Of a stretch of DNA of 40,414 nucleotides, positions 1 to 40,414 are shown one piece after another. Within the stretch, counting starts at the first letter, position 1. Each line of letters begins with the position of its first letter. The translations under genes and the position numbers were made by a program. This stretch comes from Chloroflexota bacterium (GTDB lineage: Bacteria > Chloroflexota > Dehalococcoidia > Lucifugimonadales > Lucifugimonadaceae): contig JABMNN010000117.1 in assembly GCA_013204545.1 (NCBI GenBank), positions 1 to 40,414 on the forward strand, read 5' to 3'. Under the pieces are notes generated by a model. It worked only from the letters and a program-made list of their open reading frames with translations. It had not been told where the DNA came from and did not search any database.

Positions 1-2969
1 CATCTGAGCTCTACAAGCCATTCATCATCCGGAAAATGCTTGAAAGAGGCATCGTAAAGACGGTAAAATCAGCGAAGAAGATTGTTGACAGGAAAGATCC
101 TGTCGTTTGGGATATCCTGGAAAATATTCTGAAAGGACATCCGGTCCTGCTTAACCGTGCACCTACACTGCACCGGCTGGGGATCCAGGCATTCCAACCC
201 AAGTTGATTGAAGGGAAAGCGATCCAGCTTCACCCGCTTGTTTGTACGGCGTTTAATGCCGACTTCGACGGTGACCAGATGGCTGTGCATGTCCCGCTTT
301 CACGAGAGGCAGTTCTTGAAGCACAGAGATTGATGCTTTCGACCAACAACATGCTTTCGCCGAGCTCTGGCTTCCCAATAGTTTCACCAACTCTGGATAT
401 GGTTCTAGGCATGTACTACCTCACCGGCATTGACGGTGAGGGACTCACGCCCGTTGAGCGTGACGAAGAAGGTAAGGCAAAGTACAAGATATTCGCGAAT
501 TTCGAAGATGCTCGTTTCGCACACGATGTAGATCGTTTGAAGTTGCGTGAAGTTGTTCGAGTTCGAGATGACAATGGTGAGTGGATTGAAACGACTGTTG
601 GTCGGATCATATTCAACCGCTCGCTTCCTGATGTTATGGAATTTCGTAACATTCTGTTCAACCGAGGGGCTATCGAGTCTCTTGTGACTGAAGTTGTTTA
701 CACCTACGGCAACCAAGAAACAGCGAAGATGCTCGACCAGATGAAGGAGCTTGGCTTCAAGTACGCAACTCAGTCTGGTACGACGATCGCTATGAAGGAC
801 ATTGTTGTTCCGCCGCAGAAGCAATCTTTGCTGTCTGCTGCGGACACAAAGATATCCAGACTGGAAGAACAGTACCTCGAAGGTCTGATCACTGAGACAG
901 AGCGTTACAAAGCTTCTGTTGAAATCTGGACTGACGTTTCAGACAAGATGACAAAGGCTGTTGAAGACACTCTGCCTAACTATGGCGGTATATTCACGAT
1001 GGCCGACTCTGGAGCGAAAGGTAACATCGCTCAGATTAAGCAGATGGCTGGAATGCGTGGATTGATGTCCGACCCGAAAGGCAGAATCATTGAGATGCCG
1101 ATTCGCTCTAGCTTTGCTGAGGGTCTTTCGGTTCTTGAGTACTTTATTTCGACTCACGGAGCTCGAAAAGGTCTTGCTGACACTGCACTTCGAACGGCCG
1201 ACTCTGGCTACCTAACTCGACGACTTGCAGATGTTGCTCAGGATGTGATTATCACATCCGAGAACGACCAAGGTGCACAGGGAATATTGATCACACACGA
1301 TCCGAAGGGGATAATGGCTCCGCTCGCTGAGCGTATTGTGACTCGATATCTTGCCGAGCCAATTGTTCATCCTGAGACGGGCGAAATTATTGGCGAACGT
1401 GATGATCTGATCACACGGGCAATGGCGGTACAAATTTCTGAAGCTAAAATTCAGGAGGCATGGGTTTTCTCGCCGCTTTCGAGCACAACTCAGCGTGGTA
1501 TTTCGCAGAGATGCTACGGAGCGTCGCTTGCCACTGGTGTGCCGGCCTTGCTGGGTGAGGCGGTAGGGATTATCGCTGCCCAATCGATTGGTGAGCCTGG
1601 TACGCAGTTGACGATGAGAACCTTCCACACCGGTGGTATCGCTGGAAAGGACATTACTTCTGGTTTACCTCGTGTGGTGGAGTTGTTTGAGGCTCGACAG
1701 CCAAAGGGTATGGCGATTCTTTCAGAAATCGGCGGTCGAGTTGAACTCGCACAAATGCCTGAAGGTCGTGTGGTTCGAGTGATTTCTACTGAGGAATTCT
1801 CGGAAGAGATGGACATTCCAGAAACTCACCGCCAGACCGTGAAAACGGGAGACTGGGTTGACGCGGGTGAAGCAATACTTTCTGTAAAGAAGACTGCAAT
1901 GGCCGCTGCAGTGAAAAATGGTATTGGGGATGAGCTTTCCGAGGAAATATTCGCTCCGGTTGCCGGCACAGTTCAGGTGACAAAGACTGCTGTGCGAATT
2001 ACGTGGAGTGAGTCCGACGAACGTGAATACGTAATTCCGGCAGCATCAGAAATTACAGTTTCTGATGCTGAGATTATCGAGCCGGGTACTCCATTGACAG
2101 ACGGACCTAAGAACCCACAGGACATCCTGCGAATCGAAGGCCAGGCTGCTGTGCAGCGATACTTGGTGGACGAAGTTCAGACTGTTTACCGGTCACAAGG
2201 TGTTCAGTTGCACGATAAGCACATCGAAACAATCGTTCGACAGATGATGCGTAAAGTTAGAGTTGATAACCCTGGCGACAGTGATTTGCTGCCGGGTGAG
2301 TTGGTCGACAGGCATGATTACGAGTTTGTTAATAACAATATGCTGGCTGAAGGCGGCGAACCCGCAACAGCAAGCCCGGTTCTTCTTGGTGTTACAAGGG
2401 CATCCCTAAACACCCAGAGCTTCCTAGCAGCAGCATCATTCCAGGAAACTGCTCGTGTTCTGACAGAGGCCGCAGTAAACGGCGCTGTCGACCGCTTGAA
2501 TGGACTAAAGGAAAATGTGATCATTGGACGATTGATTCCAGCCCGACTTGATCAGTCACCTGAGGGTCGCGAGCGACTCGGTATCAAAGAGGGTGAACGA
2601 AAACCTGGTCGGCTCACTGGTTTCACTCAGTCTGCTCCTGCAACGTTCGAAGAAGCTCTGGCAGCTATCGGTGGCGGTGATCTGATTGGCGTAAGTGCCA
2701 ACAGCGCTGCGCCTACCGTGGCAGATGCCGCAGCGGCAGCAGCTGCTACGGTTGCTTCGTCTGAGGTTTCGTCAGATGACGGTGGCCTACTTGCAGCCGT
2801 ATCGGCTTTGACCGATGCTGCTTCTGCACGAAAAGAGTCATCGGACAATACTGACGCTGCGAGAGCGGCTGAGGCGCTTCGTGCTTCAACGTCGACTGCT
2901 GAGGATGACGTTGAGCCTGCTCCACAGTTTGTGAACGATTCTGACGATGACGACACATCGGAAGAGTAA
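1..2969 (+). CDS. rpoC: DNA-directed RNA polymerase subunit beta' (5'-truncated by window edge)
   Basis: This is the C-terminal ~988 residues of the RNA polymerase beta' subunit, which carries the catalytic centre of transcription. The frame is already open at base 3, so the gene runs in from outside the window. The metal-binding motif [12 protein letters not shown] is encoded near 255-290, and the bridge-helix/trigger-loop region ([20 protein letters not shown]) near 1555-1615. After the conserved C-terminal region ending around 2650 there is a tail of about 100 residues rich in Ala, Ser and Asp (for example [13 protein letters not shown], ending [10 protein letters not shown]). That tail is not part of the conserved core and looks disordered and acidic. 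The stop at 2967 is followed by a strong intrinsic terminator, so rpoC is the last gene of its operon. Identity is certain; the function of the tail is unknown. Confidence 0.98.
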
Positions 2970-2997
2970 CGTTTCGTTTCGCTGAAACAAGATGATT

Positions 2998-3037
2998 ACG
3001 TAGCCCCCATGGAAAAAATCGTGGGGGCTACGTTTTT
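2998..3037 (+). terminator. Rho-independent terminator after rpoC
   Basis: A perfect 12-bp stem (2998-3009 with 3022-3033) with a 12-nt A-rich loop runs into five T residues. It lies 28 bp after the rpoC stop. Confidence 0.93.
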
Positions 3038-3175
3038 AAACACACCTTGCTGGTAGTACGATGCCAGATAGCTAGATATTTGTAGTCGCTCAGATTATGA
3101 GGTTCGAGGGAAATGAGTGTATTTAGCTATAGCGTTACAACAGCACTTTTCATATAAAATTGAACTTCCGATTAG

Positions 3176-3252
3176 GGGCGGTTAGCTCAGTTGGTTAGAG
3201 CGCGTCGTTGACATCGACGAGGTCACAGGTTCGAATCCTGTATCGCCCACCA
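3176..3252 (+). tRNA. tRNA-Val (anticodon GAC)
   Basis: A 77-nt cloverleaf with encoded CCA. The acceptor stem GGGCGGT (3176-3182) pairs with ATCGCCC (3242-3248), with one G-U pair. The D arm is GCTCAGTTGGTTAGAGC. The anticodon stem CGTCG/CGACG closes a loop TTGACAT, giving anticodon GAC. The T arm contains GGTTCGAATCC. The discriminator is A and CCA is at 3250-3252. A GAC anticodon reads valine codons GUC and GUU. Confidence 0.95.
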
Positions 3253-3285
3253 CATCAGTCTTTGCAGATCAAGTTGGTTGAAATG

Positions 3286-3436
3286 TGCAGTAAGTCGCTA
3301 ATACAACTCAAAGATGTGCTCCCGTTGGGCACAGTGGTTGGTCGCGACGCAATGGAGTGCAGCCCGGTGGACGGGCGCAGTACCCTGACTACGTAGGCAC
3401 GTCGCCATTTCCTAGGCGACGTGCCCCACTTACGTA
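3286..3436 (+). ncRNA. Candidate structured RNA / thrS 5' leader
   Basis: This stretch between tRNA-Val and thrS holds several strong helices and no convincing gene. GTAAGT (3290-3295) pairs with ACTTAC (3428-3433), closing the domain. Inside are TGTGCTC/GGGCACA (3315-3321 with 3327-3333), GCCCG/CGGGC (3362-3366 with 3372-3376) and a perfect 11-bp stem with an 8-nt loop (3396-3406 with 3415-3425). TACGTA at 3390-3395 can instead pair with TACGTA at 3431-3436, which excludes the closing helix, so two states are possible. If the terminal C-G pair of the first inner hairpin is opened, its 7-nt loop has CGT, a threonine anticodon, in the middle. There is no T-box consensus, no terminator, and no match that I recognise to SRP, 6S or RNase P RNA. 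A ThrRS-responsive leader is an inference. Confidence 0.5.
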
Positions 3437-3540
3437 ATTCAATACTTTCTCGTGACGCGCAGATACATTTGCGTATTGCGATTTGCAAAGCGAAACGTCA
3501 GAACATTTCTCACCGTTTCGATATCTTGGAACCAGTCACT

Positions 3541-5295
3541 ATGGCAGTTAAATTCAAAAATCTCTTACCTGCAGAACAACAGGACTACCGTGATCGATTG
3601 CGCCACTCCGCAGCGCACGTTCTAGCGGAAGCAGTAACGAAATTGTTTCCAGAAGCTCAGCTTACGATCGGACCTCCGATTGAAGATGGCTTTTACTACG
3701 ATTTCGCAGTTACCGAACCGTTCACTCCAGATGATCTCAAATCAATAGAACTAGAAATGCGCAACTCGGTCAAGGCAAACACCGAGTTCATCGAGCGAGA
3801 GACGAGTCGTGACGAAGCGCTGAAGCTGGTAAAAAATAACGCATACAAGGTTGAGATTCTTGAGGGAATCCCTGCTGACCAGCGAGTCACATTCTGCAGC
3901 CACTCAGACGGATCATTCGAAGATCTTTGCCGTGGCGGTCATATGGAACGGACCGGCGACATCAGAGCCTATAAACTGCTCTCGACTGCCGGTGCGTACT
4001 GGCGCGGCAACGAGAACAACGCGATGCTCCAACGGATCTACGGCACGGCGTGGGAGTCACCCGACGCTCAAAAGGAATACCTGAAACGCGTTGAAGAAGC
4101 CGAGAAGCGCGATCACCGTAAACTTGGAAGGGCACTAGGTCTGTTTTTCTTCGATCCAATTGCTCCCGCAAGTCCATTCTTCCTCCCCAAGGGCGCGCAG
4201 GTCATGAATAGCCTGATCGAGTACGTCAAAGAGCTTTATGTGAAGTACGGCTATCAGGAAGTAATGACCCCGCAGATTTTTAACACTGATCTGTGGAAGC
4301 GGTCTGGCCACTTGGATGCTTATGCAGAGAATATGTATTTTGTTGATGTCGACGAGCGAGAATTTGGTGTAAAGCCAATGAACTGCCCTGCGGCGGCAAT
4401 GATCTATCTCGCTGATTCTCACAGCTACCGTGAATTGCCGATGCGCCTAGCCGACTTTGGTCGATTGCACCGTAATGAGCGATCAGGTGTGACACATGGT
4501 TTGACTCGGGTGCGTTCTTTCGTTCAGGACGATGCTCACATCTTCTGCACGTTGGATCAGATTGGCTCTGAGATCACCTCGTTCCTCGCGATGCTCGACG
4601 AGGCTTACAGCGCTTTAGGTTTCGACAGCTACAGACTAGAGCTGTCACTTAGACCCGAAAAGAGAGTGGGTTCTGACGAAATGTGGGACACGGCGGAGAC
4701 CGCTCTTACCGAACTTCTTGATGCTTCTGGTGTTGCATACACATCCGAAGCTGGAGAGGGCGCTTTCTATGGTCCGAAGATCGATATATTTGTGCCCGAT
4801 GCAATCGGCAGGGACTGGCAACTTGGAACGGTTCAGCTAGATTTCTCGCTTCCTGAACGGTTCGACATGGAATATGCAGCAGAGGATGGTTCTCGCCAGA
4901 GACCCGTGGTTATTCACAGAGCTATGTACGGCTCGCTCGAACGTTTTATGGGTGTGCTGATTGAACACTTATCGGGAGCCTTCCCGCTGTGGATGGCTCC
5001 GGTACAGGCTGTAGTCGTTCCAATTGCCGACCGTCACATAGACTTCTGTCACGAGGTCGGTCGGAAGCTAAAATCCGCCGGAATCAGAGTTCAAGTTGAT
5101 GATTCCAACGATCGAATGAACTCTAAGATCAGGCGAGCCCAGCTTCAAAAAGTCCCGTACATGCTTGTTGCGGGAGATCAAGAGATTGAGGCGAAAACAG
5201 TCGCTGTTCGCACTCGTACGGGTGAAAATCTAGATCCGATGACGGTCGATGAAGTGGTCACCAAGTTTCTTGAACAGATCGCAGCTAGAGCGTGA
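3541..5295 (+). CDS. thrS: Threonine--tRNA ligase (no TGS domain)
   Basis: Threonyl-tRNA synthetase charges tRNA-Thr in the cytoplasm. The 584-residue product begins almost directly with the editing domain (RHSAAHVLAEA near residue 21, then CRGGHMERTGD), followed by the class II catalytic core. Zinc-binding Cys282 lies in MNCPAAAM. Class II motif 2 is RLADFGRLHRNERSG, and HRAMYGSLERFMG lies in motif 3. A C-terminal anticodon-binding domain follows (VVPIADRH, VDDSNDRMNSKIRRAQLQKVPYM). Typical ThrRS is about 640 residues; the N-terminal TGS domain is absent here. The ATG at 3541 is preferred over upstream in-frame starts, because those would translate through the structured leader and add residues with no family match. 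The neighbouring leader RNA suggests post-transcriptional control. Confidence 0.96.
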   Translation: MAVKFKNLLPAEQQDYRDRLRHSAAHVLAEAVTKLFPEAQLTIGPPIEDGFYYDFAVTEPFTPDDLKSIELEMRNSVKANTEFIERETSRDEALKLVKNNAYKVEILEGIPADQRVTFCSHSDGSFEDLCRGGHMERTGDIRAYKLLSTAGAYWRGNENNAMLQRIYGTAWESPDAQKEYLKRVEEAEKRDHRKLGRALGLFFFDPIAPASPFFLPKGAQVMNSLIEYVKELYVKYGYQEVMTPQIFNTDLWKRSGHLDAYAENMYFVDVDEREFGVKPMNCPAAAMIYLADSHSYRELPMRLADFGRLHRNERSGVTHGLTRVRSFVQDDAHIFCTLDQIGSEITSFLAMLDEAYSALGFDSYRLELSLRPEKRVGSDEMWDTAETALTELLDASGVAYTSEAGEGAFYGPKIDIFVPDAIGRDWQLGTVQLDFSLPERFDMEYAAEDGSRQRPVVIHRAMYGSLERFMGVLIEHLSGAFPLWMAPVQAVVVPIADRHIDFCHEVGRKLKSAGIRVQVDDSNDRMNSKIRRAQLQKVPYMLVAGDQEIEAKTVAVRTRTGENLDPMTVDEVVTKFLEQIAARA

Positions 5296-5343
5296 ATCGG
5301 GAGTTTCGAGAGAAATTTCTCCCATGAAAAACTCACAAAATCC

Positions 5344-5370
5344 AATAGGTCGTCAAATTGACGGCCTATT
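5344..5370 (+). terminator. Inverted repeat after thrS, possible terminator
   Basis: A 12-bp stem (5344-5355 with 5359-5370, one G-T pair) with a 3-nt loop lies 48 bp after thrS. No T tract follows, so it may be a transcript-end stabiliser rather than a classic terminator. Confidence 0.5.
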
Positions 5371-5493
5371 GCGCGCAGTGTAGCCTCGAATTGCTTGTTA
5401 TGCGTTCGGCGCGCCATTAGAAACGGTGATGGCTGGACTGTGTATCTCGTACGAATCATGAATAGAAATTTTCAGAGCGTGGCTTCTTAGCGG

Positions 5494-6657
5494 ATGTCAC
5501 GATGGATCCGTGACCCCATGACACCTGACGACATCACAATACATCGAGGACTTACAGGCGTTTACTTTGATAGGAGTGAAACGACTTTCATCGATGGCAA
5601 GGAAGGTATCCTGGAATATAGGGGCTATAACATCCATGACCTGGCGGAGCAGTCTACGTTTGAAGAGACGGCGTACTTGCTCATTCACGGCAAGCTTCCT
5701 ACTCAGAGCGAACTGAACGAGTTTGATTCCGAGATAAAGTCAGCTCGAGAGTTGCCAGAGCAGATTTTCGATGTGATCGATCTGGTCAAAGACTCACACC
5801 CAATGGACGCCCTCCGAACCGCTGTATCAGCGCTCGCTTCGTTCGATAAAGATCGAAACGATAATTCGAAGGAAGCCACGATTCGCAAGGGCAACCGCCT
5901 AACATCGCAGGTTCCTTCGATTGTGATGGCTCACCACAACATTCGTCAGGGCAAAGACCCGATTAAGCCAAGCACATCGCTGAATCACGCAGGCAACTTC
6001 CTATACATGCTCAATGGCGACGAGCCGAGCGCAGATGCGATGGCGCTGATGGACAAAGACTTTGTTCTTCACGCCGACCACGGATCAAATGCTTCAGCGT
6101 TCACCGCGCGAGTGGTCGCTGGTACTGCCGCCGACATTCACGGTGCGGTTACCGCCGGCATTGCTGCACTTTCTGGTCCATCGCACGGTGGTGCCGCCGA
6201 GAACGTGATGCAGATGGCGAAACAAATAGGTAAACCTGAAAATGCCGCCGACTATGTACAGAATCTTCTCTCAAACCGTGAGCGCGTCATGGGATTCGGT
6301 CACCGTGTCTACAAAGCTGAAGACCCACGTGCCCGCCATCTTCGCGCAGGTGTGAAGAAACTCAGCGAAGAGATGGGACAGCCGGAGTGGTACCAGATAC
6401 TCGAAGCGGTTGTTGACGCTATGAAGCCATATGCACGGCGTGGCATTCACGTGAACGTCGACTTCTTCGCTGGAGTTATCTACTACCTCAACGGAGTTCC
6501 GCAGGATCTATTTGTACCGATCTTCGCTGTCGGCCGAATCCCTGGTTGGACGATTCAGGTGGTCGAGCAGTTCGAACACAACATTTTGATTCGACCGTTA
6601 TTGCAGTACACCGGCGAACGTGAACTCCAGTATGTTCCGATGTCCGAACGCGGATAA
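5494..6657 (+). CDS. gltA: Citrate synthase
   Basis: Condenses oxaloacetate and acetyl-CoA to citrate in the TCA cycle. The product has 387 residues, the length of compact bacterial/archaeal dimeric enzymes. The catalytic histidines are seen in SGPSHGGAAENVM and GFGHRVYKAEDPRA, and the catalytic aspartate in NVDFFAGVIYY; FAVGRIPGWTIQVVEQ is the usual C-terminal segment. The start may instead be the in-frame ATG at 5518 (MTPDDITIHRGLTG), since neither ATG has a clear ribosome-binding site. It stands alone, with 198 bp before and 255 bp after. A 2-methylcitrate synthase cannot be excluded from sequence alone, but no methylcitrate-cycle genes lie nearby. Confidence 0.95.
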   Translation: MSRWIRDPMTPDDITIHRGLTGVYFDRSETTFIDGKEGILEYRGYNIHDLAEQSTFEETAYLLIHGKLPTQSELNEFDSEIKSARELPEQIFDVIDLVKDSHPMDALRTAVSALASFDKDRNDNSKEATIRKGNRLTSQVPSIVMAHHNIRQGKDPIKPSTSLNHAGNFLYMLNGDEPSADAMALMDKDFVLHADHGSNASAFTARVVAGTAADIHGAVTAGIAALSGPSHGGAAENVMQMAKQIGKPENAADYVQNLLSNRERVMGFGHRVYKAEDPRARHLRAGVKKLSEEMGQPEWYQILEAVVDAMKPYARRGIHVNVDFFAGVIYYLNGVPQDLFVPIFAVGRIPGWTIQVVEQFEHNILIRPLLQYTGERELQYVPMSERG

Positions 6658-6776
6658 ACGTAGCTCCACTCTTCGCTCCTTGATTGACGTTTCGGCCAAA
6701 GTCGTTGGTTTTTCTGTGGAGTGGTGTGATTCGGACGAGTTTGATTAACGGCCTGCGTCGAAGATATCTCTCAATT

Positions 6777-6803
6777 GTCATGTTGAACTTGATTCAATAA
6801 TGT
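6777..6803. repeat. Degraded copy of an interspersed palindromic repeat
   Basis: GTCATGTTGAACTTGATTCA closely matches the copy at 14339 (GTCATCTTGAACTTGATTCA). The right half has lost the symmetry expected of the palindromic TCCTGAA-n-TTCAGGA type. Confidence 0.5.
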
Positions 6804-6912
6804 TCGCGTTTGGAAACGAATTACCTGGTTTGCCCGACGATTCTTGAACTAAAATTTTGTATGGTAGAACGGGTAAATCTTCCTCGAAATCGATAGCCGA
6901 TTCCCTCGATTC

Positions 6913-8205
6913 ATGACACTACCTATGCCGCCATCCGAACTTGAGCAGCGATTGATCGATCACATCGCCCAGTACGGTCCAGTCACGTTCGAAGCGTTTA
7001 TGGATGCTGCGTTGTACGACGAGCATCACGGCTACTACCCGAGCCGACGTAACCAGCCAGGATCGACTCCTGTTGGAACCGATGGTGACTACTTCACAAG
7101 TCCGTCGAGTCATCCAGTGTTCGGTGCACTACTGGCACTTCAGCTCGACGAGATGTGGCGAAATCTTGGCTCCCCGGACGAATTTACTGTTGTCGAGATG
7201 GGCGCAGGGGATGGCGTGCTGTCATCTGACATCGCTGAGTACGTGCAACGAGAGTTACCTGAGTTTTCAGCCGCAATTTCCTATATCTCAACTGATCTTG
7301 TGCCGCCAAGCGGAACGGATTTAGTACGTGAGAATGCTGCCATTCCAGTCGGAGTAACAGGATGTGTGATCTCTAACGAGCTACTCGACGCTCATCCTGT
7401 AAGCCGGTTCATCGTTCAAAATGGCCAGATACGAGAAATATACGTCGACTATCAAAACGGCAGGTTCATTGAGTCTGTTGGCGATGTAAGCGAACCAGAA
7501 ATTGCCGCACGTGTCGAACCGTTTTTGGGGTCACTTCCAGAATCCTACCGAGGAGAGGTGAATCTGAGGCTAGGTTATTGGTCGGATTCTGTAGCAGCGA
7601 CCCTCGAACGTGGCTACGTAATCACCATCGACTACGGTTGCGACCGTCCAGAGCTGTACAGACCGGCTCGAATCGATGGATCACTTCGTTGCTATTATCA
7701 GCACACGTTGAGTCAAAGCCCGCTAATTCGGATCGGTAAGCAGGACATCACCGCACATGTCGATTTCACGGCGGTCGATCATACGTTGATGGTCAATGGA
7801 TTCGAGAGAATCGGAAAATCTTCTCAACAGAGATTTTTACTGAACTTAGGGATCGACCAATTTATAAGCGATATTCGCGAACGGGCAGCTTTAGGCCAGT
7901 TGTCGCGCTGTGAATCACAAGAAGACCTAGCCGGAATTGGTTCGTTGATCGACCCCGAAGGTCTTGGTCGCTTTAGAGTTGTTGTACATATGAAGAATGG
8001 TGAAGTCGGCGTAGAACCTACACGATTGCTGTCGGGCATCCTCGGCGGAGAACCGCTCACTCGGGCGCACAAGGTACCCATGTTGAATGAATCAATTGCC
8101 GACCACGCTAGGCTGCTTCGAGCGAGTAACCCGTTTTCACAGAGCAATCAAGCGTCGATGACAGAAATGCCGAATTGGGAGCAGTTATTCAGCGACGAAC
8201 CGTAG
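6913..8205 (+). CDS. SAM-dependent methyltransferase, MidA/NDUFAF7 family (COG1565)
   Basis: A 430-residue member of the DUF185/MidA family. Its mitochondrial relative NDUFAF7 methylates an arginine on a complex I subunit; bacterial substrates are mostly undefined. The N-terminal signature GPVTFEAFMDAALYDEHHGY is followed by GDYFTSPSSHPVFGALLA and the SAM-binding glycine loop VVEMGAGDGVL near residue 95. ISNELLDAHPVSRF and the YVITIDYGCD segment are also family hallmarks. The ATG at 6913 sits directly before the family's conserved N-terminus; the ribosome-binding site is weak. It lies 144 bp upstream of gcvT on the same strand and could be cotranscribed with it. Family assignment is firm, substrate unknown. 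Confidence 0.88.
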   Translation: MTLPMPPSELEQRLIDHIAQYGPVTFEAFMDAALYDEHHGYYPSRRNQPGSTPVGTDGDYFTSPSSHPVFGALLALQLDEMWRNLGSPDEFTVVEMGAGDGVLSSDIAEYVQRELPEFSAAISYISTDLVPPSGTDLVRENAAIPVGVTGCVISNELLDAHPVSRFIVQNGQIREIYVDYQNGRFIESVGDVSEPEIAARVEPFLGSLPESYRGEVNLRLGYWSDSVAATLERGYVITIDYGCDRPELYRPARIDGSLRCYYQHTLSQSPLIRIGKQDITAHVDFTAVDHTLMVNGFERIGKSSQQRFLLNLGIDQFISDIRERAALGQLSRCESQEDLAGIGSLIDPEGLGRFRVVVHMKNGEVGVEPTRLLSGILGGEPLTRAHKVPMLNESIADHARLLRASNPFSQSNQASMTEMPNWEQLFSDEP

Positions 8206-8349
8206 CCCAAACCGCACCAAAGTTACCGTCCGTTTTAGGTTGGAGCAGGTTAAAATTCGGTGTACCAACAGGCGTGTACGGATTACAGGAATTTCGCACC
8301 CTTTGCGTAGCCTCACACGAATCGAACTATTTCGACCTGAACGGAGTTG

Positions 8350-9480
8350 ATGTTGAGCGACGAATCCCAAGACAGCCCGCTTAAGAAAACTGCCCTTCAT
8401 TCAACTCATGTCGAATCGAACGCCAAGATGGTGCCATTCGGCGGTTGGGATATGCCCGTCCAATACCCGAGTGGGATCATCGCAGAGGTGAATGGAGTTC
8501 GAAACTCGGCAGGAATCTTCGACGTGTCGCACATGGGGCGACTCGAATTCGAAGGTGCTGGCGCTGAATCGTTTTTGGGTTCGATCATTTCTGCAAACCT
8601 GCCTGCGCTGAAAATCGGCCGAGGAAAGTACAACTTCATCTGTAACGCTGATGGTGGAATTATCGACGACGCTATGGTTTACCGCATTGGAGCGCAGAAA
8701 TTCCTGCTTGTGATCAATGCCGGAAATGCTGATGTGGACATGGAGTGGATAAACCCACTTGTTGTTGGGCGTACCGATTTCACGATGAAAGTGACGACGA
8801 ACGACACCGCTATGATAGCTATTCAAGGTCCTTCAGCAGTCGAAATTGTAGATTCTCTCTCAGATGGCGAAGCATCAAAAATCAGACGTTTTCGAATTGG
8901 CAGTTCGACAGTTGATGGAATCCCGGTCTCACTCGCTCGAACTGGCTACACCGGAGAAGATGGCTTTGAGATCATCATTCAAGCTGGTCACGGAGCGAAA
9001 CTCTGGAAAACTCTGCTTGCATGTGGTGCGGTTGAATGCGGTCTCGGTTCACGTGATGTACTTCGACTTGAAGCAGGGCTTCCGCTTCATGGCCACGATC
9101 TTTCGACAGGAACGAATCCGTTTGAGGCGGGATTTGGCAGATTCGCCTATTTTGATGATCCGAACTGTATTGCTGGAAAAGCCTTAAAGCAGCTCGCTGA
9201 AATCGAACCTGCCCGCTCGCTTGTGGGTTTTATAATGACCGGTCGTGGCATCCCTCGAACCGGCTTGAACATACTTGAACCTGGTGCAAACGGAGTCGAA
9301 GCAACTAACGTAATCGGAACTGTAACCTCGGGTACCCATTCGCCGACTGTTGACGGTGGTATTGGCATGGGCTACGTTGAGCGAAAGTACTCTGAAACTG
9401 GTACTAAAATCATCATCGATGTGCGCGGGCGACCGGTTGAAGCAGAAGTCGTTGATACGCCATTTTACGAACGGAGTTAG
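8350..9480 (+). CDS. gcvT: Aminomethyltransferase (glycine cleavage T protein)
   Basis: T protein of the glycine cleavage system. It releases ammonia from the aminomethyl-lipoyl H protein and passes the methylene group to tetrahydrofolate. The ~376-residue product has the usual N-terminus (LKKTALHSTHVESNAKMVPF, then GGWDMPVQYPSGI and GIFDVSHMGR). Central segments include ALTRTGYTGEDGFE-like LARTGYTGEDGFEI and GLGSRDVLRLEAGLPLHGHD, and the C-terminus has GTVTSGTHSPTVDGGIGMGYV. ATG 8350 is chosen, but TTG 8353 fits the GGAG at 8343 with a better spacing and TTG 8347 is also in frame. It is the first gene of gcvT-H-PA-PB. I saw no glycine riboswitch upstream. A 15-bp hairpin overlaps its stop codon. 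Confidence 0.96.
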   Translation: MLSDESQDSPLKKTALHSTHVESNAKMVPFGGWDMPVQYPSGIIAEVNGVRNSAGIFDVSHMGRLEFEGAGAESFLGSIISANLPALKIGRGKYNFICNADGGIIDDAMVYRIGAQKFLLVINAGNADVDMEWINPLVVGRTDFTMKVTTNDTAMIAIQGPSAVEIVDSLSDGEASKIRRFRIGSSTVDGIPVSLARTGYTGEDGFEIIIQAGHGAKLWKTLLACGAVECGLGSRDVLRLEAGLPLHGHDLSTGTNPFEAGFGRFAYFDDPNCIAGKALKQLAEIEPARSLVGFIMTGRGIPRTGLNILEPGANGVEATNVIGTVTSGTHSPTVDGGIGMGYVERKYSETGTKIIIDVRGRPVEAEVVDTPFYERS

Positions 9481-9511
9481 GCTGGTTGTCTGACTGCGTT
9501 CGTAAAATGGC
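9459..9511 (+). promoter_or_regulatory. 15-bp intercistronic hairpin between gcvT and gcvH
   Basis: The arm 9459-9473 (the last coding bases of gcvT) is perfectly complementary to 9497-9511, with 23 nt between that contain the gcvT stop. No T tract follows. It probably acts on mRNA processing, stability or partial attenuation between T and H proteins. Confidence 0.6.
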
Positions 9512-9553
9512 CACTAATTGGTCCATTGACTAATGATAGGAAATTGAACACAG

Positions 9554-9928
9554 ATGTACCCGGATGATCTCAAATATTCAAAAGAACACGAATGGGTGCG
9601 AATGAGCGGAGATATCGCCGAGATCGGCGTAACCGTATTTGCGCAGGAATCACTCGGTGATGTCGTGTTCGTTGATCTTCCCGAAGTCGGAACGAACGTC
9701 GAACAATTCGCCAAATTTGGCGAAATCGAGTCCGTGAAAGCTGTAAGCGATCTGTTCTCACCTATTGGAGGTAAGATCACCGAGGTCAACTCCGCAGCTG
9801 CTGACACGCCAGAAGTAGTTAATGAAGATCCATACGGCTCGGGCTGGTTGATCAAGGTTGAGCTTAACGACACCGCCCAACTCGACGAACTTATGGACGC
9901 CGCAACCTACCAAGCAACGTTGGAGTAA
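9554..9928 (+). CDS. gcvH: Glycine cleavage system H protein
   Basis: Lipoyl carrier that shuttles the aminomethyl group between the P, T and L proteins. The 124-residue product starts YPDDLKYSKEHEWV, contains GVTVFAQESLGDVVFVDLPE and the lipoylated lysine in GEIESVKAVSDLFSP, and ends with the usual NEDPYGSGWLIKVEL segment. The ATG at 9554 follows TAGGAAA. It lies 73 bp after gcvT and 11 bp before gcvPA. It is the normal length for the family. Confidence 0.97.
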   Translation: MYPDDLKYSKEHEWVRMSGDIAEIGVTVFAQESLGDVVFVDLPEVGTNVEQFAKFGEIESVKAVSDLFSPIGGKITEVNSAAADTPEVVNEDPYGSGWLIKVELNDTAQLDELMDAATYQATLE

Positions 9929-9939
9929 CGATTACTTCA

Positions 9940-11283
9940 ATGGCTTCATCAGCGCACACTTCGCCTAACCATCCTTACATTCCATCTACCGATTCTGAAC
10001 GTGCCGAAATGCTTGGTGCCATCGGCGTTGACTCACTTGACGCCCTACTCGAGGATATTCCTGCTCAGCACCGGCATCCAAAGCTAAACCTTGCTGCAGG
10101 GCTTTCAGAACAAGAGCTTTCGACAGTATTTGGGTCGATAGCGGCTGAAAATGCTTCTCCTTCGAGCGGGTATATATCGTTTTTAGGAGCTGGTTCGTAC
10201 AGTCACTACATTCCTTCTACAGTTCGTTCGATCCTACAAAGAGGTGAGTTCGTAACTGCTTACACGCCGTACCAGCCAGAGGCCGCTCAGGGCACCCTGC
10301 AAGTCGGTTTCGAGTTCCAGACCATCGTCTGTCAATTGACTGAGATGGAAGTTGCTAACGCCGGTATGTACGATGGTCCTACGGCGTTTGCTGAAGCTTG
10401 TCTCATGGCAGCTCGAGTGACGAAGCGAACGAAAATCGGCGTACTTTCGAGTACAGATAAGCGATTATCAGACACGCTTCTGGCGTACTCGAAATACCAA
10501 GGCATTGAGATCGTCGAAGTCGCAGCCGATGCAACGGACATTCCAGATGATCTGGCGTGTATTGGCATCCAGAGTCCCAACTTTTTCGGTGAGATCGAGG
10601 ATGTCCAACGGCTCACCAAGCTCGCACACGACAATGGCGCACTTTCTGTAGTTCACGTGAATCCGACCGCTTTAGGGATGTTCAAGGCCCCTGGGGAGTT
10701 CGACGTAGACATCGTTACTGCCGAAGGGCAGCCTCTCGGTGTACCGATGGCGTTTGGTGGTCCGTACGTCGGGCTGTTCGCCTGCAAGAAGGCGCACATA
10801 CGCCAGATGCCGGGGCGAATTATTGGGCGTACTACTGATACGAAAGGCAGAACCGGGTATGCACTCACGCTTCAAACTCGTGAGCAGCACATTCGACGTG
10901 AGCGTGCGACATCGAATATTTGTACAAGCACGCAGTTAATTGGCCTGATGGTTACCGTGTATGCCGCGACGCTCGGCAAGCAGGGAATGAAGGATCTGGC
11001 GAGCCTCTGCTACCAAAAAGCGCACTATGCAGCAGCTGAAATCAACAAGCTTGATGGCTACTCAGTTAAGTCAAGTGGCACGTTCTTCCACGAGTTTGTC
11101 GTTACATGCCCAAGTGCACCGCCTAAGATCAATGAAGCATTGCTTAAGAAGAAAATCATTGGTGGACTTGATATTTCTGATCGTTCAGAAAGCGGCATGC
11201 TCGTATGTGTGACCGAAACGAGTTCGAAAGCCGATATTGATAGATTTGTAAAAGCTCTGAGTGAGATCGGAGTTTCGGCGTGA
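9940..11283 (+). CDS. gcvPA: Glycine dehydrogenase (decarboxylating) subunit 1
   Basis: N-terminal half of the two-subunit form of glycine decarboxylase (P protein). With GcvPB it decarboxylates glycine and loads the aminomethyl group on GcvH. The product has 447 residues. Motifs include FLGAGSYSHYIPSTVRSILQ, FVTAYTPYQPEAAQGTLQVG, the AEGQPLGVPMAFGGPYVGLF segment and GRTTDTKGRTGYALTLQTRE with the following HIRRERATSNICT. Its TGA stop overlaps the GTG start of gcvPB by 4 bp (GTGA), so the two halves are translationally coupled. The split form is common in Firmicutes, Thermotogae, archaea and Chloroflexota, while E. coli has a fused P protein. Confidence 0.97.
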   Translation: MASSAHTSPNHPYIPSTDSERAEMLGAIGVDSLDALLEDIPAQHRHPKLNLAAGLSEQELSTVFGSIAAENASPSSGYISFLGAGSYSHYIPSTVRSILQRGEFVTAYTPYQPEAAQGTLQVGFEFQTIVCQLTEMEVANAGMYDGPTAFAEACLMAARVTKRTKIGVLSSTDKRLSDTLLAYSKYQGIEIVEVAADATDIPDDLACIGIQSPNFFGEIEDVQRLTKLAHDNGALSVVHVNPTALGMFKAPGEFDVDIVTAEGQPLGVPMAFGGPYVGLFACKKAHIRQMPGRIIGRTTDTKGRTGYALTLQTREQHIRRERATSNICTSTQLIGLMVTVYAATLGKQGMKDLASLCYQKAHYAAAEINKLDGYSVKSSGTFFHEFVVTCPSAPPKINEALLKKKIIGGLDISDRSESGMLVCVTETSSKADIDRFVKALSEIGVSA

Positions 11284-12746
11284 CCATTTCAATCAATGCG
11301 GGAGGCGTCGATCGCCGATTATTGATGGATCGTTCGGTGACGGGACGTAAGGCATTCACTCTGCCTGCATCTGACGTGCCGACACAGAACCTGCCAGATT
11401 CATCGTTACTACGTGACGATGTCGAGTTGCCAGAGGTCTCGCAGCTGGAAGTAATTCGTTATTTCTCAGTGTTAAGCCAACTGAACTTCTCGATCGATAC
11501 GAATTTCTACCCTCTCGGTTCTTGCACGATGAAGTACAACCCAAAGATCAACGATGAGTTATCGAATCTTCCGGGTCTTGCCAACATTCACCCGCTTCAG
11601 CCTGATGTAACCGTTCAGGGTGCAATCAGACTTCTCAAAAACCTTCAGGACGATCTCGGCGAAATAACCGGTCTTTCCGGCGTATCGCTTGCTCCTCTCG
11701 CGGGCGCTCAGGGTGAATATGCAGGCTTATTAATTGCCCGTGCCTACCACGATGCTCGAAGCGACTCGGCTCGAACGGTAGCCATAGTTCCCGATTCAGC
11801 ACACGGCACTAACCCTGCTTCGGCAGCGATGGCTGGATTGGAAGTTGTCACAGTTCGGTCTGACGACCAAGGCAACGTCGATGTTGAAAACCTGCGAGAG
11901 CTAGCCAATTCGAACACTGCCGTGTTTATGCTCACCATTCCGAGTACGTTGGGATTGTTCGAGCCGAATATTCTTGAGATCACCAAGATCGTTCACGATG
12001 CAGGAGGTCTTGTTTACGCTGACGGTGCGAACCTGAACGCGTTATTGGGAGTGGTGAAACTCGGTGACCTGGGCGTCGATATTTGCCATTCTAACCTGCA
12101 TAAAACGTTCTCGACCCCTCACGGTGGGGGCGGTCCCGGTTCTGGGCCTGTCATGGTCACAAACGAACTGGCGAAATTTCTGCCTAAACCCGTCGCAGTG
12201 AAGACCGATGTTGGATATGTTCTCGCTACGCCGGAAATGTCCGTAGGCTCCATCAACGGATTCCACGGATCGTTTTCGATTGCGGCTCGTGCCTACGCAT
12301 ACATCAAAGCGTTAGGGCAGGAAGGTCTTCGTTCGGTTTCTGAGAACGCGATCATCAGTGCCAATTACATTCAGGCGAAGTTACGAGACAAATACGATCT
12401 TGCGGCCGATCGTTACTGCATGCACGAGACGGTTCTTTCAGCAGCTCGTCAGAAGAAGCGCGGAGTAGCTGGGCTAGATATTGCGAAGCGGCTACTCGAC
12501 TTCGGAATCCACGCACCAACGATGTACTTCCCGATGATTGTCGACGAAGCGTTGATGGTTGAGCCTACGGAATCGGAATCGAAAGAAACTCTCGATCACT
12601 TCATCGCAGTTATGCGACAGATCGACGATGAAGTCGACTCAGCACCTGAACTGCTTCATGATGCTCCGCACGATCTGCCGGTAACACGTCTTGATGAGGC
12701 GACGGCTGCACGTAAGCCGGTGTTGCGCTGGTCGGCGGAGGTGTAG
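11280..12746 (+). CDS. gcvPB: Glycine dehydrogenase (decarboxylating) subunit 2
   Basis: C-terminal half of the P protein and the subunit that binds PLP. The product has 488 residues. The PLP lysine is K275 in CHSNLHKTFSTPHGGGGPG. Other family segments are FYPLGSCTMKYNPKINDEL, SLAPLAGAQGEYAGLL, DSAHGTNPASAAMAG and GIHAPTMYFPMIVDEALMVE. The GTG start at 11280 overlaps the gcvPA stop. It is the last gene of the operon; the lipoamide dehydrogenase (L protein) is not in this window. A 124-bp gap separates it from the next gene, with no obvious terminator. Confidence 0.97.
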   Translation: MTISINAGGVDRRLLMDRSVTGRKAFTLPASDVPTQNLPDSSLLRDDVELPEVSQLEVIRYFSVLSQLNFSIDTNFYPLGSCTMKYNPKINDELSNLPGLANIHPLQPDVTVQGAIRLLKNLQDDLGEITGLSGVSLAPLAGAQGEYAGLLIARAYHDARSDSARTVAIVPDSAHGTNPASAAMAGLEVVTVRSDDQGNVDVENLRELANSNTAVFMLTIPSTLGLFEPNILEITKIVHDAGGLVYADGANLNALLGVVKLGDLGVDICHSNLHKTFSTPHGGGGPGSGPVMVTNELAKFLPKPVAVKTDVGYVLATPEMSVGSINGFHGSFSIAARAYAYIKALGQEGLRSVSENAIISANYIQAKLRDKYDLAADRYCMHETVLSAARQKKRGVAGLDIAKRLLDFGIHAPTMYFPMIVDEALMVEPTESESKETLDHFIAVMRQIDDEVDSAPELLHDAPHDLPVTRLDEATAARKPVLRWSAEV

Positions 12747-12870
12747 ATGTATTCGACATTAGCGATCATAGCCCTCAGCACGATTTCTGCAGCACATGGT
12801 GTCCAATAGCAGTGTTACACTCTCGTCGGGCTTTGACGCACCCCCGAATTCCGAAAGTAATTAGTGCCAC

Positions 12871-13722
12871 ATGATTATCGATACACATGTTCATGTTTGG
12901 GAGATGCCTCCGATCGCTCCGATCGGTCCAACCGCGCCCAACTTCACATCAAAACCAAAAGCCCACGCAAACGCTGAACTGCTGCTCGAAGATATGGACG
13001 TAAACGGAGTCGACAAGACTGTTATCGTTCAAACTTCGTTCTCGACGTGGGACAACGAATACGTTGCTGGTTCGGCTATCAAATACCCGGATAGATTTGT
13101 TTCGATGGGTATGGTCGACCCAATGGACGATAATAATGTCGAACAGGCTGCGTACTGGATGGATGAACGGAAGATGCAGGGTTTTCGATTCCACCCACAG
13201 TACTACTCGGAGGTCGACATATTGAAGCGACCTGAGAACGATGCCATGTTCAAGGCAATCGAAAAACGTGACGGCGTCATCCAGATCCACAATCGTCCAG
13301 AACATGCTCATCAGCTCGATTATGTAGCAGCGAAATACCCTGGAATCACATGGCTAATCGACCACATGATGTATCCGGAGCCCAAGATGGCTCCCGATTG
13401 GGATGTGTACAAACCTGTTCTTGCTCTAGCCAATCACGAAAACGTTCTGATGAAAATTTCGGACATTCACAACCGTTCCGTAGGTGATTATCCGTTTGCA
13501 GACATGCACGACATTATCAAAATGGCAATGGATGCCTTCGGGCTCGATCGTGTTATGTGGGGCACGGGTTATCCGGGCTATCACCGAGTCGAAAATGGCT
13601 GGCTTTCACTTGAAGACGAACTAAAGCTCGTCCGTGAGGGATTTGACTGGCTTACGTCGGACGAGAGAAACAAATACCTTGGCGGAAACGCTATGCGTAT
13701 ATGGAACTGGGATAGCGAGTAG
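12871..13722 (+). CDS. Amidohydrolase family 2 (COG3618-like) metal-dependent hydrolase
   Basis: A 283-residue TIM-barrel protein of the amidohydrolase-related family that includes lactonases and decarboxylases such as aminocarboxymuconate-semialdehyde decarboxylase. The metal-binding HxH is in IIDTHVHVWEMPP (His6, His8). Further conserved histidines are in GFRFHPQYY, VIQIHNRPEH and TWLIDHMMYP. The C-terminal motif that usually reads WGSDYP or WGTDYP is WGTGYPGYHR here, so the usual Asp is Gly233. A GGT/GAT difference is one base. This could mean altered chemistry or a non-enzymatic paralog. The ATG at 12871 sits directly before the family N-terminus. It is 48 bp upstream of the peroxiredoxin gene and likely cotranscribed with it. 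Substrate unknown. Confidence 0.8.
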   Translation: MIIDTHVHVWEMPPIAPIGPTAPNFTSKPKAHANAELLLEDMDVNGVDKTVIVQTSFSTWDNEYVAGSAIKYPDRFVSMGMVDPMDDNNVEQAAYWMDERKMQGFRFHPQYYSEVDILKRPENDAMFKAIEKRDGVIQIHNRPEHAHQLDYVAAKYPGITWLIDHMMYPEPKMAPDWDVYKPVLALANHENVLMKISDIHNRSVGDYPFADMHDIIKMAMDAFGLDRVMWGTGYPGYHRVENGWLSLEDELKLVREGFDWLTSDERNKYLGGNAMRIWNWDSE

Positions 13723-13770
13723 AATTCCTGATTGCAGAGCCAACAGGAACACACGGAGCACTGACGAAAC

Positions 13771-14247
13771 ATGGCACTTCAAGCTGGCACACCAGCACCA
13801 GATTTCACTTTGGACGCTCACTCTGGTGCGATAAAACTTTCGGACTTACGCGGTAAGACAGTGGTTATTGGATTTCATCCTGCCAGCTTCACTGGTGGTT
13901 GACTGAATCAAGTGCGCGGGTTCCGCGCAAACTACGAGAAGTTTCAGGATCTGAATACTGAAATCGTTGAGATCAGCTGTGATCCTCTCCCGGTGCAAAA
14001 AGCATGGGTCGCCAGCATGAAAACGGAAGGCAGCGACGAATACGGTCAAGTTCCTTTCCCTGTTGCCAGCGATTTTTGGCCTCATGGAGAGGTGACAAAG
14101 GCGTTTGACGTTTTCAATGAAGAAACCGGAAAAGCGAAACGCTCGGTATTCATTATTGATGGCGAAGGGATGATCCGCTGGTCGAATGTGTACACCGATT
14201 CGATCCCGGCTTCAGGCGAGCTACTCCACGAAATCGAAAATCTGTGA
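13771..14247 (+). CDS. Selenocysteine-containing peroxiredoxin (AhpE/BCP-like), in-frame TGA at 13900-13902 read as Sec44
   Basis: A thiol-peroxidase-family protein that would reduce hydroperoxides in the cytoplasm. Read through the TGA, it is 158 residues, close to AhpE and BCP. The N-terminus has AGTPAPDFTLDAHSG, and the active-site motif P-x-x-x-T-x-x-C appears as PASFTGG then TGA, with P37, T41 and residue 44 in the peroxidatic position. The same frame continues without further stops through LNQVRGFRANYEKF, EISCDPLPVQKAW (Cys70), FPVASDF and KRSVFIIDGEGMIRW. A SECIS-like hairpin starts 10 nt after the TGA. The frame ends in tandem TGA TGA at 14245-14250, and thrS and gcvPA also stop at TGA, so the code is not generally reassigned. 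Gene callers would miss the gene or start it at GTG 13912, without the active site. Alternatives are a TGT/TGC sequencing error or nonsense mutation. Sec machinery is not in this window. Confidence 0.87.
13903..13947 (+). promoter_or_regulatory. Bacterial SECIS-like stem-loop after the peroxiredoxin TGA
   Basis: The upper stem is 7 perfect base pairs (13913-13919 with 13923-13929) closing a GTT apical loop at 13920-13922. The loop starts with G and lies 17 nt after the TGA, within the distance known for bacterial SECIS elements. A lower stem pairs CTGAA (13903-13907), directly after the TGA, with TTCAG (13943-13947). All of it is inside the coding sequence, as in E. coli fdhF. Confidence 0.75.
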
Positions 14248-14338
14248 TGAGGTCACTCTCTCTGAGAGATCAGGCGCGGATTGGTTGAGTTGAAATGATG
14301 ACACTTCGGTATAGTTGAAATGTTATAGGCTCAATATC

Positions 14339-14363
14339 GTCATCTTGAACTTGATTCAGGATC
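14339..14363. repeat. Interspersed palindromic repeat unit
   Basis: GTCATCTTGAACTTGATTCA followed by GGATC is a near-perfect palindrome (ATCtTGAA-cttga-TTCAgGAT). The same core occurs degraded at 6777, and partial matches lie at 33055-33076 and 35709-35727, all in intergenic DNA. Confidence 0.55.
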
Positions 14364-14396
14364 TTGCTCGCAGGAACTAACCGAGCTGAAGCAAGC

Positions 14397-14807
14397 ATGG
14401 CTGTAGTCCCCAATACGCTTACGTTGAATCTGGCAAAATCACTTTCTGTCGCCATTGGATTGTTCGGCTTCGCGTTTACCGCTTGGATCTTCTACTCAAC
14501 ACTTGTGCTGTATCCGAACGACGCCAGTTTCTCAGTATTGGGCGCGATCTTGTCCGTGATTCTGGTGACACTGGGAGTGAGCTCAGCTGTTCTAGGTCGT
14601 CTGGTGCGACGACGAATATCGGGTCAAACGTTCTCGACCGGAGCGATATACGGTCTCGCTGTAGGTATAGCAATCTTGTGGCTGCCACTTTTCTTACCGT
14701 CACCGTCTATGGTCGTGTTCTTTCTGATCTCGGGCTCACTCTTGCTGTTGCACGCTCTGTTTGGTCGTCAGAAAATAGAATTATCTACCAGATTGGCGGA
14801 TCGATAG
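14397..14807 (+). CDS. Small multi-pass membrane protein of unknown function
   Basis: I do not recognise this 136-residue protein. It appears to have four hydrophobic segments: SLSVAIGLFGFAFTAWIFY, VLGAILSVILVTLGVSSAVL, IYGLAVGIAILWLPLFL and VVFFLISGSLLLLHALF. A basic cytoplasmic-type loop (RLVRRRIS) lies between the second and third. ATG 14397 is preferred to the upstream TTG at 14364, which lies next to the palindromic repeat. It is followed at 49 bp by another small membrane protein on the same strand; the pair could form a unit and ends at a shared terminator. No function is inferred. Confidence 0.6.
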   Translation: MAVVPNTLTLNLAKSLSVAIGLFGFAFTAWIFYSTLVLYPNDASFSVLGAILSVILVTLGVSSAVLGRLVRRRISGQTFSTGAIYGLAVGIAILWLPLFLPSPSMVVFFLISGSLLLLHALFGRQKIELSTRLADR

Positions 14808-14855
14808 TGTGCAAGTCGCCCCAGTAAACACATCCGAGTCAGGATTGAACCCACT

Positions 14856-15251
14856 TTGCCACTAATCAAGCAAACGGCGGCTACAAAAGTGATCCGAGTG
14901 ATCTCAGGCGTGATCGGACTACTCGCAGTCATATACGTCTTGTTCGCTCTGTATCGTGTTTACTTTTTCGAATCGGGTGGATCGAGTAATTCGTCATCAC
15001 CGAGAGTGTTCATCTTGATAATAGTGCTTCTGGCAGCTATGACTATTGAGTTCGCTCGATCTGTATGGCGTCGTACCCAAGGTGTTCGAAGCAATGTATG
15101 GAAAGTTCTTGCATTCGCTGTAATCCTGATCGTGTTTCCAGTTTTAGCTTCTCCTTTATCACCTACCCTCCTCGTGTTCGCTATATTCGCTGTAGTGCTT
15201 ACTTTCGTGAACTTGGTGCTCAACCGTTTATTCGCACCTAAGACCGCGTAA
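14856..15251 (+). CDS. Small multi-pass membrane protein of unknown function
   Basis: An unrecognised 131-residue protein with an apparent TTG start at 14856, preceded by AGGATT at a reasonable spacing. Hydrophobic stretches are VISGVIGLLAVIYVLFALY, VFILIIVLLAAMTIEFA and two more near the C-terminus (VLAFAVILIVFPVLA and LLVFAIFAVVLTFVNLVL), giving about four membrane passes. Basic residues (WRRTQGVRSNVWK) sit between the second and third. It shares size and topology with the gene directly upstream, but I see no clear sequence identity. The terminator at 15253 immediately follows the stop codon. Confidence 0.6.
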   Translation: MPLIKQTAATKVIRVISGVIGLLAVIYVLFALYRVYFFESGGSSNSSSPRVFILIIVLLAAMTIEFARSVWRRTQGVRSNVWKVLAFAVILIVFPVLASPLSPTLLVFAIFAVVLTFVNLVLNRLFAPKTA

Positions 15252-15252
15252 T

Positions 15253-15288
15253 AAAAAAAGGACGATGGTCTGACCCATCGCCCTTTTT
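15253..15288. terminator. Bidirectional terminator between convergent genes
   Basis: AAAAAGG (15255-15261) and CGATGG (15263-15268) pair with CCATCG (15275-15280) and CCTTTTT (15282-15288), with one A-C mismatch. The A and T runs allow it to serve both the plus-strand membrane gene and the minus-strand aldolase gene. Confidence 0.88.
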
Positions 15289-15329
15289 AGCTCACATTCT
15301 CCGAGCGGAAAAAAAGTCACCTGGTGACC

Positions 15330-16145
15330 CTAGTAGAACGTTCCGCCCTCTTTTCCGCCGTCGTCGTCTAGTTCGCCCTTGAGCCCTGCCTGTAAATCCG
15401 CAAGCTGACCCTCAACACCCATCTTAAGCATTCCTGCGTCTGAACTGATTGGGAACCACTGCATGCCCTGCTTGATACGACGTGCCGCCTCTTCGCCTGA
15501 AGTGGTGTGAGCGCCCGTGAACACTCCATTGCGCTTTCCTGCGTCGACGACTTTCTTAACGGCTGCGATGTGATCAGGGTGCTTGTTGTCTAACCCAATC
15601 GGCACACCCATTGATTGTGCGAGGTCGTTTGGTCCGATGAAACATACGTCTACGCCCGGCACGGCCATGATCTCGTCGATCTGATCAACCGCAGCAGGGT
15701 CTTCGATCATGATCACCACAAGCGTCATCTCGTTGGCCTTCTTGTAGAAGCCTGGACCGTATGCAATCTGACCACGTGCGCTGCCGATTCCACGAATTCC
15801 ATCGGGGGCGTACTTTGCTGCCTGCACAATTTCTCGAGCCTGATCCGCATTTTTCACATCCGGCGCAACGATTCCCATGAACCCAATATCGAGAATTCGT
15901 TTAATCCATACTTTCTCGCCGTAAGGAACCCGAGCGAACATTGGAGTGCCGCTGCCCTGAGCCGCCCTGAGGCAGTTCACAGCCGTGGAAACATCGATCG
16001 CGTTGTGCTCGAAGTCGACTACGATCCAGTCGAGGTCAGTCATATAGGCCAGCACTTCGATAACCGAGGGGTCGCCAGTTGTTGACCACGTGCCAACAGT
16101 AGCTTCGCCACGTTTCATCTTGTCTATGACTGGATTTGAATCCAT
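15330..16145 (-). CDS. HpcH/HpaI family class II aldolase
   Basis: A 271-residue protein of the 2-keto-3-deoxy acid aldolase family (HpcH, GarL, YfaU types), which cleaves 2-oxo-3-deoxy acids to pyruvate or related products and an aldehyde using a divalent metal. The family pattern is clear: GTWSTTGDPSVIEVLA near the start, DWIVVDFEHN, the substrate-binding MFARVPYGE, GIVAPDVKNADQAREIV, the metal ligand Glu in VVIMIEDPAAV and the Asp in CFIGPNDLAQSMG. The C-terminus is acidic and glycine-rich (GELDDDGGKEGG). It is convergent with the membrane genes and divergent from the KDPG aldolase gene, so it shares a promoter region with a sugar-acid pathway. Exact substrate unknown. Confidence 0.88.
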   Translation of the reverse strand: MDSNPVIDKMKRGEATVGTWSTTGDPSVIEVLAYMTDLDWIVVDFEHNAIDVSTAVNCLRAAQGSGTPMFARVPYGEKVWIKRILDIGFMGIVAPDVKNADQAREIVQAAKYAPDGIRGIGSARGQIAYGPGFYKKANEMTLVVIMIEDPAAVDQIDEIMAVPGVDVCFIGPNDLAQSMGVPIGLDNKHPDHIAAVKKVVDAGKRNGVFTGAHTTSGEEAARRIKQGMQWFPISSDAGMLKMGVEGQLADLQAGLKGELDDDGGKEGGTFY

Positions 16146-16299
16146 TTTGGAATCTTTCTATTGGAATTGAATCGTGCTGTTGGTCATCGTACTTGTGCCG
16201 TCAACAAATGTTTTCACGGCGAATCAGGTTACTACTTCGTGAGAGAGCGATAAACTAGCGTTCGGATGATTTTAAATATCTCGTAAAGGAGAATTCGCG

Positions 16300-16977
16300 T
16301 TGGCCAGACACACACGGCTACAGGCACTAAATGCAGTTCACGAAATTGGTGTTGTGCCAGTTTTTTACAATGGTGATATTGCAATAGCCCAGAATATTGC
16401 AAAGGCCTGTGTAAACGGTGGAATTCGGGTTCTTGAGTTTACCAACCGTGGTGACCACGCTTGGGAAGTTTTCACTGCGTTAGACAGATTCTGTGCAGCC
16501 GAGCTTCCTAACGCGGTTCTAGGAGCTGGTTCAGTTCTTGATGCTGGCACTGCTTCAATGTACATCGGTTCGGGTGCAAGCTTCATAGTCGGTCCGGTAA
16601 CCAATCCAGACGTTGCGAAGGTTTGTAATCGTCGAAAAGTCGGATACATCCCTGGTTGCGGAACTGCTTCTGAGATTTCCGCTGCAGAAGAACTCGGCTG
16701 TGAGATAGTCAAAGCGTTCCCTGGAAGTGCCGTAGGTGGCCCAGGATTCGTAAAAGATGTTCTTGCTCCTATGCCTTGGTCATCGATCATGCCTACTGGC
16801 GGTGTTGATATCACCGAAGAATCACTCCGACCGTGGTTCGAAGCAGGCGTGGTAGCCGTTGGGATGGGTTCTAAGCTCATTTCTGCGGACATTCTGAAAG
16901 ACGGTGCTTGGAATAAACTCGAGCAGCGAAGCAAAGACACCGTCGCCCTAATCAAGTCCATCCGCGGCCGGTCCTAA
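16300..16977 (+). CDS. eda: 2-dehydro-3-deoxyphosphogluconate (KDPG) aldolase family protein
   Basis: A class I aldolase that cleaves 2-keto-3-deoxy-6-phosphogluconate to pyruvate and glyceraldehyde-3-phosphate. The 225-residue product has Glu46 in RVLEFTNRG, the conserved GAGSVLDAGTA segment, FIVGPVTNPDVAKVC, GYIPGCGTASEI, the Schiff-base lysine K138 in IVKAFPGSA, and PTGGVDITEES. The TTG start at 16300 is well supported by AAAGGAG at 16285-16291. It lies 111 bp upstream of a KDG-kinase-like gene. Kinase plus aldolase would convert 2-keto-3-deoxygluconate to central metabolites, as in uronate and gluconate degradation. Confidence 0.9.
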   Translation: MARHTRLQALNAVHEIGVVPVFYNGDIAIAQNIAKACVNGGIRVLEFTNRGDHAWEVFTALDRFCAAELPNAVLGAGSVLDAGTASMYIGSGASFIVGPVTNPDVAKVCNRRKVGYIPGCGTASEISAAEELGCEIVKAFPGSAVGGPGFVKDVLAPMPWSSIMPTGGVDITEESLRPWFEAGVVAVGMGSKLISADILKDGAWNKLEQRSKDTVALIKSIRGRS

Positions 16978-17088
16978 TAGGACCCGTTTTCAGCTTGGGG
17001 CGATTGCTCCTCAATTGCACATGCGCTGATCTATTTCAATCTAATTAAACATCCAATTCGCGGTAGAAAAAGTATCGGAGATACCCAA

Positions 17089-18114
17089 ATGGTCAAGGTA
17101 GTAACTTTCGGAGAGGTGATGCTCCGACTCGCCACGATGCGTCGAGAACGATTCACGCAAGCACGTGAATTCGAAGTCACCTACGGCGGTGGTGAATGTA
17201 ACGTCGCGGTTTCTCTCGCTCAGTTCGGTATCGACGCTACTTTCGTAACAGCCATCCCTGACAACGACATTGGGCAAGCGTGCATCAACTACATTCGACA
17301 GTTTGGCGTCGACACCTCTGAAATTCTTCGACAAGGTAAGCGCCTCGGCACTTACTACCTTGAATCGGGCGCATCAATGCGTGCCTCGAAGGTTGTCTAC
17401 GATCGTGCAGCCTCATCCATTGCTGAAATCAAGCCCGGTGAGATTGATTGGGAGAAGATTTTTACTGGCAAAGACTGGTTCCACTTCACAGGCATCACAC
17501 CTGCGATCTCAAAGAGTGCTGCAGCGGTCTGTGTTGAAGCTGCCCAGGCGGCCAAGAAGCTCGGACTGACTGTTAGCGCTGATATGAACTACCGGAAGAA
17601 TCTATGGACCTCAGAAGAGGCGCAGGCAACGATGATTCCGATGATGAAGTATGTGGATGTTTCGATCGGAAACGAAGAAGACGCCGAAAAATGCCTTGGC
17701 GTTGCCGCCGAGGGCGTTGACGTGACTACTGGCGAGATCGATCCAAACGCTTACCGACCTGTTGTTCAGGAACTTGTCGATAAATTCGGATTCAAGAAAG
17801 TCGCAATCACTCTTCGTGAAAGTATTTCGGCTGATGATAACGACTGGAGCGCTATCTACTACGATGGCAGCGAGATTCTAGTTGGAAAGAAGTACCCGGT
17901 TAGAATCGTCGACCGTGTTGGTGGTGGTGACTCGTTCTGCGCAGCGATGATCTACGGGTTGAATCAGAGTGGTTGGGATTCTCGACAGGTTCTCGATTTC
18001 GCGGTGGCTTCATCGGCTATGTCACACACATTCCACGGCGACTTCAACCTCGTTAGTGTGAAGGAAGTCATGGCAGTTGCAGGTGGGGACACCTCAGGCA
18101 GGGTCCAACGCTAG
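17089..18114 (+). CDS. kdgK: PfkB-family sugar kinase, probable 2-keto-3-deoxygluconate kinase
   Basis: A 341-residue ribokinase-fold kinase. The N-terminus reads KVVTFGEVMLRLAT, followed by the sugar-binding GGGECNVAVSLAQFG and DVSIGNEEDAEKCLG in the middle. The PfkB signature VDRVGGGDSFCAAMIYGL places the catalytic base at Asp281. The MLRL and GxCNVAVSLAQFG patterns resemble KdgK rather than fructokinase. Position after the KDPG aldolase supports phosphorylation of 2-keto-3-deoxygluconate as its reaction. The segment near residues 190-230 (VAAEGVDVTTGEIDPNAYRP) looks like a small insertion. A strong terminator follows at 18192. Confidence 0.88.
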   Translation: MVKVVTFGEVMLRLATMRRERFTQAREFEVTYGGGECNVAVSLAQFGIDATFVTAIPDNDIGQACINYIRQFGVDTSEILRQGKRLGTYYLESGASMRASKVVYDRAASSIAEIKPGEIDWEKIFTGKDWFHFTGITPAISKSAAAVCVEAAQAAKKLGLTVSADMNYRKNLWTSEEAQATMIPMMKYVDVSIGNEEDAEKCLGVAAEGVDVTTGEIDPNAYRPVVQELVDKFGFKKVAITLRESISADDNDWSAIYYDGSEILVGKKYPVRIVDRVGGGDSFCAAMIYGLNQSGWDSRQVLDFAVASSAMSHTFHGDFNLVSVKEVMAVAGGDTSGRVQR

Positions 18115-18191
18115 TGCGAATTGCGTGTTTCTGTGAGTTCAACTGTTAGTTGGTAGATGGCTCTTCTGAACGGGATTGACGCAGAGAATAT

Positions 18192-18226
18192 AAAGACCCT
18201 CCGAGATTTTCAGAGGGTCTTTTGTT
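18192..18226. terminator. Intrinsic terminator after the kinase gene
   Basis: AAAGACCCTC (18192-18201) pairs perfectly with GAGGGTCTTT (18213-18222), with an 11-nt loop, a T run on the plus strand and A residues upstream. It lies between convergent genes and may work in both directions. Confidence 0.9.
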
Positions 18227-18322
18227 ATTTCATATCGCCGTTATCGTGCCCTTTGTTCACTGCGTTCGACACAGTCACGATGAACTTGAATTTCTGTGAT
18301 GTGGGCGGGGAATGGTTAGCGA

Positions 18323-18649
18323 CTAGCTCTTCTTTGGCTCAGTCTTGATAATGACCTCGAAGCCGAGAATTGCTGAGCCATGTGCCACAGTTCCATCGTT
18401 CTTGTTTGAAGCCGCTTGGCGATGACCGTGCTGGAAGGCTTCCGAATTCACCCACGCCTGAAACGATTCTTCAGAGTCCCAACGGGTGTATACAAAGTAT
18501 CGATCCTCACCCTCAACAGGTCGAAGTAGCTCAAATCCCTCAAATCCGGGCTGATTGTCTACTTCACCAGCGCGTTGCTGGAATCGCTTCTCAAGCTCTT
18601 CGCCCTTGCCTTCGCCGACAGCGATGGCGTTGATCTTCACGATACTCAT
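18323..18649 (-). CDS. MhuD-like haem-degrading monooxygenase (ABM domain)
   Basis: A 108-residue single-domain ferredoxin-fold (antibiotic biosynthesis monooxygenase) protein. It resembles the mycobacterial haem oxygenase MhuD closely from memory: VKINAIAV at the start, ELEKRFQQRAGEVDNQPGF, then GFELLRPVEGEDRYFVYTRW and ESFQAWVNSEAFQ. The residues known to matter in MhuD appear kept: Asn7, Trp66 and a histidine near position 74-76 (HGHR). Members of this group open haem to release iron. The start is ATG 18649, because AGGAGA lies a proper distance upstream; the frame stays open to 18721 but those extra residues do not match the family. The loop around the haem-binding His seems about two residues shorter than in MhuD. 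Confidence 0.85.
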   Translation of the reverse strand: MSIVKINAIAVGEGKGEELEKRFQQRAGEVDNQPGFEGFELLRPVEGEDRYFVYTRWDSEESFQAWVNSEAFQHGHRQAASNKNDGTVAHGSAILGFEVIIKTEPKKS

Positions 18650-18768
18650 AAGTCGTCTCCTATTAGCCAGCCCGACTGGGATGACGAAATTTCCACATGT
18701 ATGAATCGTATGGCACAGCAAGACTTACCATCTTGCCGAACCGCCTAGAGAAACCGTGCCTCAGAAAC

Positions 18769-19428
18769 TCACTCTAATTCGCCATCGGTTTCGTGGTTCT
18801 CTATGAGTTCGAGGTAACCGGGGAGTACTTCGTCGATATAAGCCTGTTCGAGAAGTTCGACTAGCTTAATCGGATCGGTGTGACCGATGACCTTTGCGCC
18901 TGTGTTCTTGTTGATCACTTTGAGCAGATCGTCGATGTGATCAGCGATACCACCTGTGCCTTCAAGTACACCGATAAGTTTCGCCTGATCGAATGCAATA
19001 GCGAATTCACCCAGAGTTCCGGAACGTCCACCCACGATCACTACTGCGTCGCACGTCTGAATATTCGCTACTTCGCGCCCCATTAGCCCGCTGCCGGTGT
19101 ACACGATGATGTCATACCCACGCGTTGGTGAGTTGTAGCGTGCGATGTGCTCGGTGAAGCTCTGTGCAGGCGAGATACCGATCACTAGGCCCCCTTCTGA
19201 CTTTGCACCGAGCACAGAATCATGAGGTAGTCCTGGTGCTATGCCGGTTACGAGAGTGTAGCCGCGCTTGCCAACTTCTGCTCCGAGCCTGTGAATACTC
19301 TCGCGTGCCGATTTAGGCAGGTCACCACCAGCAGATCCCATCACTCCGAACACCATTTTCGGAAATTCAGTCAGGTTACCGTAGCTGGCAGTTATTTTAT
19401 TTTGATCGTTTGGGTTGGAACTTGGCAT
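18769..19428 (-). CDS. LOG-family (lysine-decarboxylase-like) nucleotide phosphoribohydrolase-type protein
   Basis: A 219-residue Rossmann-fold protein of the TIGR00725/LOG family. Relatives hydrolyse nucleoside 5'-monophosphates or cytokinin ribotides, and many bacterial members have no assigned substrate. Features are MVFGVMGSAGG near residue 25, LGAEVGKRGYTLVTG with GIAPGLPHDSVLGA, GSGLMGREVANIQTCDAVV and VIVGGRSGTLGEFAIAFDQ, which is the form of the PGGxGTxxE motif here. The motif has GGRSGTLGE, lacking the proline. The first ~25 residues and the acidic C-terminus are outside the domain. It lies downstream of the gamma-glutamyltransferase gene on the same strand, with 137 bp between. Confidence 0.78.
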   Translation of the reverse strand: MPSSNPNDQNKITASYGNLTEFPKMVFGVMGSAGGDLPKSARESIHRLGAEVGKRGYTLVTGIAPGLPHDSVLGAKSEGGLVIGISPAQSFTEHIARYNSPTRGYDIIVYTGSGLMGREVANIQTCDAVVIVGGRSGTLGEFAIAFDQAKLIGVLEGTGGIADHIDDLLKVINKNTGAKVIGHTDPIKLVELLEQAYIDEVLPGYLELIENHETDGELE

Positions 19429-19542
19429 ACACTAATTATCTCCATCCCGACCTTGCCGGTGGGCTTGTTTTAGCCAAGATTGGCCGATATGTCGTTCTCC
19501 AAGAGCCTCTGGATGGCACTGCCTAATGGGCTCGCCGGCCCT

Positions 19543-19565
19543 CAAGAAAACGTGCCGTCAGGCAC
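19543..19565 (-). terminator. Weak terminator after the gamma-glutamyltransferase gene
   Basis: On the minus strand, GTGCC (19561-19565) and GGCAC (19552-19556) form a 5-bp hairpin followed by a T-rich run (19543-19550). It directly abuts the stop codon at 19566. Confidence 0.4.
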
Positions 19566-21251
19566 TTAGTAACCCATTGCCACACCGTCCCTACGGGGGT
19601 CGGCGCCACCGAGCATTGAACCATGATCGGTGAATTGGATTCCTTGACCGCCACCAACGGCATTGTGCCAATCGGGAGCTACATGCACGCGATGACCACG
19701 TCGGGCGAGGTCTTGGCGCATGTGCACAGGAAATCTGTTTTCTAACAAGAGCATGCCGGTGTCGTAATGCCTGAATCTGGGCGCTTCGATCGCCTCTTGA
19801 ACGTTCATTCCAACGTCTATGTGATGGTGCATCATCTGAGCCGTCGTGTGCAGAATGCCCCAACTGCCCGGAGTTGATATCGACATTCGAATTTTCTTAT
19901 CGCCTATCGTGTTGAATATTTGTGCTGGAGCTATGCAGAAATCCTGTTCTTTGCCGGGGCCGATCAAGTTCGGAGAATCAGTACCTGGGTTGATGTCGAA
20001 CCACTTACACATATTGTTCATGAACACACCGGTATCGCCAGCAACAACGGCGGAACCGAAAGCTCCACCCAGAGTCTGTGTAACAGTTACTACGTTGCCT
20101 TCGGCATCGGCAGTTGCAAAGTGAGTGGTCAAACCGCTCGCGTATTCAGCTTTTACGCCTACTGGGGGATGATCGACTCGAGATCGTTCCCATCGTTCTG
20201 CAGGCGGTCCCGAAGTTTCGAGCATGTTTATTTCGGCTGCTCGATCAGCAGCATATTCGGCAGAAAGCAGTCGTTCTAACGGAATTTCGACGTGGGAAGG
20301 ATCACCGGCGTATTTCGCTCGATCGTCGGCGGCTATGTATACGGCTTCGACAAACCTGTGGAGAGTGTCGCTAGATCCGTATGGAAGTTCATCGAAATTG
20401 CTGAGAATATTCAGGGTTTCGAGAATCTGGAAGGCCGATGAATTTGGTGGTGCAACCCGTACTTCGAATCCTCGATAGTTCGTGGTTAGTGGTTCCTGCC
20501 AGTATGCTCTATACGCTGCAAGCTCTTCTCGACTGATGATTCCACCCGCAGCTTTGAGACTTTCCTGTATTCGATCACCAAGCTTGCCTTCGTAGAATTC
20601 TTTTTGGCCGCCCTCTGAGATTATCGAAAGGGTTTCAGAGAGTTGAGGCATTCGAAATACCGAACCGCCGCTCAGTCCGTTTCGTTCAACAATTACAGCT
20701 TTCTGAGACGACTCAAAACGGTCGATTCTAATGAGGTTTTCTTCGATCATTGCCGCGTTGAACGGTGTGAGGGCGATTCCTTCATCTGCGTACTGAATTG
20801 CGTCTCGCATCACCCTCGAAAGCGGCATCGATCCGTACGTCTCATGCATCGTCATCCACCCTGATACGTTGCCGGGTACAAGAGGTGAGATAGGGCCTGT
20901 TTCGGCATTGAGATGATCGAACATTTCAGGTCGAGCTGCATTTGGTGCGTGCCCTGAGAAGTTTAGGATTCTGGTGCGATTTTCTTTTGCGATGTAGATC
21001 ATCGCGATTCCGATCCCTCCAGCCCCAGACATGTAAGGTTCGGCGATGTTAAGCGTCGATGCGACTGCGACAGCGGCATCAATAGCGTTACCACCGTCTC
21101 GAAGTACGTCCAGCCCGGCTCTCGACGCATATGGGTGCGCCGACGCGATCATTCCTTTCGTTCCAGTTGCGGGCGCACGCGTGGATCTCCCATGAGGCGA
21201 TGTGCCCTTAGGAAACAGCGCATTTGAATCGATATTGTCGACCTGGTTCAC
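19566..21251 (-). CDS. ggt: Gamma-glutamyltransferase family protein
   Basis: An Ntn-hydrolase that transfers or hydrolyses gamma-glutamyl groups, for example from glutathione. The 561-residue precursor has GMIASAHPYASRAGLDVLRD and GGNAIDAAVAVASTLNIAEP near the start, and the usual SGAGGIGIAMIY and SGWMTMHETYG segments. Autocleavage is expected before Thr375 in SGLTTHFATADAEGN, followed by QTLGGAFGS. SISTPGSWGILHTTAQMM and GGGQGIQFTDHGSMLGGADP match the small subunit. No clear signal peptide is visible, so it may be cytoplasmic, unlike the periplasmic E. coli enzyme. A role in a related reaction such as cephalosporin acylase-like hydrolysis cannot be excluded. Confidence 0.92.
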   Translation of the reverse strand: MNQVDNIDSNALFPKGTSPHGRSTRAPATGTKGMIASAHPYASRAGLDVLRDGGNAIDAAVAVASTLNIAEPYMSGAGGIGIAMIYIAKENRTRILNFSGHAPNAARPEMFDHLNAETGPISPLVPGNVSGWMTMHETYGSMPLSRVMRDAIQYADEGIALTPFNAAMIEENLIRIDRFESSQKAVIVERNGLSGGSVFRMPQLSETLSIISEGGQKEFYEGKLGDRIQESLKAAGGIISREELAAYRAYWQEPLTTNYRGFEVRVAPPNSSAFQILETLNILSNFDELPYGSSDTLHRFVEAVYIAADDRAKYAGDPSHVEIPLERLLSAEYAADRAAEINMLETSGPPAERWERSRVDHPPVGVKAEYASGLTTHFATADAEGNVVTVTQTLGGAFGSAVVAGDTGVFMNNMCKWFDINPGTDSPNLIGPGKEQDFCIAPAQIFNTIGDKKIRMSISTPGSWGILHTTAQMMHHHIDVGMNVQEAIEAPRFRHYDTGMLLLENRFPVHMRQDLARRGHRVHVAPDWHNAVGGGQGIQFTDHGSMLGGADPRRDGVAMGY

Positions 21252-21303
21252 GGGTTCGCCTTTCGATGCGTAATCGCTCAGAAATTCTTAAATAATTCGG
21301 CAA

Positions 21304-22107
21304 TTATGCCAAGGTTGATAGGTAGTTACGAGATTCTATTCGCTGTTCGTCTGAACCATATGCCATTGAGTAGTGTCCTTTGTATCCGGCATCTTCGAGA
21401 CGGGTGAACAGATTAACGAAATCGAGAGTGCCTTCACCAGGAATGAGATGGACTTCGTAGTCACCGTGATTGTCTGCCAAACGCACTTCGCCGATGCGGT
21501 CGACACCGAATACATTCAGAAATCCATCCACTCCGTCAGGTACAAGGTGAGAGTGATTCGCCGTGAAAGCCCAGCCCATGTGCTCAAGTGGAATTTGATC
21601 GAAGTATTCACGGACTTCTTCGATGGTGTGTGCCATGTAGTGAACTTCCGCTTTGTCAGGTTCGAAGTTCAGGTTTTCGAGCAGAATTTGCTGGCCAGTA
21701 TCGGCTCCGTACTTACAAATGCGTTTCAGGCGATCGAGTGATGCTTTCTTGCGCTCGGGTACATCGCTGCTGAAGTGATATCCGGCGTGGACAACTGTCC
21801 ATGCGCAATCGAGGGAGTTTGCGAGATCAACGCTCGCCCGCATGTACTCCTCAACGGCTCGCGAAACATATGGTGAAAACTCGGCAACGTTCACAGCTGA
21901 GAGAGTGTGGAGTCCAATAGAGATACCGTTTGATTCGCACATGGTACGAACAGCTTGTGATCGCTCCGGAGTCCAAGTGTCCATGTGGTTGGGGCCAGCA
22001 TCGGCGTTGAAATCGAGGAAGAAAAACTCGTTGTCAATTGCCCACTGTATGGCATCTTCCAACCTTGCTTTACCGGCATCGAAACCTATTCGGTCTTTCA
22101 GGGACAT
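21304..22107 (-). CDS. Sugar phosphate isomerase/epimerase family TIM-barrel protein
   Basis: A 267-residue protein of the xylose-isomerase-like/AP-endonuclease-2 fold. Members are sugar or inositol isomerases, epimerases and dehydratases that use a divalent metal. Seen segments are WAIDNEFFFLDFNADAGPNH, ERSQAVRTMCESNGISIGLH, WTVVHAGYHFSSD, ILLENLNFEPDKAEV (a metal-ligand type Glu), HMGWAFTANHSHLVP and HLIPGEGTLDFVNLF. These match the order of metal and substrate residues in the fold. The gene lies between the amidohydrolase at 22164 and ggt, all on the minus strand with gaps of about 50 bp, so the three are probably cotranscribed. Substrate cannot be named. Confidence 0.8.
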   Translation of the reverse strand: MSLKDRIGFDAGKARLEDAIQWAIDNEFFFLDFNADAGPNHMDTWTPERSQAVRTMCESNGISIGLHTLSAVNVAEFSPYVSRAVEEYMRASVDLANSLDCAWTVVHAGYHFSSDVPERKKASLDRLKRICKYGADTGQQILLENLNFEPDKAEVHYMAHTIEEVREYFDQIPLEHMGWAFTANHSHLVPDGVDGFLNVFGVDRIGEVRLADNHGDYEVHLIPGEGTLDFVNLFTRLEDAGYKGHYSMAYGSDEQRIESRNYLSTLA

Positions 22108-22163
22108 TCAACGATCCTTTTCATAGAGCGAATCTTTCTCACCATGCTTCAGAAGCGATGTAC

Positions 22164-23603
22164 CTATTTCCAGTTTTCGTAGAAACGGCTATGTTCCAAA
22201 TCAATAACTTCGAATGGCAACCCGGTTGCAGCCGCGGCAGCTTTGCCATCTTCCAGTACGAGCCATGTGCCGCCTTTGCCAATTGCTCGACCGTTCAGCA
22301 TGATCAGCTCTCCGGCAACCAACGACATTGAAGACTTGCCCGTAGCGGGATTCACGACAGTCACATCAGCATCTGCGCCCTCTGAGAAGTGCCCCTTGTT
22401 CAGCAAGCCCAACATCCGTGACGGTGTGTAGCTTAGCTTGATTACAGCTTCATCCATAGTGAGAGCACCAAATGCAACGAGAGCCATCGAGCGCTCGATA
22501 GCCACATTGCGTGGCAGTGAGCCGCCATCAGTCGAAATAGCATCAACCCTGAAAGTTCCGTCGTCGTATTTCGCTGTCGCAAGGCTAAACGCGCTGGTTG
22601 GCGGATTCACTGGATAGCTCAGTGCCGCGTCAGTTGCTGCGGCTTCCCAAATTTCAACAGCTTCCTGGCCCGTTACGGCGATTACACGTCCACCGCGTTC
22701 AATAAGTGCTGATCCGTATCCGTCCATAAGTGAAGCTTTGATGCCTTCATCGGTTATTGGATATCCGCGGGCTTTCAAGCAATTTTGTGCAACGTTGTAG
22801 ACCACATCGCCGTATTCATCGCACTTGCCGTTTGTGCCGTTCGCCTGCGCCAAATATGCCTCGGTAATCCACTGCGATCGCATTCGTTCGATCATCCCGA
22901 GGGCTTCTTGTACTTCCTCAAGCGGTTCGTCGATCATTCCTCGGGTGTACGAGTTGATATGCGCAACATGAAGACGACCATTTCCAGTGATGCCAGGGAC
23001 TTCTCGGAGTCCGGTCATATCACTACCGGAATCCTTGGTTCCAACGTGAAAAGCCACCCATGCAAGTTGATCGTTAGCTTCTTTTACAACGTTGCTTGAA
23101 GCTTCTGGAGTGAACGGATGGTAGCCGCCAAGCATCTTCACTCCAATTCCTCCTCGTTTTTTTACATCGGAGATGGCATCACGAAGAATCGATGGGCGTG
23201 GATCGTCTTCTGGAATGGTTTGATGAGGGACCAACCCCATCAGGGAAGCTACGTTGAGACCTGCTCCACGCTGGATCATACCGGTCACCATCGCTGTTGG
23301 ATCGCCAGCCAGATCGAGAGCGGTTGTTGTTCCCGATTCGACAAGCATGGCGTGGCCATAAGCGCGGTCGACATTACTGTTGAACGGACTCGACAGGTGG
23401 GCATGGGTGTCGATGTGACCCGGCATCACGATCTGGCCAGAGACGTCGATTATGTCGTCGGCCATTTCCGGCGCTATCGACTCTGCTATCGAAGCGATTT
23501 TTCCGCGTCGTATACCAATATCGAAATTGCCATCGATATTGTTGGTTGGATCGATGACACGGCCGTTTTGTAGAACAGTGTCGAAGTGCTGTGAAGTGGC
23601 CAA
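22164..23603 (-). CDS. Dihydroorotase/hydantoinase-like amidohydrolase (paralog A)
   Basis: A cyclic amidohydrolase of about 480 residues that would hydrolyse an amide or ring bond. Motifs are FDTVLQNGRVIDPTNNIDG at the start, the metal-binding MPGHIDTHAHLSSP, a GVKMLGGYHPFTPE segment whose lysine may be the metal-bridging carboxylated one, WVAFHVGTKDSG, RLHVAHINSYTRG and DAISTDGGSLPRN. The frame is open to 23672, but a TTG start at 23603 is preferred because family similarity begins there. It shares the whole layout with 27783-29216, including an unusual insert with two cysteines (NGKCDEYGDV and AQNCLKARG). Upstream lie three 23-bp iterons. It heads a minus-strand group with the TIM-barrel protein and ggt. 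Confidence 0.82.
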   Translation of the reverse strand: MATSQHFDTVLQNGRVIDPTNNIDGNFDIGIRRGKIASIAESIAPEMADDIIDVSGQIVMPGHIDTHAHLSSPFNSNVDRAYGHAMLVESGTTTALDLAGDPTAMVTGMIQRGAGLNVASLMGLVPHQTIPEDDPRPSILRDAISDVKKRGGIGVKMLGGYHPFTPEASSNVVKEANDQLAWVAFHVGTKDSGSDMTGLREVPGITGNGRLHVAHINSYTRGMIDEPLEEVQEALGMIERMRSQWITEAYLAQANGTNGKCDEYGDVVYNVAQNCLKARGYPITDEGIKASLMDGYGSALIERGGRVIAVTGQEAVEIWEAAATDAALSYPVNPPTSAFSLATAKYDDGTFRVDAISTDGGSLPRNVAIERSMALVAFGALTMDEAVIKLSYTPSRMLGLLNKGHFSEGADADVTVVNPATGKSSMSLVAGELIMLNGRAIGKGGTWLVLEDGKAAAAATGLPFEVIDLEHSRFYENWK

Positions 23604-23694
23604 ATCGAGAGTGAATCCTGAACGAGAGCAGATAGCGGGCGAATTGTTTTCGGCGATTCTACAGAGGCGCACCGGTTCACAGTGGTTTCACCAG

Positions 23695-23763
23695 CCGTAA
23701 TCGGCCCGTAATGAACACGGTAATCGAACGGTAATGTACGCGGTAACCCCAGCGTAACGATGC
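23695..23763. promoter_or_regulatory. Three tandem 23-bp iterons with six phased GTAA half-sites
   Basis: Copies start at 23695, 23718 and 23741. Each holds two (C/G)GTAA half-sites, giving GTAA at 23697, 23708, 23720, 23731, 23743 and 23754, that is spaced 11, 12, 11, 12, 11. All six sites would face one side of the DNA helix. The array lies between divergent genes (amidohydrolase on the minus strand, DUF4382 lipoprotein on the plus strand). Direct repeats of about 11 bp are typical of OmpR/PhoB-type regulators; that link is inference. The rest of the intergenic region (23764-23968) shows nothing I recognise. Confidence 0.65.
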
Positions 23764-23968
23764 CGAAGCGATCCTATTTTTATCGAAGTCGTGCCGATGA
23801 GATTCATAACTAACTATTTGGTTGCCTGCCGCATGTTGCGAATGAATCCTTCGGCACGTTTCGCGTCTGGCTAATTTATTATCGTTTTCTGACGGATTTG
23901 TGATCAAAATTAGTACATTGCGAGTATCCTTCGATGCCTGAATTGGAAGAGCGCTATTGGAGAATCAA

Positions 23969-24982
23969 GTGAGTCTGAACAAACCGTATTTAATATTGAT
24001 GCTGCTGGTCCTTGTGGCTCTAGCGATCATAGGGTGTAGTGGTGGAGATGACGAGCAGTCTGAATCGACCGTCGCACCGGCACTGACTTCGACCGTTAAG
24101 GCATCGACTTCTGGTGACACCGGAACATCGGACACTGGCACGCTTGAAGTTCGAGTTACTGACGCACCTGATCCTTCAATTACTGCCGTCTACGTAACCA
24201 CGGACAACATTGAAGTTTCAATCGCCGGTGAAGGATGGGTCTCAGTCATTGACGAAGAGATCACTTTTGAACTACTTGCCCTTGAGGGTGTTGAAGCTAT
24301 TCTTGGTTCGGCTGAACTCCCTGCCGGTAGTTACACACAGATTCGACTTTCGGTTCCACAGGTGGAAGTTGAAAAAGACGGCGAGATGATTGTTGCCGAG
24401 GTTCCAAGCGACACCATCAAACTGGTTGGAACTTTTGAACTCGTCGCTGGCGAGAAAACATTCATTAGCCTTGATTTTGAGGTCGACAAGTCACTCGTCG
24501 AACGAGGTCCAAAAGGATTCTTGTTCAAACCTGTAATAAAACTTGCCGTTGGCGAGCCTGGAGAAGAAGGTTCCGTAGCGGTTGCCCTAACAGGAAAAAC
24601 TGAGGAGCAGCCGACTCCGAAGCCGGTTCCAACGAAAGTAACGCCGCCTAAGCCAACCGCAGTCCCGCCGACAGCCACACCTGAGCCAACTGCAGCCCCG
24701 ACCGCAATACCGGATGCTACAGGTGCGTTCTTCCTGCACATTGCTGAACCTGCTGATGGCGAGGCTATTGTCACTACGAGTACGTTCGATATTGTAGGGC
24801 GAACTTCGGTTGATGCACTGGTAAGCGTGAACGACTCGTTCCCAGATGTTGCGGTTGACGGTACGTTCACATCAACGGTGACACTGGATGAAGGTCCTAA
24901 CGTTATCGAGGTTGTGGCAAGTACCGCTGGTGGTGGTGAATCCAGCATAGTTTTATTGATTATTTACGAGCCGGCTGCGTAG
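23969..24982 (+). CDS. DUF4382-domain lipoprotein with C-terminal Ig-like domain
   Basis: A 337-residue exported lipoprotein. The signal sequence LILMLLVLVALAIIGC ends in a lipobox, so lipidation at about Cys23 is expected. A short Ser/Thr-rich linker leads to a DUF4382-type domain (GTLEVRVTDAPDPSITAVYV, then ELLALEGVEAILGSAELPAG, RGPKGFLFKPVIKLAV). A Pro/Thr-rich linker (TPKPVPTKVTPPKPTAV and similar) follows, then a beta-sandwich domain (FFLHIAEPADGEAIVTTSTF ... GPNVIEVVASTAGG) of the Ig/glucodextranase-B type. GTG 23969 is preferred over TTG 23957 because GGAG at 23959 has proper spacing to it. The next gene, 17 bp downstream, also encodes an exported protein. Function unknown; location outside the membrane is well supported. 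Confidence 0.8.
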   Translation: MSLNKPYLILMLLVLVALAIIGCSGGDDEQSESTVAPALTSTVKASTSGDTGTSDTGTLEVRVTDAPDPSITAVYVTTDNIEVSIAGEGWVSVIDEEITFELLALEGVEAILGSAELPAGSYTQIRLSVPQVEVEKDGEMIVAEVPSDTIKLVGTFELVAGEKTFISLDFEVDKSLVERGPKGFLFKPVIKLAVGEPGEEGSVAVALTGKTEEQPTPKPVPTKVTPPKPTAVPPTATPEPTAAPTAIPDATGAFFLHIAEPADGEAIVTTSTFDIVGRTSVDALVSVNDSFPDVAVDGTFTSTVTLDEGPNVIEVVASTAGGGESSIVLLIIYEPAA

Positions 24983-24999
24983 GAAATAAGAACAACAAA

Positions 25000-26322
25000 A
25001 TGAACATTCAAACTTTGTATAGGCCACTGGCGTTACTTTCGATCATTTCGCTCGTAGTCGCATCAACGATCACTGCAGCTTCAGTTTCAGCTGATTCTAG
25101 TGATGCTGAAATTCCACCAGGACAGTTAACACGTCGTGGTGTATCAGGAACGGTTGTTGCCGTCGGCAGCAGCAATATCGTTATCGAAACCAAATTTGGC
25201 AATGTGACCATCGATGTTGATGGTGGAACGATCATTAAATCGAAAGGTGAGACGATCTCCCTCACAGACATCAATGTTGGTGATCGAGCTGGAGTACTGC
25301 TGAATAAGGCACCTGATGCTCCGAAAAATGTTGATGTTGATCTGTCGACTCCTACACCCGGTGATGACACCGGCACAGACCCCGACTTAACCCCTCCGGC
25401 TACATCTGACGACACAGGTACAGAACCTGATCTGACTCCAACTCCAGTTGTAGACGACACAGCTACAGATCCAGATGTAACACCGACTCCAACTCCTGAG
25501 CCTACAGCTACTCCGACAGCCACACCTGAGGTCACTCCCCCGCCTACGTCTGACGATACAGGTACAGAACCTGACCTGACCCCAACTCCAGTGGCAGACG
25601 ATACAGCTACGGATCCAGACGTCACTCCTCCGGATACTTCTAACGACACTGGAACAGAGCCTGAGCCGTCGGTAACTCCAGTTCCGACACCGACACCATC
25701 GATCCGACAGAACGTGACTGCCCTCAGAATCACAATCGTTCCGGCGAAAGCGACTCGTAAACACGAATGTGTTGTTGTGACCTCAACTGGTGATGGCACG
25801 ACCACCGTCCTCGATGATGAAGGTATTGAGACCGAGCTTGAAGGCGATGAAGGAACTGCGGGTGAAGACGTTTGCTTGATTACTCAGACAGGTAAAAGTG
25901 GTGGTAAGAAAGTCACTGGCTCGACCAGCTCTAGCACGGTAGACGATCGCCTTGATCGGCTTGCCGAAAAGAATGCTGAGCTGGCTGAAAAGCTTGCCGA
26001 GCGAAAGGCCGAGACTCAGGCGAAGCGTGACGAGCGTCTTGTGAAGACCATCGGCAATGCTCCTGAGGACAAAAAAAGCAAAGCTGAGGGAGCCAAGGAC
26101 AAGAACACCGAGCGTGGTTCTGGTCGTGGTTCGGGCAACTCGGGCAGTGAAAGCTCTGGCGGTTCGGGTGGAGCCTCAGGATCCTCTGGGTCTGGCGGAA
26201 GTTCCGGCGGCGGAAATGATAATGCCAATGCAGGCGGCAACGACAACACTGGCAACGGTGGAGGCGGAAGCGACAACAGTGGCGGCCCTCCTGACGATAA
26301 AGGCAAAGGTAATAACAAGTAA
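25000..26322 (+). CDS. Exported repeat-rich protein with DUF5666-like N-terminal domain
   Basis: A 440-residue exported protein. The signal peptide (LALLSIISLVVASTITAASV-type stretch) is followed by a small beta-rich domain (RRGVSGTVVAVGSSNIVIET, FGNVTIDVDGGTII, INVGDRAGVLL) resembling DUF5666. Residues ~122-225 hold acidic Thr/Pro repeats, then comes another short beta domain, a charged helix (LDRLAEKNAELAEKLAERK) that may form a coiled coil, and a Gly/Ser/Asn-rich C-terminus of about 75 residues without a membrane anchor. The gene starts 17 bp after the DUF4382 lipoprotein, so the two probably form an operon for surface proteins. The large antisense frame here only mirrors the repeats. Confidence 0.75.
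   Translation: MNIQTLYRPLALLSIISLVVASTITAASVSADSSDAEIPPGQLTRRGVSGTVVAVGSSNIVIETKFGNVTIDVDGGTIIKSKGETISLTDINVGDRAGVLLNKAPDAPKNVDVDLSTPTPGDDTGTDPDLTPPATSDDTGTEPDLTPTPVVDDTATDPDVTPTPTPEPTATPTATPEVTPPPTSDDTGTEPDLTPTPVADDTATDPDVTPPDTSNDTGTEPEPSVTPVPTPTPSIRQNVTALRITIVPAKATRKHECVVVTSTGDGTTTVLDDEGIETELEGDEGTAGEDVCLITQTGKSGGKKVTGSTSSSTVDDRLDRLAEKNAELAEKLAERKAETQAKRDERLVKTIGNAPEDKKSKAEGAKDKNTERGSGRGSGNSGSESSGGSGGASGSSGSGGSSGGGNDNANAGGNDNTGNGGGGSDNSGGPPDDKGKGNNK
25363..25668 (+). repeat. In-frame tandem repeats DDT(G/A)T(E/D)PD(L/V)TP
   Basis: Six copies of a DDTGTEPDLTP-like unit occur at roughly 15-16-residue spacing, organised in a larger 48-residue (144-bp) duplication: TSDDTGTEPDLTPTPV starts at both 25402 and 25546. 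The repeats are Asp/Thr/Pro-rich and encode an acidic extended linker. Confidence 0.85.
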
Positions 26323-26350
26323 TTCTCGCCTTACCAAAGATTCAATCGAA

Positions 26351-26376
26351 CACCCGTGGTATCACTGCCACGGGTG
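26351..26376 (+). terminator. Hairpin after the repeat-rich protein gene
   Basis: CACCCGTGG (26351-26359) pairs perfectly with CCACGGGTG (26368-26376), with an 8-nt loop, 28 bp after the stop codon. No T tract follows, so termination is likely but not certain. Confidence 0.6.
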
Positions 26377-26488
26377 CTCTGGTTAACTGGAACAAATGCA
26401 AATTGGTCTCTGAGCTGAGAATTGGCTATCGGCAATCGATGTTGGGACAGGTCTAGACTCTGCACATCGTGAGCTACAGAATCGTTTT

Positions 26489-27748
26489 ATGTCCGCACGG
26501 GATCACACATCTTTGAATATCGCTGACCGGCAAGGTCGACCGAGCACTGACGCGATAATCGTCTATGCCGGGAGGGGATTACGCGATATGGGGCGAGGGC
26601 TAATCGCCGTGATTCTGGCGATCTACCTTGCCGAAATTGGGCTTTCGATACCACAGATCGGTCTCGTACTCGGCTCAAGTCTGGTTGGCGGGTTTGTCCT
26701 GTCGCTGGTGGTGATGTTCAGTGCCAAGGCCATTTCAAGGCGTGCTTGGTTCGTGATCATCGCAGTTGTGACGGGTATATCGATCGCGATGTTGTTCTAC
26801 ACCGAGAACGTGTGGCTCATAGGAATCGCATCGTTCTTCGGTTCATACGCTGGAAGTGGGATGCATTGGGGACCGAGCCTTCAACTTGAGCAGTCATCGC
26901 TGACAGAAGTCACTAACTTCCAGACTCGCACGAGGGCATTTTCTAATCTCTCGGTTTCGTCGGCCGGTGGGCGAGCCGTCGGCAGTGCGCTAGTGGTGAT
27001 TGCCACTTATTTGATTGGCGTTCGAGATTGGGAGTTGATTGACGCCTACAAAGTACTTTTGGCGATCTATCTAGGAATTAACTTGCTAAACGCAGTTATT
27101 TACCTTGGGCTTTCATCAGCCGTTGAATCTAAGACGAGTGCTGGAGATCTACTTGTAAATCCGTTCAAAACGCCCTCCCGAAAACCGATCCTGAAATTAT
27201 CTGGCCTGTTCGGGGTCGATTCGTTTGCGGGCGGAATGATCTTCGATGCCTTTTTCGCGCTATGGATGGTCGATAAGTATGGAATGAACGAAGGCACGAT
27301 AGCAGCGATCATGATCGCCACTCAGGGTTTAAATCTCGTGTCGATCTGGCTTGCTCCATCGGTTGCCAAGCGAATCGGATTATTCAATACGTTCGTTTGG
27401 ACTCAAGTGGCATCGAATATATGCCTGATCACTTTCGCGTTCGCTCCAGGCGCAGTAATTGCCACTGGAATTTGGATGCTACGTGGAATATTCGATGAAA
27501 TGGATGTACCAACTCGACAGTCGTACATGATGGCACTTGTGCCACCGGAAGAACGTACGGTGATGGCTGGATCGGCGAATCTCGGGCGCGGACTGGGTCG
27601 AATGCCGAGTTCGACTGTCACAGGGTTCTTGTGGGCGGGGGCGTACACGGTCGCTCCTTGGTTGATTGGTGGCGGGTTGAAACTGGCTTACGACTTCGCC
27701 ATTTACTTCTCGTTCAGAAACGTTCAGCTTCCCGACGAAACCGATTAG
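26489..27748 (+). CDS. Major facilitator superfamily (MFS) transporter
   Basis: A 419-residue integral membrane protein with 10-12 hydrophobic segments, such as GLIAVILAIYLAEIGLS, FVLSLVVMFSA, AWFVIIAVVTGISIAMLFY and ICLITFAFAPGAVIATGIWM. The N-terminal half has the MFS-like pattern LSIPQIGLVLGSSLVGG, and the segment MLRGIFDEMDVPTRQSYMM is typical of one MFS subgroup that I cannot name further. The cytoplasmic loop between halves (AGDLLVNPFKTPSRKP) is short. ATG 26489 is used; the ribosome-binding site is weak. It is convergent with the amidohydrolase at 27783. The substrate cannot be read from sequence; drug or sugar export are equally open. Confidence 0.82.
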   Translation: MSARDHTSLNIADRQGRPSTDAIIVYAGRGLRDMGRGLIAVILAIYLAEIGLSIPQIGLVLGSSLVGGFVLSLVVMFSAKAISRRAWFVIIAVVTGISIAMLFYTENVWLIGIASFFGSYAGSGMHWGPSLQLEQSSLTEVTNFQTRTRAFSNLSVSSAGGRAVGSALVVIATYLIGVRDWELIDAYKVLLAIYLGINLLNAVIYLGLSSAVESKTSAGDLLVNPFKTPSRKPILKLSGLFGVDSFAGGMIFDAFFALWMVDKYGMNEGTIAAIMIATQGLNLVSIWLAPSVAKRIGLFNTFVWTQVASNICLITFAFAPGAVIATGIWMLRGIFDEMDVPTRQSYMMALVPPEERTVMAGSANLGRGLGRMPSSTVTGFLWAGAYTVAPWLIGGGLKLAYDFAIYFSFRNVQLPDETD

Positions 27749-27782
27749 TTGAACTAATTGGGCAGAACCGCTGCAGCTCTGT

Positions 27783-29216
27783 TTAGATGCGCCCTGAGTA
27801 CATCATCGCCTTTGAGATATCGATCGTTTCATAGGGAATCCCAGTCGATTCGATCGCTCGTTCTCCACGCCGAGTTGTGAGAATAGTTCCACCTGATCCA
27901 ACAACTCGACCTGCCAGCATAATTAGCTTGCCAGCAACAATACCGTGGCTGGCCTTACCTAATTCAGGGTCGATTATCGTCACATCAGCGTCGTGACCCT
28001 CCGAAAGTCGACCTTTTGAATTCAGTCCCATCATTTTTGCCGGATTCAGGCTGAGCTTTAGAACCATCTCGGTGGGCTCTAGTGCACCGAATTTTACAAG
28101 CCGCATCGCCTGTTCGATGTTTACATTACGAGGCAACACACCGGCATCACTGCCGATTGCATCAACAATGAATTCATTCTGAGAGTTCTTTGCAGCTGTA
28201 AGTTGAAAAGCTGAAATTGCGTTGTTCACAGGGAAGCTCATCGGCACGTCGGTATTGCCTTCGTTGAACAGTTCAATTCCACGTTCTCCGGTGACCAGAA
28301 CTAGACCTGTTCGAGTCTCATCGACCGTCGAAGCGTAGCCATCTCGCAGTGCGGCACGAATACCGTCCGCGGTTGGATCGTAATTCCTGAGGCGTAGGCA
28401 GTTACCAACTACGTCGGCGAGAACGTTTCCATCGTCATTACATTTTCCGAGAGTGAAGTTGGGGCGCGCTAGGTGCACTTCTGAAACGATCTGACCCCGT
28501 AAATCATCGAGGATCTGCAATGCCTCTCGAATCTCATCCTCAACTGGAAGTATCGATCCGCGGCAGTAGGCGTTGATATGGGCTAGGTGGATCCGGCCTT
28601 TGCTGCCGAGAAGTGCTGGAACTTCGCGTAGACCGTCGAGCCTAGATCCAGTTGCAGTAGTACCTACGTGATAAGCAACGTAAGCGCCTATATCGTTGGC
28701 AGTTGAGATGAATTTTGCAGTTTCATCGGGTGTGAACGGATAGTACCCGCCCCATAATTTAATGCCGAGTGAGCCCGCTTCGAGTGCAGTGTCTACGATC
28801 TCAGCAATCTTCCCGGGGCTAAGGCGTCCTTCAGGGACGGTCTCTCCAGGCTTTAGATAGCCAAGACTACCGACATTCACTCCAGAGCCGCGTGCGGTAA
28901 TACCGGCCGTCAGGGCGTCCATGCTCCCGCCGAGATCGATGACGGTGGTTGCTCCTGCTCCTGCAACCATCTGAAGCCCCAAACCTCTAATGCGTCCAAG
29001 GTCAGCAGCGTTCGCCACGTGGACGTGGGTATCGATCATGCCTGGCATTACCCATTGGCCGCTGGCATCAATCGAATCTGACGAACTAGCAGGATTAATG
29101 TTTGGACCGATACGTTCGATCTTGCCGTTTGAGATTGCGATATCGGCGATATCGTCGAAACCTGAATCGGCGTCGAGGACGCGTCCGTTGCGAATCAACA
29201 GATCGTAGTGATCCAA
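27783..29216 (-). CDS. Dihydroorotase/hydantoinase-like amidohydrolase (paralog B)
   Basis: A 477-residue amidohydrolase, plainly paralogous to the one at 22164-23603. It starts DHYDLLIRNGRVLDADSGFD, has the metal motif MPGMIDTHVHVANAADLGR, GIKLWGGYYPFTPDE with the candidate bridging lysine, AYHVGTTATGS, RIHLAHINAYCRG and DAIGSDAGVLPRN, and ends in the usual beta-sandwich part (KGRLSEGHDADVTIIDPELG). The two-cysteine insert is again present (LGKCNDDGNV and VGNCLRLRN). The ATG at 29216 fits the family start. Upstream on the opposite strand is an exported protein gene, with only 53 bp between starts. Its reaction is probably close to that of paralog A but on a different substrate; neither is known. 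Confidence 0.82.
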   Translation of the reverse strand: MDHYDLLIRNGRVLDADSGFDDIADIAISNGKIERIGPNINPASSSDSIDASGQWVMPGMIDTHVHVANAADLGRIRGLGLQMVAGAGATTVIDLGGSMDALTAGITARGSGVNVGSLGYLKPGETVPEGRLSPGKIAEIVDTALEAGSLGIKLWGGYYPFTPDETAKFISTANDIGAYVAYHVGTTATGSRLDGLREVPALLGSKGRIHLAHINAYCRGSILPVEDEIREALQILDDLRGQIVSEVHLARPNFTLGKCNDDGNVLADVVGNCLRLRNYDPTADGIRAALRDGYASTVDETRTGLVLVTGERGIELFNEGNTDVPMSFPVNNAISAFQLTAAKNSQNEFIVDAIGSDAGVLPRNVNIEQAMRLVKFGALEPTEMVLKLSLNPAKMMGLNSKGRLSEGHDADVTIIDPELGKASHGIVAGKLIMLAGRVVGSGGTILTTRRGERAIESTGIPYETIDISKAMMYSGRI

Positions 29217-29269
29217 CAGAAATTCCTTGCTCTTATCAAACTATTTAGCGATTCTTACGGCAGAATTGA

Positions 29270-29929
29270 GTGCAGTTTATTCACAATATCTCGAATTGGT
29301 GTGAACGATTCGAGGGCTTCACGAGCATTGGTCCAACTTTGAATACGAATACGCTAAACCCATTCAAATCATTTCATCTATTTGGCATTGTAGTTGCGCT
29401 TGTAATTGCCGCTTCAGTAATGATTGTTCCCGCGACGGCTCAAGACGATGATGCGATTGTTGGCTATCGAATACTTGGCGAGGAAATTGCTGGACCATAT
29501 ACGATTCAGCTACAGATGAGTCCAGTCGCTCCGATTATCGGAATCACTCGTTTCGCTGTTCGAGTACGGGAGACAGTGACTGGCGAAGATATTGACGACG
29601 CAATTGTCAGAGTGTTTGCTTCCCCGTCGGAGCAAGGTGAGAAGCAGTATTCACCAGCTCTTAATTCGCATGTCGACCTCGTATTTTATCTCGCTCAACT
29701 TGATGTGGAGTTTCCAGGGATTTGGGCGATCGATGTTGAGGTGGATTCAGAACTAGGAAGTGGCACTACTGTGATGTCGATTCAGGTTGATGAACGAGGT
29801 AGAAGCGGCACCGGAAACGGCTGGGGCCAAGCGTTGTTCGGACTAGTCGTCTTCTCGTTTGTCGTGGGCATTACCTGGGTTTGGTATTCCTCGAAAAAAG
29901 CTCTCAAGCGAAGAGAGCGACAGAGTTAG
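29270..29929 (+). CDS. Membrane-anchored exported protein of unknown function
   Basis: A 219-residue frame with an N-terminal hydrophobic segment (FGIVVALVIAASVMIVPATA) ending in a signal-peptidase-like site, then a ~115-residue beta-rich extracellular domain (YRILGEEIAGPYTIQLQMSP, TRFAVRVRETVTGEDIDDAI, VFYLAQLDVEFPGIWAIDVE) and a C-terminal membrane helix (ALFGLVVFSFVVGITWVWY) with a basic tail (KKALKRRERQ). The domain has the feel of FixH/YtkA-type or copper-related beta proteins, but this is a weak match. The start is uncertain: GTG 29270 or a TTG near 29339. It is divergent from amidohydrolase B. Confidence 0.6.
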   Translation: MQFIHNISNWCERFEGFTSIGPTLNTNTLNPFKSFHLFGIVVALVIAASVMIVPATAQDDDAIVGYRILGEEIAGPYTIQLQMSPVAPIIGITRFAVRVRETVTGEDIDDAIVRVFASPSEQGEKQYSPALNSHVDLVFYLAQLDVEFPGIWAIDVEVDSELGSGTTVMSIQVDERGRSGTGNGWGQALFGLVVFSFVVGITWVWYSSKKALKRRERQS

Positions 29930-30147
29930 TTCAAACTAGTTGATTTTTGACTGCTACGAAATCGATCTATTTTGAATTCAAAATGGGTCGAAATTATTGA
30001 CCCTTTGCAATCACGGTGCTACGTTTACGGCATCTTTCCGTAGTGTGCGATCGCCAATGAGGAACCGGCCTTCCCTGTGCGCAGTCGACACACCTAGCAG
30101 GGCAAGATTGAGTTCATGGCTCGGTTTTGACTAACGAGGAGCGCGAT

Positions 30148-30921
30148 ATGACAGAACCCGTACGTTTTGAGGCCGAAGATATTAGTCCACGCATGAGTGG
30201 TAGTGGAATGCTTACTGAATCAGCACCGTTTGTAGCCTCAGTCGAGCGGCTGATGATCAGAGTTCGAAGTGCGAAACTTAACGATCATGGTCAGATGCTC
30301 GACAATCTACAGGCTTGGATCGACCGGGCTATGACTGGTGGAATCGACGTCCTTCGAGACGGTGATCAGATTCTAAGCACACTAAATGCCAATGTGTCCG
30401 AAATGATTCATTCTCGAACGATGCTTCGGCGCATTGTTGCGCCAATGGTTGGACTAACGCTACTGACAGCAGCTCTTGCAGCAGTCACAGTAACTGTCTC
30501 GGGCGTTGAGGCTTTGTTCCTCTCTACACCTCTTGAGATCGTATTTGCGGCAATCATTTTCGGCATCGCTGGAAGTGCATTCACTGTGTTACTTCGCACG
30601 GTGACGATGCAGCTGGAATATACCGAAAAAGTAGCTTTGTTCATGGTTGGATTGGCTCGACCTCTTGTTGGTGGAGTTCTCGCCCTTGCAGTGTTCGCAT
30701 TGTTCGGTGCGGGGATTGTTTCTTTGCCACTGGTTTCTGATCAGGAAAGTACCACTCGGGTATCGTTCTTGGCTGGTTACGGTGGGAACGGTATTTTTGC
30801 CGGTCAGTTAGCTCTGTTTGCCTTCGCATTCGGTGCAGGGATCTTCGAGGGTTACATAACGCCTCGCTTTTCAAGAGGAATGGCCCGAGCTGCCAACAAG
30901 ATCAGCAACGTAACGTCGTAG
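30148..30921 (+). CDS. Predicted four-helix membrane protein with soluble N-terminal domain
   Basis: An unrecognised 257-residue protein. About 90 N-terminal residues (including RLMIRVRSAKLNDHGQMLDN and QAWIDRAMTGGIDVLRDG) look soluble and helical. Four membrane segments follow: IVAPMVGLTLLTAALAAVTV, LEIVFAAIIFGIAGSAFTVL, PLVGGVLALAVFALFGAGIV and FAGQLALFAFAFGAGIFEGY. ATG 30148 is preferred to the TTG at 30127, because GAGGAG lies 7 nt upstream of it. A strong terminator follows and overlaps the end of the first small membrane-protein gene on the other strand. No function is inferred. Confidence 0.68.
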   Translation: MTEPVRFEAEDISPRMSGSGMLTESAPFVASVERLMIRVRSAKLNDHGQMLDNLQAWIDRAMTGGIDVLRDGDQILSTLNANVSEMIHSRTMLRRIVAPMVGLTLLTAALAAVTVTVSGVEALFLSTPLEIVFAAIIFGIAGSAFTVLLRTVTMQLEYTEKVALFMVGLARPLVGGVLALAVFALFGAGIVSLPLVSDQESTTRVSFLAGYGGNGIFAGQLALFAFAFGAGIFEGYITPRFSRGMARAANKISNVTS

Positions 30922-30924
30922 TCC

Positions 30925-31203
30925 TCAGTTTGGTAAAACATAAAGACCGGGTCCATGAATTTGGAGCCGGTCTTTTTTTTGTGCGAGATTTCGACTGAGT
31001 AGTGCACTGCAGGCAAATATCATAATGAGAGCAATGAGAAGAATGAACGGAGAAGCCATAAGTAGTCCGATTAGAATCAGACGAAGTGTGGCTTGACCAA
31101 ACCGAACCCAAATCGATGAAGACTTTGATCGTTTGCCCTTCAGAGAATCAAAGGTGAATCCCAATAGCAAACCGTTGTGAGTGCCCTGGTCGTGATAGTT
31201 CAT
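30925..31203 (-). CDS. Small single-span membrane protein
   Basis: A 92-residue protein not recognised by family. One long hydrophobic stretch (LRLILIGLLMASPFILLIAL and IMIFACSALL) lies between a basic N-terminal part (KGKRSKSSS) and a basic C-terminus (LAQKKDRLQ). The ATG at 31203 has GGGGAG about 10 nt upstream. It is the last of four small membrane-protein genes in a row on the minus strand. Its 3' end overlaps the terminator at 30942-30980, which may serve both strands; because of that the last ~15 codons are poorly supported. Function unknown. Confidence 0.55.
   Translation of the reverse strand: MNYHDQGTHNGLLLGFTFDSLKGKRSKSSSIWVRFGQATLRLILIGLLMASPFILLIALIMIFACSALLSRNLAQKKDRLQIHGPGLYVLPN
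30942..30980. terminator. Strong intrinsic terminator
   Basis: AAAGACCGG (30942-30950) pairs with CCGGTCTTT (30967-30975), with extra TCC/GGA pairing inside and a run of 8 T residues. It ends the 30148 gene and, read the other way, has A residues that make it a weaker terminator for the minus-strand genes. Confidence 0.92.
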
Positions 31204-31221
31204 AAAGCATTACTCCCCTGA

Positions 31222-31404
31222 CTAACTGTTTGCCCACCATAGGATCGCGATTATTGGCGATAGTGTTATCAGGATGCCGAACCATTTGGCCTTCTTTGAG
31301 GCTCGCTTACCGTACTGATGCCGTGATCGCTGTGATTGAGCATTGATACGCACGCCCTCAGCCTGAATTTTAGAACCGAGATTGTTATTGTTTTGCTGGT
31401 TCAT
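31222..31404 (-). CDS. Small membrane protein with basic soluble N-terminus
   Basis: A 60-residue protein. The N-terminal two thirds is polar and strongly basic (QSQRSRHQYGKRASKKAKW), the rest is one membrane segment (WFGILITLSPIIAILWW) ending WWANS. Such a layout suggests a tail-anchored protein with its N-terminus in the cytoplasm. The ATG at 31404 has TGGAG 8 nt upstream. It is 18 bp upstream of the 92-residue gene and so probably cotranscribed. The WWA ending is shared with the 43-residue protein at 31824. No family recognised. Confidence 0.6.
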   Translation of the reverse strand: MNQQNNNNLGSKIQAEGVRINAQSQRSRHQYGKRASKKAKWFGILITLSPIIAILWWANS

Positions 31405-31447
31405 GACAATGCTCCAGTTTGGTAATGTCTGTGCGACGAAGTAGCAC

Positions 31448-31708
31448 TTAGCTCAATGCTGTATGCAGATTATAGGCTTTGAGAATTTCGTGTACGTCAC
31501 TGGTGCTCGACGGGCATCGTATGATTGCATACAAGGTAATTACGGCGAAGATGCCCAGATACGCCCACGACAAGAATAGTCGCCAACGGTGCGAACGCAG
31601 TGACTTTGATCCAGCCTGAATACCGAACCTCGGCACGTCAGCATCCACTTCGACCTTGCGGTTTTGCTCAATGCCTGAAGCTAAATGGGGCGAGATTTTA
31701 GATCTCAT
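31448..31708 (-). CDS. Small single-span membrane protein
   Basis: An 86-residue protein with a polar N-terminus (IEQNRKVEVDADVPRFG), a basic stretch (KSLRSHRWR) and one membrane segment (LFLSWAYLGIFAVITLYAII), then a ~20-residue polar tail with one cysteine (RCPSSTSDVHEILKAYN). The ATG at 31708 has GAGGG about 7 nt upstream. It is the second of four such genes. Function unknown; positive-inside rule places the N-terminus in the cytoplasm. Confidence 0.58.
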   Translation of the reverse strand: MRSKISPHLASGIEQNRKVEVDADVPRFGIQAGSKSLRSHRWRLFLSWAYLGIFAVITLYAIIRCPSSTSDVHEILKAYNLHTALS

Positions 31709-31823
31709 AAATTAGCCCTCAAATGGAATCTGGGCTACAGCAGTAGCTAATCAGATTTACTTAGACGTTTGGCACTTCTTACATCACAAGGATTATTGGA
31801 TTTCCTTGCTGTGTAGAACATGA

Positions 31824-31955
31824 CTAGCCCTGAGCCCACCAGATGATTACAGAGAAAATCACAGCGTAAAACACTAAGCGGACCAGTAGCTGGCATTTCG
31901 TAACTGAGCGACGACCGTCAGGATCGCGTCCACCGCCTCTATTCCAAAGATTCAC
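31824..31955 (-). CDS. 43-residue tail-anchored membrane protein (GTG start)
   Basis: A very short gene that usual length cut-offs miss. It begins with GTG at 31955, preceded by AAGGA at 6-7 nt, and ends TAG at 31824. The N-terminal half is polar and basic (NRGGGRDPDGRRSVTK); the C-terminal half is a membrane helix (LLVRLVFYAVIFSVIIWWA). It starts 27 bp after the D-cysteine-desulfhydrase-like gene (31983) stops, on the same strand, which suggests cotranscription. Topology and the final WWA resemble the 60-residue protein at 31222. Function unknown. Confidence 0.55.
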   Translation of the reverse strand: MNLWNRGGGRDPDGRRSVTKCQLLVRLVFYAVIFSVIIWWAQG

Positions 31956-31982
31956 GTTCGTTCCTTTTGTGAAGATCTGTCA

Positions 31983-33014
31983 CTAAACAGTGCCTTTGAA
32001 GTTGGCAAGTTGTTCAGCGAAGGTGAAGACCGCAGGAAGTCCGCCAGTGTGGAGGAAAATGATCGTTTCATCATCGTCAAATCCACCTTCTTTGATTTGA
32101 TCGATCAAGGCTGCCATTGCAGTTCCGGTGTAGTTCGGATCGCAGATGATCGCGTCGGTCTGAGCTGCGATGTGTATTGCTTCGTTGACTTCAGCCGTCA
32201 TCACGCCGTAGCCCTCGCCAACGTATTGATCGAGCACTCGCATGTCACTTTGTTCGAACGTTACCGGCAGATCGAGCAGTTCTTGAATGTCTTTGTTGTG
32301 TTTGAAGATGTAATCACCGAGAGGAACATCGTAGTTAACGGTTACCCCAGTGAACTTCCAGTCGAGCCCCATCGCTTTTGCAGCAATTATTAAGCCGCAA
32401 AGCGAGCGCCCTGCAACACCAATGAAGTGGATATTTTTCAGATCGTTCTCATTGATTTGTTCAAGAATTTCTATACCGGCCTGAACGAATCCAACCATGC
32501 CGACGATGCGTGGAAATACGTGTTCTTGAATCAGGTATGGCTTGTGACCTTCGGCTTCCAGCTGTTCTTTGAGTCTGGTTGCATAACCATCGGCGTCGCC
32601 TGACTGGTATTCGTCGAGAAGATGGAGTTCCGCACCAAGAATCTTGTCGATAAGCAGATTGCCTTGAACAATGCGGTTCGCTGCATTCTTTAGAACGAGG
32701 ATGTAACGCATGCCGATCTTGTTGGCGGCAGCCGCAGTCATTCGAGCGTTGTTCGAGTGGTAGTCCATGACGTTGATCATTACGTCGTAGCCTTGCTCGG
32801 ATACATGCGGCATCTCGAATTCGTAGTGGCGTGCCTTGTTGCCTCCGTATGCCAGACCCGTCATGTCTTCACGCTTGATCCAGATATTAGGACCACCGAG
32901 TCGTTCGGTGAGCCTTGGCATTTCTTCCAACGGTGTTGGTAGGTGAGCCATTTTCATCCGTGGGAGTTTGTCGATGTGAGTTTGAAGTTCGTTGGGCGTG
33001 AGGTGTTGTGTCAT
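31983..33014 (-). CDS. PLP-dependent D-cysteine desulfhydrase/ACC deaminase family protein (paralog 1)
   Basis: A 343-residue fold type II PLP enzyme. Relatives (D-cysteine desulfhydrase, 1-aminocyclopropane-1-carboxylate deaminase, L-cysteate lyase) split amino acids to a keto acid, ammonia and, for the sulfur substrates, sulfide or sulfite. The start has KLPRMKMAHLPTPLEEMPRL, followed by IWIKREDMTGLAYGGNKARH, with the PLP lysine in GGNKARHYEF. NVMDYHSNNARMTAAAANKI, GVAGRSLCGLIIAAKAMG, CDPNYTGTAMAAL and the C-terminal FLHTGGLPAVFTFAEQL are typical. The ATG at 33014 gives the usual length. The paralog at 33106 lies 91 bp upstream on the same strand. Substrate unknown. Confidence 0.88.
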   Translation of the reverse strand: MTQHLTPNELQTHIDKLPRMKMAHLPTPLEEMPRLTERLGGPNIWIKREDMTGLAYGGNKARHYEFEMPHVSEQGYDVMINVMDYHSNNARMTAAAANKIGMRYILVLKNAANRIVQGNLLIDKILGAELHLLDEYQSGDADGYATRLKEQLEAEGHKPYLIQEHVFPRIVGMVGFVQAGIEILEQINENDLKNIHFIGVAGRSLCGLIIAAKAMGLDWKFTGVTVNYDVPLGDYIFKHNKDIQELLDLPVTFEQSDMRVLDQYVGEGYGVMTAEVNEAIHIAAQTDAIICDPNYTGTAMAALIDQIKEGGFDDDETIIFLHTGGLPAVFTFAEQLANFKGTV

Positions 33015-33105
33015 GGTGATGGGATTGTAGTTTGAATATATTTCTATCGGTACTTCGATAAGTTCAGGATGGTGAAAACTCTGCGTTCAGGATCAAATCG
33101 GATGT

Positions 33106-34134
33106 CTAATCAAGAAATTTATCGGCGTGGGCGAAGAGTTGTGGAAGTCCGCCGGAATGGATGAAGCAGATCGTTTCGTCGGGGTCGATTCGACCGGATC
33201 GGAATTCACCGATTAGCCCCGACATCGATTTTCCGGTGTAGTTGGGATCGAGGATTAGTCCTTCGGTTTTTCCGACCATTAGGATTGCTTCGATCACCCT
33301 GTCGTCTGGTTCACCGTATGCGGGTCCTCGGTAGTCTTCCAGGACTGTCAGGTCATCTAAATCTAATGACTGTTCGAGATCGAACATTTCTGCAACTTGC
33401 GCTGTCCGCTCAGCGGTGTCCTTTTTGAAGTCTTCAACCTTGCCGGGAGAGTATTGGCATGCGGTCGCTCGCCAGTCGAGACCTCGGTTCTTGGCATAGA
33501 GCCGTAGGCCAGCAATTGATCGACCTGTTAATCCCCAGAATCGCACTGGGCCGTCAACGTGAAGTTCGTTTAGTTGCTCTTCGAGTTCGAGTCCGGTTTC
33601 GAGGAACCCAATCGTGCCCATAACATCGACAAATGGGTCGTCTGGGAGGATGTATGGTTTGCGACCTGCGGCCGTTTCAGAGGTAAAAATCTTCTCTGCC
33701 ACCTGTCGACCATACTCAGATGGAGTGCGGTGAATCTCGGCTCCCATCAATTTGCAAAGCAGCAAATTTCCTGTGATCGGAGCTGTCACCAAATCGATCG
33801 AGACGATGTGGTATTTCAGACCGGCTTTTGCACAGCCAGCAGCGATGAATCGCGCTTGGTTCGAGTGGAAGTGATTGATGTTGATGACAGTGTCGAAGCC
33901 ACCTTCGAGAATGTGAGCGATCTCGAACTCGAAGTGCCGGCCTTTATTGCCGCCAAATGCCAACCCTGACGCATCGTCGCGCTTCACAAGTAACCGGTTC
34001 GGGACTGCAACGCCCTCGTCGATCAATGCCTGACGAAGTCGATCGAGCGGTTCGAGTGGCGTGTTCAGGTGCGAAAGCTTGAAGCGTGGGAGTTTTTCGA
34101 GCCCAGAGCGAATGTGTTCTTGAGTGACTGTCAC
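33106..34134 (-). CDS. PLP-dependent D-cysteine desulfhydrase/ACC deaminase family protein (paralog 2)
   Basis: A 342-residue paralog of the downstream gene. Motifs are GLEKLPRFKLSHLNTPLEPL, LVKRDDASGLAFGGNKGRHF with the PLP lysine in GGNKGRH, NINHFHSNQARFIAAGCAKA, GLTGRSIAGLRLYAKNRGLD, LDPNYTGKSMSGLI and CFIHSGGLPQLFAHADK. The frame stays open to 34410, but those extra residues overlap the end of the amidohydrolase gene. GTG 34134, with AGGAA upstream, gives a length equal to paralog 1. Only 16 bp separate it from the amidohydrolase stop at 34151, so the three genes look like one minus-strand operon. The pair may act on related D-amino or sulfonated amino acids; this is inference. Confidence 0.87.
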   Translation of the reverse strand: MTVTQEHIRSGLEKLPRFKLSHLNTPLEPLDRLRQALIDEGVAVPNRLLVKRDDASGLAFGGNKGRHFEFEIAHILEGGFDTVININHFHSNQARFIAAGCAKAGLKYHIVSIDLVTAPITGNLLLCKLMGAEIHRTPSEYGRQVAEKIFTSETAAGRKPYILPDDPFVDVMGTIGFLETGLELEEQLNELHVDGPVRFWGLTGRSIAGLRLYAKNRGLDWRATACQYSPGKVEDFKKDTAERTAQVAEMFDLEQSLDLDDLTVLEDYRGPAYGEPDDRVIEAILMVGKTEGLILDPNYTGKSMSGLIGEFRSGRIDPDETICFIHSGGLPQLFAHADKFLD

Positions 34135-34150
34135 GTAGATGATTCCTGAG

Positions 34151-35371
34151 TTAAGCGTTCTGGGTTGGAAGCCAACCCCAGGGTCGAGGTCCGTAGTCGA
34201 TTGGCTGCGGAACGCCATCTCGAATTGCCATAACCGGCTTGATGGCTTGTGATCCGTTGCCGACTCCGCCTGTGGTGTCGTGGTATCTGAAGTTGCCTTC
34301 AACGAGATCGAGAATCGAAATATCCGCTCCTGCACCGATGCTGAGCGAACCGATTTCTTTCGACATTCCGAGAATCTCGGCAGGTTTTGCAGTCGCCATA
34401 CGGATTGCATCTTCGAATGAGATACCGAGTGACATTACCTTGCCCATGCACTCTGTCAACGAGTACGTCGGACCTGCGAATCGGCTCATCATCGTGACAT
34501 CCGAACTGATCGTGTCGGGGATGAACCCAGCATCGATGACTTTTTGTGCCGCTGTAAAAGCGAAGTTAGATCCACCGACTCCTACATCGAAATAAACGCC
34601 GTTTTTTCGGGCTTCAAGCGCTTGAGGAAGAAGTGAACCATTGGCAAGTAGTGCGCCGACCTGGTGACTGAGAGTGTGTGTGACGATATCGCCTTTGGTG
34701 AGGACTTCCGTCAGTAGCGTTGGGGCGAGCACGGCTGCGATTGGATCCTGTTTCATGATGTCGCCGACGTGAACCATCATAGGCACACCAGCTTCGGAGG
34801 CGATGGCCTTTGCAGCCTTAGGCATCTCGATGCCAAGTGCGGTGATTCCGGGTGAAACCATCCGAACTTTCACACCTTTGATTACGTTTGGGGCAGCTTT
34901 AATTGCTTCAACGGCAGCTTCATGATTGATGTCGTCAGCAGATAGAACCTCTGGTGCCCGTATTACCCCGAGAGTGCCGACGTTCAGAAGCGCGAGAACG
35001 CGGGTAGTAGCGTTGGCGGCGATAGTGTTGACGAGACCACCGACGTTGAACGCACCGGTCGATCCGGCATCAAGAACGGTCGTGACACCTGCATTCACTC
35101 CAGCGACGTCGGCGGTGACCATCAGGTCTTCGTTAGTTACCTTGCGAATATCGGCAGCGATATGGGTGTGAAGATCGATCAGACCGGGAGTAACGACCAA
35201 CCCAGTCGCGTCAATGACTCGTTGGGTGGCAGATACATTGATGTTTGCTTCGACCGCAGCGATTTTGCCGTTCGAAACAGCTACATCGAGTTTGGCGTCG
35301 ATGTTATTGGCGGGGTCGATGACTCGACCACCGGAGATTACGAGATCGTATGAAGTGGGTTCAGTAGGCAT
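34151..35371 (-). CDS. Amidohydrolase/deacetylase family metallohydrolase (COG3964-like)
   Basis: A 406-residue TIM-barrel amidohydrolase. The order YDLVISGGRVIDPANNIDAK, GLIDLHTHIAADIRKV, NAGVTTVLDAGSTGAFNVGG, NVIKGVKVRMVSPGITALGI (lysine of the carboxylate bridge), VPMMVHVGDIM, VTHTLSHQVGAL and PDTISSDVTMMS fits the group that includes Atu3266 and EF0837, some of which deacetylate acylated hydroxy or amino acids. The frame is open to 35557, but ATG 35371 begins the family N-terminus; no good ribosome-binding site is seen. It is the first gene of a probable operon with two PLP-dependent lyases: an N-acyl removal step feeding a PLP lyase would be a plausible pathway. Confidence 0.83.
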   Translation of the reverse strand: MPTEPTSYDLVISGGRVIDPANNIDAKLDVAVSNGKIAAVEANINVSATQRVIDATGLVVTPGLIDLHTHIAADIRKVTNEDLMVTADVAGVNAGVTTVLDAGSTGAFNVGGLVNTIAANATTRVLALLNVGTLGVIRAPEVLSADDINHEAAVEAIKAAPNVIKGVKVRMVSPGITALGIEMPKAAKAIASEAGVPMMVHVGDIMKQDPIAAVLAPTLLTEVLTKGDIVTHTLSHQVGALLANGSLLPQALEARKNGVYFDVGVGGSNFAFTAAQKVIDAGFIPDTISSDVTMMSRFAGPTYSLTECMGKVMSLGISFEDAIRMATAKPAEILGMSKEIGSLSIGAGADISILDLVEGNFRYHDTTGGVGNGSQAIKPVMAIRDGVPQPIDYGPRPWGWLPTQNA

Positions 35372-36134
35372 GGTTTGGTTGCTGATGTTGTTGACTGTGG
35401 TTGTACGGATTTCGATAGCGATTGTGGCTGAGACGCACGGCGTTGTCATCCTTTCGAAGTGAATGGCTGGGCGTTTTAGCTTGGGTGTGGCGTTTGGAGC
35501 CGGTATTGGCTCATGATCCGGGCGGGATCGTGAGTTGTATGTGCTGAGACATGCCATGCGAGTGGCGGTGCCTTAGAACTATGGCGGGTAACCCCAGAAC
35601 CAGATTCGCATTTGTGGTCGTTTGACCCTGAGTGTTGGGACTTGACCGACGGATTCTGAATTTAACCCTTCGACGAGTTCGACTGTTTATTAGACAGGCT
35701 AGGCTCGAAGCTGGATTCAGGATGCCATCGGCAAATCCATGCTAAATGCGGGAGTTGCTTATGTGTTTACTGACGGTGAAAGTCGGAGGCTTGTACGGGC
35801 CCTCGTCATATCACGGCGAGTTGGTTTCGCCAGAGAGTTTGTTGCGCTTTTATATGTGCAGACCATTTTGCAGTCCGTTTACCGCATTCTCTCTATTTGG
35901 TTAGCATCCCTTGTTTGGTCGGATTGGTCAAGCGCTGATGGCACTTTTGCTACGGGCGTGACTTTATGTGCGTGGGAACGGCACAGATTGGACGTTGTCT
36001 GACGGGTACTGGACGTATCTTGTGATTATTTCTTTGGGGTATGAATCTCATCTGGATTATGGCGATTATCGAATACCGCTGAGAAGTACAATGCTAACTT
36101 CATCGCCTCCATTGGAATCGCTGGAGAATATTGG
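35372..36134. other. Intergenic region with no supported gene
   Basis: This 763-bp stretch lies between divergent genes and has no reading frame with family similarity or a good start. A fragment of the interspersed palindromic repeat lies at about 35709-35727. The GGAG at 36123 is the ribosome-binding site for the next gene. Confidence 0.6.
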
Positions 36135-38147
36135 TTGTCATTGCGAATTTTCGATTTCCTAAATCCAAAATCTGCCATTTCGGCGGACGAAACTCAACGC
36201 GGAATACGCGCCTTTACGATCGAAGGTGCTGCGACGATGGGGTTGGGGAGTATCACCGGCAGCGGTTTATTGACGGCGTATGCGCTAGCTCTTGGTGCCA
36301 GCAACTCGCAGATCGGGTTGCTCGCTGCTTTGCCATTCCTGTTTATGCCGTTCCAATTGGCGACGGTTGCTTTTGTTGAGAAATTCCAAAAACGGAAAAT
36401 GATTGCGACGCCGTTGTGGCTTTTGGCCCAGTCGATCTGGATACCAATTGCTCTCATCCCCGTCTTCATCGATGCCCCCGGTGGAGGAGCAGTTACCGTA
36501 CTTCTGTTGCTCATGGCATTACGAAGTGGTGCAGTAGCTATGCAGAATGCGGCGTGGAATAGCTGGCTTCGAGATCTTGTTCCCGCAGCAACGATGGGTT
36601 CGATATTTGCAAACCGACTCAAGTACGCAAACATCGCTGCTATGGCTTTCGGTGTAGGTGCGGCTTTGTTTGTCGACTACTGGACGGGAGCAGTCGATGC
36701 TGAGCAATTTCTGATGGGATACACGATAGCTTTGTTGTTTGGGGCGGTAGTGCTGGGTGGGGCTAGTCAGGTGTTCCGCGCACTGATTCCGGAACCAAAG
36801 ATGTTGGATTCCATAGGTGAGCGTAGATCGTTGATATCGACACTGATCGAACCGTTCAAAGATCCCAACTATCGACCTCTGATGATATTCATGATGCTCT
36901 GGCACTTTGCCTTATATCTCGCAACACCCTTCTTCGCTGTCTACATGCTGCAGCGATTAGATTTTCCAGTCAGTGTTGTGCTTGGAATGTCAGTTGTTTC
37001 GCAGCTTTTTAACGTATTTTTCCTTCGTTTTTGGGGTCCGTTAATCGATCGCGTTGGTAACAAGGCGGTATTGAGAGTTTCAGCTTCGCTCTATTTGGTT
37101 GTAATTCTGGGTTGGACATTTACTACAAATCCAGATCGGCATGTGCTATCTATCCCATTGGTAATTTTGTTGCACGTCTTTGCAGGGGCAGCTGCTGCTG
37201 GTGCTACCGTGACGACAGGAACAATCGGGATGAAACTTGCTCCGATTGGGAAGTCGACATCTTATGTAGCGGCTATTTCGGTTCTCGCTAATTTGGGCGC
37301 AGGTTTGGGTCCCCTCGTTGGTGGATTGATGGCCGATTATCTCAAGGTCAGATCCTTATCAATCAATTTCGAATGGCTTGACCCCAGTCATTCGGTGTCA
37401 TTGGCAGCAATTAGCCTGCGTGGATTCGATTTCCTATTCGTTATCGCGTTCATTCTTGGAGTTTTGACGCTGAACATTTTGTCCATAGTGCAGGAAGAAG
37501 GGGATGAAGGGCAGGACGTGGTGCTGGATGCTTTATATGCCCACGCACGTAGGGCAACGGACCCGATGAGTTCGGTGCCCGGATTTGGACTGCTCACACA
37601 ATATCCATTTGGGTACATGAGACGGATACCAGGCCTCGACGTGGTGGCAGGCGTGACTGCATACCAAGTTGCAGAAGCCACCCACTTGGCTGCAACTGCT
37701 GCAAGTCGGACTGGGCGTGGATTGAAACATGTTTCATCAGAAATTCGTAAAGCGTCGACGTCTGCATTCAAATCGGGCGCAAATATGGAAGCCTATTTGA
37801 TCGAACTTGGTAGACATGCTGCGCGCGGAGCTGCATTAGCTCTAGCGCAGTCTGGGCATAATGCTGAAGATGTAATCCAGGCCACATTGAATGGTTCGGT
37901 CGAATCTATGGTTACTGATCAAGGTCTCGCACCGGAAGATGCGTTGTTGGCAGCAAGTATCGGTACGTTAGAAGGTTCAATGGAAACGGGTAACTCGCTT
38001 GATGAGTCAGTAGAGTCGACTACTGCGGCGGCGATCGAACTCGCTCGAGATTTTGGTATCGATCATGAAACTACTATCGAAATCATGAATGATGCCGCCA
38101 AAAGAGTTGCCGGAAATTACTCTGAAGGATCGGTTGATTCGCTGTAA
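36135..38147 (+). CDS. MFS transporter with a large extra C-terminal domain
   Basis: A 670-residue protein. Residues ~1-455 are a transporter of the MFS fold with about 12 hydrophobic segments (for example GLLTAYALALGASNSQIGLL, ATPLWLLAQSIWIPIALIPV, LRVSASLYLVVILGWTF, FDFLFVIAFILGVLTLNIL). The C-terminal ~210 residues are soluble. Parts are alanine-rich helices (ALYAHARRATDPMSSVPGFG, AYQVAEATHLAATAASRTGR, YLIELGRHAARGAALALAQS, LNGSVESMVTDQGLAPEDAL, DFGIDHETTIEIMNDAAKRV). I do not recognise that domain. The TTG start at 36135 has GGAG at 36123 with normal spacing. A decayed copy of the very end of the domain lies 0.7 kb downstream. Confidence 0.78.
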   Translation: MSLRIFDFLNPKSAISADETQRGIRAFTIEGAATMGLGSITGSGLLTAYALALGASNSQIGLLAALPFLFMPFQLATVAFVEKFQKRKMIATPLWLLAQSIWIPIALIPVFIDAPGGGAVTVLLLLMALRSGAVAMQNAAWNSWLRDLVPAATMGSIFANRLKYANIAAMAFGVGAALFVDYWTGAVDAEQFLMGYTIALLFGAVVLGGASQVFRALIPEPKMLDSIGERRSLISTLIEPFKDPNYRPLMIFMMLWHFALYLATPFFAVYMLQRLDFPVSVVLGMSVVSQLFNVFFLRFWGPLIDRVGNKAVLRVSASLYLVVILGWTFTTNPDRHVLSIPLVILLHVFAGAAAAGATVTTGTIGMKLAPIGKSTSYVAAISVLANLGAGLGPLVGGLMADYLKVRSLSINFEWLDPSHSVSLAAISLRGFDFLFVIAFILGVLTLNILSIVQEEGDEGQDVVLDALYAHARRATDPMSSVPGFGLLTQYPFGYMRRIPGLDVVAGVTAYQVAEATHLAATAASRTGRGLKHVSSEIRKASTSAFKSGANMEAYLIELGRHAARGAALALAQSGHNAEDVIQATLNGSVESMVTDQGLAPEDALLAASIGTLEGSMETGNSLDESVESTTAAAIELARDFGIDHETTIEIMNDAAKRVAGNYSEGSVDSL

Positions 38148-38403
38148 ATTATTAGTTGTACCGAAAAATTGGCAATTGTCTCGAGTGGTCAGTTGTTACG
38201 ATCCTGCAAAAACCGTATTGAAGACATTGCAGTGGCATTCGAATTCAGGTGATTTCGAAATTGCTCAAAACTACCTCTTTACATTCATATTTTTTTGTCC
38301 GAATATTGCTCGTGACAGGATCGATTAACGTCAAAACTGTCCTTCGCACCTGCAATATGACTGACCCGAGAGTAATTAATTGCATTCTCTTGATTTGGTA
38401 CAG

Positions 38404-38421
38404 CGCCGCGTCGATGCGGCG
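38404..38421 (+). other. Small hairpin upstream of the 14-residue frame
   Basis: CGCCGC (38404-38409) pairs with GCGGCG (38416-38421), with a 6-nt loop. It lies 45 bp before the start of the tiny frame. The stretch 38148-38403, after the transporter gene, shows no gene or terminator that I can support. Confidence 0.4.
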
Positions 38422-38465
38422 TAATTGGTCATCACCTCAGGTGCGCCGAATAGGGGGGCATTAAA

Positions 38466-38510
38466 ATGCCAACTCCAAGCAAGGGCACTAAAAAGCCCGT
38501 CAAGAAGTAA
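38466..38510 (+). CDS. Possible 14-residue basic peptide (MPTPSKGTKKPVKK)
   Basis: ATG at 38466 is preceded by AGGGGGGC at good spacing and opens a 14-codon frame ending TAA. The peptide is lysine- and proline-rich. A strong terminator starts 44 bp after the stop. The leader, short frame and terminator together look like a small independent transcript: a peptide gene, a regulatory leader peptide or a small RNA. No family match is recalled, so coding status is uncertain. Confidence 0.4.
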   Translation: MPTPSKGTKKPVKK

Positions 38511-38553
38511 TCGTGCCAACTTGCGGGATTCTCTACTGAGATTCGCATAGAAG

Positions 38554-38590
38554 GGACCACAAGACTGCCCAGTCTTGTGGTCCTTTTTTA
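38554..38590 (+). terminator. Strong intrinsic terminator
   Basis: A perfect 13-bp stem (38554-38566 with 38571-38583), a 4-nt GCCC loop and six T residues follow. It must end a transcript that starts after the transporter gene or includes it. Confidence 0.95.
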
Positions 38591-38862
38591 TTTAATCGTC
38601 GCTTCGGCAGCAATACTTTAGACCCTAGGGATAGGCATGGTCAGAAACGTCGACGTCATTTCGAGCCGCATCCACTTCTGCCACCTGATTCGAGTTTGAT
38701 AAACCATCGATCTGTATTGCATCGACGTCTGTTAGAACTCAAAGTTGGGACATATTGATGCTACGATCGAATCGATTGGATATTCGATATCGTACTCAAC
38801 AGGACGATGTGTCTCCTCCGGCCAGAAGGAATAATCCGAGGTTGAGGACTGGCCCTAATAGT
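38591..38862. other. Intergenic stretch with nothing recognised
   Basis: No supported gene or RNA is seen here. AT-rich inverted pieces around 38765-38795 are short and not convincing. Confidence 0.5.
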
Positions 38863-38979
38863 GCAGATGAACTCAGATTAGATTTCAGCATTGATCGTTA
38901 AACCACGATTGAAATCATGAATGGCGTAGCTAAGAGAGTTGCTAAAGACTATCTCGAAGCCTCGCGTGGTTCGTCGCAG
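38863..38979 (+). pseudogene. Decayed duplicate of the C-terminal end of the 36135 transporter
   Basis: In the frame starting at 38881 the sequence reads DFSIDR, stop, TTIEIMNGVAKRVAKDYLEAS, matching DFGIDHETTIEIMNDAAKRV in the intact gene (38049-38110). GAA (Glu) has become TAA at 38899-38901. A few upstream codons (AxELxxDF) also fit. No start and no upstream domain remain, so this is a remnant of a partial tandem duplication or of a lost paralog. Confidence 0.75.
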
Positions 38980-39158
38980 GTTCATCTCCGATCCAATGTT
39001 TCTTTATCGGGGTGAGACGCTAATTCTAGCGGGTACCTTAACGCGTATTCAGGATAAAAAAACTTGCATCTGTTTCGACCAATCAATCAAGACTACGGCG
39101 TCTAATTTATTCATCGCATATACCTGCCCGTCACAACAATAAATTACTACTTTCGTGG

Positions 39159-39174
39159 TATATCTATAGATATA
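39159..39174. promoter_or_regulatory. 16-bp perfect AT palindrome upstream of the LuxR-type regulator
   Basis: TATATCTATAGATATA is an exact palindrome 90 bp before the regulator start. It could be an operator or a promoter-associated site; AT-rich palindromes also arise by chance. Confidence 0.4.
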
Positions 39175-39263
39175 TACAACTCCGCATAATTACCAACAGA
39201 TCGATGAGAACACTGAATGAATAATTACCGATTAAGTGGTAGTTACTTGGATGGGTTTTGCAC

Positions 39264-39902
39264 ATGAATGTCTTGATAATACATCGAAGTCCTGTGGTAG
39301 CTAAAGGTATCTGTTTGGTGCTGAAAACGGCAGGCGTAAATGCCCTGTCTGAAGACTGGGAGAATACTCAAGCTCTGAAGGCCGTTTTGGAGTCATTCGA
39401 ACCAGATGTAGTGCTCGTCGATTCCCAAATCACTGGATTAGATTCAGGTCACTTTGTATCAACGGTGAAGGACTGTAATAAAGAGACATCTGTTGCAATC
39501 ATTTCTATCGACCAGACTCCTAGCCTGATGGACGATGCGATCAATTCCGGGGCGAGTGGATTCATTTCATTGGCTACCAGTTCAGATGATCTCGTAGCCT
39601 CGTTGCGGTTGTTAGCAGCAGGTCAAGTTGTGGCAACCGGCAGTGAGGTGACAACCCTTGCTGATGTGGTGACAGTATCGATCGGTTCGTCGTCACAGGA
39701 ATTTTTGAAATCTCTCACTCGCCGTGAAACTCGAATTGCCGAGATGATTGCACGTGGTCTTACAAATAATGGTGTAGCGAAAAACCTCGATCTGACCGAA
39801 GGGACTATCAAAGTTCACGTCAGGAATATTTTCCGAAAACTTGGAATATCCAATCGGACGGAACTGACAGGTTTCGTTATCCGTTCTGGATTAATCGATT
39901 GA
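39264..39902 (+). CDS. LuxR/NarL-family response regulator with non-canonical receiver domain
   Basis: A 212-residue two-domain regulator. The C-terminal helix-turn-helix is clearly NarL/LuxR type (SLTRRETRIAEMIARGLTNN, GTIKVHVRNIFRKLGISNRT). The N-terminal domain follows the receiver fold (MNVLIIHRSPVVAKGICLVL, DVVLVDSQITGLDSG, SGASGFISLATSSDD). The acidic pair usually after strand 1 is replaced by IHR, and the conserved lysine position after GFI is not lysine; the phospho-acceptor-type Asp in VLVDSQ remains. It may therefore work without phosphorylation. ATG 39264 is preferred to TTG 39258 on spacing to GGATGGG. No histidine kinase lies nearby. Confidence 0.87.
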   Translation: MNVLIIHRSPVVAKGICLVLKTAGVNALSEDWENTQALKAVLESFEPDVVLVDSQITGLDSGHFVSTVKDCNKETSVAIISIDQTPSLMDDAINSGASGFISLATSSDDLVASLRLLAAGQVVATGSEVTTLADVVTVSIGSSSQEFLKSLTRRETRIAEMIARGLTNNGVAKNLDLTEGTIKVHVRNIFRKLGISNRTELTGFVIRSGLID

Positions 39903-40002
39903 ACGAATCTCAATTTACTAAGCAATAGTTGTATATCCCCGATTGTTGAGGCGGGAGATTTACCAACTTCAATACTCAAAACAATAGAAAGAAAACTAAC
40001 GA

Positions 40003-40299
40003 ATGGCACTGAAACTAAAACCACTTGGAGATCGAGTAATCATTGAGCCTTCCACGACAGAGTCATCAACCTCTGCCGGCGGGATCATCATTCCTGACAC
40101 TGCGAAAGAAAAACCCCAACAGGGTGCTGTTGTCGCAGCTGGTCCAGGCCGAACATCAGACGATGGCACGGTTATCGCAATGTCCGTCAAAGCCGGTCAG
40201 ACCGTCGTTTACTCGAAGTACGCAGGTACCGAGTACGCAGACGGCGGAACTGACTATCTGATCGTTCGAGAGAGCGACATCCTCGCAATTGTTGGATAG
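40003..40299 (+). CDS. groES: Co-chaperonin GroES
   Basis: The 98-residue co-chaperonin forms the heptameric lid on GroEL for folding of proteins in the cytoplasm. It starts [15 protein letters not shown], has the mobile loop ([20 protein letters not shown]), then [36 protein letters not shown] and ends [14 protein letters not shown]. Length and motifs are standard. It is 42 bp upstream of groEL on the same strand. The 100 bp upstream hold no CIRCE inverted repeat, so HrcA control is not evident here. Confidence 0.97.
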
Positions 40300-40341
40300 T
40301 TCATTTTGAACTATCTGTCTCATTCTGGAGAAATATAAGTA

Positions 40342-40414
40342 ATGGCAGCAAAAGAACTAAAGTTCAGCGATGATGCTCGATCTCGTCTAAAAGACGGCAT
40401 CGACGTTCTTGCTA
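40342..40414 (+). CDS. groEL: Chaperonin GroEL (3'-truncated by window edge)
   Basis: The first 24 codons of groEL. The product begins AAKELKFSDDARSRLKDGID, which matches the usual start (AKxLxFxxxARxxLxxGVD). The ATG is preceded by GGAG at 40327. The gene continues beyond the window. Position directly after groES confirms it. Confidence 0.95.
   Translation, partial: MAAKELKFSDDARSRLKDGIDVLA

Follow-up and report, generated by a model that had tools for sequence, protein, structure and literature searches.

A peroxiredoxin frame with a TGA at its active site

The window, by which we mean the whole 40,414-nucleotide stretch of DNA analysed, is contig C109 of a SAR202 Chloroflexota assembly (2.95 Mb, 134 contigs, 92% complete) that lies near Candidatus Lucifugimonas marina and whose close relatives are Chloroflexi, Dehalococcoidia and SAR202 records, including strain JH1073. 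On its forward strand, positions 13771-14247 hold a peroxiredoxin frame that opens at ATG 13771, meets a TGA at codon 44 (13900-13902) and then runs through 114 sense codons (45-158) to a tandem TGA TGA (14245-14250). ATG 13771 is the only start in this frame because a further TGA lies at 13762-13764. A GGAG at 13755-13758 may act as the ribosome-binding site; it sits 12 nt 5' of the ATG, a long spacing, and when the 17 same-genus orthologues were read by eye, 16 had it at the corresponding site. Translation confirmed the claim of the initial annotation that the in-frame TGA occupies the peroxidatic position and is followed by 114 open codons. With TGA read as selenocysteine (U), the product has 158 residues, and translation and alignment both place the active-site motif P-A-S-F-T-G-G-U (PxxxTxxU) at 13879-13902, numbered P37-A-S-F-T41-G-G-U44. 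The tandem stop, to which the same annotation had drawn attention, is present in the sequence but is not conserved: it was found in the window copy only, and the 17 same-genus orthologues end in TAG (9), TGA (6) or TAA (2).

The read-through protein matched the Pfam AhpC-TSA domain (5.1e-32) over residues 6-137, and homology therefore spans the TGA. A mechanical ORF finder using standard stops reported only a 111-aa piece starting at GTG 13912 (13912-14247), from which the active site is absent, just as had been predicted for gene callers. Scanning the window for TGA-split frames recovered 31 stretches, 13771-14247 among them; on visual inspection, the majority of the rest overlap with longer ORFs that are read in a different frame or from the opposite strand. 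No promoter or terminator was found in a scan for these elements, and an Rfam search of the whole window returned one tRNA only.

The predicted product resembles AhpE

The best PDB sequence match of the read-through protein was AhpE (5c04, 5e-24). Its AlphaFold model (mean pLDDT 93.3) was likewise closest to AhpE, which filled ranks 1-12 of the PDB comparison with TM-scores of 0.87-0.90 (query length), rmsd of 1.5-2.0 and 31-32% identity, in agreement with the affinity to AhpE that had been proposed for the gene. The window protein and AhpE (1xxu, 1xvw, 4x0x, 5id2, 5c04) have in common the PxxxTxx(C/U) site, an SDFWPHG block and VFNE; they differ in that the peroxidatic residue is Cys in AhpE and predicted Sec in the window protein, and in that the same-genus forms of the latter carry extra residues around positions 85-95. 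In an alignment of 25 sequences, F40, T41 and G43 were invariant, and position 44 was the only invariant Cys/Sec column, with Cys70 replaced in many rows. By nearest sequence, predicted fold and the lack of a conserved resolving Cys, the window protein would thus be nearest to the AhpE-type 1-Cys peroxiredoxins.

The TxxU peroxiredoxins, namely PrxU of Eubacterium acidaminophilum and those of the Sargasso Sea and GOS metagenomes, have the same peroxidatic Sec and an AhpC/TSA domain, to judge from the available parts of three papers (PMC1088965, PMC2398784, PMC13188914). Identity with PrxU itself was considered and rejected, as the match to that model (NF040737) scored 80.7 bits against an equivalog cut-off of 270, and none of the 13 NCBIfam matches of the window protein reached its own cut-off. 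Genomes of the window's genus also encode a Cys-containing AhpE/BCP-like peroxiredoxin paralogue (mostly FSGVC, e.g. L073) that is roughly 30-40% identical in sequence to the window protein. This paralogue differs in having Cys at the site and a second Cys five residues further on (15 loci read).

The TGA is conserved among relatives

A TGA-interrupted orthologue was found in 17 of the 19 same-genus genomes (own genome included), one of these 17 assemblies being a complete chromosome, and the TGA codon falls at the identical position in all 17. In the remaining two, G015 (89% complete) and G016 (85%), the best match was uninterrupted and scored about 54 bits. Among the carriers of the TGA form is the cultured strain Ca. 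Lucifugimonas marina JH1073 (CP046147). When homologues were checked for Cys or TGA at codon 44, as had been recommended, the best-scoring 30 loci from 60 relatives (L026-L055) had TGA in 29 cases and TGT in one, the order-level relative L048; the TGA aligns with this TGT and with the catalytic Cys of AhpE. Loci L056-L069 appear to be named records of genomes already included under another handle and were counted once. In a phylum-wide sample of 301 genomes, 34 had a match at 1e-21; the match contained an internal TGA in 17 of these and no TGA in the other 17. TGA is also found in two Betaproteobacteria records (L070, L071) and in Litchfieldia salsa (L072), and selA is present in the genomes of all three.

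Relative to the window gene, dN across 16 orthologues was 0.065-0.22 upstream of the TGA and 0.07-0.217 downstream of it; dS was mostly >1 or not computable in these comparisons, which makes dN/dS rough. These data bear on the explanation that the gene is a pseudogene or contains a sequencing error, with TGT or TGC turned into TGA by a nonsense mutation or a base error. TGA is one base away from either codon and the assembly is a draft of 134 contigs, yet the same TGA recurs in the assemblies of 17 same-genus genomes as well as in distant relatives, dN is as low downstream as upstream, and the frame is intact and gives a confident AlphaFold model. We regard such an error as extremely improbable, and the recurrence of the TGA in the 17 assemblies bears out the earlier argument that a chance nonsense mutation is unlikely to have struck the catalytic codon.

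Synonymous change is suppressed just downstream of the TGA

A putative bacterial SECIS hairpin of 7 bp lies at 13913-13929, with a GUU apical loop at 13920-13922. The TGA-to-loop distance is 17 nt and the loop starts with a conserved G, features that we take to suit the bacterial SECIS model. Among same-genus TGA-form orthologues, same-residue codon pairs differed in only 88 of 920 cases (0.096) at codons 47-53; the corresponding proportions were 0.515 for codons 1-43 and 0.492 for codons 76-158. No random 7-codon set out of 100,000 was as low as codons 47-53 (119 usable columns), and the lowest of 147 seven-codon windows fall on the hairpin. The Cys paralogue showed no such dip: across 15 of the 18 fetched loci (L078, L079 and L092 were dropped because they did not match the motif expression), the proportion was 0.542 for the matching stretch, 0.53 for the codons upstream of it and 0.578 for those downstream. 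The constraint therefore goes with the TGA form.

The folding energy of the hairpin was not significant (z -1.40, with 20 of 200 shuffles as good), and RNAalifold and pair counts gave no support for covariation: the single double-change pair was reached by 68 of 500 shuffles and the covariation score by 361 of 500. Two of the seven pairs are broken in both betaproteobacterial rows (L070, L071) and one in L039, and an Rfam search of 13600-14400 returned two chance-level snoRNA matches only. Thus, of the SECIS-like hairpin described in the initial annotation, the suppressed synonymous change speaks for the element, but folding energy and covariation do not.

The weak energy and covariation, together with the GTG start at 13912 just 5' of the hairpin, could fit a different element, such as an internal start or a regulatory RNA, with the UGA read through in some other way or serving to control truncation. 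A product starting at 13912 would, however, have no active site, the minimum among the 147 windows coincides with the hairpin, and the Cys paralogues show no corresponding dip. We consider this explanation very unlikely, and the reading of the hairpin as a putative SECIS is preferred.

The genome encodes a complete selenocysteine gene set

The own genome contains a tRNA-Sec (65.1 bits; anticodon TCA by ARAGORN), selA (517.7 bits), selB (338.3 bits joined) and selD (374.2 bits, with one in-frame TGA), and hence the complete set selA, selB, selC and selD. The absence of these genes had been named beforehand as grounds for giving up the selenoprotein reading; all four are present.

Three further genes of this genome contain in-frame TGA codons. 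In selD (L021:1501-2430, G000:C91), the TGA lies within SCAGUAGK, and SelD is probably a selenoprotein itself, judging by this motif. A second TGA-containing peroxiredoxin-like gene (L074:1501-1941, minus strand, G000:C31) has a WUTFC (UxxC) motif, and its nearest model is SelL-related, with a score below the cut-off. A ResA-like gene (L075:1471-1800, G000:C13) carries SWUAC at its active site, and its best match was the WAxxUGC model, also below cut-off; it likely represents a further thiol-redox selenoprotein.

Across the 60 relatives, selA was over the cut-off in 53. For six of the seven genomes without selA (G022, G023, G024, G032, G033 and G052), there was no TGA-interrupted match among the matches listed, one of the two matches of G022 lying outside these. 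The seventh, G026, has a TGA-interrupted match and selB over the cut-off with no selA over the cut-off, in an assembly that is 86% complete. Conversely, there are selA-bearing genomes without the TGA form among the matches listed, such as G035, which had no match at all. We drew no conclusion from the counts of tRNA-Sec over the cut-off (53 of 60 relatives), since one tRNA-Ser in the own genome scores above this cut-off too (49.1 bits).

It could be argued that TGA is a general sense codon in this lineage, e.g. for Trp or Gly, given that the frame opens once TGA is read as sense. However, TGA serves as an ordinary stop elsewhere in the window, as the initial annotation had held: of 27 larger ORFs picked by hand, four stop at TGA, including gcvPA (9940-11283), 14 at TAG and nine at TAA. 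The Sec gene set is complete, and both AhpE and L048 have a catalytic Cys at the position aligned with the TGA, so that general reassignment is exceedingly improbable.

The Sec form in the peroxiredoxin tree

The tree that we built has 63 rows, of which 47 are Sec and 16 Cys; the TGA residue was coded as C in it, so that the trait column carries no signal. Of its 60 inner branches 26 are open, the deep order is only approximate owing to long branches, and the root is only drawn. The Sec/Cys label requires five changes on this tree, with at least three changes forced by well-supported branches. The part of the tree that holds the window lineage comprises 34 Sec and three Cys rows, in a sample chosen by likeness to the Sec query. 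The betaproteobacterial rows L070 and L071 group with the SAR202 family member L043 (98/95), a nesting that suggests lateral transfer of the selenoprotein gene, mis-binned contigs being another possibility. In another Chloroflexota lineage (L094-L097, L100, L107, L113 and L118), the TGA falls within a peroxiredoxin motif of another kind, which reads FTNTU in five of the eight loci; these loci form a well-supported group of their own in the tree, made up of Sec rows only.

Discussion

The conserved TGA, the sel genes and the codon constraint support the original suggestion that 13771-14247 is a probable selenoprotein gene. We consider it highly probable, on the strength of these sequence comparisons, that its product would be an AhpE-like one-site peroxiredoxin with Sec at UGA codon 44, inserted through SelB and tRNA-Sec with the hairpin as putative SECIS. 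In this mechanism, SelB and tRNA-Sec would insert selenocysteine at the UGA, and the hairpin just 3' of it would serve as the SECIS. The U44 selenolate would then attack a hydroperoxide and be converted to a selenenic acid. 1-Cys peroxiredoxins use an external reductant; because no second Cys is conserved in the window protein, we infer a one-Sec cycle in which reduction of the selenenic acid would fall to a thioredoxin-like partner or a low-molecular-weight thiol. It is thus very probable that this ocean bacterium of the SAR202 group decodes a stop codon as selenocysteine and in this way builds the active site of an enzyme that destroys peroxides.

Selenocysteine peroxiredoxins have long been known, and the initial annotation had said that they are known. 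In the parts of the sources available to us, the Sargasso Sea study describes 43 Prx selenoproteins with TxxU (PMC1088965), and the GOS study 253 Prx selenoproteins (PMC2398784); TxxU Prx are also listed in a review of 2026, where the enzyme of the anaerobe Eubacterium acidaminophilum is the reference (PMC13188914). TxxU Sec-peroxiredoxins are therefore not new as a kind, and the SAR202 gene is a fresh example. The terms AhpE and Chloroflex are absent from the main texts of these three papers, and a full-text search of the open-licence literature returned no paper with both 'selenoprotein' and 'SAR202'. Within the accessible portions of other work, a paper on selenocysteine and SAR202 mentions selA and selB for sponge symbionts and not the peroxiredoxin gene (PMC5649159), a paper on AhpE and selenocysteine (PMC9952270) contained no description of a Sec AhpE, two further papers (PMC12013277, PMC9402790) contained nothing on a SAR202 Sec-peroxiredoxin lineage, and the term 'selen' is absent from a SAR202 cultivation paper (PMC10444878). 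Our analysis adds an AhpE-like lineage of Sec-peroxiredoxins in SAR202, which carries a putative, codon-constrained recoding element and is represented in a cultured strain.

The available part of the cultivation paper describes SAR202 as ubiquitous in the ocean, the growth of cultured strains as inhibited by light, and strain JH545 as killed by continuous light (PMC10444878). Speculatively, this light sensitivity could be linked to peroxide stress. We offer only as a tentative idea, less likely than its opposite, that a distinct SAR202 AhpE-like lineage, almost always in the Sec form and with a codon-frozen hairpin, has been passed between Chloroflexota and Betaproteobacteria and forms a main peroxide defence of these light-sensitive slow growers. 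For annotation, the gene means that a frame finder with standard stops misses a peroxiredoxin active site; for the biology of SAR202, the presence of the predicted Sec peroxiredoxin in cultured JH1073 would allow a direct test of whether peroxide defence depends on selenium.
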